42,164 nt of DNA from an uncultured Pedobacter sp. (GTDB lineage: Bacteria; Bacteroidota; Bacteroidia; Sphingobacteriales; Sphingobacteriaceae), in the NCBI RefSeq assembly GCF_946479715.1, contig NZ_CAMLHF010000018.1:1-42164 (forward strand). Direction: 5' to 3'. The position numbers and the translations under genes are program-made. Position 1 is the first letter of the stretch. Each line of letters begins with the position of its first letter. The notes beneath the pieces are model-generated. The model did not search any database. It had not been told where the DNA came from and saw nothing but the letters and a program-made list of their open reading frames with translations. Positions 1-42,164 of the stretch are shown piece after piece.

Positions 1-675
1 TTCAAGTAATTTCGTTAGATGCTCTAACCCATCTAATTCTCCCCCTTTAGCGTCATTATCAAAACTCACAAAACCGGCCTCCGCAAATCCCAACTCCAAT
101 AAAGAAGGAAGTGCACCCCAATTTTCATTTTCAGCAAAAGCAACCTCTAAAGGCGATTCATGGCAGGATTTCACAATCGCATCACGCTCCGTTTTCTTTT
201 TAAACTGAGTAAATACATCTGGAATATCTTTAATAGGAAAAGGTAAATCTTCTTTATTATAAAGCGTATGCCCAATAAAATGCTTTAGATTAATCCTTTG
301 CTTCCACAAAGCATCCTCTACATAGGTAGATATTATAGTTTCTTCCGGACCAACTTCTCTGTGATGATAAACCTCAGAAATTTCTAACTGCTCAACAATA
401 GCTGGTATATGCTCTTCAGGTTTACCCTGTATCAGCAATATGTCCCCACCTAATTTTTGAAATGCTGTCCTTAATGATGAAACACTTTCTAACAAAAACT
501 GCGCTCTGCGAGCCCCTGTTTTTTCTGTTTCGAACGAAGTACTCTCAAAATGTCGGGGATCAAAAAAATAAATAGGTAAAATACAGTCCGATTTAGCAAT
601 TGCTTCAACTAACATTTCATTATCATGTAAGCGAAGGTCATTCCTGAACCACACCAATATTTTCTTAGACTTCAT
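1..675 (-). CDS. Cryptochrome DASH (CRY-DASH), C-terminal part beyond window
   Basis: The first 225 codons of a photolyase/cryptochrome-family protein read without a stop to the left edge. The start is ATG at 675-673. The N-terminus (KKILVWFRNDLRLHDNEML) is the opening of the alpha/beta antenna-binding domain. Residues about 57-67 (TGARRAQFLLE) and the later TLYNKEDLPF and DVFTQFKK are typical of CRY-DASH rather than of class I CPD photolyases. CRY-DASH proteins bind FAD and a folate antenna and repair cyclobutane dimers mainly in single-stranded or looped DNA; some act in light signalling. The FAD domain lies outside the window and cannot be checked. The gene diverges from the epimerase-photolyase pair across 156 bp. 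A TATTTTTG box at 714-707 (minus strand) is a possible -7 element, but no well-spaced TTG accompanies it. Confidence 0.87.
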   Translation of the reverse strand, partial: MKSKKILVWFRNDLRLHDNEMLVEAIAKSDCILPIYFFDPRHFESTSFETEKTGARRAQFLLESVSSLRTAFQKLGGDILLIQGKPEEHIPAIVEQLEISEVYHHREVGPEETIISTYVEDALWKQRINLKHFIGHTLYNKEDLPFPIKDIPDVFTQFKKKTERDAIVKSCHESPLEVAFAENENWGALPSLLELGFAEAGFVSFDNDAKGGELDGLEHLTKLLE

Positions 676-831
676 TAACTTGCAACTGAGTTTTGTGTAC
701 TATTTACAAAAATATACGATTTTTTATCCGAATAAGAATCACAACCTCAATATTTACACTAGCGAAACAAATCAAAGGCATAAAAAGCGCTTTTCGCAAA
801 ACTTAAAGTTAAAACCATAGGTTATTAAAGT

Positions 832-1737
832 ATGAAGAACCAAATCTTGATTACAGGAGCTACCGGTATGCTAGGCAAAAAATTAATAAATGCGCTACAC
901 GAATCTGGGCATAAAGTTTCCGTACTAACAAGGAAAGCCACTAGCATAAAAAATGCAACTGTTTATTTATGGGATGTTTACAAACAGACTATAGATCCAA
1001 ACTGCCTGCAAGGGATAGACACCATCATTCATTTGGCAGGCGAAAACATTGCAGAAAAGAAGTGGACAAAGGAACGTAAACAACAAATTATAGATAGCAG
1101 GGTAATGTCTGCCCAATTGCTTCATAAAACCATTAACGAAACAAAGGCACCTGTAAAAACCTTTATTTCTGCATCTGCCATCGGTTATTATGGCAATCGT
1201 GGCGATGAAATATTAACTGAAGAATCAGGAACCAGTACAGGCTTTCTTTCCAGGTGCTGTAAATTATGGGAAGAGGCCATTGATGAAGGCGCCTCACCTG
1301 ACCTGCGAATAGTTAAATTCAGAATTGGCTTTGTTCTTGGCAAATCAGAAGGTGGATTGGCAGCTTTAGAAAGGCCCATCCGCTATTTTGTGGGCGCTCC
1401 TCTTGGTAGCGGGAAGCAATGGACCCCATGGGTACACATTGATGATATTGTAAATATGTTTCTTACGGCAGTAGAGAATCCATCATATCAGGGCGCGTAC
1501 AACGCATGTGCCCCTTTTCCCGTAACCAACGAAACCTTAACAAAGGCAATAGCAAAAACAATAAAACGCCCGGTATGGCCAATACATGTACCGGAAAAAG
1601 TGCTGGAAATGATTCTCGGAAAAATGAGTATCCTGCCCCTCATAAGTACAAACACATCTGCCCAAAAACTCCTGGATGCAGGTTTTACATTTAAATACAC
1701 CCACCTGGAAGATGCATTAACCGATATTTACAAGTAG
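832..1737 (+). CDS. TIGR01777-family NAD(P)-dependent epimerase (YfcH-like)
   Basis: A 301-residue atypical short-chain dehydrogenase. The N-terminal dinucleotide-binding glycine motif GATGMLGKKL is at residues 8-17, and DTIIHLAGENIA follows at about 63-74. The segment SASAIGYYG supplies the Tyr of the SDR active site, although the classical YxxxK spacing is not obvious. WTPWVHIDDIV and the C-terminal DUF1731-type tail complete the TIGR01777 pattern, and about 300 residues is the normal family length. The natural substrate is unknown. In Bacteroidota and other bacteria this family often sits beside photolyase genes, as here, where its TAG stop overlaps the GTG start of the photolyase by one base. 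That argues for co-transcription and coupled translation. Confidence 0.9.
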   Translation: MKNQILITGATGMLGKKLINALHESGHKVSVLTRKATSIKNATVYLWDVYKQTIDPNCLQGIDTIIHLAGENIAEKKWTKERKQQIIDSRVMSAQLLHKTINETKAPVKTFISASAIGYYGNRGDEILTEESGTSTGFLSRCCKLWEEAIDEGASPDLRIVKFRIGFVLGKSEGGLAALERPIRYFVGAPLGSGKQWTPWVHIDDIVNMFLTAVENPSYQGAYNACAPFPVTNETLTKAIAKTIKRPVWPIHVPEKVLEMILGKMSILPLISTNTSAQKLLDAGFTFKYTHLEDALTDIYK

Positions 1738-3041
1738 TGAAAGAAGAAATAAACGTTTGCTGGTTTAGAAGAGATCTAAGGTTAGATGACAACGCAGCAC
1801 TTTATGAGGCACTAAGAGGACCATATCCTGTACTGATCCTTTTTATTTTTGACACAAAGATTCTCAAAAAACTCTCAAACCAGATAGATCCAAGAGTAAC
1901 CTTTATACATCACACCTTACAGGAAATTCATTCAGAACTTGCAACACAGGGATCTACCATAGCCGTTAAACATGGTACACCCGAAGAGGTATGGATTCAA
2001 ATTTTAAAAAACTACAATGTAAAAGCCGTTTATACCAACCATGATTACGAACCCAATGCAATTGAAAGAGATGATGCATTGGCAGAATATCTTGCGTCTG
2101 AACAAATTGAGTTTAAAACATTCAAGGATCAGGTCATCTATGAAAAGAACGAAATCCTAAAGGCCGACGGGAAGCCCTATACGGTTTTCACCCCCTATTT
2201 CAACCAATGGCGGGCAAAGCTTAATGAATTTTACATTAAGTCATATCCGGCAAGTAATTACTTCAACAATCTTCTTAAAACACCCCCTCTTCCAATACCT
2301 ACTTTAGCAGATATCGGATTCAAAGAGTCCAACCAAAAATTCCCCTCAAAAAGTTTCAACAGCAAACTTACCGATTATGAAGACAAAAGAGATTTCCCTG
2401 CTGTTGATGCCACTACGCATATCGGTATGCATCTTCGCTTCGGCACAATAAGTATCCGCGAGGCTGCACAACAAGCATTAAAAGAAAAAGCTGACAAGTG
2501 GCTATCTGAACTTGCCTGGAGAGATTTTTACATGATGATCCTCTGGCACTTCCCCAGAATCGTTCATCAGTCCTTTAAGCCTGCTTACGACAATATCCAA
2601 TGGCTAAATAACGAGTCAGACTTCGACGCCTGGTGTGAGGGTAAAACCGGTTATCCATTGGTAGATGCCGGGATGAGACAACTCAATCAAACCGGATATA
2701 TGCACAACCGGGTGCGCATGGTAGTAGCCTCTTTTTTAACTAAGCATCTATTAATAGACTGGCGCTGGGGCGAAGCTTATTTTGCGGAGAAGTTATTGGA
2801 TTACGAAATGGCCAGCAATATTGGAGGCTGGCAATGGTCGTGCGGGTGCGGGAACGATGCAGCACCGTACTTCCGGGTATTTAATCCGGAACTTCAGGCC
2901 AAAAAATTTGATCCCGATCAGGCTTATATCAACCGTTGGCTACCTGAGTATAAACAACAAAAGCATGTACAACCTATTGTTGAACATGCTTTTGCAAGAG
3001 AAAGAGTATTAAAAGTTTTTAAGGATGCCCTAAACGAATAG
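1737..3041 (+). CDS. phrB: Deoxyribodipyrimidine photolyase, class I
   Basis: A 434-residue flavoprotein that uses blue light to split cyclobutane pyrimidine dimers in DNA. Residues about 1-130 form the photolyase alpha/beta domain (VCWFRRDLRLDDNAAL). The FAD and DNA-binding helical domain follows, with HLRFGTISIREAA, WLSELAWRDFY, MHNRVRMVVASFL, DWRWGE and ASNIGGWQWS...DAAPYFRVFNP. These include the conserved Trp and Asn surroundings of the flavin and the dimer pocket. The start is a GTG within TAGTG, overlapping the stop of the epimerase; no good Shine-Dalgarno sequence precedes it, so reinitiation is likely. It is slightly shorter than E. coli PhrB (472 residues), with no motif visibly missing. 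Confidence 0.93.
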   Translation: MKEEINVCWFRRDLRLDDNAALYEALRGPYPVLILFIFDTKILKKLSNQIDPRVTFIHHTLQEIHSELATQGSTIAVKHGTPEEVWIQILKNYNVKAVYTNHDYEPNAIERDDALAEYLASEQIEFKTFKDQVIYEKNEILKADGKPYTVFTPYFNQWRAKLNEFYIKSYPASNYFNNLLKTPPLPIPTLADIGFKESNQKFPSKSFNSKLTDYEDKRDFPAVDATTHIGMHLRFGTISIREAAQQALKEKADKWLSELAWRDFYMMILWHFPRIVHQSFKPAYDNIQWLNNESDFDAWCEGKTGYPLVDAGMRQLNQTGYMHNRVRMVVASFLTKHLLIDWRWGEAYFAEKLLDYEMASNIGGWQWSCGCGNDAAPYFRVFNPELQAKKFDPDQAYINRWLPEYKQQKHVQPIVEHAFARERVLKVFKDALNE

Positions 3042-3065
3042 GGATATCCAGATTAACTCAACAAA

Positions 3066-3989
3066 TTAGTTGGTAACATCAACAATTTCGATATCAAAAT
3101 CTAAACAGGCATTAGGTTGAATCCTCACTATCCCTGTTGATTGATCTGTACTCCCTGTAGTTCCATACCCCTCTGAAGATGGGATGAAAATCCTGACTTT
3201 TGCACCCTTTGTAAACTTGGTCAACACTTCCCAACCGGAAATAACTCCCAATAGTGTGGTTGAAAATGTTCCATCAGTATTAGAATCAAACGAAGTTCCA
3301 TCAAGGGTACGACCTGTATACTTGGCTTTCAAAGTAGAAGTAAGATCAATAACCTCGGTACCTGTACCCGCCTGGATAACAGAATAGTAAACTCCGGTTG
3401 AAGGATCTTTTGTAGCCGTTAAACCTTTTGATTGTAAGAACTCTCTGATCCTTCTATCATCCAGTAATCTTTGAGACTTTTCAGGATAAGTAGTAACCGT
3501 AAATTCTATATTTTCATTTGAAGGGACGTTTAAAAGAGTAGCTCCATTTTTACCAAAGGCAAGGTACGAAGGCAATAAAATTCTTGCAACACCACCTGGC
3601 TTAAGTACCTGTAATACTTTCCTTAAACTTGGCAGCTGGATACCTGTATTCAAATAAGAAAAAGTACTAGCATACCCCACATACGTCCCTAAGTTACTTA
3701 TAGCAGGTGTAGTGAAATAATTAGTTCCACTAAGCAACGACTTTACAGATACAGAATACAAAACGGAATCGGTAGTTTTAAAAAGCTCTCCGGTTCCCAG
3801 TGTTTTAATCTGATAATAAAATCCTGTTTTATCAGGATCCTCAATTGCATCTGTAATATTATTGCTCGAGATGTATTCTTTTATTTTGGTGTCATCTATA
3901 CTTTGAATAGACTCATATTCCTTTTTACAAGAATTTAGAAGAATCAAACCTACTAGAACAAAGGTATATGAGGTTATTTTTTTTAACAT
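3066..3989 (-). CDS. Lipoprotein with two FKBP-type peptidyl-prolyl isomerase domains
   Basis: A 307-residue predicted outer-membrane or periplasm-facing lipoprotein. The signal peptide ends in a lipobox (LLNSC) with acylated Cys21. An N-terminal FKBP-like region (about 70-170) has LKPGGVARILLPSYLAFG and IEFTVTTY. A second FKBP domain (about 195-305) has KYTGRTLDGTSFDS, VISGWEVL, GAKVRIFIPSSEGYG and CLDFDIEIVDV. The second copy keeps the usual ligand-pocket motifs. The first lacks the recognisable YTGxLxDGxxFDS strand and may be catalytically weak. The proteins probably catalyse prolyl isomerisation or chaperone secreted proteins. The gene lies 1 bp downstream of a single-domain FKBP lipoprotein on the same strand, so the two are almost certainly one transcript. 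Confidence 0.9.
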   Translation of the reverse strand: MLKKITSYTFVLVGLILLNSCKKEYESIQSIDDTKIKEYISSNNITDAIEDPDKTGFYYQIKTLGTGELFKTTDSVLYSVSVKSLLSGTNYFTTPAISNLGTYVGYASTFSYLNTGIQLPSLRKVLQVLKPGGVARILLPSYLAFGKNGATLLNVPSNENIEFTVTTYPEKSQRLLDDRRIREFLQSKGLTATKDPSTGVYYSVIQAGTGTEVIDLTSTLKAKYTGRTLDGTSFDSNTDGTFSTTLLGVISGWEVLTKFTKGAKVRIFIPSSEGYGTTGSTDQSTGIVRIQPNACLDFDIEIVDVTN

Positions 3990-3990
3990 A

Positions 3991-4488
3991 CTATTTTTGT
4001 TTATCTACTTTTTTAGCAACTTTTTTATAATCAATAATAAAATACAATACAGAATTTGCCGGTACTCCGGGAGTAGGGTAATTCTTATATGCCAGCTTTG
4101 AGGGCACCAGTAACTCTATCCGTCCACCAGGTTTAATTAAAGACAAACCTATTCTCCAGCCCGGCATTACACTTTCCCGAATAAACTTAAACGGATTATC
4201 GGCAGTAGCTTTACTAAAAACTGAATCGGTCATTAATCGGCCTTCATACTCTACAGTTAAAGTATCAGTCGGGGCGCGGTCGTCCGCTCCTGTCCCGGCA
4301 GAATCAATTTTATAATAAAGCCCGCTGGTATCTTTTGTTAAAGTAACCTCATTTGCAACTGCCCAGTCCTTAATTATCGTTTCATCAATCTCAAACTGAG
4401 CCTTTTCATCATAGACTTCAGGTTTTGTACACGCGGCTAAAACACCAACAATGATAGCTATCCCTAATAAAAGCCTATTTTTTAACAT
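3991..4488 (-). CDS. FKBP-type peptidyl-prolyl cis-trans isomerase lipoprotein
   Basis: A 165-residue lipoprotein with one FKBP domain. The reading frame stays open upstream to 4545, but I place the start at the ATG at 4488. From there a clean lipoprotein signal begins (MLKNRLLLGI...LAAC, Cys20). The FKBP domain spans about residues 70-160: LTVEYEGRLMTDSVFSKA, VMPGWRIGLSLIKPGGRIELLVPS, LAYKNYPTPGVPANSVLYFIID. The AYG-type motif is altered to KLAYKNYP. It is the first gene of a two-gene FKBP unit. A strong Bacteroidota promoter lies immediately upstream and leaves almost no 5' leader. Confidence 0.9.
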   Translation of the reverse strand: MLKNRLLLGIAIIVGVLAACTKPEVYDEKAQFEIDETIIKDWAVANEVTLTKDTSGLYYKIDSAGTGADDRAPTDTLTVEYEGRLMTDSVFSKATADNPFKFIRESVMPGWRIGLSLIKPGGRIELLVPSKLAYKNYPTPGVPANSVLYFIIDYKKVAKKVDKQK

Positions 4489-4494
4489 AATGCA

Positions 4495-4525
4495 CAAAAA
4501 TAGTCTTTTATTGGCGATAGAACAA
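4495..4525 (-). promoter_or_regulatory. Promoter of the FKBP lipoprotein pair, nearly leaderless
   Basis: On the minus strand a TTG (4525-4523) is followed after 20 bp by TATTTTTG (4502-4495), matching the Bacteroidota sigma consensus TTG-N(17-23)-TANNTTTG. The ATG lies only 7 nt beyond the -7 box, so transcription would start at or within a few bases of the start codon. Confidence 0.6.
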
Positions 4526-4552
4526 TTTTTAACCAATTTTAACAATTAACAT

Positions 4553-4581
4553 AAAAAACGCCCCTAAAATATTTAGGGGCG
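4553..4581 (-). terminator. Rho-independent terminator of the fadNAE operon
   Basis: A perfect 10-bp GC-rich stem (4559-4568 with 4572-4581, arm CGCCCCTAAA) has a 3-nt loop. Read on the minus strand it is followed by six Ts (4558-4553). It lies 42 bp downstream of the acyl-CoA dehydrogenase stop codon. Confidence 0.85.
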
Positions 4582-4622
4582 CCCAGTTTATTTATGAAAT
4601 GTTACTTCTAGTATAAAATAAG

Positions 4623-6413
4623 TTAGTAACAGTATCTATTAGCAGCTATTAACTGCTGTGCCACACTTTGGCGAACATTTTTAACATTAAACGGCTCTGC
4701 TTTAGTAAATCTGCGCAAGCCAACCATCATCATCCTCAGTTCATCGCCTTCGGCAAACGCCCATAGCGCTTCTTTACCGGCCTTTTGAACCGCATCAACT
4801 GCTTCCACAAAGTAGATCCGCATTAAATTCAACTGCCCCTCACATTCCTTTTCACCTCTAATGCTTACCAGCTTCTCCGTCCTCAACATTGCCGATTCAG
4901 CTACATAAACATAGCTAGCCATATCAGCAATATTCATCAGAATCTCTTGTTCTTTAGACAAGCTCATCATCAGTTTCTGAACCGCAGCACCAGCAACCAT
5001 TAAAGTAGCCTTTTTAAGATTTTTAATGATCTTCTTTTCTGCAGCAAACAACGTATCATCTTCTTCACCGAATTCAGGAATAGACATCAGCTCACCAGCA
5101 ACAGCAGTTGCCGGAGTCATCAAATCCAGTTCACCCTTCATTGCGCGTTTCAACATCATATCAACAGTAAGCAATCTGTTTATCTCATTGGTGCCCTCAA
5201 ATATCCTGTTAATTCTCGCATCGCGATAAGCCCTATCCATAGGCGCTTCTGCTGAGAATCCCATACCACCATAAATCTGTACCCCCTCATCAACAACATA
5301 ATCCAACGCTTCAGAACCCCATACCTTCAAAATAGCACACTCAACAGCGAACTGTTCTGTAGATTTTAATTTTGCCTTACCGGCATCCATGCCACCCGCA
5401 ACTAAGGTATCATATGCATCATCAATATTCTGACCCGCACGGTAATTAGCCGACTCCACAGCATAAACTTTAGCAGCCATTTCAGCAAGTTTATAACGGA
5501 TAGCGCCATATTTAGAGATAGGTCTTTCAAACTGAATACGCTCATTCGAATAATTAATAGCCGTATCTATTACAGATTTAGAAGCCCCGATAGCCGCAGC
5601 TGCCAGTTTAATCCTTCCAATGTTTAAGATGTTTACCGCAATCTTAAATCCGTTTTCACGCTCAGACAACATGTTCTCAACAGGTACAGGGCAGTCGTTA
5701 AAAAACACCTGTCTGGTCGAAGAACCTTTAATACCCATCTTATGCTCTTCAGGGTTCATGGTAATACCACCAAACTCACGCTCTACAATAAAAGCAGTAA
5801 GGTTTTTGTCATCATCAATCTTAGCAAACACAATAAATACATCAGCAAAACCACCATTGGTAATCCACATTTTCTGACCATTGATCACATAATGTTTACC
5901 ATCAGCACTTAGCTTAGCTTTTGTTTTACCAGAGTTGGCATCAGAACCAGAGTTTGGTTCAGTTAAGCAGTATGCAGCTTTCCATTCGCCGGTTCCTAGC
6001 TTAGGAATATATTTATCTTTTTGGGCAGCATTTCCATAATATAGAATAGGTAAAGTCCCAATTCCTGTATGCGCAGAAAGTGCAACAGCGAAAGAGTGAC
6101 CGGCACCAATAACATCAGCTACCAGCATCGAGGTATTAAAGTTCTTTCCAAAACCACCATATTCTTCAGGTATAGATACACCCAGAATCCCCAGCTCTCC
6201 TGCTTTGTCCATTAGCGAAGGCATTAATCCTTCTTCCTGCGTATCAATACGATCAAGATTTGGATATACCTCTGCTGCAAGGAAATCACGACAGGTTTGC
6301 GCAATCATTTTCTGCTCTTCATCAAATTCTTCAGGAATAAATACATCCTGATAAGTGGTTTCTGTTATCAAAAACTCTCCACCCTTAATAGTCTTTTTGT
6401 CTGTAGTTTCCAT
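4623..6413 (-). CDS. fadE: Acyl-CoA dehydrogenase (FadE of a FadNAE system)
   Basis: A 596-residue FAD enzyme that introduces the alpha,beta double bond into acyl-CoA, the first step of beta-oxidation. Landmarks are AYCLTEPNSGSDA (147-159) and KMWITNGGFADVF (181-193) in the flavin-binding middle domain, FERPISKYGAIRYKLA (296-310), and IYGGMGFSAEAPMDRAYRD followed by RIFEGTNEI (403-411). Glu406 aligns with the catalytic base of medium-chain acyl-CoA dehydrogenase. About 170 residues extend beyond the core fold, as in VLCAD/ACAD9-like enzymes and in Bacillus subtilis FadE (about 594 residues). It is the last gene of the operon, 12 bp after fadA, and is followed by a strong terminator. Electrons probably pass to electron-transfer flavoprotein; no etf gene is in the window. 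Confidence 0.94.
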   Translation of the reverse strand: METTDKKTIKGGEFLITETTYQDVFIPEEFDEEQKMIAQTCRDFLAAEVYPNLDRIDTQEEGLMPSLMDKAGELGILGVSIPEEYGGFGKNFNTSMLVADVIGAGHSFAVALSAHTGIGTLPILYYGNAAQKDKYIPKLGTGEWKAAYCLTEPNSGSDANSGKTKAKLSADGKHYVINGQKMWITNGGFADVFIVFAKIDDDKNLTAFIVEREFGGITMNPEEHKMGIKGSSTRQVFFNDCPVPVENMLSERENGFKIAVNILNIGRIKLAAAAIGASKSVIDTAINYSNERIQFERPISKYGAIRYKLAEMAAKVYAVESANYRAGQNIDDAYDTLVAGGMDAGKAKLKSTEQFAVECAILKVWGSEALDYVVDEGVQIYGGMGFSAEAPMDRAYRDARINRIFEGTNEINRLLTVDMMLKRAMKGELDLMTPATAVAGELMSIPEFGEEDDTLFAAEKKIIKNLKKATLMVAGAAVQKLMMSLSKEQEILMNIADMASYVYVAESAMLRTEKLVSIRGEKECEGQLNLMRIYFVEAVDAVQKAGKEALWAFAEGDELRMMMVGLRRFTKAEPFNVKNVRQSVAQQLIAANRYCY

Positions 6414-6425
6414 ATACCTATAAGA

Positions 6426-7604
6426 TTAAAGCATTTCAAAAATACCGGCCGCACCTTGTCCGCTACCCACACACATGGTTACCATTCCGTATTTTTGTTT
6501 TCTTCTTTTTAATTCATTAAACAATTGCACAGATAGCTTGGCACCGGTACACCCAAGCGGGTGACCAAGTGCAATAGCACCTCCGTTAACATTTAAAATA
6601 TCTTTATTGATGCCCAGTTCTCTAACAACCGCAAGCGACTGAGAAGCAAAGGCCTCATTCAATTCAATCAATTCAATCTGATCGAGGGTCATACCCGCTT
6701 GTTTCAAAGCTTTAGGAATTGCGTAGATAGGCCCAATTCCCATAATACGTGGAGGCACACCGGCAATGCCATAGCTTACCAACCTCGCGATAGGTTCAAC
6801 ACCCAGCTCTTTCATTTTCTTTTCAGAAACCACCAGTACAAATGCAGCACCATCAGATGTTTGCGAAGAATTACCGGCAGTAATACAACCATCAGCAGCA
6901 AACACAGGTTTTAACTTAGCCAGTTTCTCTATCGAAGTATCAGCTCTTGGCCCTTCATCAGTATCCACCACATAGCTTCTGGTTTTCTTTTTCATGTCGG
7001 CATCCAGGTAGTTTTCATTTACCGTAATTGGCAAAAGCCCATCTTTCAAATGACCGTTTTTAATTGCTTCAACGGCTTTCTGATGCGACAGATAAGAAAA
7101 CTCATCCTGATCTTCCCTGCTCACATTATATTCTTTGGCAACCGCCTCAGCTGTTAAGCCCATACCCCAATACCAATCCGGATTAACCCTGGCAACCTCG
7201 GCATTTGGAACAACTTTCCAACCACCAAAAGGCATACCCGACATCACTTCAACCCCACCGGCAATAATACAATCGGCCATGCCGCTTTTAATTTTAGCTA
7301 CGGCAGTAGCAATAGTTTCTAAACCCGATGCACAATACCTGTTAACAGTAACACCTGGTACTTTATCCGTATCTAAACCCATCAGCGATATCATACGGCC
7401 AATATTTAGTCCCTGTTCTGCTTCAGGCGTAGCATTACCTACAATCACATCATCAATTTGCTCATTATCCAGATTGGGTATAGATGCTACCAAATGTCTG
7501 ATTACTTCAGCCGCCAGATCATCCGCCCTCGTAAAACGAAATACACCACGAGGGGCCTTGCCTACTGCGGTACGATATCCTGCTATAATATATGCTTCTT
7601 GCAT
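6426..7604 (-). CDS. fadA: Acetyl-CoA C-acyltransferase (3-ketoacyl-CoA thiolase, FadA)
   Basis: A 392-residue thiolase that cleaves 3-ketoacyl-CoA with CoA to give acetyl-CoA and a shortened acyl-CoA. The nucleophile is Cys91 in VNRYCASGLETIATA. His348 lies in NGGAIALGHPLGCTGAKL and the second catalytic Cys378 in CVGSGQGAAGI, so all active-site residues are present. Length and gene order match B. subtilis FadA (about 391 residues). It starts 24 bp after fadN stops and ends 12 bp before fadE starts, consistent with a single transcript. The degradative role is inferred from its partners; the fold alone would also fit biosynthetic thiolase. Confidence 0.95.
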   Translation of the reverse strand: MQEAYIIAGYRTAVGKAPRGVFRFTRADDLAAEVIRHLVASIPNLDNEQIDDVIVGNATPEAEQGLNIGRMISLMGLDTDKVPGVTVNRYCASGLETIATAVAKIKSGMADCIIAGGVEVMSGMPFGGWKVVPNAEVARVNPDWYWGMGLTAEAVAKEYNVSREDQDEFSYLSHQKAVEAIKNGHLKDGLLPITVNENYLDADMKKKTRSYVVDTDEGPRADTSIEKLAKLKPVFAADGCITAGNSSQTSDGAAFVLVVSEKKMKELGVEPIARLVSYGIAGVPPRIMGIGPIYAIPKALKQAGMTLDQIELIELNEAFASQSLAVVRELGINKDILNVNGGAIALGHPLGCTGAKLSVQLFNELKRRKQKYGMVTMCVGSGQGAAGIFEML

Positions 7605-7628
7605 GTCTTATCTTTTTTAATCAAAAAA

Positions 7629-9998
7629 TTAATTTCTTAATGGCTTGCCTTTAGTTACAATACTTTGAATACGTTCAAGCGTTTTCCTTTCGCCGCAAAG
7701 CGATAAAAACACTTCCCTTTCCAAATCCAGTAGATACTGCTCGGTTACCTCTGTTGGCGATGAAAGATCACCTCCACACATTACCCAACCTAATTTCTCA
7801 GAAATCTTTTTATCATGCTCAGAGATGTAATGACCCGAGTACATGGTATTGGCACCGGCATAAACAATACCTAAGCCCTGTTTACCCAATACCTTAATAT
7901 CTTTTCGTCTAACTGGCTGCGTATAACCCGCATCTGCAAGTTCAATTGCCTTAGCCTTAGCATCAGCAATTAGCCTGCTCCTGTTCATAGAAATAGAATA
8001 TTTGCCTTTTTGCAAGTAACCCAGCTCAAAAGCCTCAACAGCCGAGGTAGAAACCTTAGCCATACCAATAGTTAAAAACCTATCCTTAAGCACATTCTGA
8101 ACAATCTGATCATCATTATATTCATCAGAAGCCCTTAAGGCAAACTCTTTGGTACCACCACCACCAGGTATAACCCCTACACCAAACTCAACCAAGCCCA
8201 TATAGGTTTCGGCATTAAGCTGCACATGATCAGCATGTAAGCTGAACTCGCAACCACCACCAAGTGTAAGGTTATGCGGCGCGACAACTACCGGAATAGA
8301 TGAATACCTGATGCGCATAGAAGTATTCTGGAACGTCCTTATCGCCATATTCAACTCGTCCCACTCCTGCTCAACCGCCATCATAAAGATCATCCCTACG
8401 TTGGCACCGGCCGAGAAGTTTGCCCCATCATTTCCAATAACCACCCCTCTGTAATCCTTCTCTGCCATATCAATGGCTTTATTAATGGCCTGTAAAGTAT
8501 CGCCACCAATGGTATTCATTTTAGAATGAAACTCTACGTTGATAATTCCATCGCCTAAATCAATAATCGATGCACCGGAGTTTTTCCAGATCACCCTGCT
8601 CGCCCTTAAATTATCAAGAATAATAAATGCCTCGGTACCTGGCACCGCTTTATAGCTTTTAGAAGGAATATCATAATATTTACGAACCCCATCCTCTACC
8701 TTGTAAAACGATGTGTTACCGGCAGCAAGCATTTCATGAACCCAGGCCGCAGCCTCGTGTCCATATTTTTTCATGCCCTCAATAGATTCCGCAATACCTA
8801 CGGCATCCCAGACCTCAAACGGACCTAAATCCCATCCAAAACCGGCACGCATGGCATCATCAATTCTATATAATTCATCAGATATCTCCGGGATTCTGTC
8901 AGACACATACTCGAACAAACCAAAAAACGAAGCCCTGAAAAGTTCACCTGCTTTATCTTTGCCCGCAGCAAACACCTTCATCCTGTCTCTTACGTTCTCA
9001 ATCGGTTTGGTCAAATCCAGTGTAGCCGATTTAACTTTTACCTGCGGTCTGTATTCAAGTGTTTTTAAATCAAGGGCAAGAATCTCTGTTTTGCCTTCTG
9101 CAGTTTTTGTTTTTTTATAGAAACCCTGATTGGTTTTATCACCAAGCCATTTATTGGCTTCCATCTTTTCTACATAAGCCGGAAGTTTAAAAAGATCGTG
9201 TGCTTTATCATCCGGACAATTATCATAAAGTCCTTTGGCAACCTTAATCATGGTATCCAGTCCCACCACATCAGTGGTACGGAAAGTTGCCGATTTTGGT
9301 CTGCCCAAAGCCGGCCCGGTATATTTATCTACCTCTTCTACCGTCAGTTCCATCTTTTCAACCAGATGTAAAAGTGCCATAATAGAATACACACCAACCC
9401 TGTTTGCTATAAAAGCAGGCGTATCTTTACATAAAACCGTGGTTTTACCTAAAAACTTATCTCCATAATGCATCAGAAAATCTACCAGTTCTGGTTTGGT
9501 ATGCGGAGTAGGTATAATTTCAAGTAACCTTAAATAACGAGGGGGATTAAAGAAATGCGTGCCGCAGAAATTAGCTTTAAAGTCGTCACTTCTGCCCTCG
9601 GCCATCATATGAATAGGGATTCCAGAAGTATTGGAAGTAACCAAAGTACCCGGTTTACGGTGCTGCTCTACCTGCTCAAATACTTTTTTCTTAATATCCA
9701 GATTCTCTACAACAACCTCTATTATCCAATCGCAACCTGCAATTTTAGACATATCATCATCAAAATTACCAGTAGTAATTTTGTTTAGTACTTTTTTGGA
9801 ATAAACTGGCGAGGGATTGGTTTTTACAGCGGTTTGCAATGCCGTATCAACTATACCATTTCTGGGGCCCTCCTTTGGCACAATATCTAACAACAAGACC
9901 TCAACACCTATATTTGCAAAGTGACAGGCAATACGCGATCCCATAATTCCGGATCCCAATACCGCTACCTTATTTATCTTTTTGTTTATCATTTCCAT
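7629..9998 (-). CDS. fadN: Bifunctional 3-hydroxyacyl-CoA dehydrogenase / enoyl-CoA hydratase, FadN type
   Basis: A protein of 789 residues from the ATG at 9998. The frame is open to 10028, but the first ten codons precede the natural N-terminus. Domains run in the order opposite to E. coli FadB. First comes an NAD-binding 3-hydroxyacyl-CoA dehydrogenase (VAVLGSGIMGSRIA near the N-terminus, then FCGTHFFNPPRYLRLLEIIP and DTPAFIANRVGVY). A helical dehydrogenase C-domain follows, and then a crotonase-fold hydratase in the last 300 residues (GANFSAGANVG, LTLGGGCEFSLHADHVQ, VGVIPGGGGTKEFALR). It hydrates enoyl-CoA and oxidises the 3-hydroxyacyl product. Length and layout match B. subtilis FadN (about 789 residues). 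It lies 42 bp downstream of the marR-type gene and heads the fadNAE block. Confidence 0.94.
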   Translation of the reverse strand: MEMINKKINKVAVLGSGIMGSRIACHFANIGVEVLLLDIVPKEGPRNGIVDTALQTAVKTNPSPVYSKKVLNKITTGNFDDDMSKIAGCDWIIEVVVENLDIKKKVFEQVEQHRKPGTLVTSNTSGIPIHMMAEGRSDDFKANFCGTHFFNPPRYLRLLEIIPTPHTKPELVDFLMHYGDKFLGKTTVLCKDTPAFIANRVGVYSIMALLHLVEKMELTVEEVDKYTGPALGRPKSATFRTTDVVGLDTMIKVAKGLYDNCPDDKAHDLFKLPAYVEKMEANKWLGDKTNQGFYKKTKTAEGKTEILALDLKTLEYRPQVKVKSATLDLTKPIENVRDRMKVFAAGKDKAGELFRASFFGLFEYVSDRIPEISDELYRIDDAMRAGFGWDLGPFEVWDAVGIAESIEGMKKYGHEAAAWVHEMLAAGNTSFYKVEDGVRKYYDIPSKSYKAVPGTEAFIILDNLRASRVIWKNSGASIIDLGDGIINVEFHSKMNTIGGDTLQAINKAIDMAEKDYRGVVIGNDGANFSAGANVGMIFMMAVEQEWDELNMAIRTFQNTSMRIRYSSIPVVVAPHNLTLGGGCEFSLHADHVQLNAETYMGLVEFGVGVIPGGGGTKEFALRASDEYNDDQIVQNVLKDRFLTIGMAKVSTSAVEAFELGYLQKGKYSISMNRSRLIADAKAKAIELADAGYTQPVRRKDIKVLGKQGLGIVYAGANTMYSGHYISEHDKKISEKLGWVMCGGDLSSPTEVTEQYLLDLEREVFLSLCGERKTLERIQSIVTKGKPLRN

Positions 9999-10040
9999 CA
10001 GTATATTTTTGCTTTTAATGATTATCAAGCTGTTACCTGG

Positions 10041-10496
10041 TTAGCCCTTATTTTCCCCGTTTTCTTCGGGTATTTTATAAGCTAAAGTCAGTTTATTTAG
10101 TTTCTGTAAGGATAGTATCAAATTGTTCTTTTCGTGGGAGTTTAGGTTTTCATTTAAGTACTCATTAAATGAAATAACAACCCCTTTTGCCAGTTGTCTT
10201 TTCTCGCGGCCAAAATCAGTAAGGTAAACTTTAACCGATCGCTTATCTCCGGCCGATGTTTCCCTGTATATTAACCCCAGTTCTTCCATATTGTTTAACA
10301 TTCTGGACAAACTCGTTGCCTTGACCCCAAGCAGACCTGCAAGCTGAGATACTGCCGTCCCCTCTTTGTCTATATTAATTAATACATAACCAATTGCCTG
10401 CGTTATCCCGAATCCGGACGCGATCTGGTTATAGGTGTTGGCCATGTTTTGCCATACTACTTTTAAAAAATAATCTATTGTCTCCTGTTGTTTCAT
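10041..10496 (-). CDS. MarR-family transcriptional regulator, probable fad repressor
   Basis: A 151-residue winged-helix protein. The helix-turn-helix region spans about residues 50-85 (AVSQLAGLLGVKATSLSRML), followed by the wing with the family signature DKRSVKVYLTDFGRE (about 98-112). MarR dimers bind palindromic operators and usually leave DNA on binding a small ligand. Being the first gene of the fadNAE transcription unit suggests control of fatty-acid degradation, with an acyl-CoA or fatty acid as the probable effector; that is inference. Its own promoter is overlain by two copies of a palindromic motif, which supports autoregulation. Confidence 0.9.
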   Translation of the reverse strand: MKQQETIDYFLKVVWQNMANTYNQIASGFGITQAIGYVLINIDKEGTAVSQLAGLLGVKATSLSRMLNNMEELGLIYRETSAGDKRSVKVYLTDFGREKRQLAKGVVISFNEYLNENLNSHEKNNLILSLQKLNKLTLAYKIPEENGENKG

Positions 10497-10503
10497 TAAA
10501 TAC

Positions 10504-10552
10504 TATGCTTGCATAACAAAGCTATTGAAATAATAATTAGTTTGCAAGTATA
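10504..10552 (-). promoter_or_regulatory. marR-fadNAE promoter with twin candidate MarR operators
   Basis: On the minus strand TTG (10547-10545), a 20-bp spacer and TAGCTTTG (10524-10517) match the Bacteroidota promoter consensus. A palindrome TATGC-TT-GCATA (10504-10515) sits at the expected transcription start. A second copy (10541-10552; TATACTTGCAAA on the minus strand, 10 of 12 positions shared) covers the -33 element. The two centres are 37 bp apart. Confidence 0.65.
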
Positions 10553-10575
10553 ATTTACAAAATATTATATCATAA

Positions 10576-10609
10576 AAAACCCCACTCTAAATCAATAGAG
10601 TGGGGTTTT
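10576..10609 (-). terminator. Rho-independent terminator of the OmpA-family gene
   Basis: A perfect 14-bp stem (10576-10589 with 10596-10609; arm AAAACCCCACTCTA) has a 6-nt loop. On the minus strand the stem end runs into a row of Ts. It lies 20 bp downstream of the OmpA stop codon. Confidence 0.88.
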
Positions 10610-10629
10610 AAACTTAATACTGTTTCAGA

Positions 10630-11964
10630 CTAGTAAAGCGTAAACTCTACCCTTCTGTTTTTCTGACGGCCTGCTGCAGTTTTATTACTTGCAATAGGCT
10701 GACTCTCGCCATATCCAGTTGCCTCAATACGAGAAGCATTAGCTCCTTGAGACACTAAATAAGCTTTTACAGATTCCGCTCTATCTTTAGATAACCTCAT
10801 ATTTAATGCATCAGATCCTGTATTATCAGTATGACCTGCTAATTTTAAACTAAAGTTTTTCTCAACCAATAGCGCTGCTACACGATTTAAAGTAGCATAT
10901 GATTTTGATCTGATTGTAGCTTTACCCAAATCAAATTCTAAGTTTTTAATTGCATCAGCAACAACCTTACGATCTGCTTCAGTAATCACTACTTTTTCAA
11001 CCGGAGCTGGTACTTTTAACGGACATCCAGATCCATCAACTACAGTTCCTGCAGGAGTATCCGGACATTTATCCAATTTATCGGCAACACCATCACCATC
11101 TGTATCTTTCAACAAATCGTTCATTTCGCCTCTTAATTTCTGGTTTTCAGCTTTCTGAGCTTCAAGATCGCCTTTTAATGCATTGGCAGTTTGCTTAGCC
11201 TGTAAAGCCTCATCATAAGTTAAAGCTACAGGATTATGCCATGCAAGTTGTTTCTGACCGCTACCCAAAGCAAACTCTAAACCACCATAAGCGTACGAGT
11301 ATTTGTCATTGCTTCCACGATAGTAACCATCAAGATCATCATTATCAAGATAGCTCATAGTCCAACCTAAATCAAGGTTAATCCTGTCAGACAGTTTGAA
11401 TTTAGCACCAACACCAACCGGAATAACCAGTTCGTTAAGCGTTTCACCATTTTTGTAGTCGGTTAAACCAGCACTACCTGTAGACGTTTTAACCTTATAA
11501 CCAGCAACACCGGCACCAGCTGATGCATATAACTGCAGTGCATTATTTTTATTGAACATATCAATATTAAACAAATTCACTACAGCATTTAAGCTTGCTG
11601 AATAATCCAGCGTAGTTTCGAAAGCACTGATAGGGCTATCGTTTACCGCACCACTTTTGTATGGTTCCGAATTATCACCAGTCAATTTACCTCTTACCCC
11701 ATCTAAACGCAATGAGAAATATGGCGTAAATTGTTTTTTAATGTATAATCCGTAACCGAAGTTACTTTTCCAATTAGAGAAATCATTTTTTCCTCCCAAT
11801 GGAGAAATTGGAGCTAATGCACCGCCATTTATACCAATAGACCACGTATTTAATTTATTTGCATCGCTAGTTGTTACCCTTGTTGAATCCTGAGCCTGGG
11901 CTACACCACCAACAAGCAGTGCTGCAACAGCTACAGGTAAACATTTAAATAGTCTTAGTTTCAT
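10630..11964 (-). CDS. OmpA-family outer-membrane porin with thrombospondin type 3 repeat
   Basis: A 444-residue protein. A signal peptide (1-24, ending GGVAQAQ) leads into an N-terminal eight-stranded-type beta-barrel (about 40-235). A Lys/Glu-rich, probably coiled linker (about 250-285) follows. Next is a Ca-binding thrombospondin type 3 repeat (DTDGDGVADKLDKCPDTPAG, about 288-307). The C-terminal OmpA domain (about 335-444) has LEFDLGKATI, LAGHTDNTGSDALNMRLSKDRA and TGYGESQP, the peptidoglycan-binding pattern with its conserved Asp and Arg. It probably ties the outer membrane to peptidoglycan and may be an abundant porin. It is transcribed alone, with its own terminator; 133 bp separate it from the transferase gene upstream, where I see no clear promoter. 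Confidence 0.92.
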   Translation of the reverse strand: MKLRLFKCLPVAVAALLVGGVAQAQDSTRVTTSDANKLNTWSIGINGGALAPISPLGGKNDFSNWKSNFGYGLYIKKQFTPYFSLRLDGVRGKLTGDNSEPYKSGAVNDSPISAFETTLDYSASLNAVVNLFNIDMFNKNNALQLYASAGAGVAGYKVKTSTGSAGLTDYKNGETLNELVIPVGVGAKFKLSDRINLDLGWTMSYLDNDDLDGYYRGSNDKYSYAYGGLEFALGSGQKQLAWHNPVALTYDEALQAKQTANALKGDLEAQKAENQKLRGEMNDLLKDTDGDGVADKLDKCPDTPAGTVVDGSGCPLKVPAPVEKVVITEADRKVVADAIKNLEFDLGKATIRSKSYATLNRVAALLVEKNFSLKLAGHTDNTGSDALNMRLSKDRAESVKAYLVSQGANASRIEATGYGESQPIASNKTAAGRQKNRRVEFTLY

Positions 11965-12097
11965 AGATCGAGTTTTTAAATAATTATCGGAATCTTTTTA
12001 ATTCCAGTTCAATTATTCAATACTCAGGCCAAACAGCTAAAACCACCTTTAACAATGCTTAAGAGGTAAAGGCACTGTGCTATATACTATACAAAAT

Positions 12098-13822
12098 CTA
12101 CCATGCCGCAATGCTATCATCGCCCCTAGGGTCGGCACCACCCTGATAATATCCCCACTTTGTTTTCAATATCGCATCAACGCGGCCAATTGGTCCACGA
12201 GGGGTAATATTATATCCTTTAGCCTTAAGTTTTAACACAGTTAAACTATCAAGCGTGTTTTCTTCAGTGTAAACCTCATCGGGCAACCATTGGTGATGAA
12301 ACTTTTTAGCCGACACCGCCTGTTGCATACTTTTTTCAAACTCTATTACATTTAATATCGTTTGAAAAACCGAAGTAATAATGGTTGAACCACCCGGCGT
12401 ACCTACAACCATAAATAGCTTACCATCTTTTTCCATAATGGTTGGCGTCATGGAGCTTAGCATACGCTTGCCTGGTGCAATGGCATTGGCTTCGCCACCA
12501 ACCAAACCATACATATTAGGCGTTCCTGGTTTTACTGAGAAATCGTCCATTTCGTTATTCAACAAAAAACCAGCCCCTTTTACCACCACAGCAGCACCAT
12601 ACGATCCGTTTAATGTTGTAGTTATCGATACAGAATTCCCATCCCTATCTACAATAGAGAAGTGCGTAGTTTCTTCATGCTCCCTAACATTTAAAATACC
12701 TTCTTTAACTTCGGCGCTTGGAGTTGCCTTGTTCCAGCTAAAATTGCTCATCCTGCTTTTTATGTAAGCATTATCTAAAAGCTGCTGCTCCGGTACTTTA
12801 AAAAAATCAGGATCTCCAAGGTATGCAGCCCTATCGGCATATACCCTGCGTTCGGCCTCAACTACCAATTGAACTGTAGAGTCGGCATTTAAGCCCCATC
12901 TTTTTAAAGGATAAGCCTCTACCGATTTAAGCAATTGCAACAAAGCAATACCGCCACTTGATGGCGGAGGCATTGTAATAATTTTATATTCTTTATAGTT
13001 ACCTATGGTAGGTTTACGCCAAACTGCCTTATAGTTTTTAAGGTCTTCTTTAGAGATAATGCCTTGTCCACGTTGCATTTCGGCTATTAAACTATCGGCA
13101 ACCACACCTTCATAAAACCCGGCACGACCATGATCTCTAATCTGCTCCAAGGTATTGGCCAGCTCTTGCTGCTGTAAAACATCACCCTCTGTCCAATCGC
13201 CCGCTTTCAAAAAAGCGGTACCAGCCGGATTGAACTTGGTAAACGTTTCTTTTAATCCGTTAAGCTCTCTGGCTTGTCTGGCACTTACTTTAAAACCGTT
13301 TCTTGCCAATTCTATAGATGGCTCAATTAAATCTGCCCATTTGAGCTTACCATATTTCTGATGCGCTTCAACCATTCCGGCTACAGAGCCAGGAACACCG
13401 GCAGCTAGATGGCCGTATAAACTTTTATCGGTAATGGCATTACCGGCAGAATCTAAATACATGTCTCTTGATGACAATGCTGCTGCTTTTTCTCGAAAAT
13501 CTAAACTATTGGTTTCTCCAGAAGCAGAGCGATAAACCATAAAGCCGCCGCCGCCAAGATTACCTGCATTCGGATAAACTACTGCCAGAGCAAACTGTAC
13601 GGCAACCGCAGCATCAACCGCGTTACCGCCCTTTTTTAAAATACCAAGTCCAACCTTAGAGGCAAGCGGACTGGCAGAAACCACCATTCCGTTTCTGTAC
13701 TCGTTGCTGTTATGCTTTCCAAGCTGTCCTCCAACACACCCAGATAGCATTAACCCTGTAATTAAAGCAAATAGAATGTTCCTATGTGTGTTTCTCTTCT
13801 TTATAATTCTCTGCGTCGGCAT
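12098..13822 (-). CDS. ggt: Gamma-glutamyltransferase, lipoprotein form
   Basis: A 574-residue N-terminal-nucleophile hydrolase that transfers or hydrolyses the gamma-glutamyl group of glutathione and related compounds. The precursor should self-cleave before Thr385 (EE-TTHFSIVD), the nucleophile of the small subunit. Substrate-binding motifs GLVGGEANAIAPGKRMLSSMTPTI and VGTPGGSTII are intact, as is GNLGGGGFMVY in the large subunit. The N-terminus has a lipobox (LMLSGC, Cys29), so it is probably a membrane-anchored lipoprotein, unlike soluble periplasmic E. coli GGT. The start at 13822 lies 41 bp inside the end of the acyl-CoA synthetase gene. No later in-frame Met keeps the signal peptide, so the overlap looks real. 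Confidence 0.94.
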   Translation of the reverse strand: MPTQRIIKKRNTHRNILFALITGLMLSGCVGGQLGKHNSNEYRNGMVVSASPLASKVGLGILKKGGNAVDAAVAVQFALAVVYPNAGNLGGGGFMVYRSASGETNSLDFREKAAALSSRDMYLDSAGNAITDKSLYGHLAAGVPGSVAGMVEAHQKYGKLKWADLIEPSIELARNGFKVSARQARELNGLKETFTKFNPAGTAFLKAGDWTEGDVLQQQELANTLEQIRDHGRAGFYEGVVADSLIAEMQRGQGIISKEDLKNYKAVWRKPTIGNYKEYKIITMPPPSSGGIALLQLLKSVEAYPLKRWGLNADSTVQLVVEAERRVYADRAAYLGDPDFFKVPEQQLLDNAYIKSRMSNFSWNKATPSAEVKEGILNVREHEETTHFSIVDRDGNSVSITTTLNGSYGAAVVVKGAGFLLNNEMDDFSVKPGTPNMYGLVGGEANAIAPGKRMLSSMTPTIMEKDGKLFMVVGTPGGSTIITSVFQTILNVIEFEKSMQQAVSAKKFHHQWLPDEVYTEENTLDSLTVLKLKAKGYNITPRGPIGRVDAILKTKWGYYQGGADPRGDDSIAAW

Positions 13823-15563
13823 AAATTTTCTCTATAATATCTTTATTCTTTTCCAGAATAACTTTCCGTTTCAAACTAAGCTTAGGGGTAAGCTCGCCAC
13901 CATCAATACTCCATTGTTTAGGCAGCAGGGCGAAGCGTTTAACCTGCTCCCACTTACCAAATTCCTTACCGGATAGCTCAACAATTTGCTGGAACTTTTC
14001 TAACACATTTGGATCCTTTGCCATTTCAGCATCGGTGGTATACCCAATTCCCTTTTTCGCTGCCCAGGCCTTTAACGCCACAAAATTAGGAACAATTAAG
14101 GCAGATGGAAACTTACGATTTTCGCCCAATACCATAACCTGCTCAACCAAAGGAGTTTCCTTAAATTTATTTTCTATCATTTGAGGCGCAACGTACTTGC
14201 CGCCTGCCGTTTTAAATATCTCTTTTTTACGGTCTGTGATTTTCAAAAACTTGCCACCCACCAGCTCACCAATATCTCCGGTATGGAACCAACCATCTTT
14301 ATCTATAGTTTCGGCAGTCAGATCATCGCGCATATAGTAGCCTTTCATAATGTCGTGTCCGCGCGCCAAAACTTCTCCGTCTTCGGCAATCTTTACTTCT
14401 ACTCCTTTAATTGCAGGCCCAACGGTACCAAACATGGTATTACCGAAGTGGTTTACTGTAATTACCGGCGATGTTTCCGTTAGTCCGTAACCTTCAAATA
14501 CCGGCATATCTGCCGCCCAGAAGATTCTTGCCAATCGCGGATTTAATGCCGCACCACCAGAAACAATAACAATGATGTTGCCACCCAGTGCTTCCTGCCA
14601 TTTTTTAAATACCAGTTTCCGGGCAATGCCTAACTTAAAATTATAGAACCAACCGCTTTCAATTTCATACTTCTCGGCCAGGGCTACCGACCAAAAGAAG
14701 ATTCCCCTTTTAATACCCGTAAGTGCTTTACCCTTTTCCATGATCTTTTCATATACCTTTTCCAATAATCTTGGAACAGTAGAGAAAACCGTGGGTTTTA
14801 CAAACTGAATATCGGCCACAATGGTATCCATACTCTCGGCATAATAAACCGATGTATTGGTATACATGTACAGGTAAACAACCATTCGCTCAAAAATATG
14901 AGACAGGGGCAGGAAGCTCAACCCGGTTGTAATTCCTTCTGGCAAAAGCACTGCTGAATTCTCGAAGTTTTTAACCAGGTTATCGTGCGTAAGCATTACT
15001 CCTTTGGGTGTTCCGGTTGTTCCCGAGGTATAAATAAGAGTTAAAATATCTTCAGGTTTTATTTGATTTCTATACTCATCAAGATTGTGAGTTTGTTTTA
15101 CACCATCATCTAACAATGCAGACCAATTATCGGCACCCGGCACGTCATTAAACGTATATACTTTTATATCAGTAGCCAGTTCTGCACATACGTTTTTTAG
15201 TTTTTTATAAAGGGCTTCATCGGCAGCAAAAACCACAGTAACTTCTGCATTTTCAAGAATAAATTTGATGTCGTGCTCTGCAAGCGTTGGGTAAAGTGGT
15301 ATCTGATAGGCACCTATTTGCATAATGGCAAAATCGGTGATATTCCACTCAGGTCTGTTTGGTGAAATCACCGCAACTCTGGATTCTTTTCCTATCCCGA
15401 TGCCAATCAGTCCACGGCTCAGGGCATCCACAGTATCGCAAAACTTTTGGGTACTGTATTTTACCCACTTTCCGTTTATTTTACCACTAACAAATTCTTC
15501 CTTTGGAAATTTCTCTAAATTGTATTGAAGCAAGTCGAATACTCTTGTTATCGTTACAGCCAT
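13782..15563 (-). CDS. Long-chain fatty acid--CoA ligase (AMP-forming)
   Basis: A 593-residue acyl-activating enzyme that forms acyl-CoA from fatty acid, ATP and CoA. The frame is open to 15602, but the ATG at 15563 (MAVTITRVFDLLQYN) is the natural start. ANL-superfamily motifs are present: the P-loop LIYTSGTTGTPKG, EGYGLTETSP for AMP binding, GWFHTGDIGE with the hinge in ITDRKKE, and KTAGGKYVAPQMIENKFK. It resembles FadD15-type ligases. It would feed the fadNAE pathway encoded 5 kb away on the same strand. Its 3' end overlaps the transferase gene by 41 bp. No convincing TTG/TANNTTTG promoter is seen in the 128 bp before 15731. Confidence 0.93.
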   Translation of the reverse strand: MAVTITRVFDLLQYNLEKFPKEEFVSGKINGKWVKYSTQKFCDTVDALSRGLIGIGIGKESRVAVISPNRPEWNITDFAIMQIGAYQIPLYPTLAEHDIKFILENAEVTVVFAADEALYKKLKNVCAELATDIKVYTFNDVPGADNWSALLDDGVKQTHNLDEYRNQIKPEDILTLIYTSGTTGTPKGVMLTHDNLVKNFENSAVLLPEGITTGLSFLPLSHIFERMVVYLYMYTNTSVYYAESMDTIVADIQFVKPTVFSTVPRLLEKVYEKIMEKGKALTGIKRGIFFWSVALAEKYEIESGWFYNFKLGIARKLVFKKWQEALGGNIIVIVSGGAALNPRLARIFWAADMPVFEGYGLTETSPVITVNHFGNTMFGTVGPAIKGVEVKIAEDGEVLARGHDIMKGYYMRDDLTAETIDKDGWFHTGDIGELVGGKFLKITDRKKEIFKTAGGKYVAPQMIENKFKETPLVEQVMVLGENRKFPSALIVPNFVALKAWAAKKGIGYTTDAEMAKDPNVLEKFQQIVELSGKEFGKWEQVKRFALLPKQWSIDGGELTPKLSLKRKVILEKNKDIIEKIYADAENYKEEKHT

Positions 15564-15730
15564 GGTACTTCGCTTATATTTATATTTAAGAATTTGGTTC
15601 ACAAAGGTTAGCTCAACATATTCTTCCTATATACCCCTTGTTTTCCAAACTTAACTAAAAATAATCAATATTATTTTACAATTGTAGTGTGATTTTGGTC
15701 ATATAAATTGATCGCCTTAAGACGAATGTT

Positions 15731-16378
15731 TCAACTCTCAACCACGCCAACATAAACACTATCCCCCATTACCTTTCCATTGGCCGAGGCAAAGTTCATA
15801 TAACAATGCAACGCATCTCCCTCAAAATCCGGAGGCAAGACAACAGCATACCCAAGTGCATACCTGTCAATTACATTTACAGCAGTTACAGCCTTCATCT
15901 TTGCAGGGTTATACACCAAAAAAGAACCCAAATCCGTATACTGGCAATAGGCCGATTGACCTTGCGGCGACCAACTAAACTTAATACTTCTTGCTGATGA
16001 AGAATGCTCCAAAACTGCTTGTACTCCATATGGAGTTTCAACAGAGCCACGGCTATACACCATTTTCGGATAATTAATAAAATAATGATCATCCTCTTCA
16101 ACAAATGCATGATCATAGTTATAGGCATAAGCCACATTTAAAGGCCTTTTGCCCCTAGCCACATACTTAAAACCCATATTCACTAAAACAGCTATTGGGT
16201 TCAAAAAAGTGGTTAATAGCCTAAACTTATCGTTTATCTCTATTTGCTTTTTTGTTGGGCCATTTGTGCTTTTATGATGATGTCCTGTAATAATATCTTG
16301 TCCATTTACCCTACGACCTATTATTGGCCCGGTTTTTTTCCGAAATCCGCCAAAAATACCTGCTCTTAATATTCCCAT
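15731..16378 (-). CDS. DUF6266-family protein, second copy
   Basis: A 215-residue protein of unknown function. The frame is open to 16471, but the ATG at 16378 (MGILRAGIFGGFRKKTGPII) lines up with the paralogue just upstream (MGIANDGLFGGHTGKIGDLV), so it is chosen as start, leaving a 22-bp gap. The family pattern is visible: an N-terminal GxFGGxxxKxG motif, then VNGQDII, a PTKKQIEINDKF segment, LLTTFLNPIAVLVNMGF, and a C-terminal half rich in beta-strand (IKFSWSPQG, DRYALGYAVVLP, CYMNFASANGKVMGDSVYVGVVE). No signal peptide or membrane segment is seen. The two copies are clearly related but strongly diverged. Confidence 0.75.
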   Translation of the reverse strand: MGILRAGIFGGFRKKTGPIIGRRVNGQDIITGHHHKSTNGPTKKQIEINDKFRLLTTFLNPIAVLVNMGFKYVARGKRPLNVAYAYNYDHAFVEEDDHYFINYPKMVYSRGSVETPYGVQAVLEHSSSARSIKFSWSPQGQSAYCQYTDLGSFLVYNPAKMKAVTAVNVIDRYALGYAVVLPPDFEGDALHCYMNFASANGKVMGDSVYVGVVES

Positions 16379-16400
16379 GTGCTGATAAATTAAGCCTCTA

Positions 16401-17039
16401 TCAGGCGTTAAAACTTCCTGTATAAATACTATCGGCCACATCTTTCCTATCCGCAGCAATAAAAGAAACATAAGTTTCCATGTACTTTCCTCTTAAATCT
16501 TCAGGAATATTCAACTCATCGCTGCCCGATAATCTGCTATTGCCATAAAGCGCGTAAACTATCTTTTTTGACGCGGGGAAATAAGCCAGCATCATTACCT
16601 GATCGGTTGATTCCGGCCATGCCATTTGCGGATTAGTATCCCAGTTAAACTGAAGGGCATCTGTTGTTTGTGTTACCACACAATTTTGGGCTGGTTTTAA
16701 TAGGCCCTTGCTAACCAGCAATTTATCGCAAGCAATTTCCTGATTCGGATAAGTGCCTTTGATTACATTTTTAATGTTGTGCTGAACAGCCAAATTGTGT
16801 GTATTCATACCTGTCTCACCAATCATCGTGCTAAAACCGAGTTCAATAAAAGGCCTCAATGTTTTAATAGTCTCGCTAACTATTTTCATATCCGTTTGTG
16901 CCCTTTGCTGATTTTCTGTAGGAGGTTTCTGGCTTTTACCTATTGAACGTACAACAGTTTTACCATTAAGTTTATAAAAAACAAGGTCACCTATTTTACC
17001 TGTGTGGCCGCCAAAGAGCCCGTCATTTGCTATCCCCAT
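16401..17039 (-). CDS. DUF6266-family protein, first copy
   Basis: A 212-residue protein of unknown function, recognised from the Pedobacter-type DUF6266 N-terminus (GLFGGHTGKIGDLVFYKLNG, then QKPPTENQQRAQTDMK and LRPFIELGFSTM). NIKNVIKGTYPN and LLVSKGLLKPAQN in mid-protein, and the repeating strands at the end (FNWDTNPQMAWPESTDQVMML, METYVSFIAADRKDVADSIYTG), also fit. It has no signal peptide and no catalytic motif I can name. It shares its order and orientation with a diverged second copy. Upstream lie an unusual 202-bp repeat dyad and a 72-residue protein. Such genes often occur as paralogue clusters in Sphingobacteriaceae. Confidence 0.78.
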   Translation of the reverse strand: MGIANDGLFGGHTGKIGDLVFYKLNGKTVVRSIGKSQKPPTENQQRAQTDMKIVSETIKTLRPFIELGFSTMIGETGMNTHNLAVQHNIKNVIKGTYPNQEIACDKLLVSKGLLKPAQNCVVTQTTDALQFNWDTNPQMAWPESTDQVMMLAYFPASKKIVYALYGNSRLSGSDELNIPEDLRGKYMETYVSFIAADRKDVADSIYTGSFNA

Positions 17040-17132
17040 AATACTTTATTATTTGGTTTACCATTTCGCACATCTCGTGGCGCTAGTTAAATATACTAAT
17101 AATCAGTCACATAAACAAAAAAAAGCGATAGA

Positions 17133-17334
17133 AAACACTTGAATAATGCTTAAGAAATATTTGAGAAATGCTTGGGTTAGAAGATGGTTGAAAGATGGTT
17201 AGAAGATCATTGAGAGATGGTTGAAATATGTACCTAGATATTTCAACCATCTCTTAAGCATTGTTTAAACATGTCTTTAACATACTTAAGTTCAAGTGTT
17301 TCTCAAGTATTTCTTAAGGATTATTTGAGTGTTT
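17133..17334. repeat. 202-bp dyad built of sixteen 11-bp units
   Basis: Eight 11-bp units (approximate consensus ARATGSTTGAR) occupy 17133-17176 (four) and 17182-17225 (four), separated by 5 bp. After a 16-bp centre (17226-17241) eight inverted units fill 17242-17285 and 17291-17334, again split four and four by 5 bp. Every boundary is mirrored about 17233.5. Unit 8 and its mirror are identical (AGATGGTTGAA), giving a perfect 16-bp arm pair at 17214-17229 and 17238-17253. The outer units match at 9 or 10 of 11 positions and the inner ones at 5-8. The 11-bp step is close to one DNA helical turn and cannot be a coding repeat. It fills most of the 320-bp gap between the 72-residue gene and the DUF6266 pair. 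Confidence 0.85.
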
Positions 17335-17359
17335 CTGATGGTTTTCTCCTACTCCCCGT

Positions 17360-17578
17360 TTAATCTTTTTCTGAACGCTTCATATCCGATGGATCACCTT
17401 CAAAAAGATTGTAGTTATCGTATAGCAGCGCCAGCAACTCTTCGTAAAAAGCCAGAATCATTAAACGCTGGTTTTCATTTAGCTTACTTAAATCTAGCGA
17501 ATAGGCATGTTTTAAGAATTGATCTATGTATTGCTTACACGTATTTAGTGAATCGGAAATTTGTTTGGCTTGGCTCAT
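17360..17578 (-). CDS. Small acidic helical protein, unknown
   Basis: A 72-residue open frame with ATG start (MSQAKQISDSLNTC). It is predicted to be largely alpha-helical with heptad-like hydrophobic spacing (YIDQFLKHAYSLDLSKLNENQ, LMILAFYEELLALLYDNYNLF) and a charged tail (MKRSEKD). It has no signal peptide, and I do not recognise a family. The composition looks like real protein rather than antisense noise, and it shares the strand of the DUF6266 genes. A 91-residue frame on the opposite strand overlaps it and looks like a shadow. The GC-rich folded element begins 45 bp upstream of its start and could be its leader. Confidence 0.5.
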   Translation of the reverse strand: MSQAKQISDSLNTCKQYIDQFLKHAYSLDLSKLNENQRLMILAFYEELLALLYDNYNLFEGDPSDMKRSEKD

Positions 17579-17619
17579 TTTTATTTCGTTTAAAAATTAA
17601 ATGAGTCTCTGATGGGTAT

Positions 17620-17723
17620 AAAAAAGGGATGCACTATGGCGGGCCCTAAATACCGCTAAACCGGGCTTCTCACGGCCTTGGAGACGGGTTTACAATAGAG
17701 CCCACAACGCCATAGTGCACCCT
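17620..17723 (-). ncRNA. Candidate structured RNA (or TIR-bounded mini-element)
   Basis: A GC-rich island of about 100 bp lies in AT-rich surroundings. Its ends pair in a 16-bp stem with a single bulged A (17625-17641 with 17708-17723; arm TGCACTATGGCG). On the minus strand the stem is followed by six Ts (17625-17620), as in an intrinsic terminator. Inside, TAAACC (17657-17662) can pair with GGTTTA (17687-17692), and GGGCT (17663-17667) with AGCCC (17699-17703). The two pairings interleave, as in an H-type pseudoknot. I recognise no known RNA class. The strand is chosen from the T run and from the gene downstream. A mini-transposon with 16-bp terminal inverted repeats is the alternative. Confidence 0.45.
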
Positions 17724-18100
17724 CAAAAGTACAACAAATATTGTCATGGGCATTAATCTATTGACTCTCTCCTTTGTTTGTGAGAATTTGGCTTAAGAGA
17801 CTCTTGTATTAATACCTCATTTAAGAAGTAAATTATATAGTAGTTTTTATGATTTCATTGATCTGTTTTTTCTCTTTTTTAGTTAGTAATAAATTAACGC
17901 TATCCTTTCATTTCCATTATTAAATCAAATATAACAAAAACACTTAAACTATTTATAATTTCTCTATAATTAATATTATGATTGAATATTGAAAAATTGA
18001 ACTATATTTCAGGATTCTGAATAGTTCCACAAAACATCTTAAAAACACACAAAATAATTATGACTATCAAATGGTTAAACGAAAAAATACCGGATTTCAC
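17724..18100. other. AT-rich intergenic stretch
   Basis: About 380 bp between the foldable element and the nuclease promoter. It is very AT-rich, with many stops in all frames and no convincing gene or long repeat. I see no insertion-sequence end and no tRNA. Confidence 0.6.
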
Positions 18101-18132
18101 TTGTTTAAAACCATGTAACCTATATAGTTTTA
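18101..18132 (+). promoter_or_regulatory. Probable promoter of the Rpn-family nuclease gene
   Basis: TTG (18101-18103), a 21-bp spacer and TAGTTTTA (18125-18132) match the Bacteroidota consensus at all but the last base. The ATG follows 15 bp later, leaving a short leader. Confidence 0.45.
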
Positions 18133-18147
18133 CAGAAACAAAATATC

Positions 18148-18987
18148 ATGACAGTAAAAAATAGCCGTTTCATTGACCCTCTTACCGATTATGGATTCAA
18201 ATTATTATTTGGTAGTGAACCAGATAAAGACATTATGATAGATTTTTTAAACGCTTTGTTTGAAGGCGAAAAAATGATTGTAGATATTTCTTACAGCTCC
18301 ACAGAATATAGCGGAGAGGATGCCAAAGAGAAAAAGGTGCTCTTTGATTTAACTTGTACAGGCACAGATGGCGAAAAATTTATTATTGAGATGCAGAGAG
18401 CAGATCAGGAGTTTTTCAGAGACAGATGTGTGTTTTATATGTCAAGGCTTATCAGCGCTCAACTGCCTAAAGGCACTTCCAATTGGGACATTCCGCTTAA
18501 AGAAGTTTACCTCATCGGTATTATGGAGTTCCAGTTCAACAACATCAACAGTAATTACCTCCATAACATTGCACTTGTGAACAAAGACACCGGAAAGGTT
18601 TTTTACAAAGGCATGGGCTATAAGTTTTTAGAATTGCCTAACTTTGATAAAAAGGAAAGCGAACTGGTAACGGATCTGGACAAATGGTTTTATCTTTTAA
18701 AGAACCTAAGCCGTTTAGACAAGATTCCTGATTTTCTGGACAAAAGAGTATTTCAGAAAATATTTAAAATTGCGGAAATGAGTAAAATGACCAAAGAAGA
18801 ACGTGAATTGTACCACTCGGATGTGAAAGCAAAATCTGACTGGAATGCCGGTATTCGTTACGCAGAGAAAAAAGCTATGGAAAAGAGTCGCCTGGAAATA
18901 GCTATAAAACTCAAAGCTAAAGGCATGTCAATTGACGAGATAACTGAAATTACGGGTCTCGCTATCGAGGAAATAGAAAATCTGTAA
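18148..18987 (+). CDS. Rpn-family recombination-promoting nuclease / putative transposase (PD-(D/E)XK)
   Basis: A 279-residue protein. The family opening FIDPLTDYGFKLLFGSE is at residues 8-24. The nuclease core shows Asp67 (VLFDLTC) and Glu81-x-Gln83 (FIIEMQRA), the D-ExQ form of the PD-(D/E)XK active site. RCVFYMSRLISAQL and LKEVYLIGIMEF follow. The C-terminus carries the KAKGMSIDEITEITGLAIEEI motif common in these proteins. E. coli RpnA is a DNA endonuclease that raises RecA-independent recombination; the annotation as transposase is historical and transposition is not demonstrated. No terminal repeats of an insertion sequence flank it. Signs of transfer are its isolated position beside AT-rich and repeat-bearing DNA. 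Confidence 0.88.
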   Translation: MTVKNSRFIDPLTDYGFKLLFGSEPDKDIMIDFLNALFEGEKMIVDISYSSTEYSGEDAKEKKVLFDLTCTGTDGEKFIIEMQRADQEFFRDRCVFYMSRLISAQLPKGTSNWDIPLKEVYLIGIMEFQFNNINSNYLHNIALVNKDTGKVFYKGMGYKFLELPNFDKKESELVTDLDKWFYLLKNLSRLDKIPDFLDKRVFQKIFKIAEMSKMTKEERELYHSDVKAKSDWNAGIRYAEKKAMEKSRLEIAIKLKAKGMSIDEITEITGLAIEEIENL

Positions 18988-19005
18988 GAGATACACTACA
19001 CCTCC

Positions 19006-19079
19006 CATTCAGATTACGGCTATTAAATTGCCTTTTCACAAAACTACATCGCTGAAAACCAGTATTTATAATCTGAATG
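19006..19079. repeat. Perfect 11-bp inverted repeat with 52-bp spacer
   Basis: CATTCAGATTA (19006-19016) is mirrored exactly by TAATCTGAATG (19069-19079). It lies 18 bp after the nuclease gene and before the small porin gene. The spacer is too long, and a T run is absent, for a simple terminator. Confidence 0.5.
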
Positions 19080-19142
19080 TCATGCCGTGGCACAATAGTT
19101 GTTATCATGCTCTCATCTAATAAAAAGTTAAAAACAGACATT

Positions 19143-19610
19143 ATGAAAAAATTAATCTTTACTCTATTTTGTTGTACAGCATTGCTAGCATTAACATCAA
19201 ATGTGGCTAGTGCTCAAAGTTATAAAACTGCCCTAGGTATGCGTATTGACGCTGGCGACGGTTCAACCGGTGTTGGTTTTAACGTAAAGCACTTCTTCTC
19301 TAGAAACGGTGCAGTTGATGCTAACCTTATCTTTTTTGACGGAAATGTTGTTGGTTTAGGTGCTGAATTTCAATACCAGGCTCCAATTGCAGGTGCAAGA
19401 GGATTAGATTGGTACTTAGGTGTTGGTCCGAATTTCTTGTTTGGAAAACATTCAACTGCGGTTCAACTTAGACCTACTGCTGGTTTAGATTTTAAAATCC
19501 CAAATGCACCAATTGACTTTGCATTTGACTGGCGCCCAATGTTTACCCTTAATCAAGGAACAGAATTTACCGCAGCGCGTTTCGGTATTTCATTACGTTA
19601 CGCGTTCTAG
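19143..19610 (+). CDS. Small outer-membrane beta-barrel protein
   Basis: A 155-residue protein. The frame is open from 19077, but the ATG at 19143 begins a clean signal peptide (MKKLIFTLFCCTALLALTSN, cleavage after VASAQ). The remainder consists of short alternating strands (YKTALGMRIDAGDGSTGVGFNV, AVDANLIFFDGNVVGLGAEFQY, LDWYLGVGPNFLFG, TAARFGISLRYAF). It ends in an aromatic residue typical of barrels folded by BamA. It fits the outer-membrane beta-barrel families common in Bacteroidota. The cargo or ligand is unknown. The gene is monocistronic with a strong terminator 31 bp downstream. Confidence 0.82.
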   Translation: MKKLIFTLFCCTALLALTSNVASAQSYKTALGMRIDAGDGSTGVGFNVKHFFSRNGAVDANLIFFDGNVVGLGAEFQYQAPIAGARGLDWYLGVGPNFLFGKHSTAVQLRPTAGLDFKIPNAPIDFAFDWRPMFTLNQGTEFTAARFGISLRYAF

Positions 19611-19641
19611 ATAAAACTACACATCTTCCCTATTGAAAAAC

Positions 19642-19679
19642 AACAAGGGCTGCGAATATGAATTCGCAGCCCTTGTTTT
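19642..19679 (+). terminator. Rho-independent terminator of the small barrel gene
   Basis: A perfect 16-bp stem (19642-19657 with 19662-19677; arm AACAAGGGCTGCGAAT) has a 4-nt loop, and four Ts follow the final G. Confidence 0.9.
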
Positions 19680-19728
19680 ATATCGGGGTTTTACTAAAAA
19701 AATCTTTACTGGTCGGTCTTGCCAAACA

Positions 19729-19757
19729 AGAGATCTCTCCTATTGTCGAGATGACGG
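19729..19757. repeat. Possible degenerate extragenic REP-like element
   Basis: AGAGATCTCTCC (about 19729-19740) followed by GTCGAGATGACGG (about 19745-19757) resembles a type of extragenic repeat I recall from Sphingobacteriaceae and other Bacteroidota. Only one copy is seen here. The rest of the 19680-19913 gap shows nothing else I can name. Confidence 0.35.
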
Positions 19758-19913
19758 CATGTACTACACACTGCGTCCATTGCTCATTTGCTCCACAGCA
19801 TATGCTCCATACTATGCATCCAATTCACTTAAAAAATGCTTGCTAAGAAGAGGCCTAGGAATCATTGCGCTTTTTCAGCCCATTTATTCCAGACTCTGAA
19901 TAGTAAGTGTTTT

Positions 19914-21713
19914 TTACTCTTTACTTCCCAAAAGCCACCGTTCCCTAACGGCTTTCTCCCCTTCACTTGCATTCTCATTAACCGTTGTTACCAATTTAAC
20001 ATTCGGATTAGACTTTAAAGTAAGTTTAATATCCCTTACCAATCCATCTCTTCTAATAGTTACAGTAATCACATCGCCAACATTTTTGCTGGTCACAACA
20101 GGCATTTTCTCGATGGCAACCTCAACAGGCACCCCCTCAACAGTTACAATCTGATCGTTCACATTTAAGCCACCATCCCAGGCAGCAGAATTACGCGAAA
20201 CAGCCGATACAATAATATCACCCTCTACTTTTTTAGAAGCCACACCTAGATACGGAATACTTTTACCTTCATTTTCGTCTACAACGTTAATACCAGCATA
20301 GCCAAAGTATTTTTTGTATTCAACAGCATCCGTTCCATTTACATACTTAGCCCAGAAATCAGTAAAGCTGATGCCACTCACTTTCTCTACCATAGCCTTA
20401 AATTCAGCATCAGTATAACCTCTACCCAGTTTCTTATAATACTCATGGTACATGGCTTTCATTACATCATCCAAACTCTTGGCTCCTTTTGTAGCGTGAG
20501 CAATTTCGATGTCCATTAACATGCCTACAACCTCACCTTTGCTGTAATAAGAAATGGTGGCGTTGTTAGAGTTTTCATTGGGACGGTAAGCTTTAATCCA
20601 TGCATCGTAACTAGCCTCGGCGGCCGACTGCACTTTAGCACCCGGAGTGTTTACCACATTGGCAATAGCAGTTGCAAGCGCCTGTGCGGTTTCATCAACA
20701 GTAAAAAAACCAGCACGGTGAGTTAGTTTATTCTCGTAGTACGATGTAAAACCTTCGGCAACCCAAAGGTTTGTGGTGTAGTTTTCATTGTCGTAATCAA
20801 ACGGACCTAAAGCAACAGGGCGCAAACGCTTTACATTCCAAAGGTGATAATATTCGTGTGCAACAAGATTTAAAAAATCTTTGTACCCTTTTGGATCAGC
20901 ATATTTATCTCTGGATGCGCCAAGCACGGTAGAGTTTAAATGCTCCAGACCACCCCCTCCAACAGAGCGGTTGTGCACAATAAAAGTATAATGTTTGTTT
21001 GGGTTTTCGCCATAAATAGCAGTTCCCTGTTCAACAACTTTAGCCATATCAACTTTTAGTTTGTCTTTATCGTAGTTACCGCCCCCGTACATAGCCACCT
21101 CGTGTTTAACACCAGATGCGGTAAATTCAAAAACATCTTGATTTCCTACTTCAATAGGGCTATCGAACAAAATATCGAAGTTCGATGCCGTATAAGTAAA
21201 CGGTTTTCCGCTTACCGGCTCTAAGCCTGTAGATACCTTTTCCCAACCTTTAAAAGGGTTCACTTTAACGGTGCTTGGCAGGTTTAACATGCCGTCAGGA
21301 TACATAAATATTCCGGTGCTTGATAAAAAAGCATGACTTTCATCAACAAAAGAGGTACGTACAGATATTTCAAAAGCATACACACGGTATTTTATTTTTA
21401 CGTTTTTTGCTTTTGCAGCGTACACTCTCCAGGCGTTTTTCCTTACTTTCTCGAACTTAACAGGCTTGTTATTAGCAGTGGCCGAAAAGCCTTCTACATT
21501 TTTTGCAAACTCGCGAACCAGGTATGATCCCGGTGCCCATACAGGCATTTTTACGTCTACAAAATCCTTAGTTAATCCTGAAATGTTCATTTCCATTTCA
21601 ACGTAATGTGCCTGTGGTTCTGTGAAATTTACCTCGAACCCAACCTTTACCTGCGACTTAGCTGTCATACTTATTGATAGTAATACGATTAATCCTGCTA
21701 ATGATGTTCTCAT
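19914..21713 (-). CDS. M61-family metallopeptidase with PDZ domain
   Basis: A protein of about 599 residues starting at the ATG at 21713; a TTG codon just before it is not needed. The signal peptide ends around TAKSQ. The N-terminal beta domain of glycyl aminopeptidases is followed by the GGGGLEHLNS substrate-binding loop. The gluzincin zinc site HEYYH is at about residues 286-290, with the third ligand Glu in WVAEGFTSYYENK about 30 residues on. A C-terminal PDZ domain (about 485-580, YLGVASKKVEGDIIVSAVSRNSAAW) completes the architecture. M61 enzymes remove N-terminal Gly or Ala from peptides; the export signal suggests periplasmic peptide breakdown. It is transcribed divergently from the efflux operon across 207 bp. 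Confidence 0.92.
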   Translation of the reverse strand: MRTSLAGLIVLLSISMTAKSQVKVGFEVNFTEPQAHYVEMEMNISGLTKDFVDVKMPVWAPGSYLVREFAKNVEGFSATANNKPVKFEKVRKNAWRVYAAKAKNVKIKYRVYAFEISVRTSFVDESHAFLSSTGIFMYPDGMLNLPSTVKVNPFKGWEKVSTGLEPVSGKPFTYTASNFDILFDSPIEVGNQDVFEFTASGVKHEVAMYGGGNYDKDKLKVDMAKVVEQGTAIYGENPNKHYTFIVHNRSVGGGGLEHLNSTVLGASRDKYADPKGYKDFLNLVAHEYYHLWNVKRLRPVALGPFDYDNENYTTNLWVAEGFTSYYENKLTHRAGFFTVDETAQALATAIANVVNTPGAKVQSAAEASYDAWIKAYRPNENSNNATISYYSKGEVVGMLMDIEIAHATKGAKSLDDVMKAMYHEYYKKLGRGYTDAEFKAMVEKVSGISFTDFWAKYVNGTDAVEYKKYFGYAGINVVDENEGKSIPYLGVASKKVEGDIIVSAVSRNSAAWDGGLNVNDQIVTVEGVPVEVAIEKMPVVTSKNVGDVITVTIRRDGLVRDIKLTLKSNPNVKLVTTVNENASEGEKAVRERWLLGSKE

Positions 21714-21864
21714 CAAAAATTCTTTGTTAATATTAAGTTAGTTGTTTTTTACTGTGCCAAACTTAGATAAAAGTGCTTAAAATAGTGTATATTTTATGTG
21801 CCCTTTAATAGGCTCGTAAGTAAAATATTACGTTAATGGGGCTGTAACATCCTTAATACAAGGG

Positions 21865-21893
21865 TTGTGGGGCACCATATTTGAATATTTTTG
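21865..21893 (+). promoter_or_regulatory. Promoter of the RND efflux operon
   Basis: TTG (21865-21867), an 18-bp spacer and TATTTTTG (21886-21893) fully match the Bacteroidota consensus. Transcription should begin near 21900, about 20 nt before the adaptor ATG. Confidence 0.65.
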
Positions 21894-21920
21894 TACGCTA
21901 ACAAAGTCAATAAAGCCAAT

Positions 21921-23003
21921 ATGAAGCTCAAGTATATCGTTTACGCCCTAATTGTTTTAGGGTTTCTTTATTTTATCTATTACAGGATTTCGGCCAATAA
22001 GGCCATCGAAAATTCAGGTGGTGGAAAAGGCGGAGGCAAAGGTGCTAAAGGAGGCGCACCAACAATGAATGTAAATGGCGTGGTTGTAGCAGCTTCTGCT
22101 TTTAACAACGACCTTGAAATAACAGGAGCTATTGAAGCCAATGAGGCTGTTACTTTAAAAAGTGAGGTTTCTGGTTTGGTTACCGGAATTAATTTTAAAG
22201 AAGGTACAAACGTAAGTAAAGGTACGCTGCTGGTAAAAATTAACGATAGAGATATACAAGCCCAGCTACAAGACGCGCTTACTAAAGAAAGGTTATCTGC
22301 TACTAACGAAGCCCGTGCAAAACAGCTTTTGCAAAAGGGAGCAATTAGTCAGGAAGAGTATGACACGTCGCTGGCAGACTTGCAATCGCTTAAATCGCAA
22401 ACACAATTGATCCGTGCGCAATTGGCTAAAACGTCAATATATGCGCCTTTTAGCGGTAAAATTGGGTTACGTTCTATCTCGGTTGGCGAATATATTACTC
22501 CTGCCAGTGTTATTGCAAACCTGCTTAGCATAGACCCTATTAAAATAAACTTCGCGGTTCCTGAAAAGTATGTGGGCCAGATCAAATTAAACTCTGAAAT
22601 ATCTTTTAGAACTGATGGGTCTGCAAAACCTTACACCGGAAAGGTATTTGCCATTGAACCGGGAATAAATTCGCAAACAAGAACGCTGCAAATTAAAGCA
22701 TTGGCTGCTAACCCGAATAACGAGTTGCTGCCGGGTGCTTTTGCAAGGATTAAACTAGCACTTACTACTTTAAACGATGCTATTTTAATTCCTAATGAGG
22801 CTATAATTCCTGTGCTTGACGGGAAGACGGTGTTTGTAAGTAAGGGCGGACAGGCGCAACAGGTTTCTGTTGAAGCTGGTACGCGTACTGCAAAAGCTAT
22901 CGTGATTACTTCGGGACTAAAAGTTGGAGATACAGTTTTAACCACAGGTGCCATGGCTCTTAAAACAGGGACGCCGGTACATGTAACAGTTACTAAAAAC
23001 TAA
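21921..23003 (+). CDS. RND efflux periplasmic adaptor (membrane fusion protein)
   Basis: A 360-residue adaptor starting at the ATG at 21921; an in-frame TTG at 21891 falls inside the -7 box and cannot be the start. The N-terminal membrane anchor (IVYALIVLGFLYFIYYRI) is followed by an unusual Gly/Lys-rich linker (GGGKGGGKGAKGG). The barrel-sandwich (lipoyl) halves (ANEAVTLKSEVSGLVTGINF and YAPFSGKIGLRSISVGEYI) flank a short alpha-hairpin (ERLSATNEARAKQLLQKGAI). Beta-barrel and membrane-proximal domains follow. It bridges the inner-membrane pump and the outer-membrane channel encoded by the next two genes. The substrate cannot be read from the sequence. Confidence 0.92.
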   Translation: MKLKYIVYALIVLGFLYFIYYRISANKAIENSGGGKGGGKGAKGGAPTMNVNGVVVAASAFNNDLEITGAIEANEAVTLKSEVSGLVTGINFKEGTNVSKGTLLVKINDRDIQAQLQDALTKERLSATNEARAKQLLQKGAISQEEYDTSLADLQSLKSQTQLIRAQLAKTSIYAPFSGKIGLRSISVGEYITPASVIANLLSIDPIKINFAVPEKYVGQIKLNSEISFRTDGSAKPYTGKVFAIEPGINSQTRTLQIKALAANPNNELLPGAFARIKLALTTLNDAILIPNEAIIPVLDGKTVFVSKGGQAQQVSVEAGTRTAKAIVITSGLKVGDTVLTTGAMALKTGTPVHVTVTKN

Positions 23004-23013
23004 GAGCGGCAGG

Positions 23014-26000
23014 ATGAGTATTTCGACCACGAGTATAAAAAGGCCGGTTTTGGCCATTGTAATGAACCTGATGATCCTTTTGTTTGGGGTTATCGGCTAT
23101 AACTTTTTAGGAGTTAGGGAGTTCCCGAATATTGACCCTACGGTGGTTTCTGTGCGGACTTCTTATCCGGGTGCCAACTCTGATATTATTGAATCGCAGA
23201 TCACTGAACCGCTTGAAAAATCTATTAATGGGATTGACGGGATCAGAAATATTTCTTCATCAAGTAATCAGGGTAGTAGTAATATTACCATAGAGTTTAA
23301 TCTGGATAAAAATATAGATGATGCGGCTAATGATGTGCGCGATAAGGTTTCGCAGGCTGCAAGGAGTTTGCCTAAAGATATTGACGGTAATCCGGTTGTA
23401 AGTAAGGCTGATGCCAACTCGGATGCTGTAATTACGATGACTGTGCAAAGTGATAAGCGTAATGTAATGCAGCTAAGTGACTACGCCGAAAACGTGATTT
23501 CTGATAGACTGCAGACCATAACCGGGGTTAGTAGTATACAGATACAGGGGCAAAGAAAATATGCCATGCGTATTCGTATTGACCCGAATAAACTGGCTGC
23601 TTATGGCTTAACTTCGCAGGATATTGTTACTGCCTTAGACAGGGAAAACGTAGAGTTGCCATCTGGTAAAATAACCGGTGCAAGTACGGAACTGGTTATA
23701 AAAACCTTAGGTAAGTTAACTGACGAAGATGAATTCAACAACCTGATCCTGAAAAATGATTCGGACAATGTAGTGCAGTTAAAAGATGTTGGCTATGCGG
23801 TTCTGGGTTCTGAGAATGAGGAAACTGTTTTAAGAGAATCAGGAAAGCCAATGGTTGCTGTCGGTTTGGTGCCGCAGCCAGGTGCTAACTATCTTGATAT
23901 TTCTAAAGAGTTTTACAAGCGGTTTGAGCAGCTTCAAAAAGATATTCCGCAGGATATAAAACTTAATGTTTCACTGGACACTACCAGGTTTATTCAGAGC
24001 TCGGTTACTGAGGTTGCGGAAACGATTATTTTATCACTGATTCTGGTAATTCTGATCATTTACCTGTTCTTTAGGGATTGGGCAATTGCAATGAGGCCGC
24101 TGATAGATATTCCGGTTTCGCTGGTGTTTACGTTTTTTATCATGTACATTTTTGGGTTTTCTATTAATGTATTGTCGCTGCTGGCCATTGTACTGGCCAC
24201 GGGTTTGGTGGTTGATGATGGTATTGTGGTTACAGAAAATATCTTTAAAAAGGTGGAAGAGGGCTACTCTCCTTTTGAGGCCGCAATTAAAGGTTCTAAC
24301 GAGATCTTTTTTGCTGTTATTTCAATTTCAGTAACCTTAGCCGCAGTGTTTTTACCGGTTATATTTTTGCAGGGCTTTGTAGGCCGGCTGTTTAGGGAGT
24401 TCGGGGTGGTAATTGGAGCCGCCGTGCTCATATCGGCATTTGTATCACTTACTTTAACACCGATGCTAAATGCTTACCTAATGAAAAAAAGCGGGCATAA
24501 GAAATCCAAATTCTATGACATGACGGAGCCATACTTTGTGGCCATGAATGATTGGTATGAAGAAAAACTAAACAAGTTTTTGGACAGAAGGTGGTTGGCT
24601 TTGCCTATTATTTTGGTTTGTTTGGGTCTTATTGTTTTGTTTTGGAAAATTTTGCCTAAAGAAACAGCTCCTTACGACGACAGAAGTGCGATTAACATGA
24701 ACCTGACTTTACCTGAGGGTTCTTCTTTTGCCTATACGGATGACTTTGTTGGTAAGGTTTCGCAAATGGTTCAGGATTCTGTACCTGAAAAGAAAGTGGC
24801 CATTACGGTTACTTCGCCTGGTTTTGGTGGCTCGGCATCGACAAATAGTGGTTTTGTAAGAATGGGCTTAACTGATCCGGGTGAAAGACAACGTTCGCAA
24901 GCTGATATTACTAATGCCTTAACCAAGATTACCAGGAAATATACGGAAGGAAAAGTAGTGGTAACACAACAGCCGACTATTTCGGTTGGTCGTAGAGGTG
25001 GTTTGCCTATCAATTACATTATACAGGCTCAGAATTTTGAAAAGCTAAGAGAAAAAGTGCCTTTGTTTATGGATGAGGTGGCTAAGGATCCTACTTTTAC
25101 TACTTCTGATGTGAACCTGAAATTTAATAAGCCTGAAATTGACTTAACTATTGACAGGGCTAAGGCTAAAAACCTGGGGGTTTCTGTAGCAGATATTGGT
25201 TCTGCTTTGCAACTGGGCTTAAGTGGTCAGCGTTTTTCTTACTTCTTTATGAACGGAAAGCAGTATCAGGTTATTGGTCAGTTTGAGGTTGGTGACAGGA
25301 AAGATCCGCTTGATCTTAGTTCTGTATATGTTAGAAACGATAAAGGTGAGTTGATTCAGATTGACAACCTGGTTTCGAGTAAAGAAGAAAGCAGTCCGCC
25401 TCAGTTATTCCGTAACAACCGCTTTACGGCTGCGACTGTTTCAGCAGGTTTGGCTCCGGGTAAAAGTATTGGAGAAGGTTTGGATGCAATGGACAGGATA
25501 TCGGCTAAAATACTTGATGAAACGTTCTCTACAGATTTAGGTGGTGAGTCGAGAGATTTTAGAGAGAGTTCTTCAAATACTTCATTTGCTTTTGGTCTTG
25601 CGTTATTACTGGTTTACCTGATCCTTGCGGCTCAGTTCGAAAGTTTTAAAGACCCTATTATCATCATATTAACTGTACCAATGGCTGTAGCGGGAGCATT
25701 TTTATCCCTCTGGTTATTTGGCCAAAGCTGGAATATATTTAGCCAGATTGGCACCATTATGCTTATCGGATTGGTAACTAAGAATGGTATTTTGATTGTT
25801 GAATTTGCCAATCAGCTTAAAGAAAAAGGCAAGAGCGTTCATGATGCAATTAGAGAGGCTTCTGTATCGAGGTTAAGACCTATTTTGATGACCAGTTTGG
25901 CCATTGCCATTGGTGCGCTTCCTATTGCAATGGCATTAGGTGCCGCTGCAAAAAGCAGAATGGGTATGGGTATTGTGATTGTTGGTGGTACTATATTCGC

Positions 26001-26118
26001 GCTGATTCTTACGCTGTTTGTTATCCCTGCTATTTATTCGTTCTGGTCTAAAGAGCACAAGGAAAATTCGGAGCTAAAAGAGTCTTTAATAGCTGCGCTG
26101 AAAACGGAAAATGTATAA
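23014..26118 (+). CDS. RND-family multidrug efflux pump, inner-membrane subunit (AcrB-like)
   Basis: A 1034-residue proton-driven transporter of the usual AcrB/MexB length. TM1 is near residues 10-30, the first large periplasmic loop is about 35-330, six helices follow, then a second loop and TM8-12. The proton-relay Asp pair in TM4 is intact (Asp401-Asp402 in GLVVDDGIVVTEN), with the matching TM10 Lys-type segment GLVTKNGILIVEFANQ. RPLIDIPVSLVFTFF and RPILMTSLAIAIGALP are further RND signatures. It starts 10 bp after the adaptor stop. No regulator gene is adjacent, so control may be elsewhere or constitutive. Confidence 0.95.
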   Translation: MSISTTSIKRPVLAIVMNLMILLFGVIGYNFLGVREFPNIDPTVVSVRTSYPGANSDIIESQITEPLEKSINGIDGIRNISSSSNQGSSNITIEFNLDKNIDDAANDVRDKVSQAARSLPKDIDGNPVVSKADANSDAVITMTVQSDKRNVMQLSDYAENVISDRLQTITGVSSIQIQGQRKYAMRIRIDPNKLAAYGLTSQDIVTALDRENVELPSGKITGASTELVIKTLGKLTDEDEFNNLILKNDSDNVVQLKDVGYAVLGSENEETVLRESGKPMVAVGLVPQPGANYLDISKEFYKRFEQLQKDIPQDIKLNVSLDTTRFIQSSVTEVAETIILSLILVILIIYLFFRDWAIAMRPLIDIPVSLVFTFFIMYIFGFSINVLSLLAIVLATGLVVDDGIVVTENIFKKVEEGYSPFEAAIKGSNEIFFAVISISVTLAAVFLPVIFLQGFVGRLFREFGVVIGAAVLISAFVSLTLTPMLNAYLMKKSGHKKSKFYDMTEPYFVAMNDWYEEKLNKFLDRRWLALPIILVCLGLIVLFWKILPKETAPYDDRSAINMNLTLPEGSSFAYTDDFVGKVSQMVQDSVPEKKVAITVTSPGFGGSASTNSGFVRMGLTDPGERQRSQADITNALTKITRKYTEGKVVVTQQPTISVGRRGGLPINYIIQAQNFEKLREKVPLFMDEVAKDPTFTTSDVNLKFNKPEIDLTIDRAKAKNLGVSVADIGSALQLGLSGQRFSYFFMNGKQYQVIGQFEVGDRKDPLDLSSVYVRNDKGELIQIDNLVSSKEESSPPQLFRNNRFTAATVSAGLAPGKSIGEGLDAMDRISAKILDETFSTDLGGESRDFRESSSNTSFAFGLALLLVYLILAAQFESFKDPIIIILTVPMAVAGAFLSLWLFGQSWNIFSQIGTIMLIGLVTKNGILIVEFANQLKEKGKSVHDAIREASVSRLRPILMTSLAIAIGALPIAMALGAAAKSRMGMGIVIVGGTIFALILTLFVIPAIYSFWSKEHKENSELKESLIAALKTENV

Positions 26119-26140
26119 GTGGCCATTTACAAAGAGAAAC

Positions 26141-27451
26141 ATGAAAAAGCTTAATTTTATTTTGATCATACTTCTTGCAGCCTTTGTACAAAAAGCATCG
26201 GCTCAGGAAAAACTAACGCTTCAACAGGCAATTACCATCGCTCTGCAAAATAATTACGATATAAAACTGGTTAACAATGATTTGCAGATTGCAAAGAACA
26301 ACACCAATATTGGCAATGCTGGGTTCTTGCCTGGGGTTACAGGGAGTTTTGCAACTGACGGGAGTAGACAGAACACGGTGCAGACTACCTCTACCGGGGC
26401 AGAAAGAGTTGCCGACGGGGTAAGGAACACCAGTATGAACTATGGTGTTGCGCTTGATTGGACAATTTTTGACGGTTTTAAGATGTTTGCTACTTATGAT
26501 AAATTAAAGGAGTTGCAAAAACAGGGCGAGGTTAACGCAAAAGCCACCATATTAACTACAATTGCGGATGTAATTAATTCATATTATGCAGTGGTAAAAC
26601 AGCAACAGCTTGTTGTTGCTAATGATAGTGCATTAGATATTTCGAGATTTAGGTTAACCATTGCTGATAATAAACTGCAGCTTGGTAAAGGTTCTAAACT
26701 TGACGTTTTAGCTGCTCAGGTTGACTATAACACGGATACATCTGCTTATTTACAGCAAAAAAACCTGTTGCAAACGTCTATGATTACGTTGAATCAGGTT
26801 ATGGCCAGGGCGATTGATACTAAGTTTACTGCGGAAGAGGATATGGACATTGATTACAAACTGAATTATACGTTGCTGCAGGAGCAAACGTTACAGTTGA
26901 ACCCTGATCTACAGAATGCTTTTATTAATAAAAAGGTGGCTGAACTTAGTTTAAAGGAGGTGAAGGGGCAGCGATATCCGGTAGTGGGTGTAAATGGTGG
27001 TTATGCGTTTTCAAGAAGTGCTAATCCGACAGGATTTAATCAGAAATTTAGAGGTCAGGGTATCTCCTATGGCTTAACTGCAAGCATGAATATCTTTAAT
27101 GGTTTTCTACAGCGCCAGAATGAAAGAAATGCTAAAGTGCAGATTAATTCATCGGAAGTGGAACTTGAAAAAACCAAGCAAACCATTAGCGCTCAGCTAC
27201 TGACAGCTTTTGAGAATTATAAAACAAGCTTAGATTTGCTAAAGGTTGAGACTAAAAATGTTGACATTGCCAAGCAAAATCTGGATATCACTTTAGCAAA
27301 GTACAGGCTTGGAAGCATTGCCCCTTTGGAACTTAGAGAGGCCCAAAGAAACTCCATAAATGCGATCACCAGATTCTTAGATGCTCAATATCAGGCAAAA
27401 CTTACAGAAATCAGTTTAAAAGAGATAAGCGGCACTTTAAATATCCAATAA
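26141..27451 (+). CDS. TolC-family outer-membrane efflux channel
   Basis: A 436-residue protein from the ATG at 26141, where a standard signal peptide begins (MKKLNFILIILLAAFVQKAS, cleavage near AQ). An earlier ATG at 26111 overlaps the pump gene by 8 bp and would put ten polar residues ahead of the signal, so it is less likely. Two internally similar halves with long coiled helices and short barrel strands (LTLQQAITIALQNNYDIKLV, then LQEQTLQLNPDLQNAFINKK) and the YRLGSIAPLELREAQ segment fit OEP/TolC. It forms the exit duct of the tripartite pump. Confidence 0.93.
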   Translation: MKKLNFILIILLAAFVQKASAQEKLTLQQAITIALQNNYDIKLVNNDLQIAKNNTNIGNAGFLPGVTGSFATDGSRQNTVQTTSTGAERVADGVRNTSMNYGVALDWTIFDGFKMFATYDKLKELQKQGEVNAKATILTTIADVINSYYAVVKQQQLVVANDSALDISRFRLTIADNKLQLGKGSKLDVLAAQVDYNTDTSAYLQQKNLLQTSMITLNQVMARAIDTKFTAEEDMDIDYKLNYTLLQEQTLQLNPDLQNAFINKKVAELSLKEVKGQRYPVVGVNGGYAFSRSANPTGFNQKFRGQGISYGLTASMNIFNGFLQRQNERNAKVQINSSEVELEKTKQTISAQLLTAFENYKTSLDLLKVETKNVDIAKQNLDITLAKYRLGSIAPLELREAQRNSINAITRFLDAQYQAKLTEISLKEISGTLNIQ

Positions 27452-27469
27452 GATTAGTATTTTTATCGC

Positions 27470-28324
27470 ATGATTCTAGTAGCAGACAGTGGTTCTTCTA
27501 AGACCGATTGGATGGGTTACAGCCCCAATGAAAAAATCAACTTTAGCACGCAAGGAATAAATCCTTATTTCTTAAATGCACATGATATTTTCAAATTGTT
27601 TTCAAAGAAGAAAGAAATTGCCCCTTACGCTGATAAGGTTAAAGAAATCTATTTCTTTGGAGCAGGATGCTCGTCGCCTGATAAAATTGAGGTGATCTCA
27701 AATGGGATTTCTTCTTTCTTTACTAAAGCTTATGTTTCTGTTGAGCATGATTTGATTGGTTCGGCATATGCAACTTGTGGTGATAAAAAAGGATTGACCT
27801 GTATTTTGGGCACTGGATCTAATATTTCTTATTACGATGGCAAAGAGGTTCATAACGGAGCACATGGTTTGGGTTATGCGCTTGGTGATGAAGGTTCGGG
27901 CACCTATTTTGGTCGTAAGCTGATCACAAGCTATCTGTATCACCAGATGCCTGCTGATCTTGCCGTTGAATTTGCTGATACTTATCAAATTGACAAGGAA
28001 TCTGTTATTACCAATCTTTATCAAAAACCAGCGCCGAATATTTACCTGGCATCAATAAGCCGTTTTATGGCTTCTCATCCTGATCACCCTTTTATTATCA
28101 ATATTTTACGTGAGGGTTTCCAGGAATTTGTAGATTCTAACATTAAGGATTATCCTAATTACAAAAGCCTTGACACTCACTTTGTAGGCTCTATTGCATT
28201 TTACTATCAGGATATTTTGAGAGAAGTTTGTATTGAGAATCAGGTAAAAGTTGGCAAGATATATCAAAAACCTATTGAGGGCATTTACAACTACATCTTA
28301 AGAAAAGAAGGCATTATGGTTTAA
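27470..28324 (+). CDS. BadF/BadG-type ATPase, N-acetylglucosamine kinase-like
   Basis: A 284-residue member of the ASKHA (actin-like) ATPase fold. The phosphate-1 loop is DSGSSKTDW at residues 6-14. The phosphate-2 motif is CILGTGSNISYYDG, followed by GLGYALGDEGSGTYFGRKLI, which in mammalian NAGK-type kinases surrounds sugar and nucleotide. A Bacteroidota subfamily of this length is usually annotated as N-acetylglucosamine kinase, probably for recycling cell-wall amino sugars. The reaction is inferred from family only. It starts 18 bp after tolC and may be read through from the efflux operon, though a functional link is not evident. Its last 11 bp overlap the convergent PID-CTERM-like gene. 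Confidence 0.82.
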   Translation: MILVADSGSSKTDWMGYSPNEKINFSTQGINPYFLNAHDIFKLFSKKKEIAPYADKVKEIYFFGAGCSSPDKIEVISNGISSFFTKAYVSVEHDLIGSAYATCGDKKGLTCILGTGSNISYYDGKEVHNGAHGLGYALGDEGSGTYFGRKLITSYLYHQMPADLAVEFADTYQIDKESVITNLYQKPAPNIYLASISRFMASHPDHPFIINILREGFQEFVDSNIKDYPNYKSLDTHFVGSIAFYYQDILREVCIENQVKVGKIYQKPIEGIYNYILRKEGIMV

Positions 28325-28493
28325 GCTGCCTTATCTTTTTTATACCATACACAGCTCCTGCGGCAAGCAGTAAACTTACTCCCCCATCAAGTGGTACATC
28401 GGGATCATCTCCCGGAAGGCCCGGATCATCAGCTTTGGCCATAGCAGTGGCGTTTAAAATAATTAGCATGATTATAAATGCGTATTTTCTCAT
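28314..28493 (-). CDS. PID-CTERM-like small membrane protein
   Basis: A 59-residue gene below common length cut-offs. It has an N-terminal signal sequence (MRKYAFIIMLIILNATAMAK) and a short Asp/Pro/Gly-rich linker (ADDPGLPGDDPD). The C-terminal tripartite tail has the motif PLDGG (34-38), a hydrophobic helix (VSLLLAAGAVYGI) and a basic end (KKIRQLK). This matches the Bacteroidota PID-CTERM (P-[IVL]-D-G-G) sorting-tail pattern, which resembles PEP-CTERM/exosortase tails. The function of these mini-proteins is unknown. The gene is convergent with the kinase gene, overlapping it by 11 bp, and divergent from the T9SS cargo gene. Confidence 0.78.
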   Translation of the reverse strand: MRKYAFIIMLIILNATAMAKADDPGLPGDDPDVPLDGGVSLLLAAGAVYGIKKIRQLKP

Positions 28494-28500
28494 ATAGGGT

Positions 28501-28531
28501 CAAGTCTATATAGATTATTTACCATTGACAA
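28501..28531 (-). promoter_or_regulatory. Probable promoter of the PID-CTERM-like gene
   Basis: On the minus strand TTG (28531-28529), a 20-bp spacer and TAGACTTG (28508-28501) match the consensus except for one base of the -7 box. The ATG follows 8 bp beyond it. Confidence 0.45.
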
Positions 28532-28541
28532 ACTTTTTTTC

Positions 28542-28567
28542 GATTAACCGGATATATCCGGTTAATC
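28542..28567. promoter_or_regulatory. Perfect 26-bp palindrome, candidate operator
   Basis: The arm GATTAACCGGATA is followed immediately by its exact reverse complement. It lies between the divergent PID-CTERM-like and T9SS cargo genes, just upstream of the minus-strand -33 element and 54 bp before the plus-strand start codon. No T run follows on the side that would make it a terminator for either gene. Confidence 0.6.
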
Positions 28568-28621
28568 ACCGACTATTGGTTTTCGTACGCCGCATCTTTG
28601 CGAAAATTTACGCGGAGGTAT

Positions 28622-31600
28622 ATGAACAAGGTTTTATTAAGACTGGTATTTACATGCATTTTATCTTTCTTTCTAGTTATAGCAGCTTCGGCACAAAGCT
28701 GGATGAATGGATACAATTACAGAAAGAAGATCACAATTGACAAAAACAAAGTAGCTGTTGCCGTTCTTTCTTCTTATAAGGATCTTGTAGATTTCCCGGT
28801 ATTAATAGAACTTGAAGATGATGATTTGAAACATGTTAGTGAGTATTGCGGGAATAAAATACAAAACATTGAGGGAAAGGATATTTCATTTGCACTATCT
28901 ACAGATCCGGCAGTACCTCTTTCTTTTCAATTAGAAGCCTATAACCCTGCAAGGGGCAAAATGACATGCTGGGTTAAAATTCCTTCTTTATCTGCATGGG
29001 GAACAGCTTCATTGCCTACTTCTGTATATTTATACTATGGATCGACAGTACTTCATGAACCTTATAGTCCGAAAAACTTAACTACCTGGTCTTCAGATTA
29101 TACAAGAGTTTGGCATATGAACCAGGACAACGTTCCGGCAGAAAGTAGAAATGCCCAATCTAACGCTCCTGAACAGAGTTTAATTGGAAGCTCTGGTATC
29201 ACTTCGAACCATTATATACCTGGGAAGGTGAATAGAGGAGTCATGCTGAATGGCTTATCTGAATCTCTTAGCTCTGATGTTGAAGCAACTAATCCGGAGA
29301 TAACGGTCTCTGCATGGATTAAAATAAATGCAATCGGAAGGGAGCAGGTCATTATAACCAACAAAATGTCTCTTGGAACAGTTTCAAATGGGTATATAAT
29401 TTCAATAAGTAGTTCGGGGGAACTTGTAATGGATTTATTTATAGGCAATACTATTGTATATACACTAAAAAGCCTCACTTCACTTACGCCTAATGTATGG
29501 TATTATGTAACCGGATTGACAACAAATGGTCAATGCTCAATACTTATCAATGGTGTCATAGCTCAATCCAAAGCCCCTGCCAGCGCAAGGCTAGGAGCTG
29601 GAGGAACTATTAAAATTGGCTCATCTAAAAATAACGACCAATATTTTAATGGTACAATTGACGAATTAAGGATACAAAAAGTAGCAAGATCAACGACATG
29701 GCTGTCAACTGAATATACAAATCAAAATAATCCGACAGCATTTTATTCCATAGGGCCGGAAGAATATTCATCTGCCGGATTCGCAATATTTACAGGCTCT
29801 AAAAATAACTTGTGGAATGTTGCCTCAAATTGGAGCAATGGCGTTATACCAGGCAATAATGCGAGCGTTATTATTAGTTCTGGAAAAACAACTGATATTC
29901 CAGACAATACGAACATAAAGTTAAAATCATTAGTTCTTGAACAGAATGCAAGTTTAACTATCAATAGTGCTGTAGATGTTAGCTGTATAGCCAAGGTAGC
30001 CTCAGGAGCGTCAATTAAGCTAGCTAATGAGGCAATAGTTGGTTTTGCCTCTGATGTAGTTAATAATGGCAGTATTTCTTTGAGTCAAACCAGGGGGACC
30101 TTGGTCTTTTCGGGAGACGCAACAAGGCAAAGATATTCTGGAGCTGGTATAGCCAGGGTGCATCGACTAGAAAATAAACAAATCGCAGAAGGCAATGTAT
30201 TGACTCTTGATGCTCCGATACAGATCACCGGTTTTGTTGAACTCAATAAAGGTATATTAAACTCGAATGGCCATTTAACTTTACTGTCAAATTTAGGGGG
30301 AAGTGCAAGTGTACTGCCTATATTAAATTTAAATGCAGCGAGAGTTATTGGCAATGTAAATGTACAAACCTACATTTCTGGCGATTATCCTGGTCCTGCT
30401 ACTGCAAGAGGCTGGAGGTTGCTATCCTCACCTGTTTACACCAATATTAACGGCGGCATGAAATATTATGCTGTTAATGCTTTTCAAAACAGTATGTATG
30501 TTACTGGTAAAGGAGGATCAGCAAATGGTTTTGACCCGTCTCCTTTAAATGGAGGAACAATTTACACTCACGATCAATCATTACCCGGCACGCTTTCCCA
30601 GAAATACACAGCTATTCCAAATATCAGTACAAATATTCCTTTTGGGAGTGGTGTTTACGTCTTTTCGAGAGGGTACAGGGAAGCTCCAAATTCCTATATC
30701 AATCAAATACAAACTGCACCCTTTTCTAATCCTACTGGATATGTAATAACTCACTCAGGACTGATTTATACCGGAGATTTAGCTATAGGGTTGTCTAATA
30801 AAAATGCGAATGAGGTTGGAGAGGGTTTTAATCTCCTGGGAAACCCCTACCCTGCACCTATACAATGGGGAAATTTGTTAAAGACGAATCTAAGTTCTTT
30901 TGTCTGGCTCTTTGATCCGTTAAACAATGCTTATGTTGTTAGCAACGCCCCTTCGACAATAATACCTTCGGGATCGGGCTTTTTTGTAAAAGTTCTTGAC
31001 GGGAACACCTCTGGATCCTTAAAGTTCGAAGAAACTTCAAAATACATAGGCAATGATATTCCATTCCCTAGATTATTAACGACCAGAGAGAATTCTGCAT
31101 CTCTAAAAAGGCTCCAGACGAGAATGCCTTATAGCTCTCAGGAAAGTGATGATCAGGGCTCTCAACTAACCATACAGCTTAAGAGGGAGGCTTTTGAGCA
31201 GCAATATGTGGTTTCATTTGTAAAAAATGGCATAGATGATGTAAATGACAAGGATGCAATGAAAATTGGAGAAGGTTATGTAAGCATAGCCGGCGTGATA
31301 AATGGAACTAAACTTTCCTTTGATGAAAGAACAACTCTGACGGAAAAGAAAGAAATACAATTGTTTACGAAGGGGTGGGATACTGGGTTGTATTGCTTAA
31401 ACCTACAGGGTTTGGAAAGTTTCTCGCCCACTACTTCAATCACTCTTACTGACAAGTACCTTAACATATCCCGGGAAATATCACCGTCAAAAAATAATTA
31501 CTGTTTTTCTATGGATGAAAAGATAACAGAAAGCTGGGGTAATCGTTTTATGCTAACTCTGGAGCCTTTTTCCTTTATGAATCCTGGTACTCTTTATGAA

Positions 31601-31855
31601 GGAAACGGGGTAACATTATATCCTAATCCAATCATTAACAAGTTTTATATTAAAAACAGTTCCGGGAAAACACTCGATACTAAATTGACAATTAGCAATA
31701 TTTACGGCCAAATACTATTGACCAAATATTTAATGATTGGCAATGAAGTTCACGAGATAAATGCAGAAAATTTGACAAAGGGGATTTACTTGATCAGCCT
31801 TTTTGATAAGGTTTCGAATAAATCTCTCAAAACATTTAAAGTTATAAAAAGATAA
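28622..31855 (+). CDS. Secreted DUF2341/LamG protein with T9SS type A sorting domain
   Basis: A 1077-residue protein. The ATG at 28622 is preceded by GGAGG (28614-28618), one of the few clear Shine-Dalgarno sequences here. The signal peptide ends near IAASAQ. A DUF2341 domain (about 25-145, WMNGYNYRKKITIDK to VYLYYGS) is followed by a LamG/concanavalin-like domain (about 155-375, TRVWHMNQDN, VSAWIKINA, FNGTIDELRIQKVAR). A long region of beta-helix-like and unassigned repeats comes next. The C-terminal T9SS sorting domain spans the last 75 residues (VTLYPNPIINKFYIKN, NIYGQILLT, GIYLISLFD). It is probably a cell-surface or released protein that binds a glycan; no catalytic motif is seen. Confidence 0.87.
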   Translation: MNKVLLRLVFTCILSFFLVIAASAQSWMNGYNYRKKITIDKNKVAVAVLSSYKDLVDFPVLIELEDDDLKHVSEYCGNKIQNIEGKDISFALSTDPAVPLSFQLEAYNPARGKMTCWVKIPSLSAWGTASLPTSVYLYYGSTVLHEPYSPKNLTTWSSDYTRVWHMNQDNVPAESRNAQSNAPEQSLIGSSGITSNHYIPGKVNRGVMLNGLSESLSSDVEATNPEITVSAWIKINAIGREQVIITNKMSLGTVSNGYIISISSSGELVMDLFIGNTIVYTLKSLTSLTPNVWYYVTGLTTNGQCSILINGVIAQSKAPASARLGAGGTIKIGSSKNNDQYFNGTIDELRIQKVARSTTWLSTEYTNQNNPTAFYSIGPEEYSSAGFAIFTGSKNNLWNVASNWSNGVIPGNNASVIISSGKTTDIPDNTNIKLKSLVLEQNASLTINSAVDVSCIAKVASGASIKLANEAIVGFASDVVNNGSISLSQTRGTLVFSGDATRQRYSGAGIARVHRLENKQIAEGNVLTLDAPIQITGFVELNKGILNSNGHLTLLSNLGGSASVLPILNLNAARVIGNVNVQTYISGDYPGPATARGWRLLSSPVYTNINGGMKYYAVNAFQNSMYVTGKGGSANGFDPSPLNGGTIYTHDQSLPGTLSQKYTAIPNISTNIPFGSGVYVFSRGYREAPNSYINQIQTAPFSNPTGYVITHSGLIYTGDLAIGLSNKNANEVGEGFNLLGNPYPAPIQWGNLLKTNLSSFVWLFDPLNNAYVVSNAPSTIIPSGSGFFVKVLDGNTSGSLKFEETSKYIGNDIPFPRLLTTRENSASLKRLQTRMPYSSQESDDQGSQLTIQLKREAFEQQYVVSFVKNGIDDVNDKDAMKIGEGYVSIAGVINGTKLSFDERTTLTEKKEIQLFTKGWDTGLYCLNLQGLESFSPTTSITLTDKYLNISREISPSKNNYCFSMDEKITESWGNRFMLTLEPFSFMNPGTLYEGNGVTLYPNPIINKFYIKNSSGKTLDTKLTISNIYGQILLTKYLMIGNEVHEINAENLTKGIYLISLFDKVSNKSLKTFKVIKR

Positions 31856-31858
31856 CGA

Positions 31859-32212
31859 TCATTTTTCAATCAGCAATATTTCGGAATCATCAATGATCTG
31901 ATATCCCACTTCATAACAATAGAAATATATTTCTTTGATTTCAGTACTATAAGCACTGGTGCAGTAATCAAAGTTAAAGCCTTGAGCCATCATGACACGC
32001 TTAGAAACTTTGGTTTTACCCTCGACATTAAGAGTCTTTAGAATACTCCAGTTCTTTTTTAAGGAGCTATTAACCTCTCTGATAATATTCAAATTATCAT
32101 CATTCCTTTGATCATAATTATGTCTGCTTCTGCATTGATCGTGACAAAATTTTTTATCTGCCCTCCCTTTAAGTAGACTATTGCAGCGAAGACAGCGTCT
32201 TTCCTCAATCAT
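31859..32212 (-). CDS. Small protein with N-terminal treble-clef-like zinc finger
   Basis: A 117-residue protein. Cys7-x2-Cys10 and Cys23-x3-Cys27 (RRCLRCNSLL and KFCHDQCRSRHN) form a probable zinc site of the kind seen in DUF2116-like ribbons. A charged segment (NYDQRNDDNLNIIREVNSSL) and a C-terminal domain (VSKRVMMAQGFNFDYCTSAY, EIYFYCYEVGYQIID) follow. It is probably cytoplasmic and may bind nucleic acid; the function is unknown. It is convergent with the T9SS cargo gene, with only 3 bp between the two stop codons and no visible terminator. Confidence 0.72.
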   Translation of the reverse strand: MIEERRCLRCNSLLKGRADKKFCHDQCRSRHNYDQRNDDNLNIIREVNSSLKKNWSILKTLNVEGKTKVSKRVMMAQGFNFDYCTSAYSTEIKEIYFYCYEVGYQIIDDSEILLIEK

Positions 32213-32311
32213 GTAAATACAATTTGGGAAATCTATATATTCTACATGAAACCAACCAACTATTTACCCGGGTTTTAGATAATTATATTTTTCGGACTGT
32301 AATAGGAAGAC

Positions 32312-32839
32312 TTAAGCCACTGCATGGACTGCTAATCGCTTGTCCATTTCGGCGGTTACCATGGAGGCAATCCAATCTAATTTTTTCTGTTCGGTTGAAT
32401 TAAACTCTCTATATTGACTATCTACAATACAAACTGTTCCTACATTCAGCCCCCCCTTAGTAGTGATGACAGCCGAAGCAAAAAATTGTAATCCAAGTTC
32501 ACCAAGCGTCATTGGGTTTAAAATTAAACCAGGATTTTTTGTAATGGTTTCAAATTTTACAAGGCTATCCTTCTGTATTGCAATTGAGCATATATTGTTA
32601 GTTTGATCGATGTCTATATCAGCAGATTCTGATTGTTCTGACATACCCCAAGCTTTATGGTTGTCTACAAAATTGATCATTGCTAAAGGAACATTCGACA
32701 TCTTTGCCGATATCGCTACTAGTTTATCAAACACTGGCTCTGGCTTAGTATGCAAAATTTTATATTGCTCTAAATTTTCCAGGCAAGGGTATTCATTTGG
32801 TGAAATTACATTGATTCCAATCATACTTACATTTCGCAA
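32312..32839 (-). CDS. GAF-domain sensor protein
   Basis: A 175-residue protein consisting almost entirely of one GAF domain: VFDKLVAISAKMSNVPLAMINFVDNHKAWGM, NICSIAIQKDSLVKFETI, LQFFASAVITTKGGLNVGTVCIVDSQYREF, and a final helix KKLDWIASMVTAEMDKRL. It has no kinase, cyclase or DNA-binding output domain, so it would act through a partner or by ligand binding alone. A second Met six codons in (32824) is an alternative start. Its ligand is unknown. Confidence 0.83.
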   Translation of the reverse strand: MRNVSMIGINVISPNEYPCLENLEQYKILHTKPEPVFDKLVAISAKMSNVPLAMINFVDNHKAWGMSEQSESADIDIDQTNNICSIAIQKDSLVKFETITKNPGLILNPMTLGELGLQFFASAVITTKGGLNVGTVCIVDSQYREFNSTEQKKLDWIASMVTAEMDKRLAVHAVA

Positions 32840-33150
32840 AACAATTAAACTTTATTTTTATCCCATAGCGCTTGCAATCAAGGCATTGCATAACAGCTAA
32901 CATGTCTGTTACATGGCAATTACCATACCTGATTTGTTATTATGCGTTAAAAAATTGCTTTTTTATGGCTAAAGACGAATAAATGTATCTTCTATTATTA
33001 ATAGAAGGGGCTTGCTTAAGATCTATGATTCTCAATTAAGAACAACAGACCAGGATTATGTATGACAAAAGATACAATCCAAGAGAAGTAAATGGGGGCA
33101 AACTTTCCTCAAACTGGAGTCATTTCCCCAATATTTATAGACAAGGATTC
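32840..33150. other. Intergenic gap without a convincing gene
   Basis: It holds an AT-rich 8-bp hairpin (32989-32996 with 33000-33007) and a few frames of 26-38 codons without homology-like features. Nothing else is recognisable. Confidence 0.5.
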
Positions 33151-33191
33151 AAAAAAACAGGCCTTCAAAATTGAAATTCTGAAGGCCTGTT
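33151..33191 (-). terminator. Rho-independent terminator of the T9SS adhesin cassette
   Basis: A perfect 12-bp stem (33156-33167 with 33180-33191; arm AACAGGCCTTCA) is followed on the minus strand by a T run (33157-33151). It lies 20 bp downstream of the PorE-like gene. Confidence 0.85.
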
Positions 33192-33211
33192 AAGAGACGG
33201 GTATTAGTATT

Positions 33212-35206
33212 TTATTTCTTTGTAACCTTAAATTCAGTTCTCCTGTTAAGGGCTCGTCCTTCAGGATTATCTTTACCATTAGGTAGTTCATTAGGAGCTA
33301 CTGGTTTTGTTTCACCATAGCCTCTGCTTGTCATTCTTGAAATAGGTATTCCTTTTGAAACCAAATAGTCTACACAAGATTTCGCTCTTCTTACTGATAG
33401 ATCCATATTATAAGCATCAGAGCCCTTGCTATCTGTATGTGCACTTAGCTCGATTTCAATTTTAGGGTTATCCTCCATTATTGAAAATAAATGATCTAGC
33501 TTACCTTTTGAATCTTCGGTTAGTGTTGCTTTATCAAACTCATAAAGAACATCTTTAAGAACTATAGGCTTATCAATTTCATAAGGAGTTAAACAAATAT
33601 CAGGACTAAATAATGTGTCCTTTTTTGCTAAATCATCATACCCGAAATTTAAAATTTTAGAGAAGTATTTATCTTTTTCTGCTGTTAGTTTTAGCTTACG
33701 ATTAGTGCTTACTTTAAAGGTATACTCACCTGCTTGATTTGTTGTTGTTTTAAGCGTTTGCAGCGAATCAACAAGTATAATAGTGGCATCTTGTAAAGGC
33801 TGTTTTGTATCACAATCATAAACGATACCCTTAACGGTAAGGTATTCACGTTTCACGTTAAAAACCTCCAGACAGCAAAGAGATTCACGATCTGAACTAA
33901 TATAACCTTCGGTATCTGAATTATCAGCAGGAGTATAATATATATCGTCTTTTGATGAGTTAAAAGGATAACCAACATTGCGAGGCTCTGACCAATTAGT
34001 AAAATCACCTTCACTTTCATAAAAATCAAATCCCCCCATCCCTATTCTGCCATTACTACTAAAAAGTAATTTATTGGTTTGGGCATTATAGTATGGAGCC
34101 TGATCATCTTCAGGAGAGTTTACTTTATTACCTAAATTTATCGCTTGTCCTAATGATCCATCGCTCCTCAAAGGGCAATACCATAAATCATATTTACCTT
34201 GTCCACCGGGTCTGTTAGACGAGAAGATTAAGTACTTACCATCTTTAGTAACGAAAGGTTGGATGGCATTAAATCCTTTAACATTTACCTGGCTTCCCAG
34301 TTCAACAGGATCGCTCCATCCTTTATCTGACGACGTTAGTTGGTAGATCTTTTTGTCTCCCTTATCTGTCCAGCTGGTAATATAAATTGCCTTCCCGTTC
34401 GGATGAAAAGCCGGAGCAGCTGCTTCTTTGTTTAAACTGTTTAATGCTACTTTTTTAATTGTTATACTTCCCGTTAAAGGATTACCTGGAGTTTCATATA
34501 CAGCATTCAAATATGGGGTCTCTTTTTTTGACACCTTAGCATTCGTTTGATCTGTTAATATTTCCTTTTTGCCTGCATCACCTATTGGTCTGGAAGATGT
34601 AAAGTAAAATTTACTGTCTTTTATAACCGGTGTATAGTTCGATCCTTTTTGGTTAATGTCGTTTTGAAGCTTGGTTAATTTAAACAACCTTGGATAGCGC
34701 AATTCAAATAATGCAAACTGGCAAGAAGCTATTTCAGATTTTGTTTTTGCGGCATAGGCATCATTAAGTTTATACTTGCTGGCAAATTCATTGAAAGCCG
34801 TAACTGCTTCTTCAAATTTTTGATTTGCTCTCAGAGATTCGGCATACCAAAATGTAGCAAGTACATATTTCGGATCCTTAAATTCCTTGGCCAAGGCATA
34901 CCACTTCTCTGCGTCAGTAAAGTTTTTATAATTCCTTAAAGATTCGGCCAATTGAAATACGCTATACTCGTAATCTTCCTTCTTAGGATTATCTTGTTTA
35001 ATCTTATTTGCAAAACCATAAGGCACTACAAACCCAGCACTATCTGCTGATGATAGTTGCAGTGATCTTTTATAATATTCTGCAGCTGCGTAATACTCTT
35101 TATTTTGAAAATAGACATCCGCTACTCTCTTACTATTGGTTACAAATTGCGCATTTGCAGCAGTTGTGAATAAGCACAGGATCAGTAATGTTTTAAGCAG
35201 TTTCAT
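33212..35206 (-). CDS. PorE-architecture OmpA-family protein (TPR, propeller, CRD, OmpA)
   Basis: A 664-residue periplasmic protein. A signal peptide (1-20, TTAANAQ) without lipobox is followed by a TPR-like helical region (about 25-165). A WD40-like PD40 beta-propeller occupies about 190-445 (AAPAFHPNGKAIYITS, IQPFVTKDGKYLIFSSNRPGG, NKLLFSSNGRIGMGGFDFY). A carboxypeptidase-regulatory-like fold covers about 454-545. The OmpA peptidoglycan-binding domain covers about 551-664 (LYEFDKATLTEDSKGKL, LSAHTDSKGSDAYN, SRGYGETKP). This domain order and length match Porphyromonas PorE, which links the type IX machinery to peptidoglycan. PorE itself is a lipoprotein; this one is not, so it is probably an accessory paralogue dedicated to the neighbouring adhesin. 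Confidence 0.9.
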   Translation of the reverse strand: MKLLKTLLILCLFTTAANAQFVTNSKRVADVYFQNKEYYAAAEYYKRSLQLSSADSAGFVVPYGFANKIKQDNPKKEDYEYSVFQLAESLRNYKNFTDAEKWYALAKEFKDPKYVLATFWYAESLRANQKFEEAVTAFNEFASKYKLNDAYAAKTKSEIASCQFALFELRYPRLFKLTKLQNDINQKGSNYTPVIKDSKFYFTSSRPIGDAGKKEILTDQTNAKVSKKETPYLNAVYETPGNPLTGSITIKKVALNSLNKEAAAPAFHPNGKAIYITSWTDKGDKKIYQLTSSDKGWSDPVELGSQVNVKGFNAIQPFVTKDGKYLIFSSNRPGGQGKYDLWYCPLRSDGSLGQAINLGNKVNSPEDDQAPYYNAQTNKLLFSSNGRIGMGGFDFYESEGDFTNWSEPRNVGYPFNSSKDDIYYTPADNSDTEGYISSDRESLCCLEVFNVKREYLTVKGIVYDCDTKQPLQDATIILVDSLQTLKTTTNQAGEYTFKVSTNRKLKLTAEKDKYFSKILNFGYDDLAKKDTLFSPDICLTPYEIDKPIVLKDVLYEFDKATLTEDSKGKLDHLFSIMEDNPKIEIELSAHTDSKGSDAYNMDLSVRRAKSCVDYLVSKGIPISRMTSRGYGETKPVAPNELPNGKDNPEGRALNRRTEFKVTKK

Positions 35207-35284
35207 CTGTAAATGATTTATTTATGTTTAGGTGGTCAGATGGAGCTCGCATGATGAATCATGCTCGGTTCATATCGCGTTAGT

Positions 35285-36280
35285 TTATAATCTTGGACAA
35301 AAGAAGTTAGGGCCTGTAATTCCCTTTCTACTGGTAAATGAAATAGATAGCTCTAACCCTCCCTGATTACGTGTAACTCTGCTTAAACTTGAAGTGTTAA
35401 AATCATAACTTACCCCAAAGACCATATTTTTTAGGTGTAATCCGAAGAAAGCTATTGCAGAATCATCAACCCTGTAGTTAGACCCGAAAAGCAAATCCGA
35501 TTCCTGATTAAGCATAAACTGTGCATAAGCACCGATTGCTATTTCACGTGCATTACCTTGTTTCATGTATAGCCCGTTTGGTGTAATATCAAGAACTTCT
35601 GACATTTTAATTCTAGCACCACCATGAGCTGCATATCTAATTGGCATACGAACACTATTCCCTAAAAACTTATCGACCGGTCTGGTAATATGCCCTGCCA
35701 TTGCACCTCCAAACACGTTAACTCTTTGTCCCGGATTTCCATCGAAATACATAAATCCTGCATTTACATCCGGCACTAATGTGTTAGATGATGCAAAAGA
35801 CTCGTTTATTCCAAAATTAGGATCGTAACCCGTTACTGGATTGAATTGTGCACCCAGGGTAATCTTTGATGGATCAAAGCTTTTATTAAGAATACCCGCT
35901 TGCAAACCAAAGTTTATCATGTTTAAACCGATCTTTCCGAAGTGGATACGATAAGCTCCCGAAACCATTGCGCTTAGGTGATTATAACTAATATCTCCAG
36001 CATTCTGATTCAAAACCATTGCACCGAATGCTAAGTTTTTAACCGGGGCCATGTCAAATGACGCACCCCCGGTTAAAAATGAATTTGAAATAGTTCCCCA
36101 CTGTTGTTTGGCATTCAAGGAAACCCTGTATTCACCATCCGTTACCCCGGTCAGTGCTGGGTTTAGCCATAGCGGGTGGGCGTAGTATTGAGAGAAGTGC
36201 GGATCAATCTGTGCAACCACCCTTACAGCTCCCAAACTTAAAAACGCTCCTAGTGCTATTATTTTTATTAGTTTCTTCAT
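35285..36280 (-). CDS. PorP/SprF-family type IX secretion outer-membrane protein
   Basis: A 331-residue predicted beta-barrel. The frame is open to 36334, but the ATG at 36280 begins the signal peptide (MKKLIKIIALGAFLSLGAVR, cleavage near VVAQ). The family hallmark DPHFSQYYAHPLWLNPALTG follows at once, then AKQQWGTI and repeated barrel strands (AFGAMVLNQNAGDISYNHLS, FGLQAGILNKSFDPSKI, NMVFGVSYDFNTSSL). Flavobacterium SprF is needed for secretion of the adhesin SprB, and type B sorting-domain proteins are commonly encoded next to such a partner. Here it starts 57 bp after the giant adhesin, supporting the same pairing. Confidence 0.92.
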   Translation of the reverse strand: MKKLIKIIALGAFLSLGAVRVVAQIDPHFSQYYAHPLWLNPALTGVTDGEYRVSLNAKQQWGTISNSFLTGGASFDMAPVKNLAFGAMVLNQNAGDISYNHLSAMVSGAYRIHFGKIGLNMINFGLQAGILNKSFDPSKITLGAQFNPVTGYDPNFGINESFASSNTLVPDVNAGFMYFDGNPGQRVNVFGGAMAGHITRPVDKFLGNSVRMPIRYAAHGGARIKMSEVLDITPNGLYMKQGNAREIAIGAYAQFMLNQESDLLFGSNYRVDDSAIAFFGLHLKNMVFGVSYDFNTSSLSRVTRNQGGLELSISFTSRKGITGPNFFCPRL

Positions 36281-36337
36281 AACAAATTTGTTTTTCGAGT
36301 TTTTAGGTAAATGATTAATATTAACTGGAAACATCTT

Positions 36338-39300
36338 TTATCTTAATAGGGTTATTGTGCCTTTTTTAGTGGTTTTAGTCCCGTCATTAAATTCCGCTTC
36401 CAGGAAATACACATACACACCGTTCGGCTGTATATCACCTTTATACGTTCCATCCCATCCATTTTGAATGTTTAATGATTCGTAAATAAATTGTCCCCAT
36501 TGATTGTATACACGCAACTTCATTTTTGCAATTGTATTTCCGTACACATACAGAATATCATTTTTACCATCATTATTTGGTGTAAATGTATTAGGGACAA
36601 AAACAGTGTTTCCTAAAGGATTATCGCTCTTAGCGGTTAAACTAGTTGCATCACTCAGTTGACAGTCAAGCTGACCTTTAGCCCTAACTCTTATCGTTAC
36701 ACTTTGATCAGGTTTCAAACCAGGTACCCGATAAGTAGTTCCGGTAGCTCCATCTGTAGGTGCCACCCATGTTACTCCATTATCTAATGATACTTCGTAA
36801 GCGGTTGCTCCTGGTATTGGATTCCACTGGAATGTTATTTCTGTTGCTTTGTTCTCTTTAACCGTAACCACTGGTGCATCAAGTTTACCTAGCACAGTTA
36901 CCACAACTGATGTGCGGGTTGTACTTGAACATCCTGCTGCATTGCTACTTTCCACATAATAAGTTGTGGTTGTTGTTAATGCCGGTGTGGTAAATGTAAC
37001 TCCCTGAGCAATTGAAGTTCCTCCGGTTGCTGCAGTATACCAGCTATATGTAAGCGCTGCATCTGGATTGGTTACAGAAAGTGTAGCAGTTGTGCCTGAA
37101 CACAATGGGCCATCAGCTCCAGATATTGCAGTTGGTGCTGTAGGAATTGGTGAAGCATTTACTTTCACTGCTGTACGGCCAGCACTTACACAAGATGCTG
37201 TTGAAGCTTCAACATAATATGTAGTAGTTGTGGTTATTGCAGGAGTAGTAAAGCTTGTACCTGTGCCAACAGCTGTTCCTGCGACTGGAGTGGTATACCA
37301 TTTGTAGGTTACCCCATTAGTTTGAGGGCTTGACACACTTAATACGGCCGGAGCTCCTATACAGGCATCAACCACTGCCGAAACTACTATTGGTGTTAAT
37401 GGTTTTGGCGAAACAGTTACGGTTACTTTAACCCTACCAGTTGCATTTCCACAACCTGAAGCACTTACTGCCAATACGTAGTAATCTGTATTAGTGGTTA
37501 AGGTTGGTGTGGTAAATTGTTCACCAGAAAATAATAATGTTCCTCCTACTGACGCACTGTACCATTGGTACAAGATTCCTGCCTCAGCATTATCTACTTT
37601 TAACACAGTTGATTCGCCACTGCATATGCTTGTTCCTGCACTAGCAACATCTGGTGTTTCTGGCAAAGGATTAACTGTTAACGTAATCACTTTTGCACTG
37701 GCAGCAAGGTTTTCACATCTGTTACTTCCTCTTACCGTTACATAATAATTAGTGGTTGCGGTAAGTACCGGAGTAGTAAACTCAGCACCTGTGAACACAG
37801 CATTAGTTAATGCTGCATCGCTGTACCAGGTAAACACTGGGTTAGTTACTGTAGTACTTGAAGCAGTTAGTGTAGCCGTAGTACCTGCGCAGAATGGTGA
37901 TCCTGCTCCGGCTACTGCAATATCTGCAGCACTTGCAGGTGGGTTAACTATCAATGTTACAACTTTAGCTGTTGCTGCTGTATTTTCACATCTGTTATCT
38001 CCTCTAACCGTTACATAATAACTAGTTGTTGCAGTAAGTAAAGGAGTAGTGAACTCTGCTCCTGTAAACACAGCATTAGTCAATGCTGCGTCACTATACC
38101 AGGTAAATACTGGATTAGTTACTGTAGTACTTGAAGCAGTTAATGTTGCTGTAGTACCTGCACAGAATGCTGCATTGTTTCCAGCTACATTAAGATCTGC
38201 TGCTGATGATGGTGGATTAACCACAACAGTTACTGCTTTAGCAGAGGCTGCACTATTTTCACATTTATTATCTCCTCTAACGGTTACATAGTAAGTTTTG
38301 GTTGCAGTTAATACCGGAGTTTCAAATGATGAACCTGTGAAAACAACGGTAGTTAAGGCAGCGTCACTATACCAGGTAAATACCGGATTAGTTACCGTTG
38401 TGCTCGACGCTACTAATGTAGCTTTAGTACCTGCGCAGAACGTTCCGTTATTACCTGCTACATTTATATCTGCAGCTGTTGCTGGTGGATTAACCGTTAC
38501 CGTAACCACTTTTGCATCGGCAGCAAGCGTTTCACATCTATTGCTTCCACTTACTGTTACATAATAAGTAGTAGTAGCAGTAAGTACCGGCGTTTTGAAA
38601 ACTGGACCTGTAAATGCAACTGTTGTTAAGGCTGCATCACTGTACCAAGTAAATATAGGATTGGTTACCGTGGTAGTGGTTGCTGTTAAAGTTGCTGTAG
38701 CACCTGCGCATAATGGAGCAGAGTTACCTGTTACACTTAGATCAGCAGCTGATGCCGGTGGATTAACGGTTACCGTAACCACTTTTGCACTAGCAGCCAG
38801 ATTTTCACATTTATTGTTTCCTCTTACTGTTACATAGTATTTAGTTGTTACAGTAAGTATTGGTGTAATAAATTTCTCTCCGGTAAATACAGCGTTTGTC
38901 AATGCTGCATCACTGTACCAGGTAAACACTGGATTAGTTACTGTAGTGCTTGAAGCATCTAAAGTAGCTTTTGTTCCTGCACAGAATGGTGAATCGGCAC
39001 CTTTAACAATGATATCTGCAGCAGTTGCCGGTGGATTAACTGTTAGGGTGATAATTTTCGCATTTCCTGTTGCATTTTCACACTTATTAGCACCACGAAC
39101 AGTTACATAATAAGTAGTAGTTGCAGTAAGAACAGGGGTATTAAATACTGATCCTGTGAAGGCAACAGTTGTTAAAGCTGCATCACTGTACCAGGTAAAT
39201 ACTGGATTGGTAACAGTAGTACTGCTAGCCACTAACCTGGCTGAGTTTCCAGAACAGAACGGTGCATCGGCACCAGCTACATTAATATCAGTAGCCAATG

Positions 39301-42164
39301 CTGGTGGGTTAACTGTTACAGTTACTGCTTTAGCGGTAGCTGCTGTATTTTCACATCTGTTAGATCCCTTAACTGTTACATAGTATGTAGTTGTTGCAGT
39401 AAGTACCGGAGTTTCGAATGTTACTCCTGTAAAGACAAGCTTAGTTAAAGCAGCATCACTATACCAATTGAATATTGGAGCAGTTACTGTAGTAGTGGTT
39501 GCGGTTAACTTCGCTTTTGTACCAGCACAGTATGGCGCATCAGCACCTGCTACGTTAATATCAGCAGCTGTTGCCGGTGGATTAACTGTTACAGTTACGG
39601 TTTTAGCTGTAGCTGCTGTGTTCTCACATTTATTGCTTCCTCTTACTGTTACATAGTATGTAGTAGTTGCAGTAAGTACTGGTGTAATGAAAGTTGCACC
39701 TTGGAATACCTGATCAGTTAAGGCAGCATCACTATACCATGTGAATACCGGCGATAGTACTGTTGCACTTGTAGCAGATAGTGTAGCTTTTGCTCCTGCA
39801 CAGAATGGCGCTTGATTACCAGTTACACTGATGTCAGATGCTATTGCAGGTGGATTTACAATTAAGGTAACTATTTCTGCATTTGAAGCCAGGTTCTCAC
39901 ATTTGTTGGATCCACTAACAGTTACATAATATGTAGTTGTTGCTGCAAGTGAAGGGATAACAAATTTAGTTCCTGTAAATACAAGTTTAGTTAATGCAGC
40001 ATCACTGTACCAGTTAAATATCGGATTAGTCACTGTAGTAGTGGTAGCCGTAAGTTCAACTTTAGCGCCTGCACAGAATGGAGCACTTCCTCCTGTTACG
40101 TCAAGATCCGCTGCGGTTGCCGGAGGGTTTACTGTAAGAGTAACCACTTTAGCATCTGCAGGTGTATTCGCACATTTATTAGATCCGGTTACTGACACAT
40201 AATAAGTTGTTGTGGCAGTAAGAAGTGGAGTATCGAATATTGCGCCCTGGAATACAACATCTGTTAATGCTGCATTACTGTACCATGTGAATACCGGATT
40301 AGTTACTGTTGTACTAGTTGCTGTTAACTTAGCAGAAGTTCCTGCACAGAATGGCGCATTTGCTCCGGCAACATTTATATCAGCAGCTACGGCAGAAGGA
40401 TTGATTGTTAATGTAATTTTTGTGCGTGGAGTTGTATTCACACAAGAGTTTGCATTAACTGCCTCTACGTAGAAATCATGAGGACCAACTGCAAGGTTTG
40501 CAGGTGTAATATAAGTATTGGTATTGCTTGCCAACAGATTTCCACCTGTAGCAGCATCGTACCAGTTGAAAGTAACACCTACTACAGGATTCACAGCCAG
40601 TGTTGCCGAAGTATTAGGGCAAGTAGTTGCTGGGTTTCCAGTAGCCGCTACCGGAGCATTCGGTGCTGCAAGAATTGTTACTGTTATTTTTGTTTTAGCA
40701 CTTAAACAATCTATAGCATCATTAACTGCAGCTACATAGAAATCGTAAGTTCCAGCAGCAAGAGTTGGGTCAGTTGCTAGACTTACACCATCTTTTCCAG
40801 TTAAGTAAGTAATGGTTTGTCCGTTGCGCATAAACCATTTGTAAGTAAGACCAGTTACCGGGTTCTTAACAAACAAGTTTGCTGAAGTACCTGTACAAGC
40901 AGTAGCTGTAGCACTCTGTACTGATGGCGCTACCAGGATACGTTGAGCATAGTTAAAGTCGAGCGTGGTTAACACAGCGGCTAAACCAGATCTTAATCTT
41001 AACTCAACCCCATCAAATTGTTTTTGTGGTACGTAAGTAATGATTGCTTCACTATTTCCACTAAGGATTTGTACATCAACAATTGGATTGCTAACAACAA
41101 GCCTATCGTTATTACTTGCACCGTTATTTAAAGTAGTTACCTCAATAGATGATAAAACACCTAATGAAAGCAATTTACCTGGCGAAGTAATACGTAATCT
41201 AAGTGTATCGCCTACACTGCTAAGCCCACCAGTGAAGCCTACTTGTTGATAAACCGAAGCACCTAAGGCACCTACAGGCATAACAAATGAAGATCCACTT
41301 TCAGTATTGTTGTCTACTGCAAATCCAGGGTTGAATACCGCCGATAGTACAGCTACACCATCAACACCATCTTTGATAGCTACTGTTGCTGCCTGACATG
41401 GAACTGCAACCGGATTCGGTTTTGGAAGAATAGTCACATCAACACTTGCAGCGGCAGAGGCAGGACATGCTCCCGCTCCAGTTATCTCTACAGTTACGTA
41501 GAATGTTTTTACAATTGGTGCATTGGTTAAATTATCTAAAGCACCTGTTGTGTATTGTGCACCAGTGTGAACTAATGTTGTTAAGGCTGCATCACTATAC
41601 CATTTAAATACAGCACCGGCAGTACTTGAAGTAGCGACAAGCACAGCAGGAGAACCTGAACTAATGGTTACAGCGGCTGGAGTAATTACCGGTGGATTTA
41701 ATGTACCTACCTTAATGGTTGCTGTTGCTCTTCCTGAAGTACCGCATGAAGTTACTGCCTCTACAGAATATGTAGTTTGGGCCGCTCCAACTGTTGCAGT
41801 AAAGGTCACACCATCTTTTCCGGTTTGGTAAGCACCATTACCGTCATACCATTTATAAGTTACGCCAACAAGCGGGTTACTTACCTCAATGGTAACCTGA
41901 TTTCCAACACAACTGTTAATAGTTGCATTAACCAATACTGGTGTTGTTGGAGCAGGGGTAACAATTACATTAACTGATGTTCTGTAGCTGGTACATCCAG
42001 AAGCAGTAACTGCTTCTACATAGAATTTAGTGTTAGCTGATAAAGCAGGTGTTGTAAAGGTAGCACCGTCTTTTCCAGTTTGATATGCACCGGCCTCATT
42101 GTACCATTTATATGTAATGCCAGGTAGAGCAGTTTGTACTGCTAAAGTAGCTGTTTGGTTTGCG
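36338..42164 (-). CDS. Giant Ig-repeat surface adhesin with T9SS type B (CHU_C) sorting domain, 5' end beyond window
   Basis: The frame is open from the right edge (first complete codon at 42163) to the stop, giving 1941 visible residues; the signal peptide lies outside. Ig-like/PKD-like domains of 80-91 residues run through most of it. They include ten very similar copies of 91 residues, each with Cys19 and Cys77 placed for a disulfide. A different domain of about 155 residues interrupts them (about 40930-41405). Three further Ig-like units, a fibronectin type III domain (about 36630-36895) and the C-terminal gliding-motility-type sorting domain follow (VPNTFTPNNDGKNDILYVYG, VYNQWGQFIYESLN, WDGTYKG, PNGVYVYFLEA). 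It is probably a cell-surface adhesin similar in role to SprB. The PorP/SprF and PorE-like genes follow in the same orientation. Confidence 0.9.
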   Translation of the reverse strand, partial: ANQTATLAVQTALPGITYKWYNEAGAYQTGKDGATFTTPALSANTKFYVEAVTASGCTSYRTSVNVIVTPAPTTPVLVNATINSCVGNQVTIEVSNPLVGVTYKWYDGNGAYQTGKDGVTFTATVGAAQTTYSVEAVTSCGTSGRATATIKVGTLNPPVITPAAVTISSGSPAVLVATSSTAGAVFKWYSDAALTTLVHTGAQYTTGALDNLTNAPIVKTFYVTVEITGAGACPASAAASVDVTILPKPNPVAVPCQAATVAIKDGVDGVAVLSAVFNPGFAVDNNTESGSSFVMPVGALGASVYQQVGFTGGLSSVGDTLRLRITSPGKLLSLGVLSSIEVTTLNNGASNNDRLVVSNPIVDVQILSGNSEAIITYVPQKQFDGVELRLRSGLAAVLTTLDFNYAQRILVAPSVQSATATACTGTSANLFVKNPVTGLTYKWFMRNGQTITYLTGKDGVSLATDPTLAAGTYDFYVAAVNDAIDCLSAKTKITVTILAAPNAPVAATGNPATTCPNTSATLAVNPVVGVTFNWYDAATGGNLLASNTNTYITPANLAVGPHDFYVEAVNANSCVNTTPRTKITLTINPSAVAADINVAGANAPFCAGTSAKLTATSTTVTNPVFTWYSNAALTDVVFQGAIFDTPLLTATTTYYVSVTGSNKCANTPADAKVVTLTVNPPATAADLDVTGGSAPFCAGAKVELTATTTTVTNPIFNWYSDAALTKLVFTGTKFVIPSLAATTTYYVTVSGSNKCENLASNAEIVTLIVNPPAIASDISVTGNQAPFCAGAKATLSATSATVLSPVFTWYSDAALTDQVFQGATFITPVLTATTTYYVTVRGSNKCENTAATAKTVTVTVNPPATAADINVAGADAPYCAGTKAKLTATTTTVTAPIFNWYSDAALTKLVFTGVTFETPVLTATTTYYVTVKGSNRCENTAATAKAVTVTVNPPALATDINVAGADAPFCSGNSARLVASSTTVTNPVFTWYSDAALTTVAFTGSVFNTPVLTATTTYYVTVRGANKCENATGNAKIITLTVNPPATAADIIVKGADSPFCAGTKATLDASSTTVTNPVFTWYSDAALTNAVFTGEKFITPILTVTTKYYVTVRGNNKCENLAASAKVVTVTVNPPASAADLSVTGNSAPLCAGATATLTATTTTVTNPIFTWYSDAALTTVAFTGPVFKTPVLTATTTYYVTVSGSNRCETLAADAKVVTVTVNPPATAADINVAGNNGTFCAGTKATLVASSTTVTNPVFTWYSDAALTTVVFTGSSFETPVLTATKTYYVTVRGDNKCENSAASAKAVTVVVNPPSSAADLNVAGNNAAFCAGTTATLTASSTTVTNPVFTWYSDAALTNAVFTGAEFTTPLLTATTSYYVTVRGDNRCENTAATAKVVTLIVNPPASAADIAVAGAGSPFCAGTTATLTASSTTVTNPVFTWYSDAALTNAVFTGAEFTTPVLTATTNYYVTVRGSNRCENLAASAKVITLTVNPLPETPDVASAGTSICSGESTVLKVDNAEAGILYQWYSASVGGTLLFSGEQFTTPTLTTNTDYYVLAVSASGCGNATGRVKVTVTVSPKPLTPIVVSAVVDACIGAPAVLSVSSPQTNGVTYKWYTTPVAGTAVGTGTSFTTPAITTTTTYYVEASTASCVSAGRTAVKVNASPIPTAPTAISGADGPLCSGTTATLSVTNPDAALTYSWYTAATGGTSIAQGVTFTTPALTTTTTYYVESSNAAGCSSTTRTSVVVTVLGKLDAPVVTVKENKATEITFQWNPIPGATAYEVSLDNGVTWVAPTDGATGTTYRVPGLKPDQSVTIRVRAKGQLDCQLSDATSLTAKSDNPLGNTVFVPNTFTPNNDGKNDILYVYGNTIAKMKLRVYNQWGQFIYESLNIQNGWDGTYKGDIQPNGVYVYFLEAEFNDGTKTTKKGTITLLR
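37673..40402 (-). repeat. Ten tandem 273-bp repeats inside the adhesin gene
   Basis: Ten contiguous units of exactly 273 bp (91 codons) fall at boundaries 40402, 40129, 39856, 39583, 39310, 39037, 38764, 38491, 38218 and 37945, ending at 37673. Each begins at or near Asn-Pro-Pro and contains FCAG, FTWYSDAALT and YYVTV motifs. No unit has gained or lost a codon. Confidence 0.95.

What the first reader, a model, noticed from the sequence alone, without database searches (positions are those of the whole stretch)
17133..17334. Mirror-symmetric array of sixteen 11-bp units
Sequence: eight 11-bp units, arranged 4 + 5-bp spacer + 4, are followed by a 16-bp centre and the inverted arrangement 4 + 5 + 4, exactly symmetric about 17233.5. 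The central unit pair is identical, while some flanking pairs match at only 5-8 of 11 positions. Register and symmetry are therefore kept better than base pairing. Inference: this looks like helically phased sites for a protein dimer or array, or a long imperfect RNA hairpin between the 72-residue gene and the DUF6266 genes. It is not a coding repeat, and I know no named element with this layout.
Basis: partly seen in the sequence, partly recalled or inferred. Interest (0 to 1): 0.78.

Follow-up and report, generated by a model that had tools for sequence, protein, structure and literature searches.

The report
Mirror-image 11-base repeat promoter element
Next to a gene of unknown function in a soil bacterium lies a mirror-image array of 11-base repeats; relatives of that gene often carry such an array too, mostly with other letters but the same spacing, which points to a shared, undescribed way of controlling them.

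Summary
The array at 17133-17334 is real: 11-nt period, mirror-symmetric about 17233.5, beyond shuffles. It is not unique. In seven genomes with DUF6266 genes, 32 of 91 first-in-operon DUF6266 matches have a lag-11 array (score >=15) within 500 bp upstream; other lags from 5 to 21 give 0-2, non-first matches 0 of 27, downstream regions 0 of 114. Background: 3 intergenic arrays (>=14) in 800 kb from 40 genomes of the genus. Of 31 strong arrays, 22 have a mirrored partner arm. Unit sequence mostly differs between arrays; direct blocks rarely exceed five units. In 8 of 13 loci with a scored promoter the block lies 86-138 bp from the predicted -7 element; as a post hoc subset this is tight, over all 13 it is not significant. 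Arms of window-type arrays covary; array copies occur without DUF6266. Best reading (0.42): a DNA platform of helically phased sites for a cooperatively binding regulator of DUF6266 promoters. Rivals: RNA hairpin; dispersed hairpin shaped by slippage or template switching. No cognate protein found. New variant of a known kind.

The parts
17133..17334 (.). mirror-symmetric array of sixteen 11-bp units (4+5+4, 16-bp centre 17226-17241, 4+5+4)
   Evidence: centre 17233.5
17175..17229 (-). five-unit direct block in DUF6266 gene orientation (units ATATTTCAACC ... ATCTTCTAACC)
   Evidence: start -190 from the ATG at 17039; partner arm upstream in gene orientation
17122..17232 (+). one arm of the long inverted repeat
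   Evidence: (I1)
17235..17345 (+). other arm of the long inverted repeat
   Evidence: (I1)
17088..17095 (-). predicted -7 element TATATTTA of a DUF6266 promoter (Bacteroidota type, one mismatch to TANNTTTG)
   Evidence: 79 bp from the block end; consensus recalled
17116..17118 (-). predicted -33 TTG, 20 bp from the -7 element
   Evidence: letters
16401..17039 (-). DUF6266 gene (212 aa) downstream of the array
   Evidence: PF19781, 100.1 bits; model with FN3-like C-terminal part
15731..16471 (-). second DUF6266 gene (246 aa)
   Evidence: PF19781, 95.3 bits
17360..17578 (-). 72-aa ORF whose stop lies 14 nt from the end of the array arm; no Pfam family
   Evidence: related sequence beside the array in L181 and, shortened, in L001

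Best explanation
It is a cis-acting DNA element of the DUF6266 promoter: a row of up to about five 11-bp sites, one per turn of the helix, usually doubled by a mirror-image row. Inferred: a regulator that multimerises head-to-tail binds one row, a second set binds the mirrored row in the opposite orientation, and the two-fold symmetric complex upstream of the core promoter switches or tunes DUF6266 transcription. Most DUF6266 copies have their own site sequence, so either the regulator reads little sequence (a weak CAA and ACC bias is seen) or several paralogous regulators exist. Shown by computation: period, symmetry, link to first-in-operon DUF6266 genes. Only suggested: a preferred distance from the promoter. 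Not shown: any binding protein, any transcription.
For: Link to DUF6266: lag-11 score >=15 in 32 of 91 upstream regions, 0-2 of 91 for other lags 5-21, 0 of 27 non-first matches (at >=12), 0 of 114 downstream regions; by a four-unit score above the maximum of 99 shuffles, 48 of 91. Background 3 intergenic arrays (>=14) in 800 kb of 40 genomes of the genus. Direct units per block 3:18, 4:15, 5:22, 6:1, none higher, n=56. Conserved core with variable rest inside arrays, e.g. AACAGGGT+3 and TTGAACGG+3. Block centre to -7 in 8 loci of G001-G004: 86.5, 106.5, 108.5, 109.5, 110.5, 113.5, 114.5, 137.5 bp, SD 13.0 against 24.2 to the ATG, exact permutation SD 23 of 40320, MAD 182 of 40320; with the ninth locus of those genomes MAD 1841 of 362880. 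Nine of 31 strong arrays lack a mirrored partner beyond the control, so the direct row is the constant part. CAA/TTG in 15 of 30 array consensuses (null 7.2; 2 of 2000) and ACC/GGT in 12 of 30 (null 5.2; 1 of 2000), 32 words tested. Of 8 DUF6266 loci outside the genus sample, four have weak 11-nt repeats near the start (lag-11 scores L139 10, L140 10, L141 13, L145 17), four none (5-6). Precedent for tandem 11-bp operators: CarH (PMC9304148, passages).
Against: Unit sequence mostly differs between arrays within one genome, awkward for a single regulator. No regulator family among 8 proteins around the array. The promoter-distance result is a subset chosen after seeing the data: 13 of 30 arrays had a scored promoter and over all 13 the permutation gives 1204 of 10000; one locus of G002 (C1:317062) lies at -56.5 and, if added, the SD test gives 114221 of 362880; four G005/G006 loci lie at 160-282 bp. 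The window was not in that test (its ATG lay outside the stretch used) and fits only. Arms covary as a hairpin. Array copies occur without DUF6266. 43 of 91 first-in-operon matches show no array by the measure.
Confidence: 0.42

Rival explanations
1. A transcribed long RNA hairpin. The + strand makes a stem of about 100 bp; 11 nt is one turn of A-form RNA. It would act as a dsRNA-like regulator or insulator, or, on the - strand, as a terminator for the 72-aa gene (an 8-T run, 17117-17124, lies beside the arm).
For: z -12.8 on the + strand. Six window-type arrays: 86.9% of mirror cells paired, against 40-48% when slid; 16 pairs changed on both sides against 7.9+-2.1 shuffled, 0 of 500. G-U 67 against A-C 25 over the six sequences.
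Against: 9 of 31 strong arrays have no mirrored partner for the block beyond the control. The strand with more G-U pairs differs between arrays. In the window and several other loci a predicted promoter lies between array and gene, so the array is not in that leader. Only six related sequences, and the structure comes from one of them; conversion between arms would also give covariation. No Rfam family at gathering score.
Confidence: 0.25
2. A dispersed non-coding hairpin element (REP/MITE-like). Periodicity and mirror matching are by-products of slippage and of template switching between arms, without function at the promoter.
For: Six places with one 11-nt hairpin family in G002, no match in the other 144 genomes (at most six candidates were scored per genome). 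Window-type arrays at a second locus in G157 and G177, degenerate in G195, without DUF6266 in the 7 kb read. No DUF6266 match within 4 kb of 16 stand-alone arrays. Two of six aligned rows lack exactly 11 nt. Complementarity falls stepwise with whole-unit shifts. Unrelated arrays, or none, in one orthologous intergenic region.
Against: Strong concentration upstream of first-in-operon DUF6266 matches, few blocks above five units, conserved core with variable rest. No Y1 transposase match in 7 genomes. Another gap in the same alignment is 12 nt, not 11 (L002). No target-site duplication seen by eye in six copies.
Confidence: 0.22

Closest known systems
CarH/CarA operators (MerR family), tandem 11-bp direct repeats
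   Same: [quoted passage not shown] degenerate repeats tolerated (passages)
   Different: the CarH consensus nnnnTnnACAn is absent from the window unit; CarH sites overlap the -35 region; no mirrored second row described in the passages seen; no such gene beside the array
BldC-type head-to-tail cooperative binding
   Same: variable numbers of direct repeats, weak sequence reading, one face of the DNA (passages)
   Different: BldC binds 9-bp sites; no BldC-like family among the 8 proteins scanned around the array
ParR/parC of plasmid R1
   Same: 11-bp direct repeats (passage); ten repeats flanking a promoter (title of a cited reference)
   Different: plasmid centromere with ParM; here inverted second row and no ParM/ParR family among 8 proteins scanned
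REP/RAYT and other dispersed intergenic hairpins
   Same: hairpin, intergenic, dispersed copies, one family seen in a single species
   Different: no Y1 transposase match in 7 genomes; 11-nt internal period; tied to DUF6266
TAACTGA heptamer arrays (Beggiatoaceae, Cyanobacteria, five Bacteroidetes)
   Same: intergenic short tandem repeats upstream of genes (abstract and passages)
   Different: 7-nt unit, one fixed sequence, mostly within several nucleotides of the start codon in the main genome studied

Membership tests
CarH/CarA operator | 11-bp tandem direct repeats | tested here: met
CarH/CarA operator | TnnACA in each repeat | tested here: not met
   window consensus ATCTTTCAACC has no ACA on either strand; CarH consensus from passages of PMC9304148
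CarH/CarA operator | cognate MerR/B12 protein nearby | tested here: not met
   no such family in 8 proteins around the array; the rest of the genome is not held
BldC-type direct-repeat site | head-to-tail protein multimer on the repeats | not testable with these tools
   needs binding experiments
BldC-type direct-repeat site | 9-bp site per subunit | tested here: not met
   period 11; 9 bp from passages of PMC5859096
ParMRC partition site | parM and parR genes adjacent | tested here: not met
   8 proteins around the array scanned with Pfam, none
REP/RAYT element | Y1 transposase (PF01797) in the genome | tested here: not met
   0 of 7 genomes of the genus; the window's own genome is not held
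Rfam RNA family | gathering score reached | tested here: not met
   0 matches in the window; best permissive match 40.6 bits of 211 needed
OmpR/PhoB-type operator (recalled: tandem 11-bp half-sites) | binding by a response regulator | not tested
   no search made
DUF6266-linked 11-bp array (class described here) | lag-11 array within 500 bp upstream of a first-in-operon DUF6266 gene | tested here: met
   array begins 94 nt upstream of the gene start at 17039

The most novel reading that the evidence does not exclude
A class of cis elements in which register (11), row length (up to about 5) and, mostly, mirror symmetry are fixed while the letters are largely private to each locus: structure-first operators of a fast-expanding gene family, kept self-consistent either by co-evolving regulators or by a copying process that propagates 11-nt units within and between arms.
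Probability: 0.2. Interest if true: 0.85.

Novelty: new variant of a known kind. Interest (0 to 1): 0.6.

Why it matters
DUF6266 has no known function and gives 7-35 profile matches (fragments included) in each of the six Pedobacter genomes searched. A recurrent promoter architecture is a first handle on how these genes are controlled. Arrays that keep spacing and symmetry while changing sequence ask how a regulator can follow, or whether a mutational process builds such arrays; both can be tested at the bench.

Tried and rejected
Coding repeat: no ORF of 50 aa or more covers 17133-17328. Rfam family: none at gathering; permissive matches look like generic hairpins. HTH_17 regulators as general partners: 2 matches in G002 and 2 in G005, all four within about 400 bp of a DUF6266 match, but those DUF6266 genes have no 11-nt array (lag-11 score 6 each) and only one of them scores for lag 10 (G005:C1:347066, 12); G003 has 10 matches, none beside its listed DUF6266 matches. 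RAYT mobilisation: no Y1 transposase match. One RNA strand for all arrays: not found. Empty-site comparison: the one orthologous region tried differs too much between genomes to define an insertion edge. 11-nt arrays as a general genome feature: 3 intergenic in 800 kb of 40 genomes of the genus, 0 in 322 kb of 20 other Bacteroidia loci, where 7-nt arrays were commoner.

Errors and corrections: treated '-' strand loci among L012-L041 as reverse-complemented; one search showed they are not, and read the wrong side for '-' loci. replace them. In one search I left out one G002 locus (C1:317062, at -56.5 bp) from the promoter test; one search gives the result with it.

Rows dropped: 12 of 103 first-in-operon matches lacked 500 bp of held upstream sequence. 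Three of 92 rows, the window among them, had no in-frame ATG in the stretch used and were dropped; 17 of 30 arrays there had no promoter reaching the score. In one search I kept by hand one array per homologous group as I judged it (30). Some arrays are homologous (for example the CTTTTGCT arrays of G002, G003 and G004; G005:C9 with L007 and G006:C19 with L009 are the same places), so counts are not all independent.

Full report
What is there. Lag-11 autocorrelation is 0.58 and 0.53 in the arms, TRF finds periods 11 and 22, and the inverted repeat has 111-nt arms at 72% complementarity. As RNA the + strand folds at -98.5 kcal/mol (z -12.8) and the - strand at -69.5 (z -7.9). The array lies between a 72-aa ORF and two DUF6266 genes, all on the - strand. 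A predicted promoter (TTG 17116-17118, TATATTTA 17088-17095) stands between array and gene.

Relatives. A search with the DUF6266 protein gave 11 loci, nine of Pedobacter, one of Chryseobacterium, one of Kaistella. Eight of the nine Pedobacter loci and the two others have an 11-nt repeat stretch upstream of the match, in most cases with units unlike the window's; L006 shows none (and 82 for L003). DUF6266 is multi-copy: 130 matches in 8 genomes searched, 7-35 in each of the six Pedobacter genomes, 1 in G008, 0 in G007; L001's genome was not held. In a sample of 119 genomes of the class, 9 have a match at E <= 0.001.

Statistics. After correcting an orientation error, I scored 500 bp upstream of 91 of 103 first-in-operon DUF6266 matches (12 lacked sequence). 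Lag-11 score >=12 in 39, >=15 in 32, >=20 in 25. For lags 5-10 and 12-21 the counts at >=15 are 0-2; at >=12 they are 0-6, the 6 being lag 10; lags 22 and 33 rise as multiples. Non-first matches: 0 of 27 at >=12. 500 bp downstream: 2 of 114 at >=12, 0 at >=15. With a four-unit score above the maximum of 99 shuffles, 48 of the 91 pass (56 of 99 when the window and seven locus records, two of them repeats, are counted). Background: in 800 kb from 40 genomes of the genus 3 intergenic lag-11 arrays (>=14), and none in 322 kb of 20 other Bacteroidia loci. In 800 kb of G002, 12 arrays (>=14), 4 of them within 200 bp of a DUF6266 match.

Anatomy. Direct units per block after extension from a three-unit seed: 3:18, 4:15, 5:22, 6:1; the window's arms are longer because they join two tiers of different units. 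Units have a conserved core and a variable part. Most arrays have their own unit, though a few share one (CTTTTGCT in G002, G003, G004; AACAGGG in G002 and G004). Consensus words CAA/TTG (15 of 30) and ACC/GGT (12 of 30) exceed shuffles, a modest excess with 32 words tested. Of 31 arrays with four-unit score >=30, 22 have an inverted partner arm involving the block that none of 40 shuffled-flank controls reached; nine do not. Complementarity is highest at the mirror register and falls with whole-unit shifts.

Promoter distance. Of 30 arrays, 13 had a scored promoter; over all 13 the distance is not tighter than chance (1204 of 10000). Four G005/G006 loci lie at 160-282 bp and one G002 locus at -56.5. 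The other eight, all of G001-G004, lie at 86.5-137.5 bp, six of them within 106.5-114.5 (SD 13.0 against 24.2 to the ATG; 23 of 40320, MAD 182 of 40320). Adding the G002 locus leaves the MAD test (1841 of 362880) but not the SD test (114221 of 362880). The subset was chosen after seeing the data, so this is a lead. The window was not in the test; its block ends 79 bp from the -7 element.

Evolution. Window-type arrays occur at the 72-aa/DUF6266 locus (window, L001), beside the 72-aa ORF without DUF6266 (L181), and at a second intergenic locus in G157, G177 and, degenerate, G195. A DUF6266 profile built here finds nothing within 4 kb of 16 stand-alone arrays. In an alignment of six (window, L001, L181, L180, L182, L002) two rows lack exactly 11 nt and one lacks 12 elsewhere. 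The mirror structure covaries: 16 pairs with change on both sides against 7.9+-2.1 shuffled and 3-10 for slid versions; G-U 67, A-C 25. The rows are related and the structure comes from one of them, so this is support, not proof; conversion between arms would look alike. G002 has six scored copies of another 11-nt hairpin family, found in no other of 145 genomes. At one orthologous intergenic place, ten genomes compared show the G002 copy, weak unrelated 11-nt arrays in two (L220 score 14, L224 score 12), and no array in the others (L222 scores 11 in an A-rich stretch).

DUF6266 itself. AlphaFold model mean pLDDT 91.4; the best Foldseek matches are FN3 domains (E 4.7e-4, TM by target 0.64). 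No PHROGs or PADLOC match at E 0.1. Its function stays unknown. No paper in the library holds the word DUF6266.

Judgement. The link to first-in-operon genes, the short rows, the core-and-rest pattern and the nine mirrorless arrays favour sites on DNA. Covariation and dispersal favour a hairpin. Literature: the listings showed no description of such arrays; passages were seen in PMC9304148, PMC9426499, PMC5859096 and PMC4679880, the rest only as listings. The Bacteroidota promoter consensus and the helical repeats of A- and B-form duplexes are recalled.

Noticed in passing
window 17631-17719: A compact 89-nt element with a TGCACTATGGC/GCCATAGTGCA stem just upstream of the 72-aa ORF, also in L001, L181 and L185; no Rfam family at gathering. 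It may be a structured leader RNA.
   Followed up: partly
upstream of some DUF6266 genes in G002, G005 and G006 (e.g. G005:C1:1022153, G006:C26:513569): Some DUF6266 promoters carry direct sites 10 bp apart instead of 11-bp arrays, several of them GACA-like by eye.
   Followed up: partly
G002:C1:158456, G002:C1:644324, G005:C1:615265, G005:C1:348006: All four HTH_17 matches listed for G002 and G005 lie within about 400 bp of DUF6266 matches.
   Followed up: partly
L230, L245, L254, L260, L262: Intergenic DNA of the genus also holds 7-nt tandem arrays, some with inverted arms (GATACTT-like, by eye).
   Followed up: no
L229 14148-14244: An 11-nt hairpin array upstream of what looks like an rpsL-rpsG-fusA operon (names recalled from the protein starts), no DUF6266 within 4 kb.
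   Followed up: partly
window 37710-40388: A 273-bp tandem repeat, 9.8 copies, inside a 1865-aa ORF.
   Followed up: no
window 18148-18987: PD-(D/E)XK transposase-family gene (PF12784) next to the locus.
   Followed up: no
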